A program made the translations under genes and the position numbers. From Gloeocapsa sp. PCC 7428 (GTDB lineage: Bacteria; Cyanobacteriota; Cyanobacteriia; Cyanobacteriales; Chroococcidiopsidaceae), in contig NC_019745.1 of assembly GCF_000317555.1 (NCBI RefSeq), positions 2,976,001 through 3,040,000 on the forward strand: a DNA stretch of 64,000 nt. Direction: 5' to 3'. Below the pieces are notes generated by a model that made no database searches, was not told the origin of the DNA, and saw only the letters and a program-made list of their open reading frames with translations. Below, one piece after another: positions 1 through 64,000 of the stretch. The first letter of the stretch is position 1; every line of letters starts with the position of its first letter.

Positions 1-608
1 TTAATAAAAAGTGCTTCGCGTAGTTTGGGTTCAACGTTATTCCAAGTTACCGAATCAGCATTTACTCCCGTTGCTTTCGCAAAAATTGGCCAAAGTCGCC
101 GCGCTGCATCACCTGCGGGGGCTGCTAATCGTTTACCTTCAAGTTGTTTCGGCGAGGCAATGCCAGTATTATCGAGTGCAACGATCGCGGCGGGAGAGCG
201 ATTAAACTTGATCGCAACGGCAACTAACTTATCATTGGGGTTCTTTTGGTTAAACTCCACCATTGAGTATAAATCGCCTTCGCCAATGTCATAAACGCCG
301 CTCGCTATTTTATTAATTGAATCCGCTGAACCATAACCACGTTCAAATTTGACGGCAATTCCTTTTTCGGCAAAGTATCCTTTTTGAATAGCTGTTGCGA
401 GTGGTGCATCAACCGCTTGCAGTAACCAAGATAAGGTAAAGCTTACCTCGCGTAACTCGCGATTTGTGTTATTGACTGCTGTTTGTGCTGTAGCTGAAGG
501 CTGAGACGTTGTTTGCGTGGCACAGCTACCAAGATATACGGCTGATCCGGCAACTAACGCAAGTGCAATAAATTTTGTCCAAATCTTCGGCATGATTGTC
601 TTGCTCAT
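1..608 (-). CDS. ABC transporter substrate-binding lipoprotein, NMT1/TauA-like (3' end cut by window edge)
   Basis: About 202 residues are visible from an ATG at 608; the reading frame stays open to base 1, so the C-terminus lies outside the window. The start has a basic, hydrophobic signal peptide ending in a lipobox (YLGSC, Cys about residue 29), then a Thr/Ala-rich linker. The mature part contains FTLSWLLQAVDAPLATAI, KGYFAEKGI and GSADSINKIASGVYDIG, the usual N-lobe of NMT1/THI5/TauA solute-binding proteins for small nitrogen or sulfur compounds. It probably captures a substrate at the outer face of the inner membrane for an ABC importer whose other genes would lie to the left. It diverges from a GntR regulator and amidohydrolase operon, so I infer the ligand is the substrate of those enzymes. 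The ligand itself cannot be read from the sequence. A second ATG at 593 is possible. Confidence 0.8.
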   Translation of the reverse strand, partial: MSKTIMPKIWTKFIALALVAGSAVYLGSCATQTTSQPSATAQTAVNNTNRELREVSFTLSWLLQAVDAPLATAIQKGYFAEKGIAVKFERGYGSADSINKIASGVYDIGEGDLYSMVEFNQKNPNDKLVAVAIKFNRSPAAIVALDNTGIASPKQLEGKRLAAPAGDAARRLWPIFAKATGVNADSVTWNNVEPKLREALFI

Positions 609-725
609 AGTGTTTAGAATTCAACTAAAGGAAATCTTTCAACGCGATCGCAGCAATGATTTGAAACGAAGCTACATAAAGATATCAATGAATTTATCGT
701 TCACAACCGTGACTAGAAACAATCG

Positions 726-737
726 ATCATATATGAT
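726..737. promoter_or_regulatory. Perfect 12-bp palindrome, candidate GntR operator
   Basis: ATCATATATGAT is a perfect palindrome in the 199-bp gap between the divergent lipoprotein gene and the GntR gene, about 70 bp before the GntR start. FadR/FCD regulators bind short palindromes of this size near their own promoters, and a TATAAA stretch follows at 739-744. Assignment to this regulator is inference from position and symmetry only. Confidence 0.35.
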
Positions 738-807
738 ATATAAAACCTGGATGTTCACAATTTAACTGTAAGCATCGCTACAAAAACTGCGCACAAAGGA
801 GCGAACC

Positions 808-1482
808 TTGACCGCAAAGCTACAATTTCCAACCATCACAGGACTTTCACGCACGACGCAAGCGAGTGTTACAGATTATTTACGAAAAGCAATTCTTTCG
901 GGAGAGTTACCTGCGGGTACTCGTCTTGTGCAAGCAGAATTATCGCAAGTACTTAATGTGAGTGTTACTCCGATCCGCGAAGCACTCCGCGAACTGAGTA
1001 CGCAAGGTTTAGTTGACTTAGATGCCTTTCGCGGTGCTGTAGTGCACGCGCCAACGCTGGCAGAATTAGAAGAAATCTTTGAGATTCGTAGGGCGTTACT
1101 GCCATTAAGTATTCAAAGAGGAGTATATGCTATTACCGAGCAAGAACTTCAGCAAGCAGAATTGCTATTAGCGCAAATGGAAGTTGAAAGCGATCGCCCC
1201 CGCTGGGTAGAACTAAATCGCCAATTTCACGATTTGCTGTATCAAGCAGACCGCAGTTTGCATTTAAAAACTTTACTACAACGCCTATCAGATATTGCAG
1301 CGATTTATATCAATTTATCTTTTGCCGAAAGACCATTACAAAAAGAATCAGCCGAGAAAGAACACCGCGAACTTTTAGAAGCATATCGTAGTAAAGATGC
1401 GGCGCGGGCGATAAATATATCTCTCAATCACATCAATTCAACGTTAGAAGCCGCACGAAAAGTTTTACAAAGTCATCAATAA
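808..1482 (+). CDS. GntR-family transcriptional regulator, FCD (FadR-like) subfamily
   Basis: The 224-residue protein has an N-terminal winged helix-turn-helix (about 12-78, with LSQVLNVSVTPIREALREL as the recognition region) and a C-terminal helical FCD effector domain (about 85-215). His-containing segments FHDLLY, EHRELL and NHINSTL sit at the metal/ligand positions usual for FCD domains. The start is TTG at 808, preceded by AAAGGAG at 795-801. It is the first gene of a same-strand set with two ring-opening amidohydrolases and diverges from a substrate-binding lipoprotein. The likely role is a local repressor released by the substrate or a product of that pathway. Family assignment is firm; effector and regulon are inferred. 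Confidence 0.88.
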   Translation: MTAKLQFPTITGLSRTTQASVTDYLRKAILSGELPAGTRLVQAELSQVLNVSVTPIREALRELSTQGLVDLDAFRGAVVHAPTLAELEEIFEIRRALLPLSIQRGVYAITEQELQQAELLLAQMEVESDRPRWVELNRQFHDLLYQADRSLHLKTLLQRLSDIAAIYINLSFAERPLQKESAEKEHRELLEAYRSKDAARAINISLNHINSTLEAARKVLQSHQ

Positions 1483-1489
1483 ATACATT

Positions 1490-2626
1490 ATGAACACTTC
1501 GACTTCGCAACAGTGGATTGATGTTGGCGTCTTTCGCTTACCAATGTCTGCACCAGAAGATGTGAGTAGCTTACAACATCTTTTAGAAACACAGCAAATT
1601 CAAGCCGCAGATATTGTAGCGATTATTGCCCAAACCGAAGGTACAGGATACGCACGCGGTTATGCATCTTTGTGTCTGCAACTATTGCTGTCGCAGTATC
1701 TGCAAATTTCTGTGGAAGATGTTTTCCATCGCATTCCGATGATGATGATTGGGTTATGTGGTGGCTTGATGAGTCCGCACTATACGATATTTACACGCAA
1801 AGCAGTTGCTGCACCTTCCACACCTCCTCAAGAAAAACGATTAGCTGTAGGAATAGCAGATACTCGCGTGTTGCTACCTGAAGAATACGGTACCATGACG
1901 CAAGTCGAGTTAGTAGCCGAAGCCGTAGAAGCCGCGATCGCCCAAGCCGGAATAAGTTCATTAGACGACGTTCATTGCGTTGAAATCAAGTGTCCTGCGA
2001 TGACTTTAGCGCGGCTGCAAGATGCTGAAAAGCGTAGGGTGAAGGTTGTGAATACTAATCTCAATCAAGCAAGTTCGATGGCAAAGGGTGCGTGTGCGTT
2101 GGGTATCGGTTTGGCTTTAAAAGAAATACCTCAAGAAAAACTAGACGATCGCGCGATTAACTCAAATCACGCACTCTACACAAATCGCGGTTCGGTTTCT
2201 GCTGGCGGAGAACAATCGGCGTGTCGCGTTTTAGTGATGGGTAACTCAGCGTTTTCCGCGAGTCGCTATCGCATCGGAAGTGGAGTCATGCAGAATCAGT
2301 TGGATACAACTGGGGTATATGCAGCATTGAAATCCGCAGGGTTAAATTGTCAGATTCCGCTAACAACAGATCAACAAAACAAGATTACGCAAGTCTTTGT
2401 AAACTGTGGTGCAGATGCAGTCACTGCGGTGGGCGATCGCCGTCATACAATGCACAGTGATTTTCTAGCAGGCTATGCCGGAATTATGGCAAAAGCGGTA
2501 GCAAATGCGATTGTTGCTTCGGTAGTTGGCGATACGATGATTCTGGCGTCGGCGGGGAACGAACATCAAGGTGCGCGAGGTAGTAATTTGGTGGCGGCGA
2601 TCGTTGATGCAGGAACAACGCAGTAA
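1490..2626 (+). CDS. Ring-opening amidohydrolase (AtzD/barbiturase family), paralogue with degenerate active-site residues
   Basis: The 378-residue protein has the three-fold repeated architecture of cyanuric acid hydrolases and barbiturases, enzymes that open heterocyclic amide rings using Ser/Lys dyads, one per repeat. Compared by eye with the second paralogue at 3132-4160, repeat A has Gln48 where Lys is expected (AQTEGTG) and Cys90 where Ser is expected, with a short deletion after it. Repeat B keeps IKCP (Lys167) and SVSAGGE (Ser237). Repeat C has Asn305 for Lys (FVNCGAD) but keeps Ser354 (ASAGNEHQG). So only the central dyad is intact. It starts 8 bp after the GntR stop and clearly shares its operon. 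It may act on a different substrate, be a subunit of a mixed complex, or be losing function. The reading frame is fully open, which argues against simple decay. Confidence 0.85.
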   Translation: MNTSTSQQWIDVGVFRLPMSAPEDVSSLQHLLETQQIQAADIVAIIAQTEGTGYARGYASLCLQLLLSQYLQISVEDVFHRIPMMMIGLCGGLMSPHYTIFTRKAVAAPSTPPQEKRLAVGIADTRVLLPEEYGTMTQVELVAEAVEAAIAQAGISSLDDVHCVEIKCPAMTLARLQDAEKRRVKVVNTNLNQASSMAKGACALGIGLALKEIPQEKLDDRAINSNHALYTNRGSVSAGGEQSACRVLVMGNSAFSASRYRIGSGVMQNQLDTTGVYAALKSAGLNCQIPLTTDQQNKITQVFVNCGADAVTAVGDRRHTMHSDFLAGYAGIMAKAVANAIVASVVGDTMILASAGNEHQGARGSNLVAAIVDAGTTQ

Positions 2627-2638
2627 TTTAATTATGGT

Positions 2639-2680
2639 GCGGCGATCGTTGATGCAGGGGCAAGGCACTGCCTTACCCCT
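2639..2680. repeat. Copy of the upstream gene's 3' end followed by a hairpin repeat
   Basis: GCGGCGATCGTTGATGCAGG at 2639-2658 is an exact copy of 2594-2613, the end of the preceding amidohydrolase coding sequence. It runs straight into an inverted repeat (GGGGCAAGGCA with TGCCTTACCCC). A near-identical hairpin lies at 22086-22106, so the hairpin belongs to a dispersed family. The block fills most of the 86-bp gap before the next gene. Confidence 0.7.
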
Positions 2681-2712
2681 TAAATTAATACAGTTGACAA
2701 GGAAGCAAAAAT

Positions 2713-3129
2713 ATGTATTTGCGTCAAACGCGCGAGTTGACTCATCAAGGGGCGATGGTGGTATTGCAAGGGGCGATCGCCAAAGCTGAAGAAATGGGCG
2801 TACCGCAGTGTATTGCCATTGTGGATACTGGGGGAAATTTATTAGCGTTTGTGCGGATGGATGGCGCGAAGATTTTGAGTCAAATTTCGGCAACGCAAAA
2901 AGCTGTGACGGCGGTTTCTTCGCGAGTACCGACAGGGGGAGTTGCACAAGATGTCGAAATCAAACTGGCATTGGCAACAGCGGGACAGTTAACGAATCTA
3001 AAAGGTGGAGTTCCCATTACAATTGATGACCAAGTTGTTGGGGCGATCGGTGTGGGTTCGGGCACTGGACAACAAGATGTCGAAGTCGCTTTAGCTGGTA
3101 TCGCTGCGTTACAGGCGCTCATGCAATAG
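2713..3129 (+). CDS. GlcG/HbpS-family (heme-degrading-domain type, DUF336) protein
   Basis: The 138-residue protein matches the compact GlcG/HbpS fold along its whole length: [20 protein letters not shown], then [13 protein letters not shown], a GGVPI segment and the closing [17 protein letters not shown] helix. The family includes heme-binding HbpS and many uncharacterised proteins found beside catabolic enzymes; its biochemical role is mostly unknown. There is no signal peptide, so it is probably cytoplasmic. It lies between two paralogous ring-opening amidohydrolases, and its stop is 2 bp before the start of the second, suggesting translational coupling. I infer an accessory role in the same pathway, not a demonstrated one. 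Confidence 0.85.
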
Positions 3130-3131
3130 TT

Positions 3132-4160
3132 ATGAAAGTAGAAGTTTACAAAATTCCGCAAAATAGTCCTGATGACTTATCGCAACTCGATGCTTTGATT
3201 CATAGCGGTAAGATCGATCCTCATAAAATTGTGGCAATTCTCGGTAAAACCGAGGGTAACGGTTGTGTTAATGACTTTACACGCGGGTTCGCGATCCAAA
3301 CGTTGAAAACATATCTACGCGAGAAAGCGAATCTTGAAGTTGCACAACGAATTATTTATGTCATGTCGGGTGGTACGGAAGGAGTTTTGAGTCCGCACCT
3401 GAATATTTTTACACGAGACGAGCAAGAAGGAGTGCAACGCTGGGGATTAGCGATTGGAATTAGCCGGACGCGGGACTTTTTACCAACCGAGATTGGTACG
3501 CTGGCAATGGTCGAGGAAGTGGCAGCAGGAGTAGAAGCGGCGATCGCCGATGCGAAGTTAGATAAATCAGATGTTCATTTTGTGCAAATTAAATGCCCGT
3601 TGATCGTTTCTACGCAACAGGTAAAAGCAAGTAACAGCTATCAATCGATGGCGTATTCGCGCGGGACGTCTGCATTAGGTGTGGCTGTGGCGATGGGGGA
3701 GATTAATCTTGAGCAAATAACAGCAACGGATATTTGTGCAAACTATGCGTTGTATTCTCAAGTCGCTTCAACTTCAGCAGGGGTGGAGTTGCATAACTGT
3801 GAAATTATCGTATTGGGTAACTCTCACCAATCAACAAGTAACTTTGTCATAGGACATAGTGTGATGCAACACGCGTTGGATCGCGAGGCAATTTGTCAAG
3901 CAGTGCGCAGTACAAACCAACCGCTAGAACGTGTTGTCAATATCTTTGCCAAAGCCGAGGCTGATCCTTCGGGATTTATTTTAGGACGCCGACACACGAT
4001 GCTAGATGATTCGGATATCAATCATACACGCATGGCAAGAGCCGTTGTTGCGGCTGTTGCGGCTTCTGTCGTGCAAGACCCTATGGTGTATGTTTCCGGT
4101 GGTAGCGAACATCAAGGTCCGCCAGGCGGTGGTCCTGTCGCAGCGATCGCCTACTTGTGA
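3132..4160 (+). CDS. Ring-opening amidohydrolase, cyanuric acid hydrolase/barbiturase type (canonical paralogue)
   Basis: The 342-residue protein has the complete three-repeat signature of the AtzD/barbiturase family. Repeat A has Lys39 (GKTEGNG) and Ser79 (VMSGGTEG), repeat B Lys154 (IKCP) and Ser215 (STSAGVE), repeat C Lys274 (FAKAEAD) and Ser322 ([16 protein letters not shown]). These are the three Lys/Ser pairs that form the symmetric active site. The enzyme should hydrolyse a cyclic imide-like ring such as cyanuric acid, barbiturate or a related pyrimidine/purine breakdown product; the exact substrate cannot be decided by reading. It begins 2 bp after the GlcG-like stop and is the last gene of the GntR operon. 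No urea/biuret amidohydrolase follows, so downstream processing must be encoded elsewhere. Confidence 0.9.
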
Positions 4161-4169
4161 ATAATGACT

Positions 4170-4877
4170 TCAAACAATTTTGTCTGGATCGACACCAAGT
4201 CGTTTTAATTCTGCGGCTAAGCGATCGGCGCGTTGTGCTTCTTGCTGTGCCTGTGCTTGTGCTGTTCGCACCATCTCCTCATCCGTTGGTAGTAGTACTC
4301 CGTCAATTGTTGACCACCGCAACCAAACTGCTTCTACTCCCTTAAATTGACCTTGCCAGCGTACGAGTGCCAATCCTAAATGTTGACTGATGAAGCGTCC
4401 TTGTTCATCGAGTGACAATGGCGTATAAATTCCTTTTTGTAACCCAAATCCAGCAAACTCCTCTGGGTCAAAAGGATCGTACCAAACATATTCGGGGACG
4501 CGCAGTTGATTTTGACAGATCAGTTTCTTTGTCGTTTTGTCTTGTTCGGCGGTACTTTCTGATAAGAGTTCAATCACCATATCAGGTCCTTTGCCTTCTT
4601 CCCAAACAACCCAACTTTTACGTTCCCGTACTGGTACATCTAGGACGACAAAAACATCAGGACCGCGATAATCTTGGTTACGGACTTGGTTCGGGCTGAA
4701 ATAAACAAACATACTGCCGCCCACATAGCCTCCACCTTCACGTTGTGTCACCCACGGATAAAGCGAATCTACTAGCAAATCCATTTGCATTTTGTGCCGT
4801 TGAGTTTCCATCGGAATGCCGTCATCAGAGGGTAAGATGTCTTGCGCTGGTGAAAAGGCTAGTTTCGTTTGATACAT
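4170..4877 (-). CDS. Uma2 family (DUF820) putative endonuclease
   Basis: The protein has 235 residues from the ATG at 4877, chosen because GGAGG lies 8 bp upstream; a further upstream ATG has no such site. It shows the PD-(D/E)XK-like core of the family (YRGPDVFVV, then GPDMVIELLSEST and VPEYVWYDP). The tail is a Gln/Ala-rich predicted coiled coil (about 205-225) ending LGVDPDKI, a common Uma2 C-terminus. Uma2 genes are strongly expanded in cyanobacteria and their cellular function is unclear. It converges on the amidohydrolase operon, ending 10 bp from it, and appears to be an independent single gene. Confidence 0.9.
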   Translation of the reverse strand: MYQTKLAFSPAQDILPSDDGIPMETQRHKMQMDLLVDSLYPWVTQREGGGYVGGSMFVYFSPNQVRNQDYRGPDVFVVLDVPVRERKSWVVWEEGKGPDMVIELLSESTAEQDKTTKKLICQNQLRVPEYVWYDPFDPEEFAGFGLQKGIYTPLSLDEQGRFISQHLGLALVRWQGQFKGVEAVWLRWSTIDGVLLPTDEEMVRTAQAQAQQEAQRADRLAAELKRLGVDPDKIV

Positions 4878-5109
4878 GGCAATAACCTCCAACAAAAAAA
4901 GTATAAGAACTTCCGTGGTTACAAGATAATCCTAAGTCAGAGTTCTAACTTGTGCGTTGCTTATAGAAAACGGTTGCAATTGTGGCAGAAACGGCAACAC
5001 AGGTAGTGTTTCAATACTCTGTGGTTTACCCTGTTCTGTGTTTATTTGCTTGATATACAGGCGTACAACTGACAGTACGCTTTTCCTGTTTTTAAATTAA
5101 TTTCACATT

Positions 5110-5273
5110 ATGTTAGTTACCAAGCAACCTGTCTTACGGCGCTTTTGGTATTCTGAGGTTAGGGTTAAAAGCTTGCTGGGGTAGCGGTTGACATCGGAGC
5201 GACCTGGTATTGTTTGCGTCGTAAATTAGCGGCTTTACTCAAAGCACACGGCGAAGTAGAACAACGGCGATGA
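5110..5273 (+). pseudogene. Remnants: Rieske-protein-like N-terminus followed by an unidentified C-terminal fragment
   Basis: From ATG 5110 a 24-codon frame reads MLVTKQPVLRRFWYSE and stops at 5184. The MLVTKQPVxRRFWY opening is familiar to me from cyanobacterial Rieske/ring-hydroxylating oxygenases, where several hundred residues should follow. In another frame, 5169-5273 encodes a tail with DIGATWYCLRRKLAALLKAH that I do not recognise. The two pieces suggest a deletion junction between old genes. The 400-bp gap between the Uma2 and DUF3303 genes holds nothing else that I can see. Confidence 0.35.
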
Positions 5274-5294
5274 AGAACAAAATCAAGGTGACAA

Positions 5295-5561
5295 ATGCTG
5301 TATATGGTGATTGAATACTTCAATGCAGGCGCGGCGGCTGCTATCCATCGTCGCGATCGCGGTCGTCAATTACCACCAGGGCTTGAATATGTAGATAGTT
5401 GGGTCGATCTCAATTACTTCAGATGCTTTCAACTCATGCGTACTGACGATCCATCATTATTTGATACCTGGATTCAAGCTTGGTGCGATCTTGGTCATTT
5501 TGAGATTATCCCCGTACGTACTTCAGCAGAAGCCGCCCAGCATATTGCCGATCAGCTTTAG
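5295..5561 (+). CDS. DUF3303 domain-containing small protein
   Basis: The 88-residue protein has the whole DUF3303 pattern: MVIEYF at the start, a RDRGRQLPPGLEYVDSWVD segment, a CFQLMRTDD core, and a WCDLGHFEIIPV strand near the end. This is a small ferredoxin-like (dimeric alpha/beta barrel type) cytoplasmic protein of unknown function, common in cyanobacteria. AGGTG lies 5 bp before the ATG. It stands alone between a decayed region and a restriction-modification module. Family assignment is good; no function is claimed. Confidence 0.82.
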   Translation: MLYMVIEYFNAGAAAAIHRRDRGRQLPPGLEYVDSWVDLNYFRCFQLMRTDDPSLFDTWIQAWCDLGHFEIIPVRTSAEAAQHIADQL

Positions 5562-5877
5562 CAAATAAATGATTCAGATACGCGACCAGGCAAACTTGAA
5601 TGAATTAATACAGTGTTTGAGTCATGGATAAATCAAAGATAACGACAAGTTAGGCAAGAATAGAAAGCTGATACGCTTGATAAATTTCAAAATTTTGGAG
5701 TTCAACTGCATTATTATTAGAGCATTATGTAATTAAATGATTAGCTAGATTCAGATTATCGGTTGAAGTGCCGTTGCGAGGTTGCTTGGCGGGGCAATGT
5801 AGAAACAAAGCTTAATTCTTATAGAGAATAGGCAAAACTGCACTACTCTTGCCTAGCAACGTCAATGAGTAGTTACG

Positions 5878-6471
5878 ATGAAGATTGTTCAAGAGATTTC
5901 TCTGATAAGCGTTGGAGGTTTTGAAGAATCAGGCGATTGGTCTATTGTTCGGGCTGAAATTCGTGAGGCTATTTCCCTCATTGTTCATCCTCCTGGTGCA
6001 TCAAACTTTACCATTAACCCAACGAAACATGGTAATGGCGTCAAGCCGATTAAAGAAGCTGGCATGATTGCTTTGAAGGATAGGTTTGGATGGAGGCTAG
6101 AAACTTCAATTAACTACGCAACTCGATCTCCAGGAAAGGTAGACGCAACCAAAGTTCTTGACAGCTATCTTTTTGCTCTTGAGTGGGAAACGGGAAATAT
6201 ATCCTCAAGCCATCGAGCCATCAACAAGATGGTTCTTGGATTGTTACGAGGTGTTTTTCTAGGTGCTGTTTTAGTACTTCCAAGTAGAAAACTTTATCCT
6301 TATCTAACTGATCGGATTGGCAACTATGAAGAACTAGAGCCATATTTTGATGTTTGGCGGGCAGTTCGGCTCCAAGAGGGGTTTCTCGCAATTTTTGTGA
6401 TTGAACACGATCAAGTAGATAGCAATGTACCAACGATTACTAAAGGAACTGATGGTCGTGCATTGGTCTAA
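5878..6471 (+). CDS. Putative type II restriction endonuclease, BamHI/BglII-like
   Basis: The 197-residue protein contains LEWETGNISSSHRAINKM (about 101-118), with an acidic E102-x-E104 followed by G-N and a polar helix, and an upstream KVDA with Asp89. This order (Asp, then ExE/ExQ, then GN and a helix) resembles the catalytic core of BamHI/BglII-type enzymes, where the PD-(D/E)XK lysine is replaced. It converges on a DNA methyltransferase gene with only 18 bp between stops, the classic layout of a restriction-modification pair. The N-terminal about 80 residues show no motif I recognise. Assignment rests on motif plus neighbour; the recognition site is unknown. No strong ribosome site precedes the ATG. 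Confidence 0.65.
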   Translation: MKIVQEISLISVGGFEESGDWSIVRAEIREAISLIVHPPGASNFTINPTKHGNGVKPIKEAGMIALKDRFGWRLETSINYATRSPGKVDATKVLDSYLFALEWETGNISSSHRAINKMVLGLLRGVFLGAVLVLPSRKLYPYLTDRIGNYEELEPYFDVWRAVRLQEGFLAIFVIEHDQVDSNVPTITKGTDGRALV

Positions 6472-6489
6472 ATTTTAAACAAAAGTAAG

Positions 6490-7476
6490 CTAGGTAGTGT
6501 AAGGAATGGGTAGTTGTAATGCATTTGTTTCGCGGCGCTTCAACTTCTTGTTTCCCCTTGCCGATTCCCATTGCTCAACAAGTCCGTTAGCTAAATTGGT
6601 CAATCGTTGTATTGCTGGCTGTGTATCACCAATTTCTGAACCAATCCAGTAACGGTGCAGTTTTTCTGCTGCATAAAATGTAGTGCCAGATCCCCCAAAT
6701 GGATCAACCACAACTTGACCTGGGTTAGATGCCATAGCGACAATCCGTTCTAGCATAATTGGAGCAAGTTCGTTGGGAACTCGCTTTTTATGCTGGCGAT
6801 GCCGAACAGGTGGAATATCAGTCCACATTTCCTCCGCCAATGTCCATAAGGTTTCATTTGGATTAGTTTCAGAAGCATTTTCCCAAACATCCTCTGGCAT
6901 ATCCCAGACATCCATCAAATTGATGCCGTTTTCATTAAGTCTTTTGCGATGTCCGCCGTAATCACGAATTTCTCTACCGCAGTGACGACAGACTTGAATG
7001 GGTGTATAAACTTTATTAAAGACTGCTGGCTCCCCTTTTGTGTAATAGACTAGCCCATAGTGGGCAGGAGACATCTTTTTGCCTCTAGGAAAAGTTTTCG
7101 GCATCCTGCAAGCAATCCAATGTCGAAACCACATCTCTTTCCGATTGAGGTATGCACCGTACTCTATGCACCATTGGGGTAAGTTGAATACAAACAAACT
7201 TCCACCTTCTTTAAGGACTCGAACACTCTGCTCAAGCCACTGCTGCGACCAACTTAAATACTTGTCAACCTCCATCTGATCGTTGACACTTTCACCGTAT
7301 TCTTTTCCCAGGTTAAAGGGTGGATCAGCAAATATAAGATCTACAGACTTACTAGGTAACGCTGTCAGAAGTTTAAGACAATCTCCTTGATAAAGGATGC
7401 CATGCTCACTCCTGTAAACCTGTTGCAATTCTTTTTGAGTTGCAATATTAGCTGCAATCACTTCAAACGGGAGCAT
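6490..7476 (-). CDS. Site-specific DNA methyltransferase, beta class (N6-adenine or N4-cytosine)
   Basis: The 328-residue protein has motif IV (FADPPFNLGKEYG, about 49-61) before motif I (VVVDPFGGSGTTFYAAEKL, about 256-274), the permuted order of beta-class amino-methyltransferases. The DPPF form leaves adenine-N6 and cytosine-N4 both possible. The target-recognition region between them is rich in Trp and His and holds a CRHCG motif (Cys163, Cys166) followed by DYGGHRKRL, a possible metal-binding knuckle. It is downstream of, and probably co-transcribed with, an excisionase-like HTH gene, and converges with a BamHI/BglII-like nuclease. It should protect the host genome from that nuclease. Confidence 0.9.
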   Translation of the reverse strand: MLPFEVIAANIATQKELQQVYRSEHGILYQGDCLKLLTALPSKSVDLIFADPPFNLGKEYGESVNDQMEVDKYLSWSQQWLEQSVRVLKEGGSLFVFNLPQWCIEYGAYLNRKEMWFRHWIACRMPKTFPRGKKMSPAHYGLVYYTKGEPAVFNKVYTPIQVCRHCGREIRDYGGHRKRLNENGINLMDVWDMPEDVWENASETNPNETLWTLAEEMWTDIPPVRHRQHKKRVPNELAPIMLERIVAMASNPGQVVVDPFGGSGTTFYAAEKLHRYWIGSEIGDTQPAIQRLTNLANGLVEQWESARGNKKLKRRETNALQLPIPYTT

Positions 7477-7520
7477 TGACTTAGCCTTTAGTACGTTAGT
7501 ATTAGTTGAGTTTATAAACT

Positions 7521-7769
7521 CTATTTACTTTTGTCAACAGAGTTTGGGTAAGAAGTTGTACTCCGTGGTTGATAAGGTTTTCCAGTAGGTTGATTCAAAT
7601 ATCGCTTTAATTCAGCGGCTTCTATATAGTAATAACGTCCGAGTTTGCAAGCGACAATCTGACCGTTCTTGATAAGGTCGTGAACTCGCTGGCGAGTGAC
7701 ATTAAGTAGCTTTGCAGTTTGAGCAACAGAGAGTAATTCAGGATTACTGTTTGAACCGGAGTTTGTCAT
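7521..7769 (-). CDS. Excisionase-family helix-turn-helix DNA-binding protein
   Basis: The 82-residue protein carries a single MerR/Xis-type winged helix (about 13-60): LLSVAQTAKLLNVTRQRVHD followed by IKNGQIVACKLGRYYYI and AAELKRYL. This is the HTH_17 pattern used by excisionases and small regulators. It lies 44 bp upstream of the methyltransferase on the same strand. No integrase or attachment site is nearby, so excision is unlikely. I infer a regulator of the restriction-modification genes, filling the place of the C-protein of other systems, although its fold differs from the lambda-Cro-like C-proteins. Confidence 0.8.
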   Translation of the reverse strand: MTNSGSNSNPELLSVAQTAKLLNVTRQRVHDLIKNGQIVACKLGRYYYIEAAELKRYLNQPTGKPYQPRSTTSYPNSVDKSK

Positions 7770-7931
7770 ACGATGCTGGTGCTTCAGTCATGTAACCAGA
7801 TTTTTAGCGTGCATTCCTAAGGGTAACTTAAGTTCTGTGCAAGAGGAAACAAGGTCATTTATCAGAGGTTGGTATTATTTAGGAAGATTCGTGCAGCGAT
7901 CGCAAACAAGATACAATCTCGCAACCTAAAA

Positions 7932-8909
7932 TCAAAGCACACTGATTGACAACGCGATCGCTCTTGGTAAAATTGCCTTTGATAACATTCCGTGAACGCC
8001 TTTTTGGGGCAAATTGACCACTTGCGTAATGCGAAAATTCACAGCTAAGCTACACAATACATAAGCTTCTTCGGCACTCAAACCCACAAAGCGTTCGAGA
8101 AGATCAATCATATGCTGTAGTGCAGATTCAAATGCTGCATCTAAAGTTTGCCCAAAGCCCATTGTAATAATGTCGGTGGGCGTTTCAGCGATGGGAGTTG
8201 TGAGCTTGAGATCTTTACGCAATGTTATCTTAATTCTGCCATTCATTGATGTTTCAATCGCCGTCAAATCAACTTCACCATCGCCTTGCGCCGAGTGTCC
8301 ATCACCAATGGAAAATAACGCGCCAGGAACAAAAACGGGTAGAAATATTCGCGAACCTGCTTGTAGTTCTTTGTTGTCAATATTTCCGCCATAATTGCCA
8401 GGCGGAACCGAGGAACGATTTTCTGCGGTCGCAACACCAAGAATACCAAAAAAAGGCTTAAGTGGAATTTCTATACCACTTCCTAACGGAAACTCTGCAA
8501 TTTGTCTTTCTAAATCTAATGGAATAAATTGTATCTTTTGTTCTGAAAAATATTTAGGCAATGCTCCTTTATTTGGGTAAATTGCATTAAAACCAACAGG
8601 TAATCGTGGAGAGATTGCCTCTAAATTGACTTCTAAGACATCTCCAGGTTGAGCATCAGTGATATAAATTGGTCCTGTGAGTAAATGAGGTCCCAAATTA
8701 ACTTTACGCTCTTGAGAAAGATGTTGACAAATCTCTTGAAATTCAGGAGTTAGAAATTCTGGTGGTGCTTTGTCATAAACATAGAAGCCAGTGTATGTTT
8801 CGACATCAATACTGTCACCTGAGTGAATCGTTAAAACAGGTTTCAATTGAGGAGAAAAACCGCCTAAGTGTACCGTGTGATGATTCGCTTTAAGAATATG
8901 ATGCGCCAT
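7932..8909 (-). CDS. Acetamidase/formamidase family protein
   Basis: The 325-residue protein belongs to the FmdA/AmdA family, which hydrolyses short-chain amides to ammonia and the acid. Visible family features are HTVHLGGFSPQLKPVLTIHSGD near the N-terminus, LTGPIYITDAQPGDVLEVNL, the VPPGNYGGNIDNKEL segment and the FSIGDGHSAQGDGEVD signature that contributes active-site His/Asp. The C-terminal MGFGQTLDAAFESAL is also typical. It is soluble, has no signal peptide, and stands as a single gene. Its presence near ring-opening amidohydrolases fits amide-nitrogen scavenging, but there is no shared operon. Confidence 0.9.
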   Translation of the reverse strand: MAHHILKANHHTVHLGGFSPQLKPVLTIHSGDSIDVETYTGFYVYDKAPPEFLTPEFQEICQHLSQERKVNLGPHLLTGPIYITDAQPGDVLEVNLEAISPRLPVGFNAIYPNKGALPKYFSEQKIQFIPLDLERQIAEFPLGSGIEIPLKPFFGILGVATAENRSSVPPGNYGGNIDNKELQAGSRIFLPVFVPGALFSIGDGHSAQGDGEVDLTAIETSMNGRIKITLRKDLKLTTPIAETPTDIITMGFGQTLDAAFESALQHMIDLLERFVGLSAEEAYVLCSLAVNFRITQVVNLPQKGVHGMLSKAILPRAIALSISVL

Positions 8910-9179
8910 GCGATCGCAATATAGTCAAAAATTTTATTCTGTCGAGTTTATTTCAGTAAGCTACTACATTTATGTAATAAATTTAACAGAAAATATATTA
9001 AAAATTATGCTGGCAATGAACAAGTGAGTTTTATCAAAAATCCATAAACTGTATATCTTGAATAATGTCAGCAGTCGTTAACAAAACTATAAATTAATGT
9101 TATTTAAATTACATATAGCTTTAAGAAACTCAGATAAGATTTGGGCTACTTAAGTCTTTTTATACAGGTGTGAGAAATA

Positions 9180-10922
9180 ATGACGAACGTTGCAACTATC
9201 TGGAAAGGTAGTTTAATTGCTGCGACAACTTTTTGGTGCTTAATATTTGAGACGACATTTTTATCACCATCAAAAGTATGGGGATTGCCGACAACCGAAG
9301 TCACGAATTTAGTCGCTACAAACAACGATGCAATGGCACAAGTAACATCGGTATCGCAGTTATCCGATGTGCAACCTACCGATTGGGCGTTTCAAGCATT
9401 ACAATCGTTAGTCGAACGCTATGGTTGCATTGCTGGTTATCCTGATAGTACATATCGCGGTAATCGCGCTTTAACCCGTTATGAATTTGCTGCGGGTTTG
9501 AATGCGTGTTTAGATCGTGTTAATGAATTAATTGCAGCAGCAACCGCGAATCAAGTTACTCGCGAAGATATCGAAACGCTACAAAGACTAGAAACAGAAT
9601 TCGCAGCAGAACTTGCAACTTTACGCGGACGAGTAGATACTTTAGAAGCCCAAGTCGCCGAACTTGCAGCGAATCAATTTTCGACAACAACGAAACTGAC
9701 AGGTAATGTCTTTATCAATCTTACTGGAGCATTTGCGGATGGAACCATTTTAGCTGAAGGGGAAACCGCATTTAGAACGCAGCCGAGAACGGCAACACCT
9801 TTATTACGCGAAATTGATGAAGATCCCAACATTACGCTGAGTAACTTGGTTTGGTTGAATTTTAATACATCTTTTACAGGTAGAGATTCTTTAGTTGTAC
9901 AGCTAGGAGCAGGTAATGGCAACTCTCCCGCGAATCAATTTGTCTCAGCAGGCTTGTATAATACTTGGGGTGTTCCTTTTACCGACCAAACAACCGCACC
10001 AGGAGGAACCGCAGGCGCAAACGATGTTGTTGTTCGCGAACTATTTTACAGCTTTCCTGTAACGGATAATTTGCAAGCCGTCGTTGGTTCGCGGATTAAC
10101 TGGTATCGCTATTTTGATACCAACCGCTTTACGTTCTTTTTAACAGGTGCAGGAAGTTTTAACTCAAGTGGAAGTACGCTGTTAAACACAATTGATCGCG
10201 GTTCGGGTTTAGCGCTTCTGTGGCAAATTAACGACCAATTTAGACTTAATGTTGCTTATCTAGGTGAAAATTCAGAATTTCTCCCCAGTGGAGTGTTTAA
10301 TTCCTCAAGCAATCCTAGCCAAGGTTTATTTGACCCTACGAATACAATTACCGCTGAGCTAACATTTTCGCCGAGCGATCGCTTTAACTTAAGATTACTC
10401 TATAACCGCTCGAATACTAGAGCAATTGGCGGACAAATCGGCGGTGCGATCGGCGAACCGATTTATGGCTTTGCTGATGATGGTTTCGATGGTCCTGTTG
10501 ATAATGCGACAGCAGATGTCGTTAGTGTCAACTTCGATTGGCTGATTGCGGATGGTTTTGGGATCTTTGGGCGCTATGGCTACGGTAGTACCAATTTATT
10601 TCCCTTAACTCCAGGTTTACCGAATGGAGAAGTCAACGCGCAATCGCTACAACTTGGAGTTGCTTTTCCTGACTTAATTAAAGAAGGCGCGCTGTTAACA
10701 GTATCCTATCTTCTTCCCTTCTCTATTCTGGATGGACGTAATTTCCTCGCCTCTGGTGGTGGCGATGGTGGAGTACAGTACGAGTTTGAAGCAACGTACT
10801 TCTACCCGCTAACAAACAACATCGCGCTTGTTCCCGCATTTTACGTCATCGGCAATCCCAACAATTTCAGCGATAACCCGACAGTTTATGTTGGTAACGT
10901 ACGCGCCCAGTTTAGCTTTTAA
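9180..10922 (+). CDS. Iron-uptake-type porin with SLH domain (cyanobacterial OprB-like)
   Basis: The 580-residue outer-membrane protein has an N-terminal hydrophobic signal region, an SLH domain (about 60-110, DVQPTDWAFQALQSLVERYG and GNRALTRYEFAAGLNACL), and a short coiled coil (about 125-170, LRGRVDTLEAQVAELAANQF). A C-terminal beta-barrel (about 175-580) follows, with alternating aromatic strands and a terminal Phe (VRAQFSF). The SLH domain binds peptidoglycan-linked polysaccharide; the barrel passes ions, iron in characterised relatives. The gene stands alone; the 270 bp upstream are AT-rich and hold only its promoter region as far as I can see. Confidence 0.92.
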   Translation: MTNVATIWKGSLIAATTFWCLIFETTFLSPSKVWGLPTTEVTNLVATNNDAMAQVTSVSQLSDVQPTDWAFQALQSLVERYGCIAGYPDSTYRGNRALTRYEFAAGLNACLDRVNELIAAATANQVTREDIETLQRLETEFAAELATLRGRVDTLEAQVAELAANQFSTTTKLTGNVFINLTGAFADGTILAEGETAFRTQPRTATPLLREIDEDPNITLSNLVWLNFNTSFTGRDSLVVQLGAGNGNSPANQFVSAGLYNTWGVPFTDQTTAPGGTAGANDVVVRELFYSFPVTDNLQAVVGSRINWYRYFDTNRFTFFLTGAGSFNSSGSTLLNTIDRGSGLALLWQINDQFRLNVAYLGENSEFLPSGVFNSSSNPSQGLFDPTNTITAELTFSPSDRFNLRLLYNRSNTRAIGGQIGGAIGEPIYGFADDGFDGPVDNATADVVSVNFDWLIADGFGIFGRYGYGSTNLFPLTPGLPNGEVNAQSLQLGVAFPDLIKEGALLTVSYLLPFSILDGRNFLASGGGDGGVQYEFEATYFYPLTNNIALVPAFYVIGNPNNFSDNPTVYVGNVRAQFSF

Positions 10923-10971
10923 TAGCAGAGGTCGGAGGTTAGAGTTTAAACAGCGGCTGAATATTTAATTG

Positions 10972-12975
10972 CTAACTGCTCATCGCTGTAGAATTTATGT
11001 GTCGAATGACTTCTGCGACTGACCAAGCTTGCGCGATCGCACCTCGCGGAGTATGCGGCGCGTCACCGTCAAAAATTTCTGAAATTGAGCCGATACAAGC
11101 TTGCGCGTGAAAGTGTTCGAGTAAAGGTTGCCAATCGAAGGGAACTGGTTGTGAGGTGTAACGTTGCCAAGCGCGGATAAAGGAACCAATTAGCCAACTC
11201 CATACCGTACCTTGATGATAAGCGCGATCGCGCTGTTGCACATCTCCGGTGCATTTACCAACGTACTGTACGTCTTCTGGTGCTAAACTCCGCAATCCAT
11301 AAGGCGTCAGCAGTTTTGCCCTAGCAACTTCTAAAATTTGCCGTCCTTGGAGTGCGGGAAATGCAGAATGATGAAATGACAGTGCTAAAACCGCATTCGG
11401 GCGAATTTGCGGATTGCGGCGATCGTCCGGTTCAATCGTGTCGTATAGATAACTATTTGTCGGATTCCAAAACTTCTGCATTGAGTCTTTGACTTGTTCG
11501 GCTTGTTGTTGATAGCGTCGTGCTTGATTCAGCAAACGAGTTTGTTCAAATCCATCCTCTTGGCTTAAACGTTGTGCCCAAGTACTCGCCCAACATAAAG
11601 CAGAGTACCATAAAGCATTAATTTCGACAGGTTTACCGCGACGTGGTGTGACAGGTTGTCCGCGAACGATCGCATCCATCCAAGTGAGTGCAACACTAGG
11701 TGCATCCCAACTCACAAGTCCATCCGCAGCATCAACTTGGATATTAAACTTTGTCCCCGCCATAAAGGCTTTATAAATTTGCTGTACAACGGCGTACTCC
11801 TCGACTAAAAAATCCCAATCTTGCGTCGCTTCGAGATACAACCCTAAAGTTTCAATCCATAGTAAAGCCGCATCAATGCTGTTGTAAGACGGTTCAGCGC
11901 TAGTATCAGGAAATGTATTCGGAATTAAACCATGACGACAATAACGACCGAAAGTTTGTAACAGTCCTTTTGCTAAATCAAAGCGCCGCGTTGTCAGTGC
12001 TAATCCTGGTAACGCGATTAATGTATCGCGTCCCCAATCATTAAACCAGTGATAACCTGCAATGACTGTGGGTCCAGCAATCGAAGCGCGGTACACGACA
12101 AATTGGTCACTCGCACGGAGTAATTGCTGTTGCAGGTAGCTAGAAGTTGAAGACTCAAAATTGAACGTTTGGGCAAGTCGTTGCTGTTCTAGTTGTATAG
12201 CATCAGCAAAATCGGTGTCTTGCAGTGTCGGTAAAGTCCTATTAGGAAACCCTACGCGTGCTTCTAAAGTAATACAACTTCCTGGATCTAAGTGAATTGT
12301 GAGATAACCAGGACTATACAAGTCTTCGCGATCGCTTAACCCTCGATTTGTTTCTTCCGGCAAACGATAATTCCAGTACCACACAGGATCGTGTTGATAT
12401 TTACCCGCTGTCCAACGTAGCCGCCAAGGTGTTCCTACCCATCCTGGGCGTAGCGCCTGCAAAAATACCTGCTGTTGCCCCAAAAGTTGCGAAAATTGTA
12501 AATTTGGATCAGCTTGCTGTTGATGATGAAAATCGCGATCGGCAATCATGAACCGCAAGCGTAAAATCCCTGGAACTTTTCCTTTGTAGCAATATTGAAT
12601 CAAAACGCGATTTGTGTCGCTTTCTGAGGGTGTAGCACCCACATGGGGCATAATAATTTGTCTTGTTAGCTGCCAATGATCTTCTTGCCACATCCAGGTG
12701 GGAAGCGGTTCAGGTTTAAAGTGATGCAGCAACTGAAAGCCTTTTGGTTCAATAACGTTATTACCCCAATAATTTGTTCCCAAGGCAATAACTTTGCCAG
12801 CCACTTCTAAACTTGCTTCGATGTGCGACAGTAGTAACGTGCGCTGACTCGGTGGGTCTAATGCTGCAACTAACCAACCATGATACGTCCGCGTGCGAGC
12901 GTCAGTAACTGTACCACTCGCAAAACTTCCTAAGCCATTTGTCAGCAGCCACTCGCGATCGTCTAAATTCTTCAT
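10972..12975 (-). CDS. Amylo-alpha-1,6-glucosidase (glycogen debranching enzyme, GH133-type)
   Basis: The 667-residue protein has the GDE N-terminal domain (REWLLTNGLGSFASGT, about 8-23, and TYHGWLVAAL) and a C-terminal (alpha/alpha)6 catalytic domain with HWFNDWGRDTLIALPGLAL and, near the end, WSWLIGSFIRAW. It removes alpha-1,6 branches of glycogen in the cytoplasm. Nearby genes for GlgC and a GH13 amylase-type enzyme make this a glycogen-turnover neighbourhood, although each gene has its own promoter. Length and motifs agree with full-length bacterial relatives. Confidence 0.9.
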   Translation of the reverse strand: MKNLDDREWLLTNGLGSFASGTVTDARTRTYHGWLVAALDPPSQRTLLLSHIEASLEVAGKVIALGTNYWGNNVIEPKGFQLLHHFKPEPLPTWMWQEDHWQLTRQIIMPHVGATPSESDTNRVLIQYCYKGKVPGILRLRFMIADRDFHHQQQADPNLQFSQLLGQQQVFLQALRPGWVGTPWRLRWTAGKYQHDPVWYWNYRLPEETNRGLSDREDLYSPGYLTIHLDPGSCITLEARVGFPNRTLPTLQDTDFADAIQLEQQRLAQTFNFESSTSSYLQQQLLRASDQFVVYRASIAGPTVIAGYHWFNDWGRDTLIALPGLALTTRRFDLAKGLLQTFGRYCRHGLIPNTFPDTSAEPSYNSIDAALLWIETLGLYLEATQDWDFLVEEYAVVQQIYKAFMAGTKFNIQVDAADGLVSWDAPSVALTWMDAIVRGQPVTPRRGKPVEINALWYSALCWASTWAQRLSQEDGFEQTRLLNQARRYQQQAEQVKDSMQKFWNPTNSYLYDTIEPDDRRNPQIRPNAVLALSFHHSAFPALQGRQILEVARAKLLTPYGLRSLAPEDVQYVGKCTGDVQQRDRAYHQGTVWSWLIGSFIRAWQRYTSQPVPFDWQPLLEHFHAQACIGSISEIFDGDAPHTPRGAIAQAWSVAEVIRHINSTAMSS

Positions 12976-13109
12976 TTGCTACTCAAAATCGTTATGAGTA
13001 TGATATAGTTGTAACAGTTCGACATAATCAAGATTCGCGTGCATGAGTTAGTTTTATCAAACTCGCTCATAGTCACCTGAAAGTAGACGCATCAAGGAGA
13101 AATAGTTTA

Positions 13110-13721
13110 ATGCCTCTAAGTTACGCAGCAGATGGATGCCTCAGAGTTGGTCAAACTGCTCCCGATTTTACCGCTACCGCTGTATACGATCAGGAATTTA
13201 AGACAATCAAACTCTCTGACTATCGGGGCAAGTACGTAATCCTATTTTTCTATCCTCTAGACTTTACCTTTGTTTGCCCAACTGAGATTACCGCATTTAG
13301 CGATCGCTTTGACGACTTTAAGGCAATCAACACGGAAATTTTAGGCGTTTCTGTTGATAGTGAATTTTCGCACTTAGCCTGGATTCAAACAGATCGTAAA
13401 TCTGGTGGCGTAGGCGACCTAAATTATCCGCTTGTTTCGGACATCAAGAAAGAAATTAGTGCTGCTTACAACGTTCTCGATCCAGAAGCAGGGGTTGCGC
13501 TGCGTGGTCTGTTCATCATCGATAAAGACGGTATTATCCAGCACTCAACCATCAATAACCTGTCCTTTGGTCGCAACGTAGACGAGACGCTACGCACACT
13601 CAAAGCAATTCAGTACGTACAAGATCACCCCGATGAGGTATGTCCTGCTGGTTGGCAGCCTGGTGATAAGACAATGACACCCGATCCTGTCAAGTCCAAA
13701 GTTTACTTTGCTTCAGTGTAA
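13110..13721 (+). CDS. Typical 2-Cys peroxiredoxin
   Basis: The 203-residue protein has the peroxidatic cysteine in [10 protein letters not shown] (Cys56) and the resolving cysteine in DEVCPAGW (Cys178). A GGVGDL loop and a C-terminal YF motif (KVYFASV) are also present; together these two features mark the hyperoxidation-sensitive class. It reduces hydrogen peroxide and organic peroxides using thioredoxin in the cytoplasm. AAGGAG lies before the ATG. A hairpin terminator follows. A second peroxiredoxin-like gene lies downstream but is separated by that terminator. Confidence 0.95.
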
Positions 13722-13755
13722 ACATCAAAAATGCACTAACACCATAGAAGCTTCT

Positions 13756-13798
13756 AACCCAACACAGCTTGAGAAGAGTAACAATGTGTTGGGTTTTT
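13756..13798 (+). terminator. Rho-independent terminator of the 2-Cys peroxiredoxin gene
   Basis: An 11-bp perfect stem, AACCCAACACA at 13756-13766 pairing with TGTGTTGGGTT at 13785-13795, is followed by a T-run. It lies 35 bp after the stop codon. Confidence 0.85.
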
Positions 13799-13898
13799 CA
13801 TCAAAGTAAAAGTGTTAACATTAAACAGTTTTCTCGAAAAAAATAGCTAAATTTAGCATAGTATTTCTCATTTTCTTGAAGCTGATAAAGAAAAAATT

Positions 13899-14438
13899 AT
13901 GCTAACTTCCACAGATTTTAGTGGTTTATTAAACGAACGCTTTTTTCGGAATTTGTTACCGATTCCCGCTGAAGATGCTATTAGTTTAGGCAAAACCACG
14001 CCAAACTTTACGCTACCCGATATTACTAACGGTCGGCTAGTCAAGTTATCAGATTATCAAGGGAAACAGCCAGTTTTATTAGCTTTTACGCGGATTTTTA
14101 CCGAAAAGCAATATTGTCCTTTCTGCTATCCTCATATCATCGATTTGAACGAGAACTACGATCGCTTTACAAGTCGTGGTATCGAAGTTCTGATGATTAC
14201 CAGTACTGATGAACGTCAAAGTCAAATCGTTATTAAAGATTTGGGATTAAAACTTCCCTTACTCAGCGATCCTAGTTGTAGTACATTCCGCAACTATAAA
14301 GTAGGACAAGCATTAGGCGCACCTTTACCCGCACAGTTTGTCTTAGACGCACAAGGTAAACTGCAATACAGACATCTGTTTTCCTTTTTCTCACATAATG
14401 CCAGTATTGAAACGTTATTAGCGCAGTTTGAGAAATAA
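13899..14438 (+). CDS. Peroxiredoxin-like redoxin (AhpC/TSA fold)
   Basis: The 179-residue protein has a thioredoxin-like redoxin fold: GKTTPNFTLPDI, KLSDYQGKQPVLLAF, then KQYCPFCYPH with Cys73 and Cys76. The CxxC arrangement at the position of the peroxidatic cysteine is unlike the 2-Cys peroxiredoxin just upstream and more like PRX-like2 or thiol-disulfide redoxins. No signal peptide, so cytoplasmic. The probable role is peroxide or disulfide reduction; the exact donor and substrate are unclear. It is transcribed after its own promoter, as a terminator separates it from the previous gene. Confidence 0.82.
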   Translation: MLTSTDFSGLLNERFFRNLLPIPAEDAISLGKTTPNFTLPDITNGRLVKLSDYQGKQPVLLAFTRIFTEKQYCPFCYPHIIDLNENYDRFTSRGIEVLMITSTDERQSQIVIKDLGLKLPLLSDPSCSTFRNYKVGQALGAPLPAQFVLDAQGKLQYRHLFSFFSHNASIETLLAQFEK

Positions 14439-14453
14439 AATAAAAGACGCCTG

Positions 14454-14620
14454 GCGAATAAATTCGCGGCTTAAAAACCCACCTTCGTGGACTACTAACA
14501 AGATACGATTTGTAGAAACCTGTGGAGACAGGTTTTGTTTGAATAGCCGCGGTTTTAACCGCATCACCTGTTGACGAGATACGGTTTTAAAAAGCTGCGG
14601 TTTTAACCGCATCAGCTGTT
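14454..14620. repeat. Cluster of dispersed palindromic repeats
   Basis: GCGAATAAATTCGC at 14454-14467 is followed by a partial hairpin CCACCTTCGTGG; the same pair of elements occurs near 26060 and, diverged, near 58814. Then two similar 27-bp units at 14546-14572 and 14594-14620, each centred on GCGGTTTTAACCGC, close the block. The second unit touches the stop codon of the dnaJ-type gene at 14619. It fills the gap between two convergent genes and may double as a transcription terminator. Confidence 0.75.
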
Positions 14621-15641
14621 AAAGTGTCACCTGCTGCAAGTGACTGCGAGGATTGAAAGTGCGGTTGTCGCGGATTTTTTCGTAGCACTCGCGTTCAGTT
14701 GGGGTAAGTTCTTTAGGTGGTGCGATCGCAATTTTCACAAGTTGATCGCTGCGCCCGCCTTTTGGTAATGTCCAACCTTTACCGCGTAATCGTAGCGTTT
14801 GACCCGAACGAATTCCCGCAGGTATATTCATTTTGACGCTTCCATCGGGTGTTGGCACTTCAATCACCGCACCGAGTACCGCCTCGTCAGGAGTAATTGG
14901 CACTTCACACACCAAATTATCTCCCTCAAACTGGAAGAATGAATGCGGTAAAAGTTCGACTTTCAGATAGAGATCGCCACGCTGCTGATTGTAAGGGCTG
15001 GTTTTTCCTTTGCCGCGTACGCGAATTTTACTACCAGGTTTAGCGCCAGGCGGAATTCGGACTTCGATCGCTTCGTTACCTAAGCTAATTCGCTTTTGCA
15101 CGCCATTGAAAGCTTCCGCAAAACTCAGCTTGATCGAGGCTTCAGTGTCTAAAGACGCACTAGAAGGCGCGGCGGTATCAAAATTAGAGAAATCGCCAAA
15201 GCCATCAAAGCCGCTAAAACCACTTGAGCGCGGAGTCGTACGATAAGTATAAGTTTGGCTACTAGTACCACTACGACTCGCCCCAGTCCGACCAAATCCA
15301 CCTAAAAGGTCGTTGAGAAACTCATCAAAAGAGCCATACTTACCAAAGTCAAACTCTTCAAAGCCGACACTGGTACCGCCACCGCCTGAGGGCCATCCTT
15401 GTCCAGCTTGTTTCCAGTATTGCCCAAAAGAGTCGTATTTTCTCCGCTTTTCGGCATCTGAAAGAACTTCGTAAGCTTCGTTGACTTCTTTAAATTTTGC
15501 CTCAGCTTGTTTATTCCCAGGGTTAACATCTGGGTGATATTTTCGCGCTAGTCGGCGAAACGCTTGTTTAATTTCGTCATTTGTGGCAGTCTTACTGACT
15601 CCCAAAATACTGTAATAATCTTTGAAGTCGGTCGCAGCCAT
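14619..15641 (-). CDS. DnaJ/CbpA-type Hsp40 co-chaperone (no zinc finger)
   Basis: The 340-residue protein has an N-terminal J domain (about 6-72, with HPD in [11 protein letters not shown]), a Gly/Ser/Phe-rich linker (about 75-150) and the two beta-barrel substrate-binding domains ([13 protein letters not shown] and [18 protein letters not shown]). The CxxCxGxG zinc repeats of classical DnaJ are absent, so it is a class B (CbpA-like) J-protein. It stimulates DnaK and delivers client proteins. GAGGAGG precedes the ATG. The stop codon sits inside a repeat block. Confidence 0.93.
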
Positions 15642-15975
15642 CCACTAGCCTCCTCAAGAGAAATTGACTTTATTATTTTATGTAGGTTTTTTAAACAACT
15701 GACTGCAACAGCGATCGCAGCCCCATACCACAAATAAAATACCCTTCTTAAAATTAGAGCAATTTTGAATTGATGTTGTATTTCAGGATTACATCAGCAC
15801 ATTAAAACGCTTTGATCTCAACTAAGTATCAACTCTAAAGCTAAACGATATAACTCCCGTACCCTCAGCTTAGCTTCAGAGTGCGATAAGTGCCAACGCA
15901 GTTACGTTCGGTTGTTTGTCAAAGCGGCTACGTGATATCCGTACTTTGAATTTAGAGAATTCCCTGACCTCTTGT

Positions 15976-16473
15976 TCAGTAAATCAAGCGATCTAAGCCT
16001 TCTCCTAGCGTTGGTGGTGCATCGCGTAGTTGACGATGCATTCGCAGCACGACTTCTTCTGGTACAATACGCTCTCGTCTTTTATTACGTGCTAAGCACA
16101 ACCAAACGGGAGTATCAACCCATAATCCTGTAATGTCATTAAAGCCAGTACGACGAGCGAGGGCAATGACTTCACGGCGATGGCGGCGTTGGGCATTCGT
16201 AGCATCGTAAATTGCTTCAGTTGCAATTCCTTGAGAAATTTGTAAGACAGCTTGCTGAAATTGAAGCTGTACTTGACGCCAAATTAATAACCAAGGTCCT
16301 TGGATACTTTCACTACCAAACAACTGTTGACGCAGTATATCGGTAGAAATCAGCTGCCGGCGGGGATCTTCCGCCAGCAGCACTCGCGCGAGTGTTGATT
16401 TACCACTACCTGGTAATCCAATAAGGAGAATTAAGGGGCAAGTTGTAACCGAGCTAGAATGTTGATGTTCCAT
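15976..16473 (-). CDS. P-loop nucleotide kinase-like ATP-binding protein
   Basis: The protein has about 165 residues from the ATG at 16473; a GTG at 16485 is an alternative start. Walker A is LIGLPGSGKSTLA near the N-terminus, followed by STDILRQQLFG, AIYDATNAQRRHRREVIALA and WVDTPVWLCLARNKRR. This is the polynucleotide-kinase/zeta-like small AAA-type kinase fold that phosphorylates a small molecule or nucleic acid end. It lies directly after glgC on the same strand with only about 2-15 bp between them, so it is probably translated from the same mRNA. Its substrate is unknown; a link to sugar metabolism is only inference. The 334 bp upstream of the dnaJ gene contain no gene I can support. Confidence 0.8.
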   Translation of the reverse strand: MEHQHSSSVTTCPLILLIGLPGSGKSTLARVLLAEDPRRQLISTDILRQQLFGSESIQGPWLLIWRQVQLQFQQAVLQISQGIATEAIYDATNAQRRHRREVIALARRTGFNDITGLWVDTPVWLCLARNKRRERIVPEEVVLRMHRQLRDAPPTLGEGLDRLIY

Positions 16474-16487
16474 CTCACCCCTCACCC

Positions 16488-17777
16488 CTAAATCACCGTA
16501 CCATCAGGAATGACTGCGTTTTTGAGAACAACAGTAATACCACTGCGAATGTAGAACCCTTGCTCTTCGCGTTCAGCCTCTTGGATGCGATCTTTGTTGA
16601 TAATGTGGACATCACAGCCAATCCGCGCATTTTTATCGACGATTGCCCGTCGGATGGTCGTATTCGCACCAATTCCTAAAGGAATATTGCCATCATTGCA
16701 GTCTGATTGTCGTTCAGCAAAGGGTTGATAAAAGTCTGCGCCCATAATCAGCGAGTCTTCGATTGTGCAACCAGCTTCAATTCTGGCACGTACACCTAAA
16801 ATTGAATGGTGAATGCGACAATTTTTGAGAATGCAACCATCACCAACAATCGATTCGGTGACTTGGCAATCTAACAGCTTACTAGGAGGCAAATAACGCG
16901 CCCGCGAGTAAATTGGTGCATTTTCATCATAAAAGCTAAACGCTGGCTGTGGCTGCCGCGTTAACGCCAAATTAGCCTCATAAAACGCTTCAATTGTCCC
17001 AATATCTTCCCAATAACCATCAAATAAATAAGCTTGAACGTTGTGATCTGGCGCGGAAGCTGGAATAATTTCTTTACCGAAATCTGTCCGTTCTTGAGCT
17101 TCTTTCAATAGCTTGATAAGGACATCTTTTTTAAAGACGTAAATTCCCATCGACGCGATGTATGGCTTTTGTCGCGCTTGATCTCCTGTTAACCCTAAAA
17201 TACTGGTATCAACTTGCATCTGACGCAACGCTTCACCTTTTGGTTTTTCGCTAAAGTCAACGACGCGCCCTGAATCATTAATTTTCATCAGCCCAAAATC
17301 AGATGCGCGGCGCTCGTCCATTGGTACGACCGAAAGCGTAATATCAGCATTAGTGTCGCGGTGTCTTTGGACAAATAAGCGATAATCCATGCGGTAAAGA
17401 TGATCGCCGGATAAAATGAGGTATTCATCAACATCCCACTCTTCCAATAGCCAAATATATTGGCGAACCGCGTCGGCGGTTCCTTGGAACCAGTTGGGGT
17501 TTTCTGGCGTTTGTTGGGCTGCTAGTACTTCGACAAAACCTTCGGTAAAACCCGAAAAGCTGTACGCGCGGGCGATATGACGATTGAGTGATGCTGAATT
17601 GAATTGTGTCAGAACGTAAATTTTAAATATTTCTGAATTAATACAGTTACTTACAGGAATATCGATTAAGCGATACTTCCCTGCTAATGGTACTGCTGGC
17701 TTGGCGCGTAGCTTCGTCAGTGGATAAAGCCGCGTACCTGCACCGCCCCCCAAAATAATCGCTAGTACTCTTTTCAC
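16488..17777 (-). CDS. glgC: Glucose-1-phosphate adenylyltransferase (ADP-glucose pyrophosphorylase)
   Basis: I set the start at GTG 17777 because GGGAGG precedes it by 6 bp and the resulting 429 residues is the usual cyanobacterial length; an upstream ATG adds 11 unconserved residues. The protein opens [21 protein letters not shown] (nucleotide-binding loop) and ends with a left-handed beta-helix ([20 protein letters not shown] onward, to [13 protein letters not shown]). It makes ADP-glucose, the committed step of glycogen synthesis, and in cyanobacteria is activated by 3-phosphoglycerate and inhibited by phosphate. A small P-loop kinase gene follows closely. Confident assignment. Confidence 0.97.
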
Positions 17778-18006
17778 AAAAAATCCTCCCAACTGCCATT
17801 CGATTCCCAAGTACAGTGTAGGACTGTGCGGGACAACTGGTAAGGGGGAAATTCAGAAAATGGGTAACTGGTAACAGGTAATGGAAAAGCTTTTAGCATT
17901 TAGCCAATTATCAATTCCCAAAAAATTGATGTTTATTTCCATCTCTAGCTAGAACCGCCAAACTATTAATATCTGTACCTTGTCAATGAAGGACTAGGGA
18001 GTATTT

Positions 18007-19470
18007 ATGCTGATTCAAACCCCAGATTGGGTCAAGCACGCTGTTTTTTATCAAATTTTTCCTGACCGTTTTGCTCAAAGTAAGTTACCGCGCAAGCGAT
18101 TATTGAAAAATGCCTCGTGGCAAGATTGGCATGAGATGCCCACACTCCAAGGCTACAAGGGTGGCGACTTGTGGGGTGTCACCGAACAGCTAGACTACTT
18201 GCAAAATTTGGGGATTACCGCCATCTACTTCACCCCCATCTTTCAATCGGCAAGCAATCACCGCTATCACACGCATGATTATTATCAGGTCGATCCGTTG
18301 TTGGGAGGAAATAGTGCGTTTAAAGAATTATTAGATGCTTGTCACGATCGCAACATGAAAGTCGTGTTGGATGGCGTGTTTAATCACTCCAGTCGCGGCT
18401 TTTTCTTTTTCCACGATGTCTTAGAAAATGGTCAACATTCGCCTTGGGTCGATTGGTTTAAAATCTACGATTGGCCTTTGTATCCTTATGATGACAATTT
18501 TCCGGCTAATTATGGTTGTTGGGCTGGGATTCGGGCGCTACCAGAGTTTAATCATGATAACCCAGAAGTGCGCGAGTACATCATGGAAATTGCGGAATAT
18601 TGGATTAAGTTTGGTATCGATGGTTGGCGCTTGGATGTGCCATTTGAAGTGAAAACGCCTGGTTTTTGGCAAGAGTTTCGCGATCGCGTCAAAGCAATTA
18701 ACCCCGAAGCTTATATTGTCGGTGAAGTTTGGGGCGATTCGCGGCAGTGGCTTGATGGTACGCAGTTTGATGGCGTCATGAATTACTTGTTTACAGGTCC
18801 TACGATTGCTTTTGCCGCAGGCGATCGCGTAGTTCCTAAACAAGTCCAGGGTCCTTCTTATGAGGCGTATCCGCCACTGTCTGCGCCTGAATATGCCAAG
18901 AAAATGCAGGAACTGCTGCAACTTTACCCTTGGGAAATTCAACTGACGCAGTTAAACTTACTGGCAAGTCACGACACGGCGCGGCTGATGTCTATTGCTG
19001 ATGGCGATCGTCAAAGTGTCGAATTAGCAACGCTACTGCTTTTAACGTTTCCTGGTGCGCCTAGTATTTATTATGGTGATGAAGTTGGCTTAGCTGGTGG
19101 GTTAGACCCTGATTCGCGTCGTGGTTTTCCGCTAGAGGCGCACTGGGAACGCGATATTTTAGAATGCCATCGTCAACTGATTGCGTTGCGACATCGTTAT
19201 CCTGCATTACGCACTGGGACGTATCGAGTTCTCTATGCTGATGCTGATATTTATGTTTTTGCGCGAATCTTAGACAAGGAAGAAATTATTGTTGCTGTTA
19301 ATAGGGGTACAACACCGGTAGATGTGACTGTCTTTGCAGATGATTTAAAGTCGCAACCGAGTAAGGTTTTGTATGGAGATGGTGTCGCGCAATGGCACAA
19401 TGCAGGTGAGTCGATTCGGATCGAGTTAAGTTTAGCTGCGCGTTCTGGGTGTGTTGTTGGTATAGGGTAG
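18007..19470 (+). CDS. Alpha-amylase family glycoside hydrolase (GH13, neopullulanase/cyclomaltodextrinase-like)
   Basis: The 487-residue protein is a GH13 TIM barrel. The four conserved regions are visible: DGVFNH (122-127), DGWRLDV with nucleophile Asp210, VGEVWGD with acid/base Glu240, and ASHDTARL with Asp323. The N-terminal WVKHAVFYQIFPDRF is typical of the neopullulanase/maltogenic amylase group, though the extra N-terminal dimerisation domain of that group is absent. No signal peptide, so it acts on glycogen or maltodextrin in the cytoplasm. A symmetrical terminator separates it from a convergent gene. Confidence 0.92.
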   Translation: MLIQTPDWVKHAVFYQIFPDRFAQSKLPRKRLLKNASWQDWHEMPTLQGYKGGDLWGVTEQLDYLQNLGITAIYFTPIFQSASNHRYHTHDYYQVDPLLGGNSAFKELLDACHDRNMKVVLDGVFNHSSRGFFFFHDVLENGQHSPWVDWFKIYDWPLYPYDDNFPANYGCWAGIRALPEFNHDNPEVREYIMEIAEYWIKFGIDGWRLDVPFEVKTPGFWQEFRDRVKAINPEAYIVGEVWGDSRQWLDGTQFDGVMNYLFTGPTIAFAAGDRVVPKQVQGPSYEAYPPLSAPEYAKKMQELLQLYPWEIQLTQLNLLASHDTARLMSIADGDRQSVELATLLLLTFPGAPSIYYGDEVGLAGGLDPDSRRGFPLEAHWERDILECHRQLIALRHRYPALRTGTYRVLYADADIYVFARILDKEEIIVAVNRGTTPVDVTVFADDLKSQPSKVLYGDGVAQWHNAGESIRIELSLAARSGCVVGIG

Positions 19471-19486
19471 AGTCTGGGAGTAAGAA

Positions 19487-19511
19487 AAGGGCTTGGCAGT
19501 GCCAAGCCCTT
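19487..19511. terminator. Bidirectional hairpin between convergent genes
   Basis: An 11-bp perfect stem, AAGGGCTTGGC with GCCAAGCCCTT, encloses a 3-base loop. It is 16 bp after the GH13 stop and 23 bp from the stop of the convergent small gene, so it can serve both. Confidence 0.75.
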
Positions 19512-19534
19512 ACTATAGTAGGTGATGCTTGAGG

Positions 19535-19846
19535 TTAGGAGATGGAGTTTCCGGCTTGGGTGAGCATTTGACCGAGTTGCTGTGCTTTTGTACCAGCTTC
19601 GCCACCAGCACTTGCCGCAGCTTCAGTCGTTTTGCTACCAACTTGCTTTAACGCTTGAGCAATACCAGAAGCATTACCACTCGCTAATTGGCTTTTTAGT
19701 TCACCTAAGGCGCTAGCAATTTCAGGGGCTGCGTCTTTTAATTGCTCTTGCCAGCTTTCAATATTAGCTAAAGCTGCTTCCGCAGGAATAGATGTTAAAC
19801 CACCTTGTAAAGCTGAAATGGTGGTATCTAAGTCTGCTTGTGCCAT
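19535..19846 (-). CDS. Small Ala-rich helical protein, function unknown
   Basis: The protein has 103 residues from the ATG at 19846, preceded by AGGTGA; an in-frame GTG three codons earlier is possible. It is rich in Ala, Gly and Gln (ASALGELKSQLASGNASGIA, GGEAGTKAQQLGQMLTQAG), with no membrane segment or signal peptide, and should be almost entirely helical. I do not recognise a named family. It ends at a shared terminator with the GH13 gene. Its clean start site and lack of overlap support it as a real gene. Confidence 0.65.
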   Translation of the reverse strand: MAQADLDTTISALQGGLTSIPAEAALANIESWQEQLKDAAPEIASALGELKSQLASGNASGIAQALKQVGSKTTEAAASAGGEAGTKAQQLGQMLTQAGNSIS

Positions 19847-20145
19847 GATGTTCACCTAAAAAATGTTTCCTTAATTCATTGTAAAGATATGTTGTGTTTT
19901 GTAAAGAGCAATTAAGTTAAATTAAGTTTAAACAAACATAATGAGTGCTAATTGCACACAAGCAATCTGGCGGAGCGAAGTTAATAAGAAACTTTTGCAA
20001 CAGGCATAAGCTAAATTTGAGATTCACACTATGCTTCATAGAAAAAACAAAGCAGAGTTGCGATCGCACTTAACAAACGTAATTGTATCTAAGTTTGCAA
20101 TTTCTGGTTGTTTGCAAGAACACAATCAGTACAGAGTATATTTTT

Positions 20146-20568
20146 TTACTCAGCAGCAACTAAACCAGGTATGAGTACCGCGTCAATGACATGAATTACG
20201 CCGTTATCTGTCAAAATATCTGATTGCAAAATATTAGCATTATTAACTTTAATACTACCTGATGCGGATTCAACTGCGACAACTGAGCCTTCGACGGTTT
20301 CGGCTTCCTCAATTTGCATTAAATCTTCGGCTCTGACATCTCCAAAGGCAACATGATACGTTAATATCCGCTTTAGCTTGTGATTGTCTTGCAGCAACGC
20401 GTCAAGTGTTACGCCTTCTGGTAGCTTGTTAAATGCTTCGTCTGTCGGCGCAAAGACGGTGTAGGGACCAGGACTTTTAAGGATATCAACTAAGTCAGTG
20501 GCTTTGATTGCTTCTACTAAAGTGTTGAAAGTTCCAGCGTTAACCGCAGTCTCGATAATGTCAGCCAT
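20146..20568 (-). CDS. Fasciclin (FAS1) domain protein
   Basis: The protein has 140 residues from the ATG at 20568 and is a single FAS1 domain: MADIIETAVNAGTFNTLVEA, then PYTVFAPTDEAFNKLPEG (H1 region), LKRILTYHV and DNGVIHVIDAVLIP (H2 region). Without a longer N-terminus there is no signal peptide, as in many short cyanobacterial FAS1 proteins. An upstream in-frame start at 20601 would add 11 residues of mostly unconserved sequence. Its role (adhesion, stress) is unknown in cyanobacteria. Nothing recognisable lies in the 290-bp gap before the neighbouring gene. Confidence 0.9.
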   Translation of the reverse strand: MADIIETAVNAGTFNTLVEAIKATDLVDILKSPGPYTVFAPTDEAFNKLPEGVTLDALLQDNHKLKRILTYHVAFGDVRAEDLMQIEEAETVEGSVVAVESASGSIKVNNANILQSDILTDNGVIHVIDAVLIPGLVAAE

Positions 20569-20707
20569 GAGATTTAAAACTGTTGTAGTATTAAAAATCA
20601 TTAATAAAATGAAAATAGCACCTTAGCATCTATCAACAGAGAGGTTGTAGACAATAGCAAATTTAAACGTCCTGATAAACTAGGAGAGATCCCCAGCACA
20701 AGATACT

Positions 20708-20941
20708 ATGCTCAAGCGTTCTAAGTTCGAGACGACCCAAACTCAAATTATGCATCGGGCAGAAGAATTAATCGGTGCAGCTTCTAACCGTTACCGGATC
20801 ACAGTTCAAGTTGCTAACCGCGCGAAGCGTCGTCGTTATGAAGATTTTGACAATGTAGACGATCCGATGATGAAACCAGTAATTCGGGCAATTATTGAGA
20901 TGTCTGATGAGTTAACGCAACCGGAAATTATTGGGGAGTAA
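20708..20941 (+). CDS. rpoZ: DNA-directed RNA polymerase omega subunit
   Basis: The 77-residue protein matches the short cyanobacterial omega: [42 protein letters not shown], and a C-terminal [17 protein letters not shown]. Omega helps fold and hold the beta' subunit and in cyanobacteria favours the primary sigma factor. A small exported-protein gene follows 9 bp later on the same strand and is probably co-transcribed. Confidence 0.95.
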
Positions 20942-20950
20942 CAAACGGCT

Positions 20951-21481
20951 GTGAGACGCAAGCAATCGCTGAGTTTACTACTCACTGCGCTAGGAGTAAT
21001 GTGTTTAGTTGTTTTGGGTTCAGGACGACATAACCCAACTCAATTTGCATTTCGACAACCGCCAGCGATTGCCCAAAGTGCGAGAATCAGCGATGCTTGG
21101 CAACAAGTTTATCAACAGCTACCCGATTTACCCCTCGAAAACCAATACATCAACCGACAAACTGGAAAAGTCGATCCAGAAAACACTTTATTGCGACGCT
21201 TGATTAGCTACCACACCTTCGTCAAAGGACGTCCGCCGAATTATCGACTCGATTGGAAATTGACTTTAGCGGATTATCTTGGTGCAAACGAATGGATTCG
21301 CGAAGAAAGTTATCCAGGACACGATACACTGCGACAAAATCCCCTAGAAGGCGATCGCGCTGCGATTCAACGCCTCAACCGCAATCAGCGAAATGCATTA
21401 GTGCAAGCGTTGGTAAATGTTTTTAGTAGTGTTTCACAGACAACTCCTAACACGCCACCAGAGGCACAACAAAATCCATAA
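20951..21481 (+). CDS. Conserved hypothetical exported protein
   Basis: The 176-residue protein starts with GTG at 20951, 9 bp after rpoZ. It has an N-terminal basic and hydrophobic signal (about 1-25), an AIAQSARI-like cleavage area near 40, then a mixed region with YHTFVKGRPPNYRLDWKLTLADYLG, and a low-complexity Thr/Pro/Gln tail. I know of similar unnamed proteins next to rpoZ in cyanobacteria but no function. It is probably periplasmic or membrane-anchored. The frame is fully open and codon use matches its neighbours. Confidence 0.75.
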   Translation: MRRKQSLSLLLTALGVMCLVVLGSGRHNPTQFAFRQPPAIAQSARISDAWQQVYQQLPDLPLENQYINRQTGKVDPENTLLRRLISYHTFVKGRPPNYRLDWKLTLADYLGANEWIREESYPGHDTLRQNPLEGDRAAIQRLNRNQRNALVQALVNVFSSVSQTTPNTPPEAQQNP

Positions 21482-21585
21482 TCAAGTTATACTACCGATT
21501 CAAACATTCGTATTTGTCAATTCTCCCCTGCACCTAAAGCCTCTCTGCTTGTCCATATACAGCTACTTTCAGGCAAAATAGTTAT

Positions 21586-21951
21586 ATGGAGCGTGTTGTC
21601 AAAAGCGGGACAGGTTGGCGTGTTGGATGGAATCCTCATGCGGCAAAGTATCAAGCTTTAATTGGTACAGATGACTGGGCGATTGAACTAACATCTGCGG
21701 AATTTTATGACTTTTGTCGATTAGCTGTACAGTTAACCGAAGCGATCGCTCAAATTTCACAAGAATTAATGGATGAGGAGAAGATTAGTTGTGAAGCCGA
21801 AAGTGACTTAGTGTGGATGGAAGTAACAGGATATCCTCATGCGTACAGTTTACACTTTATTTTGCATACAGGACGAGGAGTAGAAGGCACTTGGACACCT
21901 CAAGCTGTTCCTCATTTAATTCAAGCAGTGCAAATGATTCAAGTTTTCTAA
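21586..21951 (+). CDS. DUF1818 family protein
   Basis: The 121-residue protein shows the DUF1818 pattern: GTGWRVGWNPHAAKYQALIG, DDWAIELTSAEFYDFCRL in the middle and VEGTWTPQAVPHLIQAV near the end. The family is nearly restricted to cyanobacteria and plastid-bearing lineages and has no known function. It is soluble and stands alone downstream of the rpoZ pair. Confidence 0.88.
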   Translation: MERVVKSGTGWRVGWNPHAAKYQALIGTDDWAIELTSAEFYDFCRLAVQLTEAIAQISQELMDEEKISCEAESDLVWMEVTGYPHAYSLHFILHTGRGVEGTWTPQAVPHLIQAVQMIQVF

Positions 21952-22085
21952 GTTAAGGTTGGTAACTAGTAATTAAATAGCGATTAGCCGTTAGCCGTTA
22001 GCGTTCGATTAGCGTCTGTGTAGCTAAATGCTAATTACCAAATGCTAAAAGCTTTAACTCATTTTCACCTCTGACCTCTGACTAC

Positions 22086-22106
22086 GGGCAAGGCACTGCC
22101 TTGCCC
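22086..22106. repeat. Hairpin repeat between DUF1818 and tRNA-Pro
   Basis: GGGCAAGGCA and TGCCTTGCCC form a 10-bp inverted repeat with almost no loop. The same motif, diverged, appears at 2656-2680 and in simplified form at 34823-34842. A pyrimidine-rich run follows, so it may terminate transcription from the left. Confidence 0.7.
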
Positions 22107-22156
22107 CTCTTACTCTTTTAATTCTTGTGCAATTGTGTTACTATAATTATTCTTAA

Positions 22157-22230
22157 CGGGGCGTAGCGCAGCTTGGTAGCGCGCCACTTTGGGGTAGTGG
22201 AGGTCGTGGGTTCGAATCCCGCCGCTCCGA
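22157..22230 (+). tRNA. tRNA-Pro (anticodon GGG)
   Basis: A 74-nt cloverleaf can be folded: acceptor arm CGGGGCG/CGCTCCG, D arm with GCGCAGCTTGGTAGCGC, anticodon arm CCACT-TTGGGGT-AGTGG giving anticodon GGG, and T arm GTGGGTTCGAATCCCGC. The discriminator base is A and CCA is not encoded. The D-loop GG and the GTTCGAATC T-loop are intact, so the gene should be functional. It reads CCC/CCU proline codons. Confidence 0.95.
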
Positions 22231-22250
22231 TATGTTGTGAAGTCAGTTGT

Positions 22251-22820
22251 TTACTGCGACTGTCGTTTGATTGCAAGTATCTGGAATCCCTTGTTTAAGC
22301 TGAAAAGGAGTAATCCTAATACTAAGCTGATGGCTAGTAACGGTACAAAAATGGCGAGTCCTGATAACACAAACGCGCCAACTGACTCGATTGTCGTGAC
22401 AATGCTGTTACCAAATCCTACCGTGAGTGCGGTTGAAGACAATCGTGTAAAACTGGTTAAAGCTTGAATGATTCCTGCTGATCCACCGCCAGCAATCACT
22501 GCCATTGTCCATTTGAGGAGAGGATCGGTATTCGGAAATAACGCCGCAGCAATCCAAGTACCAAAAGCGATCGCAGTCGGAGTAGCAACTGTATCTAATA
22601 AGTTATCAACCCAGGGAATGTAATAAGCTGCAATTTCAATCGCTGTGGCAATACCAAACGCATAAAGTGCAGGATACGTTCCCATCCACTCAAATCCTGA
22701 CGATAAGGGTAGATGTCCGTAAATTGCTGCAAGACTCATCACAAGTGGTGGAACAAAAATCCGAAAGCCACAAGCTGCACTCAAAGCAATACCAATGACT
22801 ATACTTTCTAAGGTATCCAT
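22251..22820 (-). CDS. DUF4126 integral membrane protein
   Basis: The 189-residue protein is strongly hydrophobic with about five or six membrane segments and the DUF4126 features: IGIALSAACGFRIFVPPLVMSL at the start, YIPWVDNLLDTVATP in the middle and AGGGSAGIIQALTSFTRL later. Function is unknown in this family, which is widespread in bacteria. It is transcribed towards the tRNA-Pro gene. Confidence 0.85.
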   Translation of the reverse strand: MDTLESIVIGIALSAACGFRIFVPPLVMSLAAIYGHLPLSSGFEWMGTYPALYAFGIATAIEIAAYYIPWVDNLLDTVATPTAIAFGTWIAAALFPNTDPLLKWTMAVIAGGGSAGIIQALTSFTRLSSTALTVGFGNSIVTTIESVGAFVLSGLAIFVPLLAISLVLGLLLFSLNKGFQILAIKRQSQ

Positions 22821-22942
22821 AGTTGGATTAAGTATAATTATGCCCTTCTAGATTCATTCTAAATGAGTAAAAAAGTCTTGGATGAGCGATTAGCTGTTAG
22901 CTTTTAGCTAATTACCTGAATTTATGTATTTTAGTAAACATT

Positions 22943-24139
22943 ATGACTCAAGTTGTCATTGTCGGGGCAGGTCCTGCGGGTGCAACGCTAGCACTTCTAT
23001 TGGTAAAACGCGGTATTCGTGTCACATTAATTGAAGCATCGCGCAACTTTCGGCGGATTTTTCGGGGTGAAGGGTTAATGCCTAGTGGTTTGGATGCGCT
23101 TGAACAAATGGAGTTGTTACCCATTTTAGAACGCATTCCGCATCAACCTTTAGATGCTTGGGAGATTATTATTAATAAGCGATCGCTTTTCCGCGTTGAT
23201 GAACCGATAGAACCTGGTGGTAAGCCTTGTACATTGGTTTCGCAGCCAGCTTTGCTAGAAGCGCTTATTGATGCAGCTAGCCGTTATTCTCATTTTGAGT
23301 TTATACAGGCGACGGCGGTACAAGATTTATTGTGGAATCAACGAGTTAGCGGTGTAAAACTGAGTGATGGACGCTACATTAATGCAGATTTAGTGATTGG
23401 CACCGACGGGCGCAATTCGATTGTACGGCAACGTGCAAACTTAGCTTTAGAGCAACAATCGCACAGCTTTGATATTTTATGGTTTAAATTAGCCGATAGT
23501 CCGCGTTTTGCGTCGGAGAATATCTTTTATTCGATTGTGTGCGATCGCTATGCATTTGGATTGTTTCGCGGTTCGGAAGGAGATCTCCACTTAGGTTGGA
23601 CACTTCCTAAAGATTTTCCGCGAGATTGGAAATTAGTTGATAATTGGGCTGAAATCTTTGCTTCTGCATCACCAGCATGGCTAGCCGAACATTTTCGCGA
23701 GTCAGCAGCGACAATTGAGCGACCTGTGTTATTATCCGTCGTTGTGGGGCGGTGTCCGCGTTGGTATCAACCAGGTGTATTGCTACTAGGCGACGCGGCG
23801 CATCCGATGTCACCAATTCGCGCCCAAGGTATCAATATGGCGTTGCGCGATGCGATCGCTGCGGCAAATTATTTAGTTCCTTGCTTGTCTCAAGGTGACA
23901 CTGCGGAAATTGATGCCGTATTACCGCGTATTCAGTCTCAACGAGAGCCTGAGATAATTAAAGCACAACGATTGCAAAGCCAAGAAGCGGCGCAAGCTGA
24001 ACTTTTAGAAAATAGCGCCATCCTCCGCTGGGGCGCAAGTGTGTTCGCACCTTTAATTCGCATTCCGGTAAAACTGTCTTGGTTGCATCGACAGCGCGAG
24101 TTACGCCAAGGAGTAACGCCGATTAAACTTACAGTCTAA
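22943..24139 (+). CDS. FAD-dependent monooxygenase (UbiH/PHBH-like)
   Basis: The 398-residue flavoprotein has an N-terminal FAD dinucleotide fold (VIVGAGPAGATLALLL, about 4-19, then RVTLIEAS), the IGTDGRNSIVRQ motif in the middle and GDAAHPMSPIRAQGINMALRDA towards the end. All three FAD/NADPH group A motifs are thus intact. It should hydroxylate an aromatic or isoprenoid-type substrate using NAD(P)H and oxygen; the substrate is unknown. It stands as a single gene with no partner dehydrogenase. Confidence 0.88.
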   Translation: MTQVVIVGAGPAGATLALLLVKRGIRVTLIEASRNFRRIFRGEGLMPSGLDALEQMELLPILERIPHQPLDAWEIIINKRSLFRVDEPIEPGGKPCTLVSQPALLEALIDAASRYSHFEFIQATAVQDLLWNQRVSGVKLSDGRYINADLVIGTDGRNSIVRQRANLALEQQSHSFDILWFKLADSPRFASENIFYSIVCDRYAFGLFRGSEGDLHLGWTLPKDFPRDWKLVDNWAEIFASASPAWLAEHFRESAATIERPVLLSVVVGRCPRWYQPGVLLLGDAAHPMSPIRAQGINMALRDAIAAANYLVPCLSQGDTAEIDAVLPRIQSQREPEIIKAQRLQSQEAAQAELLENSAILRWGASVFAPLIRIPVKLSWLHRQRELRQGVTPIKLTV

Positions 24140-24259
24140 AAGCGATCGCCTTTGCGTCATTAATTCTGTCTCAGTACCTATAGAAGAAAATCTTTGCTTT
24201 TGGTGAGATATAGAGTAGAAGCAGGCTATACCAATAGCTGATAATCAGGAGGAAATACT

Positions 24260-25180
24260 TTGCTGCACGATCCATCATCTACTCAAGTTGAAGTAGAGGC
24301 GTTGTCTACAACTTCCCCGCTACTTGCATTATTAGAAGAAAACAACACTCACCAGCTAACAGAGTTACTCGCTAACCAGCAACCAGCAGAAATTGCCCGT
24401 CAAATTGCTGCATTACCATCACATCTGCAAAATCAAATCTTTTACTTACTCCCTAGAAGTCAAGCGATCGCAGTTTATCAACTCCTTGATAGTAAAGTAC
24501 AGCAACAATTACAAGCAGACTTTCAAAAACATAGCGAATATAACATTATCAAAAACCTTTCACTAGAAGACAAAAAACAGTTGTTTCAATTTTTATATTT
24601 ACAAAGTCCTCATCTTGAAGTTTCAGAAAATCAAGAAAGTAATTATTTTCCAAGTAATCCTTTCGCTGTGACTCGCCGCAGAATCGGTTGGTTATTTGTC
24701 TTACTCATCACAAATACAATCACCGCAGCCGTGATTGAAAGTCAAGAAGATGTATTGCAAAAAGTTGTTGTTTTAGCTATTTTTATTCCCTTACTTCTCG
24801 CTAGCGGTGGCAATGTGAGTATCCAAGCTGCAACGGTAGTCGTACGCGGGCTAAACTCAGATCGGGCTACTCAAAATCGGTTACTACCTGTCTTGGGTAG
24901 AGAAGCGATCGCAGGAATATTACTTGGGGCAATGATGGGGTTAATTGTGGTTGGAGAAGCTTTACTTTTACAGAATAATCCTACTGTAGCGATCGTGGTA
25001 GGAGTAAGTTTATTTACTATCTCTATTATTGGCACCATCTCCGGTGCTACTTTACCCTTTTTGTTTCAATTTCTCGGCTTCGATCCTGCTTTGATGTCTG
25101 CACCTCTCAGCGCTACGATTGTCGATGTTTTAGGTATATTAATTTACCTTTACACTGCACGAGCTTTTTTGCATATATAG
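24260..25180 (+). CDS. MgtE-like divalent-cation transporter without CBS domains
   Basis: The 306-residue protein starts with TTG at 24260, preceded by AGGAGG. Residues about 25-120 resemble the MgtE N-terminal superhelical domain (QLTELLANQQPAEIARQIAALP). Five membrane segments follow directly (about 140-306), containing the pore-region pattern IPLLLASGGNVSIQAATVVVRGL. The CBS pair that gates classical MgtE channels (450 residues) is missing. Magnesium or another divalent cation is the probable substrate, with altered regulation. The next gene, a MntP-type exporter, converges on it. Confidence 0.82.
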   Translation: MLHDPSSTQVEVEALSTTSPLLALLEENNTHQLTELLANQQPAEIARQIAALPSHLQNQIFYLLPRSQAIAVYQLLDSKVQQQLQADFQKHSEYNIIKNLSLEDKKQLFQFLYLQSPHLEVSENQESNYFPSNPFAVTRRRIGWLFVLLITNTITAAVIESQEDVLQKVVVLAIFIPLLLASGGNVSIQAATVVVRGLNSDRATQNRLLPVLGREAIAGILLGAMMGLIVVGEALLLQNNPTVAIVVGVSLFTISIIGTISGATLPFLFQFLGFDPALMSAPLSATIVDVLGILIYLYTARAFLHI

Positions 25181-25202
25181 CATAAATTCATGCAATTTTA
25201 CT

Positions 25203-25769
25203 TCATGTTGTCACGTTCATTAAATTTTCTATTAAGATTTTACTACCAATAGCAATTAAGATACCACCACCAACAATTTCAATCTTGTTATGAAAAAGAT
25301 TGCCAAATTTATTACCAATAAATACTCCAAAGAATGTTAACCAAAAAGTAATAAATCCGATCGCAGTGATAATTGTAAAAATAGAATCTTTTAACAATGC
25401 AAAACCTAAACCTACAGCTAAAGCATCAATACTTGTACCAATAGCTAAGGCTAACAAAGTAGAGTTACATAAAGGATTAAATTCTTTTTCTTCATCTTCT
25501 TGGCACGATTCATAAATCATTTTTGCGCCAAGTAAACAGAGAATACTAAAAGCTACCCAGTGACTAATTGCTGCTAGCAGAGTTCTTAAGCTGATTCCTG
25601 CCATCCACCCAATTAATGGCATGATAGCTTGAAAGCCTCCGAAAAAGATCGCAATTTTTAAAGCTTTGCGAACCTTGACATTTTTGATTTTTAAACCACT
25701 AGCAACTGAAACTGCAAAGGCATCTGCTGCTAATCCCAAAGCTAAAATCAGAGTAGCCGTTGGTTGCAT
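25203..25769 (-). CDS. mntP: MntP-type manganese efflux pump
   Basis: The 188-residue membrane protein has six predicted helices in two repeats, each with the family Asp motif: LGLAADAFAVSVASGL near the N-terminus and LAIGTSIDALAVGLGFAL in the second half. These aspartates bind the exported metal. It should remove excess manganese across the plasma membrane. The 460 bp upstream are AT-rich and include a dispersed repeat; I found no convincing yybP-ykoY-type manganese riboswitch there. It converges with the MgtE-like gene, an interesting pairing of divalent-metal genes. Confidence 0.88.
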   Translation of the reverse strand: MQPTATLILALGLAADAFAVSVASGLKIKNVKVRKALKIAIFFGGFQAIMPLIGWMAGISLRTLLAAISHWVAFSILCLLGAKMIYESCQEDEEKEFNPLCNSTLLALAIGTSIDALAVGLGFALLKDSIFTIITAIGFITFWLTFFGVFIGNKFGNLFHNKIEIVGGGILIAIGSKILIENLMNVTT

Positions 25770-26059
25770 TTATCTTATACACTTAATTCATTCCTCTATA
25801 GTTTTACCTGAATTCTCATTAAAATTCTATGGATTTTTTTCATATTCAATTCATTGTTAATTCATATTTCTCTCATAATTTAAAATTCATACAAATAAGT
25901 TTAAATCTTTAAGTTTTCTTATAAGAATTATAAGTATTAAATATAGTTTACTAACGTTTCAGGAGTTTTGCTATCTTTATATCTACTCAAGTTTCACTTA
26001 AAATTAGACTAACCTGTATCAACCTTTGTGCAGAAAAATTCGTTTTAAAATTTAGCTTA

Positions 26060-26210
26060 GCGAATAAATTCGCAGCTAAATAACAAAGTCCACCTTCGTG
26101 GACTTACAATTAAACTCAGCGGGCAAAGGATATCTTACCACCAAACGTGCCAGCGTACACTTTGTTAGGTAGCTCCGACTTCAGCAGGAGGGTGTCTGCG
26201 ATTTATATGC
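26060..26210. repeat. Dispersed composite repeat, copy 2
   Basis: It begins with GCGAATAAATTCGC (26060-26073), continues with the hairpin AGTCCACCTTCGTGGACT and, after a spacer, has GTACACTTTGTTAGGTAG and GGAGGGTGTCTGCGATTT. The copy near 58814-58945 has the same order of blocks. No reading frame is conserved, so it looks like a small non-autonomous element. The rest of the 460-bp gap is AT-rich and featureless. Confidence 0.7.
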
Positions 26211-26231
26211 ATAGTTCTCAAAAATCTTTCC

Positions 26232-27089
26232 TCATTCAAGGTTCATTGCTTTAGCGGTAAGTTCGTCAACGATGCGATCGGGTAAAAACTTTAGCATCGC
26301 TCTAATTCTGGCATCTTGCCCAACAAGATAGCGAGTCTTTGGTCTTTTTGCGGTAAGTGCGTGAACAACAGCTTGAGCAACTTTATCCGGCGAAATTCCT
26401 TTTTGTGCAAGAGTTGCTGCGCCAAGGCTAGCTGTTTTCATTGGCTGACCATAAAGTTCATGGGCTGGCTGTGGTAAACTTTGCTGTAAGGTGTCAGCTT
26501 GGCTCAAAGATTTTTGCCAAATGGGGGTTGAGATCGCACCAGGTTCAATAATCGCTACCCAGATTCCCCAAGGGCGCAACTCAAGACGTAACGCATCCGT
26601 CAAAGCTTCTAGCGCGAATTTAGATGCACTATAAGCACCGAGAAACGGTGTCGCGCTTCTTCCAGTAATCGAACCCATATTCACAATTCGTCCCTTAGCT
26701 AATCGTAGTAGCGGCAGAAAAGCTTGAGTAACGGCAAGTTGTCCAGTTACATTAACTTCTAGCTGTTTGCGAAATTCCGTTATTGGGATAAACTCTAACG
26801 GTGCGCCAACGGCGATACCTGCGTTGTTGACTAATCCAATTAATCCAGAATTTCCGACGGCGATCGCCACCTTTTGCATAGCGGCGGTAATCGAGTCAAG
26901 ATCAGTCACATCCAAAAAAATCGGCGTTAACTTTGGCGAGGCTTTCGCTTGCAAAGCTTGCGCATCTGCATTTGTGCGTACACCAGCAAAGACTTGAAAC
27001 CCTAGTTGATCTAAACGTACAGCACACGCTGCACCAATTCCTGTCGATGCACCTGTGACAACGACTGCACCTTGCGTTATTTGAGTCAT
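26232..27089 (-). CDS. Short-chain dehydrogenase/reductase (SDR)
   Basis: The protein has 285 residues from the ATG at 27089, one base after the devA stop; an upstream in-frame start at 27107 would overlap devA. It has the cofactor loop TGASTGIGAA, the NNAG motif (VNNAGIAVG), the catalytic Ser and YSASKFA (Tyr/Lys) and the PGAIST loop, all the classical SDR residues. It should oxidise or reduce a small alcohol/ketone or fatty-acyl substrate with NAD(P)(H). As last gene of the DevBCA-type operon it may tailor the exported lipid; that is inference from position. Confidence 0.9.
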   Translation of the reverse strand: MTQITQGAVVVTGASTGIGAACAVRLDQLGFQVFAGVRTNADAQALQAKASPKLTPIFLDVTDLDSITAAMQKVAIAVGNSGLIGLVNNAGIAVGAPLEFIPITEFRKQLEVNVTGQLAVTQAFLPLLRLAKGRIVNMGSITGRSATPFLGAYSASKFALEALTDALRLELRPWGIWVAIIEPGAISTPIWQKSLSQADTLQQSLPQPAHELYGQPMKTASLGAATLAQKGISPDKVAQAVVHALTAKRPKTRYLVGQDARIRAMLKFLPDRIVDELTAKAMNLE

Positions 27090-27090
27090 C

Positions 27091-27792
27091 TTATACTGCT
27101 GTTGCAAGTTTGCTATTTTGAGCTAATTGTCCGTCTTCCATATGCACAATGCGATCTGCAACATCGAAAATGCGGTTATCGTGAGTTACTAACAAAATTG
27201 TTGTTCCTTGTTCTTTCGCTAATTGTTGCATCAACTCCACAACATCGCGTCCTGATTTACTATCTAAAGCCGCAGTCGGTTCATCAGCTAAAACTAATTG
27301 AGGACGACTGACTAAAGCGCGGGCGATTGCAACGCGTTGTTTTTGTCCTCCTGATAAATCTTCAGGATAATAATTGAGTCGGTTTCCTAATCCTACAGTT
27401 TCCAGGATGGCTGCGGATTTTTCGCGAACTTCTTGATAAGAAATGTTTTCGTGTAACTCAATTGACATTTGCACATTTTGCTGTGCTGTCAAAAACTTTA
27501 ATAAATTATGCGCCTGAAAAATATATCCAATATGGCGTCGCACTTGTACTAGCTGATTTTTACTCGCACCACACAATTCTCGCCCCAAAACTTGTAAATT
27601 ACCTTTTTGAGCAGATCTTAACCCACCAATTAAACTCAGTAACGTCGTTTTTCCTGAACCTGATGGTCCTGTCATGATAACAATCTCGCCAGGAAATATT
27701 TCTAAATTGATATCAAAGAGTACTTGTTTGCGTAACTGTCCTTGACCAAAATAGTGATTGAGGTTTTTGATATTAATTACAGATTGTTGCAT
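27091..27792 (-). CDS. devA: ABC exporter ATP-binding subunit, DevA family
   Basis: The 233-residue ATPase has Walker A GPSGSGKTT, the signature LSGGQKQRVAIARAL, and Walker B LVLADEPTAALD. It groups with MacB/DevA-type ATPases (IGYIFQAHNLLKFLTAQQNV). With the DevC permease and DevB fusion protein just upstream it forms a TolC-dependent exporter of the type that, in Nostoc, exports heterocyst glycolipids. Non-heterocystous cyanobacteria also carry several copies, so the substrate is open. The downstream SDR gene begins one base after its stop, suggesting coupled translation. Confidence 0.92.
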   Translation of the reverse strand: MQQSVINIKNLNHYFGQGQLRKQVLFDINLEIFPGEIVIMTGPSGSGKTTLLSLIGGLRSAQKGNLQVLGRELCGASKNQLVQVRRHIGYIFQAHNLLKFLTAQQNVQMSIELHENISYQEVREKSAAILETVGLGNRLNYYPEDLSGGQKQRVAIARALVSRPQLVLADEPTAALDSKSGRDVVELMQQLAKEQGTTILLVTHDNRIFDVADRIVHMEDGQLAQNSKLATAV

Positions 27793-27859
27793 ACATTTTC
27801 TAGATGTATTTCAGTATGAGTGTAGATGAAGTATTCTTGCCAATTACCAACAGTATTTC

Positions 27860-29014
27860 CTAGAAAATATCTGCGGGATCGGCAGCGCGAAGTTTTCGCA
27901 TTGCAATAAGTCCAGAAGCAAGACACATAATGATCGTCAAGCAAAAGACGGAAATTGCTCTTGCCAGTGTCATAAATAGAGGTAAATTTGTTGCACTTCT
28001 TGTTAGGCTATAAAGCCCTACAGAAATCATGTAACCAGGAACAAAGCCAATAATTGCGAGAATAATTGCTTCTTGAAAAACGATACCAAGCAAATAGATA
28101 TCTTTGTATCCCATTGCTTTTAGCGTTGCGTACTCAGCTAAATGATCCGAAACATCGCTGTAGAGAATTTGATAAACAATAACAACGCCAACGACAAATC
28201 CGATCGCAGTTCCCAAACTAAAAATAAAGCCAATTGGTGTATTATTAGCCCAATATGTTTTTTCCGTTTCGACAAACTCTTCATGCGTCAATACTTTAAC
28301 ATCATTAGGCAATCCAGCCTTTAAAATAGCTGCAACTTGCTGCGGATTGCTACCAGGTTTCAATGTCACTAAACCTACACTCACTTCGGCGGCTGTACGT
28401 TGAGGAAAAATCCGCAAGAAATTCAAGTCACTTGTAATTAAATTCCCATCTGCCGCAAACGAAGCCCCAACATTAAATAAACCATCAATTTCAATCTTGC
28501 GATCGCTAAATTCTGTAAATACCAACTGCGCTTGTTTCAGTTGTGCGATCGTCTGCTCGTATTCTCCTCTAGAACCACTATCAAACAAAAACGTATCAGG
28601 TAATTTAATGCGATCGAGATTCTGCTCAACTCCTGGTAAACTAAAAACTGATTTCTCTGGATTAAAAGCCAAAACCAAGACAGCACTATTAAGGCGCGTT
28701 TGCGGAACCTTCCAATTAGCCGTTTCAGCATACAAAGGTACAGCCGATTCAACACCAGCAAAACTCATTGCTTGATACAACCGACTGCGCGGAAAAGTTG
28801 AGAGATTAACAATATTTTGTGCTTGCGGACTCAACAAAACCAAATCAGCCCGCATACTGCGATGCATTCGCGTATTACTATCATAAAGCGCAGCCTGAAA
28901 ACCCATTTGCAAAAACATCAACATATCAGCAAAAGCAATTCCCGCCATTGCAATCAACAGCCGCGTTCTTTCACGACTCACCTGCCACCAAGCCAACGGA
29001 GTTTTACGTTTCAT
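27860..29014 (-). CDS. devC: ABC exporter permease subunit, DevC family
   Basis: The 384-residue protein starts TPLAWWQVSRERTRLLIAMAGIAFADMLMFLQMG, the DevC N-terminal helix, then a large periplasmic domain (about 45-255) and three C-terminal membrane helices (GFIFSLGTAIGFVVGVVIVYQ onwards), the FtsX/MacB topology. It pairs with DevA and DevB in this operon. A short ATP-independent stretch of 67 bp separates it from devA. Confidence 0.92.
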   Translation of the reverse strand: MKRKTPLAWWQVSRERTRLLIAMAGIAFADMLMFLQMGFQAALYDSNTRMHRSMRADLVLLSPQAQNIVNLSTFPRSRLYQAMSFAGVESAVPLYAETANWKVPQTRLNSAVLVLAFNPEKSVFSLPGVEQNLDRIKLPDTFLFDSGSRGEYEQTIAQLKQAQLVFTEFSDRKIEIDGLFNVGASFAADGNLITSDLNFLRIFPQRTAAEVSVGLVTLKPGSNPQQVAAILKAGLPNDVKVLTHEEFVETEKTYWANNTPIGFIFSLGTAIGFVVGVVIVYQILYSDVSDHLAEYATLKAMGYKDIYLLGIVFQEAIILAIIGFVPGYMISVGLYSLTRSATNLPLFMTLARAISVFCLTIIMCLASGLIAMRKLRAADPADIF

Positions 29015-29101
29015 TTGCTATACAACGCTCCTAAACTGCTTGCGAACGTCTCTTTGTTATCTCTTTTCTTTACGCACTTTGTGCCCTTGGTGGTTCGTTA
29101 C

Positions 29102-30292
29102 TCAAAGCTCAATCACAGTCTTCACCTGCAAATTAGTCAAACCAGCAACTCGCCGACTAGCATCAGGATCGAGACGAACTTTCACTTCAACAACTCGCGA
29201 ATCAATATTTGCCGTTGGATCGGTATCTAAAACATCCTTCTTACCAATTTCTAGACCAATTTCATCAACTTTTCCCTGCAATTGTCCAGCAAAAGCACTA
29301 CTAGTAATTGTTACCATTTGACCTAAACGAACTTTTTGAATATCGCTTTCATAAACTTCAGCAACAACATACATTTGCTCAGTTTGTCCAATATCAACAA
29401 TTCCATCATTACCAACAATTTCACCCGCCCAAGAATGAACATTCATGATTTGTCCATCGCGAGGCGATCGCACATACGCTAAATCTAAATTTGCCTGCGC
29501 TTGCTTCACTGCAACAACCGCACTATCAACCTCGGCTTGCGCTGCTGCAACATCTACAGGACGAACTTCAGCGATGCGATCTAATGTTGCTTTCGCTTCA
29601 TCAACTTGTTCTTGTCTACTTCTTGTAATGCGATTCAAATTTGCTTGTGCTTCATTGAGTTGTTGCTGTACAGTTTGTAGAGTTAATCTTTTGCTATCGC
29701 GTTCAGATGTAGAAATTGCCCCTTCTTGATATAATTTTTGATATCGCTGATATTCAAGCTGAGCATTACTAACCTCGGCTTCTAATCGTGCAACTGTTGC
29801 TTGTTGTGCTTTAGTTTCTTCCTGCTTTTCAACTTCAATGCGTGCGATCGCTGCGGTTTGTGCATTAATTTCTCCAGATTTTGCACCCGCTTTAACTTGT
29901 GCTAAACGTGTTTGGGCAACTTTCACTTGTTGCTGCGCTTGTTCTAACGCTGTCAGGAGGCGAACGCGACTATCTAAAATTGCGACAACTTGTCCTTGAC
30001 GAACTTTATCTCCTCGTTTCACCAGCAATTCATCAACACGGCTACCTTCGGATGAAACGGGTGCAGATAGCTGAATCACTTCTTGGTATGGTTCCAAACG
30101 CCCTAATGCTGTAATTACTTGTACTTGCGGTACGCTAACCGTAGGAGTAGGTGCAGCGCTTTGCCTAATCTGGAAACGCGAAACACCGTAGAGAATTCCG
30201 CCTGTAGTTACCGCACCGATAACCGCTAGAATAGTAACCCGCCGAAATACTGGTTTGATGGTTGGCTTATCGCTAACACTCGACTGAAACAT
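29102..30292 (-). CDS. devB: Periplasmic membrane-fusion subunit, DevB/HlyD family
   Basis: I set the start at ATG 30292 (MFQSSVSDKPTIKP), giving 396 residues; longer upstream frames would run into the PadR gene. A single N-terminal membrane anchor (RRVTILAVIGAVTTGGILYG) is followed by the lipoyl half-motif, a long coiled-coil hairpin (about 110-260, rich in Gln, Ala and Glu) and the beta-barrel (VRSPRDGQIMNVHSWAGEIV). It links the DevCA inner-membrane pump to a TolC-like outer-membrane channel. It is the first gene of the operon and diverges from a PadR regulator. Confidence 0.92.
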   Translation of the reverse strand: MFQSSVSDKPTIKPVFRRVTILAVIGAVTTGGILYGVSRFQIRQSAAPTPTVSVPQVQVITALGRLEPYQEVIQLSAPVSSEGSRVDELLVKRGDKVRQGQVVAILDSRVRLLTALEQAQQQVKVAQTRLAQVKAGAKSGEINAQTAAIARIEVEKQEETKAQQATVARLEAEVSNAQLEYQRYQKLYQEGAISTSERDSKRLTLQTVQQQLNEAQANLNRITRSRQEQVDEAKATLDRIAEVRPVDVAAAQAEVDSAVVAVKQAQANLDLAYVRSPRDGQIMNVHSWAGEIVGNDGIVDIGQTEQMYVVAEVYESDIQKVRLGQMVTITSSAFAGQLQGKVDEIGLEIGKKDVLDTDPTANIDSRVVEVKVRLDPDASRRVAGLTNLQVKTVIEL

Positions 30293-30376
30293 GGCTATCA
30301 ATACACTCCATGCTGAATGAGGTTGACAATGGCGATCGCACCCTAAATCTAGCTTTGACTTAGCTCTGATTGTTAT

Positions 30377-30393
30377 ATATCTTTTAGAGATAT
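30377..30393. promoter_or_regulatory. Inverted repeat, candidate PadR operator
   Basis: ATATCT (30377-30382) and AGATAT (30388-30393) form a 6-5-6 inverted repeat in the 115-bp gap between the divergent devB and PadR genes, 14 bp before the PadR start codon. PadR regulators often bind symmetric sites in the promoters they share with exporter genes. The link is by position and symmetry only. Confidence 0.4.
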
Positions 30394-30407
30394 GCAATAG
30401 ATTGTAT

Positions 30408-30968
30408 ATGAAACGCGAGAATAAAAGCAAGTATGCAGTTATGGGAATCTTGACTTGGGGTCCTATGTCCGGTTACGACATTAAAAAAGAAATTGAAAAA
30501 AGCGTTAACTACTTTTGGCACGAAAGTTACGGTCAAATTTACCCCATCCTCAAGCTTCTCGTTGCAGAAGGCTTAGCGACAAAATCTGTAGAAGAACAAG
30601 TAGGAAAGCCAGATCGCTACGTTTATGCATTGACTGAAAAAGGTAAAGAAGAACTACGCCAGTGGTTAACTGAACCAGCCGATCGTCCAACAGAACGCAT
30701 CGAGATCTTGCTAAAGCTGTTCTTTGGGCGAGAAATCTCTACAGCAGATAATATTGCGCACGTCAAGCAATTTCAGGAGTTTCAACAAAAATTGTTGCAA
30801 GAATATCGCGCGATCGAGCAAAAGTTGCAGCACCAGCATTGCAACGATCCCGATTACCCTTACTGCATGGCAACGCTGCGATACGGACTCTACACAAGTC
30901 AAGCATTGCTAAATTGGTGTGATGAGACACTCGCGATGCTTCACAAAATCGCAGAAAAAGATTTCTAG
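30408..30968 (+). CDS. PadR-family transcriptional regulator
   Basis: The protein has 186 residues from the ATG at 30408; a TTG two codons upstream is a weaker choice. It has the PadR winged helix (ILTWGPMSGYDIKKEIEKSV, YGQIYPILKLLVAEGL, KPDRYVYALTEKGKEELRQWL) followed by a C-terminal coiled-coil domain (about 100-180) used for dimerisation, as in Vir/PadR-s2 types. It diverges from the devBCA-SDR operon and most likely represses it until an effector binds. Confidence 0.9.
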   Translation: MKRENKSKYAVMGILTWGPMSGYDIKKEIEKSVNYFWHESYGQIYPILKLLVAEGLATKSVEEQVGKPDRYVYALTEKGKEELRQWLTEPADRPTERIEILLKLFFGREISTADNIAHVKQFQEFQQKLLQEYRAIEQKLQHQHCNDPDYPYCMATLRYGLYTSQALLNWCDETLAMLHKIAEKDF

Positions 30969-31018
30969 ACCGCTTATTCTGGTGATAGTCCACAACGGTG
31001 GACAGGGTTTGTTAAAAT

Positions 31019-31112
31019 GACTCGCCGTTGATAGTGGACAGTGAACAGTGAACAGTTGACAGTGAAGAGAGTGTGGGAAGACTTTGTCAACTATCAACTG
31101 TCCACTGTCAAA
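31019..31112. repeat. Short tandem and inverted repeat block
   Basis: GTTGATAGTGGACAGTGAACAGT near 31027-31049, with repeated ACAGT-type heptamers, is mirrored by CAACTATCAACTGTCCACTGTC near 31087-31110. Such heptameric repeats are scattered through cyanobacterial genomes. The pair could form a long imperfect hairpin after the PadR gene. Confidence 0.6.
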
Positions 31113-31130
31113 TGATCTCTGACCCCTGCT

Positions 31131-31259
31131 ATACTGTCGAGGCGATGTTAATAGCCACCGCTCAGATTTTGACCGAAGAAGCTTGAGTGATACCGAGTAA
31201 AGCCGCGATCGCTGTTAATCTCAACCATGTCCAACGCGAGAAAAATGCGATCGCCTAAT
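31131..31259 (+). pseudogene. Decayed TetR-family N-terminal fragment
   Basis: One frame reads TVEAMLIATAQILTEEA then stop at about 31183; after a frame change IPSKAAIAVNLNHVQREKNAIA follows to a stop at 31258. These resemble the start of a TetR DNA-binding domain (TVEAIL.ATAQIL.EEG ... YFPSKEAI) with the recognition helix lost. A second TetR relic lies at 34594-34799. Together they suggest that gene decay has occurred on both sides of the GMC oxidoreductase and Wzt genes. Confidence 0.5.
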
Positions 31260-31401
31260 CGATAAATTACGGAGGCAGCTAAATAACTTTTTGATATTTT
31301 ATACATTACGACTATAATGAACCATTACTTGTTTAGCACCTCTCGATGACAGGTGGCAGTGAATACTTTAACCATTGAAGACCCGAATAGATGGAGTTCA
31401 T

Positions 31402-32937
31402 ATGATTACTGATATTCTTGAGATGGGTGAGCAAACGAAGCTGCGGGGGCAGATAGTTGTACTCGGCTCTGGGATCGCAGGAGCAGAGTTGGCAACACAC
31501 CTTGCGCGTCATGGTCGAGAGGTGATCCTCGTAGAAAGCGGGCGCGAGCAATTCGATCCATCGATCCAGGCATTGAACGATGTCATCTTTCTTGGTAAAC
31601 GCCATCGCGAACTCGATCCAGATGCTTACTACCATCGATACCTACCACCAGAGTTACGCGGAGTTAGTCGCGTGCGTCAGTTTGGTGGCACGAGTAACGT
31701 CTGGACGGGCAAATGGAAATACCTGCAACCAATCGATTTCGATGGTAGACCCTGGGTTGCCAATAGTGGCTGGCCAATCAGCTTTACCGATCTTTTGGAA
31801 CACTACCGTTCGGCGGCGAAGGATTACGGTTTTGGCGATCTAGAAGCAGAAGCTGTACGTCCTGAAATTATGGAACTTCGAGCCAAGCTCGCCGCAGGTG
31901 GTTTGAAAATGAGCAGTTTCTATTGGGAAAAGACCCCCACGCGCACGGCGATACGCTTTGGTGACGAGATGCGCCGCTCAAAAAATTTGCACGTCGTCCT
32001 CGGTGCAACCGCAACTGAGTTAAGACTTGATGATTCTTGCCAGCGTGTAACTGCCGTCGCTTGCCGATCGCTCGAGGGACGAGAACTGATCGTCGAAGGC
32101 GATGTCGTCGTCATTGCGACTGGGGCGTTTGAAGCTGCGCGTCTTCTACTAGCCTCAAACCGTCAACTACCTCATGGTATCGGCAATGCAAGCGACCTCG
32201 TTGGTCGGTTTTATACAGATCATCCTAAACATCATACTGGAACACTACAGCCTGGTCCTTTAACTCGACAATATGCCCGCGAGCTACAATATGCCCCCAA
32301 GCCACGTTTCTGTATATGCTTTGCACTTGACGACGCAACCCAGCAACAGCATAAGCTACTTGAGCATGTTCTGTACTTGAAACCAATTTACGAGAAACCA
32401 AAAGATCGCGTGTGGCGCATTTTGCGGTTCCGTCCTACGTGCCGAGACGGTAACGGACGAGTCGCCGCCTACCGAGTCAAGTTTGTCACTGAGCAGGCTC
32501 CTCATAAGAGCAGTCGCATTAAGTTAGGAACCGAATACGATGCACTAGGACAACGAAAGCTAGAGGTTGACTGGTGCTTCACTGACCAAGATCGGGATTC
32601 AATGGCAAAGACGCTGCAACTCTTAACGCAGCGGTTCGCAGAAGTCGGACTTGGCACCTTTGATTTTGGGAACGACCCGCCGAGTTTAGAGAATATGACC
32701 GACGCAGCCCATCAAATGGGGACGACTCGTATGGCTAGCCGAGCTGAAGAAGGTGTCGTCGATACGAATTGTCGCGTATTCGGTACTGAAAACCTTTATA
32801 TCGCCAGTTCGGCGGTGTTTCCGACTGGTCCGTCGTACTCACCCACGTTCACAATCCTGGCACTCGCGCGCCGTCTTGGCGAGCATCTGCTTCAAACAGC
32901 ACCAAAGTCAACAGAACTTCATGTTAGCGGGACTTAG
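31402..32937 (+). CDS. GMC-family FAD-dependent oxidoreductase
   Basis: The protein has 511 residues from ATG 31402, with GGAG 5 bp upstream. It has the FAD-binding Rossmann motif VVLGSGIAGAELATHLARHG, a RVRQFGGTSNVWTG segment that places the flavin, and a C-terminal GMC domain with AHQMGTTRMA and a GPSYSPTFTILALARRLGEHL ending. It should oxidise an alcohol or sugar. No signal peptide is present. Neighbours are decayed TetR genes and a convergent Wzt-type ATPase. Codon use is somewhat more GC-rich at third positions than neighbouring genes by eye, a hint of transfer that should be measured. Confidence 0.85.
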   Translation: MITDILEMGEQTKLRGQIVVLGSGIAGAELATHLARHGREVILVESGREQFDPSIQALNDVIFLGKRHRELDPDAYYHRYLPPELRGVSRVRQFGGTSNVWTGKWKYLQPIDFDGRPWVANSGWPISFTDLLEHYRSAAKDYGFGDLEAEAVRPEIMELRAKLAAGGLKMSSFYWEKTPTRTAIRFGDEMRRSKNLHVVLGATATELRLDDSCQRVTAVACRSLEGRELIVEGDVVVIATGAFEAARLLLASNRQLPHGIGNASDLVGRFYTDHPKHHTGTLQPGPLTRQYARELQYAPKPRFCICFALDDATQQQHKLLEHVLYLKPIYEKPKDRVWRILRFRPTCRDGNGRVAAYRVKFVTEQAPHKSSRIKLGTEYDALGQRKLEVDWCFTDQDRDSMAKTLQLLTQRFAEVGLGTFDFGNDPPSLENMTDAAHQMGTTRMASRAEEGVVDTNCRVFGTENLYIASSAVFPTGPSYSPTFTILALARRLGEHLLQTAPKSTELHVSGT

Positions 32938-33032
32938 ACATTTTTAACTGAAAAACAGCCTCAAACCCGTAGCACAAAACGTTTAATTTGAGGTAGCTGG
33001 GTTTGGGCAGTTTTATTGTGTTTCACAAAGAT

Positions 33033-34325
33033 CTATCTTGAGACAGATGATTGCACGACTTGCCACGTCCGAGGTTGATAGTACAAACAGCGGCTAATGG
33101 TTCGATCTGACTTGACGGTAAATCGAAAAGACTCCACGCCATCAAAATCATACTCTCTTTGACGAATATAAATTTTTGCATGGTATGTGCCAGGAGTTAG
33201 ACCGCAAAAAGGCATTTGCATCTGAATTTCTGCGCGCCCTGGGACTATTTTTAGCGATGTCCCATCTGTATCGGAGGTGACGTATAAAACTATCTCATGC
33301 TCTCCTGAAAAAGCTTTAACAAGAATTTTGACGCTGAGATCTTCAAGGGTTTTATAGGATTTACATTCTATCGATAAATAAGCAGGTTCTCCAGTCATCA
33401 ACTCAGTCAGAATTTGACCGTTGGCATCTTTGAAAGCAAGCGAAAGGATATCGAGTCCTAAACTCTCTGATTTTGGCTTTTCTGGCAAAATCATTTGTCC
33501 TGTGGCAATTTCTGTACCGCTTAAACACAAGTCTTCTTCATACTTGCGAATAACGACTTCGGTATCTCCGCTCATAATCAGTTGACCTCTTGCCAAATAA
33601 ATCGAGCGATCGCAGATATTCATCACATTATGAGGATTGTGCGATACTAAAACAAATGCCGTTCCTTGTTCGCGCAATTTGGCAAGTCTGCGGTGGCATT
33701 TCATCTTAAATTTAATATCTCCTACCGCCAAAACCTCATCAATGAGTAAGATCTCTGGCTCTACATAAACAGCACAAGCAAAACCTAACCGCGCCGCCAT
33801 GCCAGAACTATAGCTTTGTACAGGTGCGTCAATAGCTTCCCACATTTCGGCAAAATCAACGACCTCATCAAAGCGCTTTTTGATTTCTCGCGTTGAAAGC
33901 CCTAAAATGGACATATTAGCGTAAATATTTTCTCTTCCGGTCAAAATTGGGTTAAAACCCGCTCCTAGTGCAATTAAGGGAGCAACTCGACCGTTAACAC
34001 TGACAGTTCCTGTATCTGGCTTGATCAAACCACTAATAATTCGCAGTAACGTACTTTTCCCTGCACCATTTGCACCAATTAGACCTAAAGCCTGTCCGCG
34101 CCGCAGTTGAAAATCAACATCTTTAAGCGCCCAAAATTCCTTTTTTCTAAGAACTTCGCTTTTTCTTTTACCGACAACTAAATCGCTAGCGATATCTTGA
34201 ACGCCATAAAATAAAGAGGCTTTGAGATCTCGGCAAAATTTTTTAGAAACATTATTGACCGAAATTACCACCTCTGAATCGTCATTTTGAGTCGCTAACT
34301 CGCGATCGCTCATTTCAACTGTCAT
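33033..34325 (-). CDS. Wzt-type polysaccharide ABC transporter ATP-binding protein
   Basis: The 430-residue protein has an N-terminal ATPase (about 20-260) with Walker A GANGAGKST (about 84-92), the SYSSGMAARLGFA signature and ILLIDEVLAVGD as Walker B. A C-terminal carbohydrate-binding Wzt-like domain follows (about 280-425), with beta-strands such as EHEIVLYVTSDTDG and VKSDRTISRCLYY. This architecture serves export of O-antigen or other surface polysaccharide across the inner membrane. The permease (Wzm) is not next to it: the 670 bp upstream contain only repeats and a pseudogene, so it is an orphan. Confidence 0.9.
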   Translation of the reverse strand: MTVEMSDRELATQNDDSEVVISVNNVSKKFCRDLKASLFYGVQDIASDLVVGKRKSEVLRKKEFWALKDVDFQLRRGQALGLIGANGAGKSTLLRIISGLIKPDTGTVSVNGRVAPLIALGAGFNPILTGRENIYANMSILGLSTREIKKRFDEVVDFAEMWEAIDAPVQSYSSGMAARLGFACAVYVEPEILLIDEVLAVGDIKFKMKCHRRLAKLREQGTAFVLVSHNPHNVMNICDRSIYLARGQLIMSGDTEVVIRKYEEDLCLSGTEIATGQMILPEKPKSESLGLDILSLAFKDANGQILTELMTGEPAYLSIECKSYKTLEDLSVKILVKAFSGEHEIVLYVTSDTDGTSLKIVPGRAEIQMQMPFCGLTPGTYHAKIYIRQREYDFDGVESFRFTVKSDRTISRCLYYQPRTWQVVQSSVSR

Positions 34326-34593
34326 TATGAACTTACCCTTTCAATTATGTAAGGCATGGCTAGACGAAACGCTATCCAAGTTAACAGCAAACCCATTCAT
34401 GTGAGTATACTACGAGTAGCAATATAACTAAAAAAACAGGGTGTTGAGGTAGCCACAAGCGCAAAACACTAAATATATCTACCCGTTGGCGCGGTTGATA
34501 AATATACTCGTTACTGTCCAAGCAACTATTAGCGTTCAAACTCACTCTCATTTAGGTACTGCAAGCAATTCTATGTAATTTCAAATCTCAAGT

Positions 34594-34799
34594 TACTGTC
34601 GAGGCGATCCGAATAAAGAAGCTCACAATGGCGCGATCGCATTGACCCCCAAAATCTCGACCTGACTAAATTTATCTTAGTAAGAACGGTAGAAGCTTTA
34701 ACTCATGCAGCCGTCATTGAATGTCCAGAAATTTTCAATAATGGGCAACTAGAGCAAGAAATTACCAATCTTTTACTATCTTACCTACGCAAAGCCTAG
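34594..34799 (+). pseudogene. Decayed TetR-family regulator, C-terminal portion readable
   Basis: From about 34632 the frame reads RDRIDPQNLDLTKFILVRTV and continues with EALTHAAVIECPEIF to LLLSYLRKA and a stop at 34799. This is a typical C-terminal ligand domain end of TetR/AcrR regulators. Upstream, TVEAI near 34597 is a trace of the N-terminus, followed at once by stop codons; the middle is lost. The gap 34326-34990 otherwise contains only a tandem repeat. Confidence 0.6.
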
Positions 34800-34822
34800 C
34801 ACATAAATTCACAGCCCCGTAC

Positions 34823-34934
34823 GGGTAAGGCACGCCTTACCCATTCCCGAAAGCACGCCTTACCCATTCCCGAAAGCACGCCTTACCCATTCCCGAAAGC
34901 ACGCCTTACCCATTCCCGAAAGCACGCCTTACCC
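34823..34934. repeat. 23-bp tandem repeat (4.5 copies) grown from a hairpin element
   Basis: A palindrome GGGTAAGGC-AC-GCCTTACCC (34823-34842) is followed by exact 23-bp units starting at 34831, 34854, 34877 and 34900, and a partial unit at 34923. Each unit repeats the right arm of the hairpin plus CATTCCCGAAAG. There are no unique spacers. It lies 60 bp upstream of pyrB and the unit number may vary between strains. Confidence 0.9.
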
Positions 34935-34994
34935 CTGAACCACACCAAAATATTTGATACGATACCAACACAAACCCCCGATCGCTTACCACTC

Positions 34995-35984
34995 ATGGCA
35001 ACCACAACTTGGACTCGTCATCACGTTCTTTCGCTTGCAGATTTCACGCCGGAAGAATACGATACAGTCTTACAAACCGCCGCAAGCTTTCGTGAGGTCT
35101 TATCACGGCGGACAAAGAAAGTCCCAACATTGCAAGGACAAGTGGTTGCCAACTTATTTTTTGAACCATCGACACGGACTCGCAGTAGCTTTGAACTTGC
35201 AGCCAAACGATTATCCGCAGATACGCTTAATTTTGCCGCCTCCACGTCATCGTTAACCAAAGGCGAAACAATTTTAGATACTGCAAAAACGTATTTGGCG
35301 ATGGGAACCGATATGATGGTGATTCGCCATCGCGAAGCCGGAGTTCCCCAAGCGATCGCTTCGGAAATGGATCGCCTAGGAGTCAGAGTTGGAGTATTAA
35401 ACGCGGGTGACGGTCAACACGAACATCCTTCGCAAGCGTTACTGGATTTATTTACAATATGTACGCTAATTGATCCCGACCGTCCCCGCTTGGAACTTCT
35501 AAAAGACAAAAAAATTGCAATTGTTGGTGATATTCTACACTCACGCGTCGCAAGGTCGAATATTTGGAGCTTAACAGCAAGCGGTGCCGAAGTCCACTTA
35601 GCCGCACCACCGACACTATTACCGCCGTTGTTCGCACAATTCGCTACCGACACTCCTGGTAAGCTATTTTTACATTGGCAAGTCGAACCGGCACTGCAAA
35701 ATGCTGATTTTGTGATGACACTGCGGTTGCAAAAAGAACGCATGACGCAGTATTTGTTACCAAGTTTGCGCGAATACCATCAGCACTTTGGCATTACACG
35801 CGATCGCCTGCGGATTTGTCAATCTGATGTTAAAGTCCTGCATCCAGGTCCTGTGAATCGCGGCGTCGAAATTAGTTCTGATCTGATGGACGATCCGCAA
35901 TTTAGCTTAATTCAGACACAGGTAACGAGTGGCGTTGCGGTGCGGATGGCGCTGTTATATCTTATGGGCAGTAGCAAAGCTTAA
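34995..35984 (+). CDS. pyrB: Aspartate carbamoyltransferase, catalytic subunit
   Basis: The 329-residue enzyme carries the carbamoyl-phosphate loop [13 protein letters not shown] (about 56-68), the mobile SSLTKGET loop, [15 protein letters not shown], and the C-terminal [12 protein letters not shown]. It makes carbamoyl-aspartate in pyrimidine synthesis. No pyrI gene follows, as usual in cyanobacteria. Its stop overlaps the stop of a convergent hybrid histidine kinase gene by 4 bp, so the two messengers are antisense at their ends. Confidence 0.97.
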
Positions 35985-37915
35985 AGCAACGTAGGTAATT
36001 GTGTTGTGCTACTCACGCGCTTATTAGGGTGCAAAATGCCATCAATTGTTTGCAGTAATTCTTGTGTCGTAAATGGCTTAGACAAAAAACTTTTGACTCC
36101 CGCCGCTGCAACCGTATTCATTTTATCTTTAGACGCTAATCCACTCACGGCAATCACTTTCACCATCGGATTCATTTTTTGTAACGTGCGGATTGTTGTT
36201 GGACCATCCATTGCAGGCATGAGCATATCAGTAATCACGACACTGACTTCATCGCGATATTCTGCATATAAAGCAACTGCTTCAATGCCATTACTCGCAG
36301 TGACCGCGCGATAATTATAAGTTTCGAGTGAGGTTTTTGTCGTTTCTCGGATCGGTGCTTCATCATCAACAACCAAGATTAATTCACCATGCCCTTGCGG
36401 CAGTTCCAAATCCTCTACTTCGAGCGTTTCGACTGCTTCTACTGCTGGTAAATACATCTGAAATTGTGTTCCTTTACCAATTTCACTTTCTACATTAATA
36501 AACCCGCCATGACTTTTCACAATACCAATGACTGTAGAAAGTCCCAGCCCTGTCCCTTTACCGATTCCTTTTGTGGTGAAAAATGGCTCAAAAATGCGAT
36601 CCATGACTTCTGGTGGAATGCCACATCCTGTATCAGCAACGGTAAGCACAACGTAAGACCCCACCTTAGCATCAAGATGTTTGCGCACATAGCTTTGATC
36701 GACTTCTAAATTCTGTGCTGAAATCGTCAAAGTACCGCCTTCTTGCATCGCATCCCGTGCATTAACGCAGAGGTTCATTAATACCTGATGTAGCTGCGTT
36801 GCATCGCCCGAAACTGTCCACAGCGATTGGGGAACATCAATGCAAATTTCAATCGATTTAGGAAAAGTTTCTTTTGTAATTTGCTTAATTTCTGATATAA
36901 TATGCCGCAGTTGTAAGACGCTGCGTTTTCCTTCCAGCCCTTTGGCAAAAGACAGTACTTGTTTGACTAAGGCTGCACCGCGTTTGGCATTAGTTACGAG
37001 TATGGGTAAGAGTCGTTGACTGCGTTCGTCGTGGAGTTGTGTTTCCAAAAGTTGAGCCGTCATTAAGATAGGTGCGAGGATATTATTAAGATCGTGCGCG
37101 ATGCCACTTGCCAGCGTACCGAGGCTTTCCATGCGTTGCGCGCGTAAAAATTGGGCTTCTAGTTGTTTTTTCTCAGTGATATCGGTATTAACGACCAAAA
37201 TTGATTTAGGTTGCCCTTGTTCGTCACGCACAAGTGTCCAACGACTTTCGACGATGATTTCTGCACCAGTTTGAGTAACTTGCGATAACTGTCCGCGCCA
37301 TTCGCCTTGCGCGAGGACAATTTTCTGCGCGATCGCGAGTTGCGTCGGAACATCTAAATACAATAGTTCGCTGGCTTTTTTCCCTATCGCGGTGGGGGCA
37401 GTCCAACCATACAATCTTTCTGCGCCTTTGTTCCAAAATAAAATTGTGCTATCTAATGCTTGGACGCTAATTGCATCAGTAGCGACATCGAGTAAAGCGG
37501 CTTGTTCGCGGATTTTTTGTTCAGTGCGTTTGCGTTCGAGTGCGTAGCGAATCGAACGTTCTAAAGCATAAGCGGTAATTTGACTTTTTTCGAGATAATC
37601 GGCTGCACCGGCTTTCATTGCTTCAACATCAATTTCGTGATCGCCTTGCCCAGTCAGGAGAATCATCGGTGCAGTACAGCCTGCTTTCATCGCTGCGCGT
37701 AAAAGTTCTAAGCCATTGCGATCGCCTAAACGATAATCGAGAAGATAAACATCATGCCGATTTTGGGCGATCGCTGCTAGCGCCGCATTGTAGCTTGTGA
37801 CCCACTCTAGGTCAAAGCTATTGCCTTGATCTAAAAACCAATCACGCGTGAGGATATAATCATCTTCGTCATCATCCACGAGGAGTACTCGGATTGGTTG
37901 ATTATCCATGCCCAT
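35981..37915 (-). CDS. Hybrid histidine kinase (REC-PAS-HisKA-HATPase-REC)
   Basis: The 644-residue soluble protein begins with a receiver domain ([13 protein letters not shown], phospho-acceptor Asp60 in VYLLDYRLG), followed by a PAS domain (about 135-255), a HisKA dimer helix with [15 protein letters not shown], an HATPase ([33 protein letters not shown]) and a C-terminal receiver ([20 protein letters not shown]). It overlaps the upstream Rcp-type regulator gene by 14 bp and ends in a 4-bp convergent overlap with pyrB. It is the last gene of a three-gene signalling operon. Confidence 0.93.
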
Positions 37916-38372
37916 CTCCCACGCCTTCTATCGGCAATTCCACAATTTCAAACCAATATTTACCTATGGTTCGCATTACATCGACTAACGAGGCAAACGT
38001 TACTGGTTTCGTGATAAATGAGTTCGCACCTAAATCGTAGCTACGATAAATATCTTCTTCGGCTTTTGATGTTGTGAGGACAACAACAGGAATCTGTCTT
38101 AAACTTGGGTCAGCCTTGATTTCTTTGAGTGCTTCACGACCGTCTTTTCTGGGCATATTCAAATCAAGTAAAATTAGCCCTGGACGAGGCGCGCTATTTG
38201 CAACAGCGTATTTGCCGCGTTGATACAAATAATCCATTAGCTCTTCGCCATCTCGAACAAAGTGCAGATCGTTTGCCAATCGGCTTTCTGAAAACGCCTC
38301 GCGTGCTAGCATACAGTCGTCCTCATCATCATCAGCCATTAAAATTGTGACGGTTGTGCGACGCCTCCTCAC
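37902..38372 (-). CDS. Single-domain response regulator (Rcp1-like)
   Basis: The 156-residue protein is only a receiver domain: VTILMADDDEDDCML acidic pocket, LILLDLNMPRKDGREAL with phospho-acceptor Asp70, VVVLTTSKAEEDI and a C-terminal Lys in NSFITKPVTF. The LNMPRKDGREALKEIK pattern is that of Rcp1-type regulators that partner phytochrome-like kinases. The first codon is GTG at 38372; GAGGAG lies 11 bp upstream, inside the end of the preceding kinase gene. It probably shuttles phosphate between the two kinases that flank it. Confidence 0.92.
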   Translation of the reverse strand: MRRRRTTVTILMADDDEDDCMLAREAFSESRLANDLHFVRDGEELMDYLYQRGKYAVANSAPRPGLILLDLNMPRKDGREALKEIKADPSLRQIPVVVLTTSKAEEDIYRSYDLGANSFITKPVTFASLVDVMRTIGKYWFEIVELPIEGVGDGHG

Positions 38373-38378
38373 TGATAT

Positions 38379-40463
38379 TCAATCTCCTCTATTATGTTTG
38401 ATTGGCAGCGTGACGATAAATTTTGCTCCTTGCATCGGCTTACTCGTTGCTGTAATCCTACCGCCATGACGTTCGGCGATTTTTCGGCAGATTGCTAAAC
38501 CCATGCCCGTTCCTTCGTAATCGCTGCGACTATGTAGTCGTTGAAAAACGTTAAAGATCCGGTCGAGATATTTTTCGTTAAAACCTATACCGTTATCTTC
38601 TATAATAATTTCACAAAGCTTGGCATCTAGCGATTCTTCACCTTCTGTGCTTTGCCAATCTTCAAGCGCTTGGCTGTAAATCTTAACAATTGGTACTTGA
38701 TCTTGTTGGTGAAATTTTAACGCATTGCCAATTAAGTTTTGTAACAACTGCCGCATTTGCAGCGCGTCAGCATCAATTGTGGGTAATTCGCACAGCATGA
38801 CGCGTCCATTGGTTTGCTGGATAAGGATTTCTAAATCGGATAACACTTCTTGGGCTACTTGCGTGAGATTCACAGGGACAAACGGCTGTGCGCGTGTTGC
38901 GATTCGCGAAAGTGTCAGTAAGTCATCGATTAAAGCTTGCATCCGCTGCGCGGCGTTCTGCATTCGATCGAGATAATCGCGCCCTTGATCGTTGAGTACG
39001 TCGCCATACATTGCCTTCAAACGATTACCAAAAGCTTGAATTTTACGTAATGGTTCTTGGAGATCGTGCGAAGCAACTGACGCAAACTGTTGTAATTCGG
39101 CATTCACACGCGTTAGTTCTTGACGTTGGCGCGTTTCGTCTTCGAGGAGTTGCGCTTGGGCTAAAGCAATGCCAATTTGATCGCTGAGTTGTTGCAGTAG
39201 TTCAACTTCAAAGTGACTCCACTGTCGAGGTTTATAGCACTGATGCGCAATGAGTAAACCCCACAGTTTTTCTTTAATAAAAATCGGGACGACTAAATTG
39301 GCGACAACTTGAAATTGTTTCAAAAAGTCGATGTAGCACTGTTGAATCCCTGAGTTATAAATGTCTGCAACACAACCAATATGCCCGCGAATATATTTAT
39401 CAAGGTATTGTTTTTCAAAGCAAGGATCGTGGAGATTGCGCCCAAGAATCGCGGTAAGTCCTGGAACAACTTCTTCTTTGACAACTTTACCCGAACCATC
39501 CGACGACAGTTGAAATAAAACAACGCGATCGCACAGCAAAAGTCTTTGCACTTCAGTCACCGTCGTTTGCAAAATTTCTTCGATGTGCAAGGATCGCCGA
39601 ATTTTGAATGTGATATCTGCGAATAGCTGCGATCGCAACGTTTGCTGTTGTAATGCGGCTTCAGCGTGTTTGCGATCGGTAATATCTATATTAATTCCCG
39701 TCATGCGAATCGCTGTGCCTGTCTCGTTGTAGTAAACTTGACCTCGCGCTGCAATCCAATGAATACTACCATCTGCCCAAACCACACGAAATTCGACATC
39801 GTAGTCGGTTCGCTGTGCGATCGCCGTATTGATGATTTGTTCTAAGACTTGACGATCTTCAGGATGAACGCTTTCTAAGAAACTTTCGTAGGTGTCAACC
39901 GCCACTTCCGCAACTCCCATATTAGCTGCTGCGGTTGCCGAATACGAAATCTTGTTATTGAGCAAATCCCAATCCCAAGTTCCCATATGCGCTGCATCTA
40001 AAGCTAATCGTAGCCTTTCTTCACTGACGCGCGCGCGTTCTGTCTGCTGGCGTAATTTTTCGGTTGCTCGACTCGCCTGCAATAAACGATATACTCGCTG
40101 CCGCAGTACTGCCCAGTGAATTGGTTTTGTGATATAATCTGTAGCTCCTGCTGCAAAAGCGCGATCGACCGACTCTTGATCTTCTAAGGCAGTAATCATT
40201 AAGATTGGCGTGCGATCGCCTCCAGGAAGCGTTTGTAACGCTCTACTACACGTAAACCCGTCCATCGCGGGCATTAAGGCATCGAGTAATATAATGTCTG
40301 GTTGCACCTGCGTATAAGCGACTAGCGCCTCTTCGCCGTTGCTTGTTTCTACAACTTGATAGCCGACTTGTTCCATTGCTAGCCGCAGTTGCAGCCGCGT
40401 AAATTTCTCGTCATCAACAATAAGGACGAGGGGAGGATCTTGTTCAGGATCGGTAATATTCAT
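38379..40463 (-). CDS. Hybrid histidine kinase (REC-PAS-GAF-HisKA-HATPase), phytochrome-type kinase core
   Basis: The 694-residue protein has a receiver (about 12-130, Asp61 in IILLDALMPAMDG), a PAS/PAC pair (about 150-270, RLRLALDAAHMGTWDWDL), a GAF domain (about 285-440, VQRLLLCDRVVLFQL), a HisKA helix (ASVASHDLQEPLRKIQ, about residue 460) and an HATPase ending GTGMGLAICRKIAERHGG. The GAF lacks an obvious bilin-binding Cys-His motif; DPCFEKQYLDKY is at the region where one might be expected, so chromophore binding cannot be excluded. It is the first gene of the operon with an Rcp-type regulator and a second kinase. Confidence 0.92.
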   Translation of the reverse strand: MNITDPEQDPPLVLIVDDEKFTRLQLRLAMEQVGYQVVETSNGEEALVAYTQVQPDIILLDALMPAMDGFTCSRALQTLPGGDRTPILMITALEDQESVDRAFAAGATDYITKPIHWAVLRQRVYRLLQASRATEKLRQQTERARVSEERLRLALDAAHMGTWDWDLLNNKISYSATAAANMGVAEVAVDTYESFLESVHPEDRQVLEQIINTAIAQRTDYDVEFRVVWADGSIHWIAARGQVYYNETGTAIRMTGINIDITDRKHAEAALQQQTLRSQLFADITFKIRRSLHIEEILQTTVTEVQRLLLCDRVVLFQLSSDGSGKVVKEEVVPGLTAILGRNLHDPCFEKQYLDKYIRGHIGCVADIYNSGIQQCYIDFLKQFQVVANLVVPIFIKEKLWGLLIAHQCYKPRQWSHFEVELLQQLSDQIGIALAQAQLLEDETRQRQELTRVNAELQQFASVASHDLQEPLRKIQAFGNRLKAMYGDVLNDQGRDYLDRMQNAAQRMQALIDDLLTLSRIATRAQPFVPVNLTQVAQEVLSDLEILIQQTNGRVMLCELPTIDADALQMRQLLQNLIGNALKFHQQDQVPIVKIYSQALEDWQSTEGEESLDAKLCEIIIEDNGIGFNEKYLDRIFNVFQRLHSRSDYEGTGMGLAICRKIAERHGGRITATSKPMQGAKFIVTLPIKHNRGD

Positions 40464-40692
40464 ACCTCGAAAGAAAGGATCGGGGGTCGGAGGTCAAAGG
40501 TCAAGGATTTACCAAGGTTCGTAAAATTTATATTGAGATACTTTATGTTCTCATCTTAATTTGATATCATCTCCAGCTAAATAGCCAGAATATTGGTAGC
40601 GTTACGCTTTGATGAGTGGTTAGTGACTATTTACTAGACACCCTTCACTTTTACTGACGATTTTTGTTATCACTACTCAACCGGATTTGATA

Positions 40693-43600
40693 TCAAGTTT
40701 GTAAGTGTAAGTTTTCCTGATTTCTGACCTCTGATTTCTGACCTTTTTGAAATTCAGCTTGCAGAGCGGCTTTGACTCTGGCAAGCTCAAGCTTTATTTG
40801 CTCTACTTTGTATAATATCGCGCTTGAATTTCCGTCAGTACTGTTTGTTTCTAATTCTTTACTTTGTTGCGCGAGCGTCATTGCACCCAGCGTAGCACTA
40901 CTTGATTTGAGCGTATGCGCGGCTTTACGTAGTGCGATCGCATCGTCACTTTCGCTTGCACTTACCATTTCTTGGATAAGCTTTGCTGAATCTTCAATGT
41001 AACATTTGACTAACTCAGCTACAATATTATCCGCATTTTCCCCTATCATTTTTTTCAGAGATTCGAGTTTTTGAAAATCGATCGCGGCTGAAGGTTGCGG
41101 ATGAAGCGTCAGTGAATAAGAAGTATGCGGCTTTGGAGTTTTCAGTAGCGCTTGCGTGAGTTCTTCGACTTGTATCGGCTTACTAATGTAATCATTCATA
41201 CCAGCGGCGAGGCATTCTTCTTTGTCTTCTTGCATCGCATTCGCCGTCATCGCAATAATTCTAGGACGGATTTCTGCCCCAAATTCTTGAACAATCTGAC
41301 GCGTTGCTGTCAAACCGTCCATTTTTGGCATTTGCACATCCATCAAAACAACATCATAATTTTGACGACGTAGAGTATCTAAAACTTCTAATCCATTACT
41401 AGCAACGTCTGCGTGATAACCTAAAGATTGCAAAATATGTAAAGCAATTTTTTGGTTAACAATGTTGTCTTCTGCAAGCAAAATTCGCAGTGGTAAGTGT
41501 GCTGCAAATGTGGAGTCACTGTTATTAGTATCAGATTCTAATAATTGATCCCAAATTTGGCTTAAGATACTGTAAAGATGCGATGTTTTGATTGGTTTAG
41601 TTAGGTAACTTACATACTCTCGTTGCGCTATTTGCGGCAGTACGTTTTGGGTGGTAATTGTTGTTAATAAGATCAATGGTAACTTTGAATCTTGACAGAT
41701 AGCAATTAACGCATCGGATTGATGTATTTGTGCATCGACAATCACAACATCAAATAATGTACCTTGCTGAATTTGGGCAAGTGCTGCTGTGGGTTCTAAA
41801 CTGTGGGGAACTATACCCCATGATTGTGCTTGCCAAACTAAAGATTGTAAAATCGTTGGATGATCTACCACAATTAACATCCGCTTTCGTGCAAAGTGCA
41901 ATGCGCAACTATCTGGAGGAAAAACGCTCGTATCAATTGTTGTTGCGATCGTGAAATAAAAAGTAGAACCCTGATCGGCTTGCGTTTCCACCCAGATTCG
42001 ACCTTGCATCATCTCACATAACTGCTTAGCGATCGCTAAACCTAAGCCAGTACCGCCATATTCACGTGTAATCGAAGCATCGCCTTGGCTAAAAGCTTGA
42101 AATAAATGTTCTATCGTCTCTATCGGAATGCCAATTCCTGTATCTTTGACTGCAAATTGAATTTCATACCTCCCCGCTAGTTTATTAGCGCACTCCAACT
42201 CACGGGCTGTCACCGAAACAACCACCTCACCTTGATGTGTAAATTTAACAGAATTACTAAGTAGATTTACGAGGATTTGTCGTAAGCGAGTCACATCGCC
42301 AACAATATTACTTGGAGTATCTGGGTGAATAATATAGGCTAATTCAATATTCTTTTCTGCTGCTTTGAAAGCTAAGATCTCTACCGCTTCTTCGACACAA
42401 GTTCTTAAATTAAAAGCACGCTGTTCTAATTCAAGCTTACCCGACTCAATTTTCGATAATTCCAAAACGTCGTTGAGTAGTATCAACAAAACATTACTAC
42501 TTGTACGAATCGTTTCTAAAAACTCTTTTTGTTGCTGTGATAATGGAGTACTCAACAATAAATTCGCCATCCCGACAATCGCATTCATCGGAGTGCGAAT
42601 TTCATGGCTCATGTTTGCCAAAAATTGACTTTTAACACGTGTTGCGGCTTCAGCATCTGTTTTTGCTTTCTCTAGTTCTTGATTCGCTTGTGATAACTCT
42701 TGAGTACGTCGCACAAGCATTTTTTGATTGAGATATTGCTCAGTAATATCATCGAATATCCACAATCTACCAGGTACGTTCTGCACGCGCGTTGCTGTAC
42801 TAGAGATACTCAAAACTTTTGGTGTTTCGCCTTGAAAAATCCAATACCAGTTACGAATTTCGGCTTGCGGAAACTCCCGCGCGGGGGTGTCCCCCGTTGA
42901 GGGAAGTTTCCAAGACAGTGGTTGCGCAAAAAATTGTGCGGCTTGGGCAGCGATTTCGCTTTGATTGTCAGCACTCGTCCGCAATTTTGCCATTGCTTGC
43001 GCCAAAACGGGTGGTTCTACTGCACCTGGTTGTAACCCTAGTTGTACCGCAGCGGCTTGATTAATCCAGCCTTGTTCGCCACTTTCATCAACAAAGACAA
43101 CTCCTTGATGAATGGTTTCTAGCATGGCACGAAAACGCGATCGCAGTTTATCAAGGCGGATCGTTGTGTCAGTAAATTGTAGTAATGTACGTAACTCGCC
43201 CAACAATAACTCGACAAATTGCCGCATTTGTGGAGTCATCAAGGTGTAACGCTGCCAAATCAGCAAAATGGCACCTTTTGTATCTGACGCAACGAGTGGT
43301 AGCACCGCAACGGACTTAGCACCTTGTGCGAGTAAAATGTGCGAAGCGTCAGAAGTTGCAGGATAGTCGTTGTAGTAAAGACAACGGTTTTGCTTTAATG
43401 CATCGGCAAATAGTGCAGGTGTAGTGAGGGAAGCAGGAAGTGATTTTGCTGGAAAACTGGCGATGATTTGGGCGGTGACATCATCGATTTGACGTAAGGC
43501 GATCGCAATATCTGCACGAGTTATCTGTTGTAAAAGTGTTAATGCTTGGTTGATGAGCGTATTTGGGGTTGTACTTTTATCAGCATTCGCCAGCGTCACA

Positions 43601-43932
43601 AGGACAGATTGTGCAGCTAAACGCCACTCGATATCGCGCAGGAACTTATTTAAGGGAAGACTGCTAATAACGACACTACATAAACCAAGAGTTTGTAAAA
43701 GCTGTACGGGAGAGGATATACCAACCAGAAAGATAACAGCACTAACGAGTAGTGCTTGTTCAAGTTGCAGCGGTAAACCTACGCATACAGTTAACAAAAT
43801 GAGCGCTAATAACAAAAATGTCCATCCTTGCAACACACCTAAGCAGACAAAAATCAGGATGGCAGCAAATAATATTGGTCTAAATGTTGGTAGCCAATCT
43901 GGATGATTCAGTGTTAGATATTGGCGAGACAT
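40693..43932 (-). CDS. Large membrane hybrid histidine kinase (TM-GAF-PAS-HisKA-HATPase-REC-REC-HPt)
   Basis: The 1079-residue protein has an N-terminal membrane region (about 15-95), a GAF-like domain (100-250), a PAS domain (265-400) interrupted by a repeat-derived stretch at about 339-355, and a HisKA helix with [19 protein letters not shown]. Next come an HATPase ([14 protein letters not shown]), a degenerate receiver ([10 protein letters not shown]), a complete receiver ([14 protein letters not shown]) and an HPt domain ([14 protein letters not shown]). This is a complete BarA-like phosphorelay in one chain. Its ATG overlaps the 3' end of an RsbQ-like hydrolase gene by 19 bp, implying coupled expression and probably a joint function. 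The partner response regulator is unknown. Confidence 0.93.
42869..42917. repeat. Dispersed repeat inserted in frame in the hybrid kinase PAS domain
   Basis: The stretch contains GCGCGGGGGTGTCCCCCGTT and GGGAAGTTTCCAAGACA. Diverged copies lie outside genes at 57508-57555 and 52043-52087. Here it encodes [14 protein letters not shown] within the kinase without breaking the frame. Confidence 0.75.
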
Positions 43933-44717
43933 GAGGCGATCGCGCGGGTAACGGTTTCGGGTGCGCTGAGATGCGGTAAATGTCCGGTTGTGGGAATATT
44001 TGTCAGCGTACTATTAGCGATCTTTTGTGCCATGTACTGACCAACTTCTAGCGGTACAGCAATATCATTATTTGATTGTAAGATATCCACAGGTATCTTG
44101 AGTCGCGGTAACTCATCGCGGTGATCCGACTGAAAAATCACCCGCGCCACCGCTTGCGCGATATCAGGGCGAATCGCAGATAAAGTATTCGCGTACTCGA
44201 TCGCGAGTTCAGGTTGATCGGGATTCCCCATCACGAGTGGTGCAAACCCACTTGCCCAAGCGTAGTAGTTTGCTGCCATTGCGGCGTACAGTTGATCTAA
44301 ATCAGCTTGCTCAAAACCGCCGATATAATCAACGTCATTGAGATAGCGTGGCGATGCGCCGATAAAAATTAATTTACAGAAGTATTGCGGCTCTACTAGG
44401 GCAGCTAACAAGCTTACCATACCACTCACTGAGTGACCGATTAAAACGCTGTCTTTCAGCTTCAACTCAGCGCATAAATCGAGTAAATCCTCAGCATAGC
44501 TATACAGACTGCTATAACGGTGCGGACTATACGCAGCAAAGTCAGATTTTCCTGCGCCGACGTGATCGAACAAAATAATGCGATAGCGATCGGCAAAAGC
44601 AGCAACTTGATGCCGCCAGGCATTTTGATCCGTACCAAAACCGTGCGCAAAAATCAATGTCTGACGACCGGTACCCAGAACATTGACGTTATTCCGCTGC
44701 GAGATGCTTGTTACCAT
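43914..44717 (-). CDS. RsbQ-like alpha/beta hydrolase
   Basis: The 267-residue protein aligns with Bacillus RsbQ (and plant KAI2/D14) along its length. It has the catalytic triad Ser96 (IGHSVSGM), Asp218 (SNNDIAVP) and His246 (TGHLPH), at nearly the same positions as in RsbQ, plus the conserved [21 protein letters not shown] and SDHRDELP stretches. No signal peptide; cytoplasmic. RsbQ binds and hydrolyses an unknown small molecule and activates the PAS phosphatase RsbP. Here the partner appears to be the membrane hybrid kinase whose start overlaps this gene by 19 bp. The ligand is unknown. Confidence 0.9.
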
Positions 44718-44914
44718 AAGCCAGCGATCGCGATCGCTTTTGATTATGCACTTAAATCGAAGTACATAGATATTAATTTAATTGTAGCAACCTACTTAGG
44801 GAATAGACTTGAATTTTCTTGTGAATACTGAGTAATTTGCGATGAACGGCTGCAAGCGATCGCGGTAAACGTTGAATGAATTCTGGGATTGGATGCGGAT
44901 TGTTGGCTAAGTAT

Positions 44915-45088
44915 TTAAGTAACGCTTCCTTCTAGTAATTCTAAGAATTCTTCGTTTGCTGCTGTTGCTAATGTGTGCTGCTCGCGTAGCAATTGTTCAA
45001 GTGCTACTTGTTGTTGCTTCGTACTACCAATTTCTTGCACAGTACGTTCTAGCAAATCTTGGCTAATAATGTAACTCTGACTTGTCAA
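44915..45088 (-). CDS. Possible small helical protein or gene remnant
   Basis: A 57-residue frame from TTG 45088 reads SYIISQDLLERTVQEIGSTK and continues with a Gln/Leu-rich helix (ALEQLLREQHTLATAANEEF) to a stop at 44915. Amphipathic helices throughout and no stop in between make it better than random, but the start is weak and there is no clear ribosome site. It may be the 3' end of a lost gene. I do not recognise it. Confidence 0.25.
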   Translation of the reverse strand: MTSQSYIISQDLLERTVQEIGSTKQQQVALEQLLREQHTLATAANEEFLELLEGSVT

Positions 45089-45403
45089 TTTATTAGTGTC
45101 ATGTTTGATTTAAGATTGATTTTTCTTGAAAATAAGCTCTAGAAAATGCATGATTTATCTTAATATTGTGAAGAGTGAACGAAGCACTAAGGCACAAAGA
45201 ACACAAAGCTTGTTATAGTAAGCTGCAATTAATAAGGTTTTAGAGGTTATTGTGTAGTTACTAAGGTTTGGCGCTAGTTAATGGTTCTTGTTCTAAAATT
45301 TCTTCTTGCATAGCATTGGCGATCGCTTACTCTAAATAGTCAAATCCTGGTAGTAACTCTAACGTTGGTTTTGGCTATTCTAAATCCAAAAAAATCGACT
45401 ATT

Positions 45404-45618
45404 TAAAACGTTTAATAAGCGGTAAAATCGGACGTAGATAATCAGCAATGATCCGCTCTTCTGATTCATCAAGACTCTTTGAAATTTCAAAGTAACATTT
45501 ACTGAACGTTGCTTGCGCTTCATTGCTATTGCTACGGCTTTCGTGATTTCAGCTTTTGATGCAGATGGTAAACTACCAAGAATATTGTAAAAATTAAATG
45601 AGGAATGATTCATTTTGG
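45404..45618 (-). pseudogene. Frameshifted small gene remnant
   Basis: From ATG 45614 one frame reads MNHSSFNFYNILGSLPSASK and AEITKAVAIA. The coherent continuation is in another frame: NEAQATFSKCYFEISKSLDE then SEERIIADYLRPILPLIKRF and a stop near 45402. A single shift would restore about 75 residues. No family recognised. The whole interval 44718-46126 (1.4 kb) has no intact gene that I can support besides this and the fragment at 44915-45088. Confidence 0.35.
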
Positions 45619-46098
45619 CTGTGTATAAGATTTGTCGCTCAAAACTATTACGCTTAACATAAATTGAGTAGCTCATATACATCTTGAATGCTAGTTCATT
45701 TGGACAAAGTTCAGAAGTAAGCTAATGTGCCTCTAACCCTTTAAGTAAAACCTCGATGCAAAATTCTGCCATTATGCAGTAGGCAAAACCGTTAGGTTGG
45801 TAAAGAAGCAGTTTACCTCAAAGCAGTATTTTTTAATACATCTACCTGTGTTGTTTAAACTTATCCTGAGATAGAGGATGGCGATCAAATACGATTTATT
45901 ATTAAGAGTTAGGTATACATAGAGACTGTATTTGTTTGCTGTATCAACCAAAAATAAGCTAACAAGATTTTAAAAACAGCAACAATAACTAGGATTAAAA
46001 GTCGCTGCGCTTAAAAAGCAGCGAAAAAAGTGCTTGTCTGCAAATTTCTTCACTTTATCAGCCTGACCAGGAGTTGATTAAAGAGAGGAACTTAGAAC

Positions 46099-46119
46099 AT
46101 GAATCAATTTGTAAGGTAA
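46099..46119 (+). promoter_or_regulatory. Six-codon upstream mini-ORF before the DUF4142 gene
   Basis: ATGAATCAATTTGTAAGGTAA encodes MNQFVR and a stop 7 bp before the DUF4142 start. It has its own purine-rich site (AGAGAGGAA) and its end supplies AAGG, the only ribosome site of the main gene. It could couple or tune translation; chance cannot be ruled out. Confidence 0.3.
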
Positions 46120-46126
46120 TTCATCA

Positions 46127-46720
46127 ATGCTCAAACGAACACTTGTAACTGCTGCGCTTATGGCACTCAGTTTAGTTGCCGCTTTGGAGTATAAATCTGT
46201 AGCTCAGCCACGGGTTGTTGCGGCTGATCCAACTATAGGTGCATCCAAGCAAAACAGAACTAATTTAAGTACCTTAGACAGACAGTTTTTTATTCAAGCC
46301 GCCCAAGGGGGAATCGCTGAAGTCATGTTAGGGGAACTGGCGTTGAGGCAGGCATCAAGTCAATCTGTGAGAGATTATGCACAACAGATGATTAACGACC
46401 ATACGCAAGCAAACAATGAACTTCTGAAGTTAGCTACTGCAAAGGGAGTGGTTCCTCCTAGAACTCCAAATGCTACACAGCTAGCACTGATGAACTTATT
46501 GTCTACGCTATCCGGCAACAGTTTTGATACAGCTTACATGAATGAAGCAGGAGTCAGAAGTCACGCTGAACAGGAAGTGTTATACCAGCGTGCAATTGAG
46601 TTTGGTCAAGATCCTGATGTGAGAGCTTTTGCTACCAAAGTTTTACCAATAGTACAAAAGCATTTACAAATGGCGCGTGATATGACAAATACATCTACTC
46701 AATCAAGGCTGCGGGACTAA
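46127..46720 (+). CDS. DUF4142 family exported protein
   Basis: The 197-residue protein has an N-terminal signal peptide (MLKRTLVTAALMALSLVAAL) and a four-helix ferritin-like DUF4142 domain (about 50-190): DRQFFIQAAQGGIAEVMLGE, VRDYAQQMINDHTQANNELL, and HAEQEVLYQRAI. It is expected in the periplasm. The family is linked to stress and biofilm genes in other bacteria but lacks a demonstrated activity. The gene is isolated between a decayed region and clpC. Confidence 0.88.
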   Translation: MLKRTLVTAALMALSLVAALEYKSVAQPRVVAADPTIGASKQNRTNLSTLDRQFFIQAAQGGIAEVMLGELALRQASSQSVRDYAQQMINDHTQANNELLKLATAKGVVPPRTPNATQLALMNLLSTLSGNSFDTAYMNEAGVRSHAEQEVLYQRAIEFGQDPDVRAFATKVLPIVQKHLQMARDMTNTSTQSRLRD

Positions 46721-46990
46721 ACAGAGCCGTTTTCCTCAGAGGATTTTGTTAACTTGGCTGAAAAAGAAGCCTGCTAATACTTTGCTTGTTGCTTGCTATT
46801 AAATCTCTCTTTGTTCTACCTAAGAATGTAGCTTAGTTAGCTGATTTTTAGCAAGACTAAGAATATCAGCGACAAGATTGTTGTGACTTCGACCCTACGG
46901 AAGTTATTTGTACTTTTACTCTTCGTAGTTACTACAGCTTGCTTGGGATCGCACAGAAAAGGCAATCAAATAGTAGGAATTACAAAAAAA

Positions 46991-47018
46991 ACGGTAGAGA
47001 GGATTCAAGCTCTACCGT
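46991..47018 (-). terminator. Rho-independent terminator of clpC
   Basis: ACGGTAGAG and CTCTACCGT form a 9-bp stem around a 10-base loop; on the minus strand the stem is followed by an uninterrupted run of eight T. It lies about 57 bp after the clpC stop. Confidence 0.9.
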
Positions 47019-47075
47019 CGTATTATGTGAATAAGATTTGGGTATAATTACTTACACCCTGTCCCAAGCAATAAC

Positions 47076-49553
47076 TTACTGCTCGACAGCTTGAGGTAAC
47101 AATTCCCGTCGCTGTTCAGCAAGCACTTTGACGTTACCTGTGTCATCGACATCAACAACCGCTGTGTCACCGTCCTTGATGCGTCCCGACAAAATCTCTT
47201 CTGCAAGACTATCTTCAAGTAAACGCATAATGGCTCGGCGTAATGGTCTTGCACCGTAGCTCGGATTGTATCCTTCTTCTACTAAGCGCTCCTTGAAGCG
47301 ATCAGTGACTTCTAGCGTAATACCCTTCTCGGTTAAGCGCACAAACACTTCTTTGAGGAGGATATCGGAGATTTGCTTGACTTCGTCTTTGGTTAATTGA
47401 CGGAAGACAATAATCTCATCCAAGCGGTTCAAGAACTCTGGACGGAAGTATTGTTTGAGTTCTTCGTTGACCAAGGAACGAATGCGATTGTATTGCGCTT
47501 CGGCTTGGTTCTCAGCAAATTCAAAGCCTAAACCACCGCCACCTTTTTCAATCACCTTAGAACCAATGTTCGAGGTCAAGATCAGCAACGTATTCTTAAA
47601 GTCTACGGTGCGACCTTTCGCATCGGTTAAGCGACCGTCTTCAAGAATTTGCAGCAGCATATTGAAGACATCGGGATGTGCTTTTTCGATTTCGTCGAAT
47701 AGCACAACAGTGTAGGGTCTGCGGCGTACGGCTTCGGTTAACTGGCCGCCTTCGTTGTAGCCAACGTATCCTGGAGGCGAACCGATGAGTTTACTCACGG
47801 TGTGGCGTTCCATGTATTCCGACATATCCAAGCGGATCATCGCTTCTTCGGAACCAAAGAAGTAAGCGGCTAACGCCTTCGTTAACTCGGTTTTACCTAC
47901 GCCTGTAGGTCCAGAGAAGACAAAGCTTGCAATCGGACGGTTGGGGTTTTTTAAGCCAACTCTTGCCCGCCGAATTGCCTTGGAAACTGCTTTAACAGCA
48001 TCTTCTTGACCGATGAGTCGCTGATGCAAGGTGTCTTCCATGTGCAACAGTTTCTCGGATTCGGTTTCGGTGAGTTTATTAACAGGTACGCCTGTCCAAG
48101 AAGCAACGATTTGCGCGATATCTTCCTCAGTCACCACTGGAGAATCATTTTCTCCCTCACGGGTGCTGGTGGTTTTGCTTTGCGCGATCGCCCGAATTTC
48201 GGCTTTGATTTCCATCTCGCGATCGCGGAGTTCGCCCGCGCGGTCGAAGTCTTGCGATCTTACCGCATCGTCTTTTTCTTTAAGAACTTGACGCAGTTCT
48301 TTATCTAACTCTTTTGCTGCGGGAGGCAGTTGCGAGTTAATTAAACGGACTCTGGAACCTGCTTCGTCAATCAAGTCGATGGCTTTATCTGGTAAGTAGC
48401 GATCGCTGATATAACGGTCGGAAAGTTTTGCCGCTGCAACAAGTGCTTCATCCGAGATTTTCAGCTTGTGGTGTTGCTCGTAACGTTCGCGTAGACCATA
48501 CAAAATTTCGATTGTTTCGTCTACCGAAGGTTCGCCCACCATCACGGGTTGGAATCTGCGTTCGAGGGCGGCGTCGCGCTCGATGTGTTTGCGGTATTCA
48601 TCGAGTGTTGTTGCACCGATACACTGCAATTCACCTCTTGCCAAAGCAGGTTTGAGGATGTTTGCTGCGTCGATCGCACCTTCAGCCGCACCCGCACCAA
48701 TCAGCGTATGCACCTCGTCAATCACCAAAATCACGTTCCCTGCCGAACGGATTTCATCCATGATTTTCTTTAGGCGTTCTTCAAATTCACCACGATACTT
48801 TGTACCTGCAACGAGCAAGCCGATATCGAGGGTGACGACGCGCTTTTCTTCGAGGATATCGGGAATGTCTTTGTTGGCAATCCGTGACGCCAAACCTTCG
48901 GCGATCGCGGTTTTACCTACACCAGGTTCTCCGATTAATACTGGATTATTCTTGGTACGACGACCTAAAATTTGAATAACTCGCTCGATTTCTTTTGCAC
49001 GACCAACAACAGGATCGAGTTTACCCTCGGCAGCCATTTGAGTTAGGTTCGAGCCAAACTCATCGAGTGTTGGAGTTTTAGTGCGACCAGATTGCGAAGA
49101 TCCGGCTGATACCTCAGCGGTTTCTCCCAACATCCGAATCACTTGCGTGCGTACTTTAGATAAATCAACTCCTAAGTTTTCTAGTACTCTTGCTGCAACG
49201 CCTTCTCCTTCGCGGATTAAGCCTAGTAGCAAGTGCTCGGTACCAATATAGTTATGTCCTAGCTGGCGTGCTTCTTCTAGAGAAAGTTCCAAAACTCGCT
49301 TTGCCCGTGGGGTAAACGGAATTTCCACTGCCACAAAGCCGGAGCCTCGACCAATAATTTTTTCTACCTCAATCCGAGCGTCTTTAAGGTTGACGCCCAT
49401 AGATTTCAGCACTTTAGCCGCTACACCTGTCCCTTCCCCTATCAGACCCAGGAGGATCTGCTCTGTACCTACGAAGTTGTGACCCAGGCGGCGAGCTTCT
49501 TCCTGGGCCAGCATGATCACTTTAATAGCTTTTTCTGTGAAGCGTTCAAACAT
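47076..49553 (-). CDS. clpC: ATP-dependent Clp protease ATP-binding subunit ClpC
   Basis: The 825-residue AAA+ unfoldase starts [20 protein letters not shown] with two N-terminal Clp repeats (about 1-145). Next come AAA-1 (Walker A GEPGVGKT, about 207), the UVR-containing middle domain (about 420-465, [19 protein letters not shown]) and AAA-2 (Walker A GPTGVGKT, about 546; LGFEFAENQ before the C-terminal part). The middle domain identifies ClpC rather than ClpA or ClpB. It feeds proteins to ClpP/ClpR and is essential in cyanobacteria. A strong terminator follows. Confidence 0.97.
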
Positions 49554-49843
49554 GGCGTTCTTCCATACCTGAGTCGTGCCGGTACGCTGATTTTAGCATA
49601 GGCTTCATGTCCGGCTGTCAAATTATGATACAAACTACAGCACGGTTTTCCCTCTTTTTTTGGGAAGATTTATACTTTTTACAACTTTTGCTCTATCAGG
49701 TTTTCAGACACCCAGCAAAAGATTTGATCTAGAAGCAAACAAACTTTGGCAACAAGACAAACCCTTTGACATGAGAAGTTTGTTTCTGAATGGTTGCTAT
49801 TCTTAAAATCGTTAAGCCCCAAGAGTAGATTTGTAGCAGAAAT

Positions 49844-50428
49844 TCACTTTTTTGTCAAGGGCGAATCTGCGGAATATCCACACAAAGCAATTTCTAGCTT
49901 CCAACCGCAGCGGGCGAGGCGAGTTTGAATTTGATATTCCCAACTTGCTAAAGTTTGCGGAAATTCGGGTTGCGCTAAACCCCCATGCCAAAGAATTAAG
50001 GCATCTTCTCCAGTATCTTTGTAGTAGCGTTTGCGGCGTCCAGCAGTTTTGAAACCGAATTTTTGATACAGCGCGATCGCCGCATCGTTAGAAACCCTGA
50101 CTTCTAAAGTAGCGCGTTCTAAGCCGCGTTCTTCGGCTACGGATAAGAGTCCGTAAAGTAGCGCTTGACCAAAACCTTGGCGTTGGTATTGCGGATGCAC
50201 CGCCAAAATGGTAATATGAGCTTCCTCAAGAATTGCCCAAACACAACCCATCCCTAATAATGAATGGGGTTCAAACGGATTGATTAAACCGATTAAATCG
50301 CTGTTAGGACTATCTAACTCGCGTTGGTAGGCTTCTAACGTCCAAAGACCGCCAAAGCACGCTTGGTCTAACTCTAGCAATGCCTTGAGATGCTCAGGTG
50401 CGAGAAATTTAAGTTCTAATAAAGTCAC
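49844..50428 (-). CDS. rimI: Ribosomal-protein-alanine N-acetyltransferase
   Basis: The 194-residue GNAT enzyme has the acetyl-CoA loop VHPQYQRQGFGQALL (about 77-91), RATLEVRVSNDAAIALYQKFGF, and RRKRYYKDTGEDALILW, which are RimI features. The C-terminal 40 residues extend past the usual 150-residue RimI, as is common in cyanobacteria. It acetylates the N-terminal alanine of ribosomal protein S18. It diverges from lysA with about 60 bp between starts. Confidence 0.88.
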   Translation of the reverse strand: MTLLELKFLAPEHLKALLELDQACFGGLWTLEAYQRELDSPNSDLIGLINPFEPHSLLGMGCVWAILEEAHITILAVHPQYQRQGFGQALLYGLLSVAEERGLERATLEVRVSNDAAIALYQKFGFKTAGRRKRYYKDTGEDALILWHGGLAQPEFPQTLASWEYQIQTRLARCGWKLEIALCGYSADSPLTKK

Positions 50429-50491
50429 AGCAGTTTGTACACTGGGAAACGAACCCTACTTACGCCTGTCAAAAGGAAAACATCCACAACT

Positions 50492-51886
50492 ATGGTATCG
50501 ACTCATCCTGCTGGGGTGCAATCTGGTCGTCAGTATCTTGCAAATTCAACTGGCGCAGTGTCCCCTAACCAACAACTTTTACCACTGAGCGCGCGAATTA
50601 ACAACAGCGATCGCCTCGAAATTGGCGGGTGTGACGTCACAACGCTGGTACAGCAATTTGGTTCGCCGCTTTATATTGTGGATGAAGACACGTTGCGTAC
50701 CGCTTGTCGTCAGTATCGCGAGGCTTTTCAAAAGTATTATCCAGGAAGCTCGCAGGTACTTTATGCTTCAAAAGCTTGGAGTTGTCTTGCGGTATGCGCG
50801 ATCGCACATCAAGAAGGTTTGGGCATCGATGTTGTCTCAGGCGGCGAACTTTATACCGCGTTGCAAGCAGGCGTCAGTCCCGATAAACTTTATCTCCACG
50901 GCAATAACAAATCCTTAGAAGAACTCAAATTAGCAATTGATTCAGGCTGCACAATTGTTGTTGATAATTGGTATGAGTTGCAGACCTTAGGTAATTGGTC
51001 ATCGAGTATCGATCATCCGATTCGCATAATGTTGCGGTTGACACCAGGAATTGAATGTCACACGCATGAATATATTCGCACGGGGCATTTAGATAGTAAG
51101 TTTGGCTTTGATCCCAATGAGTTAGATAAAGTTTTTGCGTTTGTTAGTCAACATTCGGCGTTGAATTGCGTAGGCTTACACGCACATATTGGTTCGCAGA
51201 TTTTCGAGCAGCAACCACATCGAGATTTAGCAGGGGTGATGGTGCAATGGTTGGATAAAGCAAGCGGTTATGGTTTACACATTGAAGAGTTGAACGTCGG
51301 CGGCGGATTAGGAATTCGCTACACCGAAGCTGACGACCCGCCGAGTATTGAAGCATGGGTGAAGGGCGTGTGCGAAGCGATCAAAGATGCTTGTGCTGCA
51401 CAACAGCTAGCACTACCAAAGTTACTCTGCGAACCAGGGCGATCGCTCATTGGCGCAGCGTGTGTTACTGCCTACACCGTAGGAGCATCAAAAACGATTC
51501 CTGGAATTCGTACCTACGTTGCTGTAGATGGTGGAATGTCAGATAATCCGCGTCCGATTACTTACCAGTCAGTTTATCGCGCCGTCGTCGCTAATAAGAT
51601 GTCTGCACCCGCGACGCAAACAGTCACAATCGCAGGCAAACACTGCGAGTCCGGCGATATTCTAATTAAAGAGGCAACTTTACCGCCATCTCAACCAGGA
51701 GATATTCTCGTGGTTTTGGCAACAGGGGCATATAACTACAGCATGGCATCGAATTATAACCGCTTGGCGCGACCCGCAGCAGTCATCGTTAAAGATGGAG
51801 AAGCTAACTTAATTCTGCGCCGCGAAACTTATCAAGACTTGATCCGGCAAGACTGTCTACCCGCAAGATTATCAACTGAGGTATAA
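50492..51886 (+). CDS. lysA: Diaminopimelate decarboxylase
   Basis: I set the start at ATG 50492 (MVSTHPAGVQ), the usual cyanobacterial N-terminus, giving 464 residues; an earlier in-frame start at 50435 adds 19 unconserved residues. It has the PLP lysine in YASKAW (Lys94), the GGGLGIRY glycine loop (NVGGGLGIRYTE), CEPGRSL and HCESGDIL. It converts meso-diaminopimelate to lysine, the last step of the pathway. The diadenylate cyclase gene follows on the same strand after 270 bp containing a repeat. Confidence 0.95.
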   Translation: MVSTHPAGVQSGRQYLANSTGAVSPNQQLLPLSARINNSDRLEIGGCDVTTLVQQFGSPLYIVDEDTLRTACRQYREAFQKYYPGSSQVLYASKAWSCLAVCAIAHQEGLGIDVVSGGELYTALQAGVSPDKLYLHGNNKSLEELKLAIDSGCTIVVDNWYELQTLGNWSSSIDHPIRIMLRLTPGIECHTHEYIRTGHLDSKFGFDPNELDKVFAFVSQHSALNCVGLHAHIGSQIFEQQPHRDLAGVMVQWLDKASGYGLHIEELNVGGGLGIRYTEADDPPSIEAWVKGVCEAIKDACAAQQLALPKLLCEPGRSLIGAACVTAYTVGASKTIPGIRTYVAVDGGMSDNPRPITYQSVYRAVVANKMSAPATQTVTIAGKHCESGDILIKEATLPPSQPGDILVVLATGAYNYSMASNYNRLARPAAVIVKDGEANLILRRETYQDLIRQDCLPARLSTEV

Positions 51887-52042
51887 CTCAGGGAATTTTT
51901 GCGCTGAAATCGAGGAAGATAAAAGAGCTTCTAATCTCTTCCGGCTCATGAGTTCTGATTCCCGAATCTATGTAATGAAAAATTCAGAAACCTTTCTTTT
52001 CTGCCCACGCCAGTCGCCTTAACAGGGTAAACCCTACAGTCG

Positions 52043-52087
52043 GTTTGCTCAACGGAGGACACCTCCCGCACGGCGCAGGCTTCCCTG
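52043..52087. repeat. Dispersed GC-rich repeat between lysA and cdaA
   Basis: TTTGCTCAACGGAGGACACC and the following CTCCCGCACGGC form an inverted repeat related to the stretches at 42869-42917 (inside a gene) and 57508-57555. No other feature was seen in the 51887-52157 gap apart from the cdaA promoter area. Confidence 0.6.
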
Positions 52088-52157
52088 CACAAGAAGCTGC
52101 CTTAACAATAAGTCTTTAACCGGACGTGACATAACCTCTAACCCCTGAACCCCGATC

Positions 52158-53087
52158 ATGAGAGATTTGTGGAAGCAATGGCTGATCGACCTTGGCTGGA
52201 CGCAGTCGGTGTTGCTTCACATTATTGATCTGGGGTTGGTGCTGGGGTTGACTTATATGGTGCTTGTGATTATTGGTGAACGCCGGACGTTGTGGATGGT
52301 GCGGGGGTTTATTCTACTGATGTTGGCATCGGTAGTCAGTGGCAGATTAGAGTTACGGCTATTGAATTTTGTGCTGGAAAAGTTAGTCGTTGGTTGTGCG
52401 GTGGCGATCGCTGTCGCATATCAATCAGACTTTCGGCGATTTTTGGAACAACTAGGGCGGGGGGATTTGGGGCATTTATGGCAACCGTCGCGCCGCGCGA
52501 TCGCCAAGCCAGATAGCGTGATTGATGAGATTGTGGAGGCAGTTAAAGAACTCTCACAAAACCGTATTGGCGCGTTGATTGTTTTAGAAACGAATGGTCC
52601 GATTGATGACGCAGATTTTAATTCAGTAGGCGTACAGCTAAATGCTGAAGTGTCGAAGGAACTTATTCAAACAATCTTTCACCCAAAAACGCCACTTCAT
52701 GATGGTGCCGCGTTGATTCGTGGTTCGCGTCTGGTTGCTGCTGCGGTTATTTTGCCGCTGACGGCACGCACGGCTTCGCGACAGTTAGGGACTCGCCATC
52801 GGGCAGCAATGGGAATTACAGAACGCGTTCCAGACAATTGTATTTGTGTTGTTGTCTCCGAAGAAACAGGTTCAATTTCTTTTGCTGAAAAAGGAATACT
52901 GAATAGACCACTCACCAGCAGTAAACTGAAGGAATTATTAGAAGCTAAGTTTTCTCCCCCTGTGGAGCGTGAAGCTGTTGCCCCTAGTGTGCTAAGTTGG
53001 GTTCGCCAAGTTAGTAGTCAAGGCGTGGCATTTGTATCGCGTTTACTCGGTATATCATCATCAGCTTCTCATCGAAACAAAAAATGA
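52158..53087 (+). CDS. cdaA: Membrane diadenylate cyclase (c-di-AMP synthase)
   Basis: The 309-residue protein has three N-terminal membrane helices (about 18-90) and a DAC domain (about 120-265) with DGAALIRG (Asp182-Ala184) and GTRHRAAMG (RHR 213-215), the catalytic motifs. It makes the second messenger c-di-AMP, which controls potassium and osmolyte balance and, in cyanobacteria, dark survival. The uppS start overlaps its stop (ATGA), so the two are translationally coupled; lysA lies upstream in the same direction. Confidence 0.93.
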
Positions 53088-53833
53088 CTGTAAAGCCAAT
53101 TGTGTTACAAGATTTGCCCCCAGATTTAAAACGAGAACGCCTGCCCAAGCACGTGGCAGTCATTATGGATGGAAATGGTCGTTGGGCTAAACATCGGGGA
53201 TTACCCCGTATCATGGGTCACAAACGGGGCGTTGATGTCTTAAAGGATTTACTACGCTGTTGTCGCGACTGGGGAGTAGCCGCCCTGACAGCCTATGCTT
53301 TTTCTACAGAAAATTGGGGAAGGCCACTAGAGGAAGTGGACTTTTTGATGACGTTGTTTGAGCGGGTGTTGCGCAAAGAATTGCGGGAAATGATCGAAGA
53401 AGACGTCCGCATTCAGTTTGTGGGAAACTTGAGTGCGCTACCGCGATCGCTACAAGCCGAAATTGCGCGCGCTGTCGCCGAAACTCAACATAATCGCGGA
53501 ATTCAATTTACAGTAGCAACCAACTACGGTGGACGACAAGAGATTTTAGATGCGTGTCGCGCGATCGCGCATCAGGTACAGCAAGGATTGTTACAACCTG
53601 ATGACATTGATGAAGCTTTATTTGAACGGCATTTGTATACTGCTGGCATTGGCGATCCTGATTTATTAATTCGCACGAGCGGAGAAATGCGCATTAGCAA
53701 CTTTCTCCTATGGCAAATGGCTTATGCGGAAATTTATATCACCGAAACGCTATGGCCTGATTTTGACCGTGCCGAGTTTCACCGAGCATTATGCTCTTAT
53801 CAGCAGCGCGATCGCCGATTTGGCAAAGTGTAA
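53084..53833 (+). CDS. uppS: Isoprenyl (undecaprenyl) diphosphate synthase
   Basis: The 249-residue cis-prenyltransferase has the catalytic motif [20 protein letters not shown] with Asp29, a FSTENWGRP loop, GGRQEI, and the substrate loop [20 protein letters not shown] with [11 protein letters not shown]. It builds the C55 carrier lipid for peptidoglycan and glycan export. Its ATG overlaps the cdaA TGA by 4 bp. Confidence 0.96.
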
Positions 53834-53946
53834 GGAGTGAGTAGTGGCTAGTGATTAGTTATGAGTGTTGAATTGAAGACAGTGTTGAGTTAATAAAAAT
53901 CTTTATAACTCATCACTCCCCTGACCCCAAAACCCTGACCTCTTCA

Positions 53947-54219
53947 TCAAGGTCCTGAAAAAACTGCTTGCTCGACATCTTCACGGCTCAAAGAGTATTT
54001 GAACGAGCGGAGGATGTCTTGTGATGTCGTGCCTACCTTGGTGTAACGTACGGTTAATTGATCGACATCGAGCAGTAACTCAGCTTCCCAATCAGGGCGT
54101 TGTACGTACCAACAGTGCAGTTGCTCGCTATCTTGTTGACAACCTTGGCTTCTTAGCCATTCTTCAATGTTCGGTAAGGCGTGGTTATATAAAGGAGTAT
54201 CAGCAGAAGGGAGAGACAT
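53947..54219 (-). CDS. DUF3143 domain-containing protein
   Basis: The protein has 90 residues from ATG 54219 (MSLPSADTPLYNHALPNIEE). The pattern LYNHALPNIEEWLRSQGC, WYVQRPDWEAELLLDVDQL and a short C-terminal helix is DUF3143, a family confined to cyanobacteria and algae with no known function. Its start lies about 20 bp inside the end of the upstream J-domain gene, so the two are coupled. A repeat-rich 113-bp gap with uppS follows. Confidence 0.88.
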   Translation of the reverse strand: MSLPSADTPLYNHALPNIEEWLRSQGCQQDSEQLHCWYVQRPDWEAELLLDVDQLTVRYTKVGTTSQDILRSFKYSLSREDVEQAVFSGP

Positions 54220-54769
54220 AAGGATTTTGAGTTGATAGGTTAGATTTAACGTATTGCACCGCAACGGGAGGTTGTAGATGAGTTGTTGGTTTAAAACTAT
54301 CTCCACGGGTGAGCGCAATTGTAATTGCTAATATGACACAGCCGACAAAAGTCAACAGCAACAAAAACAAAGCAAAAATCTCTCCTGATGATAAAGGGCG
54401 ATCCGTAGGATCGAGATAAGCTGAACGCGATCGCCAAGTCGGAGTTTGCGAAACAGGACGGTTAAGATCAGCAGGTGCTTGCATGACCGCAATTCGCGAA
54501 TAGCCAATTTTTAAATCATATTGCATGCGTCGCTCTGGATTGCTGAGCGTTGCATAAGCTTCATTAAGTTGCTGAAACTTTGCCGTAGCACTTGCTTTGG
54601 GTAAATCTGTGGTGTCGGGATGGTAGCGTTTACTCAGTTCCCGATAGGCGCGGCGAATTTCGATCGCAGAGGCTGAAGGGTGAAGTCCCAGCAGTGCGTA
54701 ATGACTATTTTGATCGCGGATAAACGTGCGATCGCGCTCCTGTTGTGGCATTGCCTGATCTTGACTCAC
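54200..54769 (-). CDS. J-domain protein with C-terminal membrane anchor
   Basis: The protein has about 189 residues; the start is a GTG at 54769, and an ATG seven codons in is also possible. The J domain (about 22-85) includes HYALLGLHPSASAIEIRRAY and KRYHPDTTD with the HPD triad. A single hydrophobic helix (about 135-160, FALFLLLLTFVGCVILAITI) precedes a short polar tail, so the J domain faces the cytoplasm from a membrane. It is a type C J-protein that may recruit DnaK to the membrane. The DUF3143 gene overlaps its end. Confidence 0.88.
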   Translation of the reverse strand: MSQDQAMPQQERDRTFIRDQNSHYALLGLHPSASAIEIRRAYRELSKRYHPDTTDLPKASATAKFQQLNEAYATLSNPERRMQYDLKIGYSRIAVMQAPADLNRPVSQTPTWRSRSAYLDPTDRPLSSGEIFALFLLLLTFVGCVILAITIALTRGDSFKPTTHLQPPVAVQYVKSNLSTQNPYVSPFC

Positions 54770-54859
54770 GGCAGTTTAATTCAGCATCGCTCACAATACT
54801 TCTTGTCTATTTTAAAACTAGATCTCCCTTTTCCACGACGCTGGAGGCGAGTATAGATA

Positions 54860-56182
54860 TTATCTATTTTGCAGAAATGGCTGTGCTAGGCGTGTATTGG
54901 CAACACCACAAATTGCCGCTAATAATATCCACACTAGGGTATTCAGGCGTAAATCAAAAATTGTGACATCTACAGTATTGAACAATACACACGCAAAAAA
55001 AGCGACAAGATAACTAAAGAAAATGATTTTATCTTGAGGTTGTATTTGATTTAAATTGGTAAATTGCCAATTATGCAAAAGTCGAATACCGCGAAATAAA
55101 ATCCAACCAACCCAAAGGCTGAAGAGCGTAATACCTACAATTCCTGTTTCTGCGGCGAACATCAGAAAAAAGTTATGCGGATGTCCTAACCAAACGTGCA
55201 TTTGTTTTTCATACAGCGGTGTAAAATTACGCAATCCCCAACCAAGTAGCGGACGTTGTTGCGTTAAAGATAGTGCAAACTGCCATTGAGTTGTCCGTAA
55301 AAAAGGAATTGGGCGATTGGGATAGAGTTGATCGGTCAATCTTGCCCAGAAAAATTGCGGTACAACTGTTCGGAGTAGAAGACTCAATGGTGCGGGAGCA
55401 AAAGCAGCGAGTAAAATCGTACCTGCGATCGCACTCACGCCCGCGACTAACCATCGCCAACCCAGATAAACGGCAAAAGCAAGAATTGCCAAGCAGGCGA
55501 TCGCCCAAGCATTGCGTGAATTTGTCAATATTAAAGCAACAAAATTGCCAATCACTGCCATAAATAAAAGCGTGTCAGTGACGCTTGCTGATGACAAGTA
55601 AAATCTTGGAACACGCGCGAGAAATAACCCTAACGCCAAAATAAAAGTAATCACCAAATACCCAGCAAGAATATTGGCGTACATGAAAACAGCAGCCATA
55701 CGCCCAGGAGGATTACCTTGCGCAACTAGCGTCCAACCAAGAAAGCCTGAAAACGCTGCTGGTGTTGCCCAATTAAGTAATAATTGCCCAAAGCCAAGAA
55801 TGATGACAGGAATAGAGGCAATCGCCAAGATTTGAGATAATTGCCGCAACTGAGTTGGTGTTTGAATCAGCGTACTGAAGGCAGCAAATAAGAGAAAAAA
55901 TGGTAAGAAGTTGAATAAACCTAACGTCGCAGCTAGGCGATCGTCAGCAAAAATCGCTGTCATGACGAGCCAAATCGCTAAAACTGCTAGTCCCCGATTC
56001 AGTGGATCGCGGACAATTTGGCGGTACTTGTATCGCCAGGTAGTAACTAGTGCTAAAAATATCCCTAAAGCTCCTAAAATTGGAACTAAAGGAAAAGTCA
56101 GTAATCCTAGTTGCGCAAAGTTCCAGGCAGGGCGCAGACGGGCAATAAGGTGCGATTGTAGTATTTGATTGTACTTGCCCAT
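54860..56182 (-). CDS. O-antigen ligase/polymerase family membrane protein
   Basis: The 440-residue protein has about eleven membrane segments and a Wzy_C-type domain, with the large loop around GWGLRNFTPLYEKQMHVWLG and HPHNFFLMFAAETGIVG, a signature of O-antigen ligase relatives. The cyanobacterial group includes IctB, once described as a bicarbonate transporter component; sequence points to a glycan ligase or polymerase. It precedes no glycan genes here; the YaaW-family gene lies just upstream on the same strand with a 16-bp gap. Confidence 0.82.
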   Translation of the reverse strand: MGKYNQILQSHLIARLRPAWNFAQLGLLTFPLVPILGALGIFLALVTTWRYKYRQIVRDPLNRGLAVLAIWLVMTAIFADDRLAATLGLFNFLPFFLLFAAFSTLIQTPTQLRQLSQILAIASIPVIILGFGQLLLNWATPAAFSGFLGWTLVAQGNPPGRMAAVFMYANILAGYLVITFILALGLFLARVPRFYLSSASVTDTLLFMAVIGNFVALILTNSRNAWAIACLAILAFAVYLGWRWLVAGVSAIAGTILLAAFAPAPLSLLLRTVVPQFFWARLTDQLYPNRPIPFLRTTQWQFALSLTQQRPLLGWGLRNFTPLYEKQMHVWLGHPHNFFLMFAAETGIVGITLFSLWVGWILFRGIRLLHNWQFTNLNQIQPQDKIIFFSYLVAFFACVLFNTVDVTIFDLRLNTLVWILLAAICGVANTRLAQPFLQNR

Positions 56183-56198
56183 CTGGCGATCTCCAATT

Positions 56199-57050
56199 TT
56201 ATGCAGGCTGCCAGTATTCGGTGCGAGTTAGGCGAATTTGAGCAAGTGCAAAGATCGTGGGAATAATGCGACCATAGTTTGTGGCGATCGCCCGCCATCC
56301 TAAATCAGCAAAGAACCACGTCCATAGTGCGGGTGCGACACAGGCAAACACACCGCGCACTGCACCGTATCGCGCGGCACTCATCGCCATACCGCGTTGT
56401 GCGGTTTGCAATGCTAGATGACTCTGAAATTGCGCGGCTGCGGCTGTACCACCTTTCACAAGGGCTTGTTTGGCAACTTGATAACTCGCAAAATGAACGG
56501 CAAACTGTCGGGCAATTTGCTGAAGTAGGATCGGTTTTAAAACTGAACTGACAGCTAAAGCACTACCGCCTTTCACAAGTAGTGCTACTGGGTTTTGGTG
56601 AACGATTGCGGGGAATGTGGCACTTGCTTGCGCGAGCGATCGCTGTATTCGCCTTGTTAAGCTTTGTTGTTCTTGCGCTGGTAGTTGCCGCCAAGCGCGC
56701 CCTAATAGGTTTAAAAAGATTTCTGCCTCTAAATCAGTTGTCGTTAGGCTACTCGAAAAGGGAATTTTTAAATAACGACACACTCGAATTAATGTTTGGC
56801 GATAGGTAACTTGTTCTGTACGCCCTTGCAACACAGTCATGCCATCAGCGGCTAAATAGCGAAATCGTTGCTCGATGGCGTCTATCCATGACGAGCGATC
56901 GCGACTTTGCACTTCTATTGGTTCAGGAGTGTGTAGATAATCAAGCGGATTAAATTTACGACGAAATAAGATATTTGTCAGTTGCTCTAACTCTTCTTCA
57001 GTGGCTAATTCTAGCGCCGCTCTTAGCTCGTCCAACGTCGCTTCCTCCAA
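56199..57050 (-). CDS. YaaW family protein
   Basis: The 283-residue protein has a polar N-terminal half (EELEQLTNILFRRKF, then a helical middle with LEAEIFLNLLGRAWRQLP) and a hydrophobic C-terminal half (about 155-283, VALLVKGGSALAVSSVLKPI, GVFACVAPALWTWFFAD) that should embed in or associate with membrane. The layout and the motifs near RTRE-like termini fit the YaaW/DUF3944-type family of Escherichia coli YaaW, of unknown function. It is upstream of the O-antigen ligase-type gene. Confidence 0.75.
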   Translation of the reverse strand: MEEATLDELRAALELATEEELEQLTNILFRRKFNPLDYLHTPEPIEVQSRDRSSWIDAIEQRFRYLAADGMTVLQGRTEQVTYRQTLIRVCRYLKIPFSSSLTTTDLEAEIFLNLLGRAWRQLPAQEQQSLTRRIQRSLAQASATFPAIVHQNPVALLVKGGSALAVSSVLKPILLQQIARQFAVHFASYQVAKQALVKGGTAAAAQFQSHLALQTAQRGMAMSAARYGAVRGVFACVAPALWTWFFADLGWRAIATNYGRIIPTIFALAQIRLTRTEYWQPA

Positions 57051-57507
57051 GACCCTTGCTACCTTATTCTACTCTCTGCTTTTCCTAGTGAGTACTCATT
57101 CGCAGTCGTTTTTCAGGCACTTATTGAGATAAATGAAAGCTAAGCGTGTATTTTGTTTGTGTTATTTTAGCTACACTCTAAGGCGATATATCTAGCCAAT
57201 TATCATTTATATCTTAAATACTTACTGAGTCAATATTTTTCGTTTTACTAAAGGTATTCTTGATTACCAATCAAGTTTTCAGACTAACTTTGATTTAATT
57301 CTGATGTCTTTGCAAAAATTAGCTCATTTGGCAAAGAATAGCTGTTTACTATATTGTTTATCTGGCATTCTCTACTTTTATTCAGCAGTTATCTTGATCC
57401 TTTTGAGTAAAGTATTTTGTTTTGTATAGATTTGTGCTGCAATAACATCACTCAAAACTAATATAGTTTATATATTAAGATAGTGGTGCATTAGGTTTTA
57501 TCCAAGC

Positions 57508-57555
57508 GAAAACTTGCGTACGGGGGTTCACCCGTTGAGCAAAGTTTCCAAGACA
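57508..57555. repeat. Dispersed GC-rich repeat in the 57.1-57.7 kb gap
   Basis: AACTTGCGTACGGGGGTTCA, CCCGTTGAGCAAAGTTTCCA and AGACA form an imperfect inverted repeat matching the element inside the hybrid kinase gene at 42869-42917. The rest of the 690-bp gap (57051-57740) is AT-rich and shows no gene. Confidence 0.7.
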
Positions 57556-57740
57556 ATAGTATTGTTTTTTACAAAAAAGTTTGTTGACAAGTCATAGCGG
57601 CGATCGTCGATTTGTTTAGACGAAAATGCTAGCTAATACGCTAAGCCTCAGCGCTAGCCTCCAGAGGAGTGTCAGTTACGCAAAGTTACGAATCTGTAAT
57701 CTGCACATAGCATCAATTCAATTGGAGGTGAAAATTAAAG

Positions 57741-58094
57741 ATGTTTAAGACAGTAGTCAATTTAACACAACAAGCGGTTATCTCGGAAATCGAAAACGTT
57801 TTAGATGCGTATCCGTGTCATCCTTACCAAAAAGCCTTTGCAATTCCAGATTTAAGACAAGAATTAATTGCCTATGTTCTTAATCGAATTCCTTGCGTCT
57901 ATAGTGTTGTAGACAACGAACGAAAAGCAATACTACTCAATTATCAGTTACCAAGTGCCCAGCAACAAATTCAATTAGAAAACTTGATTCATCAAGGGAT
58001 TTACGCGATTTTGCAAGAAAAATCTGACTGGGTAAATCGCCACCTTCCTGAAGCAACGCAATGTAGTGTTGAACCGTCGCATTGGTTTGGTTAA
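57741..58094 (+). CDS. ComFB-like (putative cyclic-dinucleotide-binding) protein
   Basis: The 117-residue protein starts after GGAGGTGAAAATT and has a ComFB-like core (about 10-75): VISEIENVLDAYPCHPYQKA, LRQELIAYVLNRIPCVYSVV. The AYVLNRIPxxY pattern is the family hallmark. Cyanobacterial ComFB relatives have been reported to bind cyclic dinucleotides; whether this one does is inference. It stands alone with a long 5' region. Not fully certain, as the usual second half of the domain is short. Confidence 0.6.
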   Translation: MFKTVVNLTQQAVISEIENVLDAYPCHPYQKAFAIPDLRQELIAYVLNRIPCVYSVVDNERKAILLNYQLPSAQQQIQLENLIHQGIYAILQEKSDWVNRHLPEATQCSVEPSHWFG

Positions 58095-58133
58095 TGTAGA
58101 CTGGCTGGGCGGCTATTTACCAAAATATTAATT

Positions 58134-58463
58134 TCATTTCAAGGGATCGTGTCCCCAGTTTTTTAAAGAGTATCGCCATCGCGAGTTTTCTATATCGCTT
58201 GATGGCTTTTGTGCTGTATGACGATGGACATAACTAATGACCTTTTTCATGTGCGCTAAGTCGTCATCGGTATAATCGCTTTTCTTCTTTTGTAAAAGTT
58301 CAACAATGCGTTTCCCAGATTTATGACCAATTGATTCATCATCGCCATCTTTTTGCCCTACCGATTGCGACTCTTCGGTATCTAACCAAGAATCAAGTTC
58401 TTTTGGTGTCATATTAATAACATCAAAAAACTCTTCGGTAACTGATTTATCATCCTTGCTCAT
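58134..58463 (-). CDS. DUF3140 family protein
   Basis: The 109-residue acidic protein has the whole DUF3140 pattern: FFDVINMTPKELDSWLDTEE, SVGQKDGDDESIGHKSGKRI, HMKKVISYVHRHTAQKP and a terminal NWGHDPLK. No function is known; the gene is often found with DUF2945 in stress-associated loci. It lies 5 bp after the DUF2945 gene in the same direction, so the two form an operon. Confidence 0.92.
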   Translation of the reverse strand: MSKDDKSVTEEFFDVINMTPKELDSWLDTEESQSVGQKDGDDESIGHKSGKRIVELLQKKKSDYTDDDLAHMKKVISYVHRHTAQKPSSDIENSRWRYSLKNWGHDPLK

Positions 58464-58468
58464 AGAAA

Positions 58469-58684
58469 CTATTCCTCGATCTTTTCTAATGCGTCAGGTT
58501 TATGCGCAGCTTCTTTACCTGATTTGTCACTTTCTACAAGGTATTGAGCGTTATCTTCTGACGCAGCAACATGATGTCCTTTAATATCAGTTGGTGAAGT
58601 AAGTTTTTGTTTGACTTCACCAGTCGTTTTACCTTGTGAAGTTTTCCACTCTACTTTGTCACCTTTTTTGAATTCTTTAGCCAA
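58469..58684 (-). CDS. DUF2945 (hypervirulence-associated TUDOR-like) protein
   Basis: The 71-residue protein is a small SH3/Tudor-like barrel: FKKGDKVEWKTSQGKTTGEV, KGHHVAASEDNAQYLVESDK and AAHKPDALEKI. The family often accompanies DUF3140, as here, and is rich in soil and desiccation-tolerant organisms. It is the first gene of the pair. Confidence 0.9.
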   Translation of the reverse strand: MAKEFKKGDKVEWKTSQGKTTGEVKQKLTSPTDIKGHHVAASEDNAQYLVESDKSGKEAAHKPDALEKIEE

Positions 58685-58813
58685 GGTAATGCTCCTGTTG
58701 GTAATTTCTGCCTAATTTTAAATTATGTTAAGAGTGCTAAGGCTAGCCATCAGCCTAATGACAGAGAACGCTGTAACTACATTAAGAAATAGACCTCCTG
58801 CGTGAAGAGAATC

Positions 58814-58945
58814 GCGAATAAATTCGCGAGATAAATAAAAGAAAGTTCACCTCCGTAAACTTACCCGTAAAAATCTTGTTTTAGTGTACGAAGGTACACT
58901 TTGCTTGGATAGCGCTGAAGGAAGTCGGAGGGCGTCTGTGATTCA
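58814..58945. repeat. Dispersed composite repeat, copy 3
   Basis: GCGAATAAATTCGC (58814-58827), the diverged hairpin GTTCACCTCCGTAAAC, GTACACTTTGCTTGG and GGAGGGCGTCTGTGATT occur in the same order as at 26060-26210. This 380-bp gap between DUF2945 and the oxoprolinase gene holds no gene. Confidence 0.7.
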
Positions 58946-59064
58946 TGCTTGCCATTGCAGTTAAGGAAATTAATTTGTAGAAAGCTGGTGGTATGAGGGC
59001 TACAAATAATTTCTCGTCTGCTTCTGAAGCTGCTGATTTGAATCAAAATTAAGGTGAAACGATG

Positions 59065-62000
59065 TTATTCACCAAATCCACCTCCGCCAGGAGTTTCAAT
59101 CACAAATACATCTTTTGGTTGCATTTCTACCATTGCGGTACTTCCCAATTGTTCAATTGTTCCATCACTGCGTTCGACAGTATTTTTGCCTACTGCGCCA
59201 TTTTCTCCGCCGTGTAAACCAAATGGAGGAACAACACGACGCCCTGAAAGGATTGCTGCTGTCATTGGTTCGCGGAATTGGATGCGACGGATAACGCCGT
59301 TACCACCTTGATGAAGTCCTTGACCGCCACTATGAGGACGAATGCTAAAGCTTTCTAATAGAACAGGAAACCGCCATTCTAAAACTTCAGGATCGGTGAG
59401 GCGAGAATTTGTCATGTGCGTGTGGACAGCATCAGTACCATCAAAGTCTTTACCTGCGCCCGAACCACCGCAGATTGTTTCGTAATATTGATAGCGATCG
59501 CTTCCAAAGGTAAAATTGTTCATTGTTCCTTGCGATGCTGCCATCACGCCTAAAGCACCATACAACGCATCTGTAATCGCTTGAGAAGTTTCGACATTTC
59601 CTGCAACAACAGCAGCTGGATATCGCGGATTAAGTAAACAACCTTCAGGAATGATAATTTCTAGAGGTTTCAAACACCCTGCGTTTAGTGGAATGTCATC
59701 ATTTACCAAAGTACGAAAAACGTATAAAACTGCTGCTTTACATATAGCAGATGGAGCATTAAAATTACTTTCGAGTTGCGGTGAAGTTCCTGTAAAATCA
59801 ACACAAGCACTGCGCGTAGATTTATCAATAGAAATAGCAACTTTAATCGCACTACCGTTATCTAAACAACAAGTAAACTCGCCATCTTGCAAAACATTGA
59901 TAACACGCCGCACCGACTCTTCAGCGTTATCTTGGACAAACTTCATATAAGCTTGTACAGTATCCAAGTGATAGTGTTCTACCATTTTTTGGAGTTCCTG
60001 AACACCGCGTTCGTTAGCAGCAATTTGCGCTTTTAAATCAGCAATATTTTGAGTAGAATTCCGTACTGGATAACGTCCGTCTTCTAAAAGTGACAATAGC
60101 TCTTTTTCTCTAAATTGACCATCAACAATTAGCTGAAAATTATCGAGCAAAACACCCTCTTCTGCCACTGTGGTACTATTTGGCGGCATAGAACCAGGAG
60201 TCATTCCACCAATATCAGCATGATGTCCGCGCGAGGCGACGTAGAAAAGTGGGGAGTGGCTATTGGTGAGTTGTGAGTGTACTGGAAATACCGGAGTAAT
60301 GACAGTGATATCGGGAAGGTGAGTTCCACCGTTGTAGGGATTATTCGATGCAAAAACATCTCCAGGCTTGAGCGTATTTCCGCGATCGCCAATCAGTGCT
60401 TGCACGCTTTCACTCATCGAACCCAAGTGAACCGGAATGTGAGGTGCATTAGCAACCAACTGCCCATCACCATCAAAAATCGCACAAGAAAAATCCAGCC
60501 TTTCCTTAATATTGACCGAAGAACTCGTATTTTGGAGCGTGATTCCCATTTGTTCAGCGATCGCCCGAAACAAATTATTAAAAATTTCCAGCATGACGGG
60601 ATCGGGGCGAGTTGGGAATTGGTCATTGGTCATTGGTAATTGGGAATTTGAGTTTGTCGAGCGTTTGAGGAGTAAATGGTTGCGATCGCTCACTTGCGCA
60701 TTCCATCCTGGTTCAATCACATTCGTCCCCGTTGCTTCCACAATAATCGCTGGACCTGAAATCAACTCTTCCGGCTGCAAATCCTCGCGTTGATACACAG
60801 GCGTAGTATACCAAGCGTCCCTTGTATACATCTGCACCGTAGCAACTGACACAGTTTTTTTGTTTTCCCTACGTAAAACTACCTCCTCCACAGGCACATC
60901 ATGCTTACCCACCACTTCAACCGAAACCGCCTCAACAATCAAGCGCTTCTCCGGCGCAATAAACCCATAACGCTGACGATGTAAATCTTCAAACTCCCGT
61001 CGCATCACCTCCACATCACCAAAACCCACCATCAAAGCTGCATCCGTCCCCTCATACCGCAAATGCACCTTAGATAAAACCTCAACACCGCTTTCCTTTG
61101 CGTCCTTCGTGTCTAACGCCTGCGGCTGACGCCTCCGGCTTCGCTTCGCTAGTGCTTCGCTGGTGTGGTTTAATTCCCCCCTCCCCTCAACCTCCAACAC
61201 CACCAACAATCCTCTTAAGTCCAACTCCTCAGATAAAACCTCCTCCACCGCACGTTCGCGAATCACCCGCACATCCGCCAACCCCATACCATAAGCAGAC
61301 AACACCCCAGCATACGGATGAATAAACACCTGCTTCATCCCCAACGCATCCGCAATTAAACAAGCGTGTTGTCCACCCGCACCGCCAAAACAGCATAAAG
61401 TATATTCAGAGACATCGTATCCGCGCTGCAACGAAATCTTTTTAATCGCATTTGCCATCTTTTCGACAGCGATCGCCAAAAAACCCGACGCAACTTGTTC
61501 CGGCGTGCGGCTATCTCCAATTTCTCTTGTCAATTCAGCAAACTTTTGCCGCACAGTTTCCACATCCAACGGCAAATCTCCGTTGACACCAAAAACTTTC
61601 GGAAAGAACTTTGGTTGTAGCTTTCCCACCATCACATTGCAGTCAGTCACAGTCAATGGACCACCTTTAGCATACGCCGCAGGACCTGGATTCGCCCCCG
61701 CCGACTCTGGTCCAACACGATATCGCGCGCCATCAAACTGCAAAATTGAACCACCGCCAGCCGCTACCGTATGAATCGCCATCATCGGGGTACGCAAACG
61801 CACTCCAGCCACTTCGGTTTCAAAAGTCCGTTCGTACTCGCCGTTGAAATGCGCGACATCCGTAGACGTTCCACCCATGTCAAAGCTGATAATTTTATGA
61901 AAACCAGCCATCAAACTTGTTTGTACCGCCCCAACAATTCCGCCCGCAGGTCCTGATAAAATGCTGTCTTTTCCTTGAAATGTCTGAGCATCTGCCAGCC

Positions 62001-62793
62001 CACCATTAGATTGCATAAACATTAAAGAGGGGTGAGGAGCGAGGGGTGAGGAGCGAGGGTCGTTAGTTATATTATTTAGGTTGGTTGCTTTACTGCTCAC
62101 TGATAGCTGACTTGACACCTGATCGACATACCGGCGGAGGATCGGAGATAAGTAAGCATCAACAACTGTCGTATCGCCTCGACTAACTAATTTCATTAAC
62201 GGGCTAACTTCGTGCGATACTGATACTTGAGTGTAGCCAATGGTCTTCGCTAAAGTGGCAATCTCCTGCTCATGCGCTGGAAAGCGATAACCGTGCATCA
62301 ACACGATCGCACACGCACGGATACCATCTTCATAAGCTGCGTGTAATTCACTGCGTAGAGTATCAAGATCGAGCTTAATCAGTTCTTCGCCTTGAGCGGT
62401 GTAGCGTTCTGCGACTTCAATGACGCGCTCGTAGAGCATTTCTGGTAAGATAATTTGTCGCGCAAAAATATCTGGGCGGTTTTGATAGCCAATCCGCAAA
62501 GCATCGCCAAATCCTTTGGTAATGACTAAAACTGTGCGATCGCCTTTACGTTCGAGCAGTGCATTCGTCGCGACAGTTGTTCCCATCTTCACAACTGCGA
62601 TTTGCTCGGCAGGAATGGGTGCATCAGATGCAATGCCTAAAATGTCTCGAATACCCTGGACAGGAGCATCAGTGTAGCGATCGGGATTTTCTGACAATAG
62701 CTTATGAACTACCAACTTGCCTGTGGGACTTTTTGCCACAATATCGGTAAATGTACCGCCCCGATCAATCCAAAATTCCCAACAGGCATTCAT
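59065..62793 (-). CDS. 5-oxoprolinase/hydantoinase, fused HyuA-HyuB type
   Basis: The 1242-residue protein has an N-terminal HyuA half (about 1-700; [46 protein letters not shown]) and a C-terminal HyuB half (about 735-1242; [45 protein letters not shown]). The fusion is the eukaryotic and cyanobacterial form of ATP-dependent 5-oxoprolinase, which opens 5-oxoproline to glutamate. Several low-complexity inserts derive from genome repeats: about 221-252, 530-565, 715-733 and 837-852. It stands alone. Activity on hydantoins instead of oxoproline remains possible. Confidence 0.9.
60597..60650. repeat. Repeat-derived linker between HyuA and HyuB halves
   Basis: GGTCATTGGTCATTGGTAAT with GGGAATTGG and GGGAATTTG is a heptamer-type tandem repeat. 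In the minus-strand frame it encodes [19 protein letters not shown] between the two halves of the fusion. Confidence 0.75.
62027..62059. repeat. 14-bp tandem repeat inside the oxoprolinase gene
   Basis: GAGGGGTGAGGAGC occurs twice exactly (62027-62040, 62041-62054) and a third time in part (62055-62059). It encodes SSPLAPHPS in the minus-strand frame, in a stretch where the fold needs no insertion. The related GGGGTGAGGGGTGAG lies at the start of the P-loop kinase gene near 16480. Confidence 0.75.
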
Positions 62794-63063
62794 GCTAACC
62801 TCAACACAAATTTGACTTATTTCTTTAGTTATTATTCTTTACGTTATCAACAACCACAGAAAGTGATTCGCGATAACAATATCGTGCAAAGTCAAAATCT
62901 TTTCTTAATACTTTGCAACAGATGCGAGTTCGCGTACAGTTTAATTTAACAATCGTTCATTACCACAGCGACACCAAATTTTTTCTGGTGAATCTGTGAT
63001 TCTTATGCTAAGTTGTAGCAGTTTTACGGTATCCAATTCAGAAGAGGTTATCAGAAATCGAGT

Positions 63064-64000
63064 ATGACGCAACGCAAGCGAGCGCTAATTACAGGGATTA
63101 CAGGTCAAGATGGCTCCTATTTAAGTGAGTTTTTACTTGAACAAGGATATGAAGTTCACGGCATTATCCGGCGGACATCAACATTCAACACTGACCGGAT
63201 CGATCATATCTACGAAGACCCACACAAAGAGGGAGTCAAGTTACTTTTACACTATGGCGATCTTACCGATGGCACAACGCTGCGACGGATTCTAGAAGAA
63301 ACTCAGCCGACCGAAATCTATAACCTCGGCGCACAATCACACGTACGCGTGAGCTTTGATTCACCTGAATATACTGTAGACTCAGTGGCGATGGGTACGC
63401 TGCGGCTGCTCGAAGCAATTCGCGATTATCAACAGCGTACAGGAATCGAAGTCCGCTTCTACCAAGCCGGTTCGTCAGAAATGTTTGGTTTGGTGCAAGA
63501 AGTTCCCCAGAAAGAAACCACACCATTTTACCCGCGCAGTCCCTATGCTTGTGCGAAAGTCTATGCACACTGGCAAACACTCAACTACCGCGAATCCTAT
63601 GGTTTGTTCGCGTGTAATGGCATTTTGTTTAATCACGAATCGCCACGCCGTGGAGAAACCTTTGTCACGCGCAAAATTACGCGAGCAGTAGCGCGAATTG
63701 TTGCAGGAAAGCAAAAGAAAATCTACATGGGCAATCTCGATGCTAAACGCGATTGGGGCTATGCGAAAGACTACGTACGCGCAATGTGGTTGATGCTACA
63801 ACAGCCCGAACCCGACGATTATGTGATTGCGACGGGGGAAACGCACTCGGTACGCGAATTTCTTGATTTAGCATTTGGCTATGTCAATCTCAATTGGCAA
63901 GATTATGTCGAGTTTGACGATCGTTATCTGCGACCCGCAGAAGTTGAGTTATTGATTGGCGATCCGACAAAAGCTAAACAAAAACTAGGTTGGCAACCAT
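63064..64000 (+). CDS. gmd: GDP-mannose 4,6-dehydratase (3' end cut by window edge)
   Basis: 312 residues are visible from ATG 63064 with an open frame to base 64000; a complete enzyme has about 350-370. It has the NADP loop [38 protein letters not shown], the catalytic AGSSEMFG and [10 protein letters not shown] (YxxxK) motifs, and [16 protein letters not shown]. It makes GDP-4-keto-6-deoxymannose, the first step to GDP-fucose or GDP-rhamnose for surface glycans. A fucose synthase gene would be expected beyond the right edge. Confidence 0.96.

Follow-up and report, generated by a model that had tools for sequence, protein, structure and literature searches.

The window examined here, a 64,000-nucleotide stretch of the Gloeocapsa sp. 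PCC 7428 genome (G000:C1:2976001-3040000), carries an operon for two proteins of the AtzD/barbiturase family, hereafter A and B, which differ in their active-site residues. On the basis of the sequence pattern and clade of A, purifying selection, a predicted fold, gene neighbourhoods and a palindrome, we consider it fairly probable that both are ring-opening enzymes, differing in specificity, of one regulon for the scavenging of cyclic ureides, in which B would act on cyanuric acid and A on an asymmetric ring.

Organisation of the operon

The operon contains genes for a GntR-family regulator, A, an HbpS-like protein and B, in this order, with intergenic gaps of 7, 86 and 2 bp. The features are as follows:

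726..737, no strand: palindrome ATCATATATGAT in the divergent promoter, candidate operator to which the GntR regulator might bind
808..1482, plus strand: GntR-family regulator with FCD domain, TTG start (PF00392 51.4 bits, PF07729 66.5 bits, both above cut-off)
1490..2626, plus strand: A, AtzD/barbiturase-family protein of the asymmetric subfamily, 378 aa (Q48, R56, I87 / K167, K199, S237, E241 / N305, K335, S354, A355)
2713..3129, plus strand: HbpS-like protein (PF03928, 111.2 bits, cut-off 25), the commonest downstream neighbour of A-clade genes
3132..4160, plus strand: B, predicted cyanuric acid hydrolase, 342 aa (NF052395 CyanAcHdlAtzD 472.9 bits, cut-off 360; K39/S79, K154/S215, K274/S322)
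7932..8909, minus strand: protein of the FmdA/AmdA (acetamidase/formamidase) family (PF03069 126.9 bits, cut-off 27)

The frames of A and B are both intact, and the two proteins were the only PF09663 matches in this genome. Both exceeded the curated cut-offs of PF09663 (455.9 and 504.9 bits, respectively) and TIGR02714 (307.2 and 411.8 bits). A sequence-only reading of this DNA had presented them as a tandem pair in one operon; the shared operon was borne out, but the genes are not strictly tandem, as the HbpS-like gene, which passed the PF03928 test for the HbpS/GlcG/PduO-C family, lies in between. The FmdA-family protein scored below the FormamaseFmdA equivalog cut-off, and its gene may be a further member of the A/B system.

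Just outside the window, a gene for an NMT1-type solute-binding protein diverges from GntR (locus L026); its best solved relative is the pyrimidine-binding protein 3ix1. The divergent set also includes an amidohydrolase with AtzC (4cqb) as its best solved relative, a phosphoribosyltransferase that is closest to the pyrE model but reaches only 86.9 bits against a cut-off of 150.25, and an MFS transporter; in a relative (G441), an ABC ATPase and a permease come next. AtzC and AtzD act in successive steps of atrazine breakdown, and the operon context thus fits ring catabolism. Elsewhere in the genome (G000:C1:563474-564136), a biuret hydrolase was identified (421.1 bits; cut-off 370), with a second related protein nearby (43% identity to the query). 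No allophanate hydrolase exceeded the cut-off in this genome, and only one of 15 genomes passed; the path to ammonia is therefore incomplete as known. Oxidation of uric acid can yield cyanuric acid as well as triuret, so that rings of this kind have a natural source (PMC7948467).

Two other features of the region were observed. A 20-bp direct repeat (2594-2613 and 2639-2658; two exact copies versus zero expected) covers the 3' end of the A gene and the gap ahead of the HbpS-like gene. The stretch 5878-7769 contains a BamHI-family restriction endonuclease (PF02923, 256.5 bits), beside which are an ORF resembling a DNA methyltransferase (6490-7476, minus strand) and a short one resembling a DNA-binding protein (7521-7769); the endonuclease and the methyltransferase-like ORF share 94% and 90% identity with their G441 counterparts.

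Active-site residues of A and B

Residues were read from HMMER alignments to solved enzymes and from MAFFT alignments, and the two agreed. All three Lys/Ser pairs that the sequence-only reading had assigned to B (K39/S79, K154/S215 and K274/S322) were confirmed. By its residues and the NCBIfam cut-off, B is predicted to be an ordinary cyanuric acid hydrolase. In A, the equivalent positions are Q48/I87 (dyad 1), K167/S237 (dyad 2) and N305/S354 (dyad 3), so that the earlier placement of Gln48 at Lys1 and Asn305 at Lys3, with K167/S237 and Ser354 retained, also held. As the column of Gln48 is anchored by the following TEG and there is no lysine near N305, these residues have been truly lost rather than shifted. 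Cys90, however, had been misplaced at Ser1: Ile87 occupies that column, and Cys90 lies three residues past it, where 34 cyanuric-acid-hydrolase-like proteins have Thr. Cys90 was also rejected as a stand-in for Ser1, since it aligns with this Thr and the position is Cys in 13, Thr in seven and Val in three of the 23 A-clade proteins.

Two of the three substrate-binding arginines are replaced by lysine in A (K199 and K335), whereas the first (R56) and the Glu next to dyad 2 (E241) are kept. The combination that characterizes the family, a domain-2 Ser-Lys dyad with Glu and a domain-1 Arg (K167, S237, E241 and R56), was found in all 23 A proteins, and A is predicted to adopt the Toblerone fold. 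The column of AtzD Thr321, which has a one-residue ambiguity in A, was left unused. As a cyanuric acid hydrolase A failed, both on residues (Q48/I87 and N305) and on NF052395 (319.8 bits; cut-off 360); all five tested A proteins fell under this cut-off and all five tested B-type proteins exceeded it.

Phylogeny, distribution and selection

The A-clade set comprised 23 proteins (13 from cyanobacteria, seven from Paenibacillales and three from Pseudomonadota). The tree, built without named Group V or Bacillus-subgroup sequences, had 72 rows and included 22 of them; the A protein of G1445 (L105) and a fragment from G170 (L009) were left out, both of which are included in the residue count over A-clade and other family members. 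The A clade spans Cyanobacteria, Paenibacillales and Pseudomonadota (support 100/100), and the A group and the cyanobacterial B group separate, each with 100/100 support. All 23 A-clade proteins show the residue pattern of A, which none of 51 other family members has and which is fixed across three phyla. Between two genera, dN/dS of A was approximately 0.10, which points to purifying selection, and the frame is open in all 13 cyanobacterial genomes holding A. The earlier description of A as a stripped protein does not hold as history, given the separate clades and the substitutions fixed in three phyla. As judged from these comparisons, A belongs to an old and widely shared subfamily and is not a decaying copy of B.

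It should be noted that the genome sets were even draws, pattern hits or genomes behind such hits rather than censuses, and that several genomes are MAGs, so that absences are soft. PF09663 matches were found in six of 386 genomes drawn from the phylum (five above cut-off) and in eight of 388 from the order; the order of G1445 offered just two genomes to search. None of 14 named control genomes had a PF09663 match, and plasmid searches with three A proteins yielded only family members below 60% identity (37-43% among the matches listed). Intact B without A was observed in three cyanobacteria (G193, G394 and G409).

Several unusual family members were also encountered. Broken B-type genes occur in G170 (L005/L009, in two frames) and G008 (L006/L010, a remnant only). 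Two long-branch members, L106 (G1375) and L107 (G1328), have Phe at the domain-2 nucleophile serine and keep the other two dyads. This is the converse of A and departs from the published view of an always-kept middle dyad, although a one-residue shift of the serine is possible. The alphaproteobacterial locus L113 (G1463) carries an unrelated family pair (8336-9430 and 11475-12602, ∼2 kb apart) with three intact dyads each.

Gene neighbourhoods of A

An HbpS-like gene lies directly 3' of A in 15 of the 23 genomes: 12 of 13 cyanobacteria (all but L031), all three Pseudomonadota and none of the seven Paenibacillales. For other family members, no HbpS match was found within their own 1.5-kb flanks, some of them cut by contig ends, except for B of the five A-HbpS-B operons. 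B-type genes were present in all 13 cyanobacterial A genomes (in G673 as a 54-residue piece at a contig end, confirmed as B-type, and in G669 as two pieces on two contigs), in two of seven Paenibacillales and in none of three Pseudomonadota; a second family member was unseen in eight of the 10 non-cyanobacterial A genomes, several of which are MAGs or drafts. This co-occurrence indicates a real functional tie in cyanobacteria. As to whether the pair is conserved there, its co-occurrence is, but A-HbpS-B adjacency was limited to five of the 13 genomes, all of one family; at distances of 6.4 kb in G671 and 5.7 kb in G676, B is separate from A but adjacent or close to the importer genes.

In Paenibacillales, an AtzC-like hydrolase was located near A in seven of seven genomes and importer genes in six, and at the one locus annotated further (L038) these are followed by an isochorismatase-like hydrolase and an amidase. 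The AtzC-like gene was also found beside A in five related cyanobacteria (the Gloeocapsopsis group) and at L039. At the remaining eight A loci of cyanobacteria it was not found, and it is thus not a fixed part of the system. Across groups, these neighbourhoods suggest that A has its own setting and that B is a steady companion only in cyanobacteria. At L032 (an Oculatellaceae MAG; 9857-14517), the opposite strand past A-HbpS encodes two proteins resembling biuret hydrolase (347.3 and 278.1 bits, against a cut-off of 370) and an FAD monooxygenase that weakly matches the urate hydroxylase HpxO, which might connect the locus to oxidised purines.

A shared palindrome

The palindrome ATCATATATGAT was identified in the divergent promoter of the five related operons, with one mismatch in G419. 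Seven other cyanobacterial loci extend upstream of GntR; an exact copy precedes this gene in six of them, and in the seventh (L035) the copy has one mismatch. The palindrome was also found between the importer ATPase and FmdA genes in L030 and L118, in the divergent promoter shared by the two, and before the binding-protein gene in L034; in L118 the ATPase/FmdA pair adjoins B, and A is on a different contig. Nine cyanobacterial loci, several of which were picked after a motif hit, contained 10 exact copies in 135,959 bases versus none in 5.4 million shuffled bases. In 16 whole genomes, 18 exact places were detected and the reversed control pattern had one. Fifteen of the 18 are beside a gene of the A/B system, one of these being a second GntR-like gene in G670; of the others, two (G441:C16 and, at a contig end, G673:C1) are not beside such a gene, and the last is at G670:C83. 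No exact copy was found in the B-only genomes G193, G394 and G409 or in G672, where A is at a contig start, and G419 had only the one-mismatch form. The GntR regulator may bind this candidate operator, and the best reading is that A and B belong to one cyclic-ureide scavenging regulon with a shared palindrome.

Proposed functions and alternatives

In the proposed scheme, B would open cyanuric acid and its product would lead to biuret, a biuret hydrolase being encoded elsewhere in the genome. In A, Lys167 would activate Ser237 with the help of Glu241, Arg56 would hold the carbonyl under attack, and Gln48, Ile87, Lys199, Asn305, Lys335 and Ala355 could fit the other edges of an asymmetric ring. 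This ring would most likely be of the pyrimidine type and be taken up by the divergently encoded importer, and HbpS might assist A. Structural work describes Ser226/Lys156, with Glu230 beside it, as the only dyad conserved family-wide and Arg52 as the only fully conserved arginine (PMC4051656), and attack has been placed at Ser231-Lys161 near Arg52 (PMC6557486). Since these papers assign the attack to the domain-2 Ser-Lys-Glu and the domain-1 Arg, and A keeps exactly these four residues, A is probably an active enzyme. It keeps only the catalytic minimum of the site and hence probably opens a lopsided ring. Of the options raised by the sequence-only reading, that of an asymmetric ring is thus favoured, as A keeps Lys2-Ser2-Glu2 and Arg1 and changes the residues that hold the rest of the ring. 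The failure of the HbpS link in all seven Paenibacillales counts against this explanation, as do the variable presence of the AtzC-like gene and the gap in the path to ammonia.

A more specific and tentative possibility, which we regard as rather unlikely, is that ring opening is carried out jointly by A and HbpS as a two-protein enzyme. This would be the first heteromeric member of the family, with HbpS supplying or gating the function of the lost dyads and with an asymmetric pyrimidine-type ring, for example, orotate or an oxidised base, as the substrate.

The chance that A has no catalytic activity and serves in binding or sensing, such as in a ligand sensor that acts together with HbpS or GntR, appears small. 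In the Azorhizobium cyanuric acid hydrolase, the single enzyme tested by mutation, changes of single outer-dyad residues cost ∼10^4-fold (Lys) to 10^8-fold (Ser) of activity on cyanuric acid (PMC4051656). A protein such as A, which lacks three such very important residues (Lys1, Ser1 and Lys3), could therefore be inactive, and HbpS itself belongs to a redox-sensing pathway in Streptomyces (PMC3754957). However, the invariance of K167, S237, E241 and R56 in 23 of 23 proteins is hard to explain without catalysis, and the Paenibacillales A genes sit amid hydrolases without HbpS. The same losses argue against cyanuric acid as the substrate of A and leave other rings open. Equally small is the likelihood that A tolerates its changes and has remained a hydrolase of cyanuric or barbituric acid, as its family, fold and 41% identity to the Moorella cyanuric acid hydrolase (structural alignment) might suggest: all five tested A proteins scored below the cyanuric acid hydrolase cut-off, the barbiturase signature (PMC3758960) does not match A, and a regular B is also present in all 13 cyanobacterial A genomes.

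Less probable still is that A joins B in a mixed complex or serves as its regulatory subunit, both of which had been suggested by the sequence-only reading. The two genes share an operon in five genomes, every cyanobacterial A genome has a B-type gene and the solved family members are tetramers (PMC4051656). As a general role, however, the complex was rejected, because no other family member was seen beside A in eight of 10 non-cyanobacterial genomes, several of them MAGs or drafts; moreover, B occurs without A in G193, G394 and G409, adjacency is limited to one family, and a full dyad with Glu and Arg exceeds the needs of a structural subunit. Finally, loss of dyad residues next to an intact paralogue might suggest a decaying duplicate of B, but recent decay was rejected with near certainty by the separate clade, the low dN/dS, the 13 intact cyanobacterial copies and the identical substitutions in three phyla.

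Comparison with known systems

The loss of outer dyads and a class without cyanurate or barbiturate activity are already in print, whereas no description of the cyanobacterial operon, the A-HbpS pairing, the palindrome or the fixed residue pattern was found in open-licence papers. Published subgroups include some without outer dyads and a Bacillus subgroup which, like A, has Lys at the Arg188 position (PMC4051656; PMC3758960). All dyad residues have also been said to be conserved in the 68 proteins of one study (PMC3758960), which conflicts with PMC4051656 and with the A clade. The same study argued for the first serine, the residue missing from A, as the nucleophile, and the second was favoured in PMC4051656 and PMC6557486. 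The A clade, with outer dyads mostly lost and the middle one kept with Glu and Arg, is a direct natural test of this dispute: activity of A would rule out the first serine as the general nucleophile of the family. Our results also point to a cyanobacterial nitrogen-scavenging regulon with a candidate operator and an HbpS-like partner.

The Frankia structure 5hy0 has only 32-34% identity to A over its chains (structural alignments). The PDB title of this structure is 'orotic acid hydrolase', and a literature search for such an enzyme found no paper. In contrast with this title, a later paper on two family structures reportedly found no substrate for the Frankia protein.

Compared with the cyanuric acid hydrolases (AtzD, TrzD, Moorella and Azorhizobium CAH), A is without Lys1, Ser1 and Lys3, has only one of the three arginines and lies below the NCBIfam cut-off. 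Group V, whose single tested member was inactive on cyanuric and barbituric acid, agrees with A at three of four signature positions in AtzD numbering (Lys/Arg at 325, Gly/Ala at 345 and Gly at 346), but its position 195 is said to be absent (PMC3758960) and is Lys199 in A. The Rhodococcus barbiturase (5hwe) shares with A a Lys at the third arginine position. Unlike A, it keeps the dyad lysines and serines (among the alignments listed), and of its signature (Asn195, Lys325, Val345 and Ser/Ala346) A, with Lys199, Lys335, Ala355 and Gly356, agrees only at 325. Barbiturase has been described as a case in which the active site became asymmetric to suit an asymmetric ring (PMC3758960), and A, if it is active as proposed, would illustrate how a site with three-fold symmetry, suited to a symmetric ring, can turn into a site for an asymmetric one.
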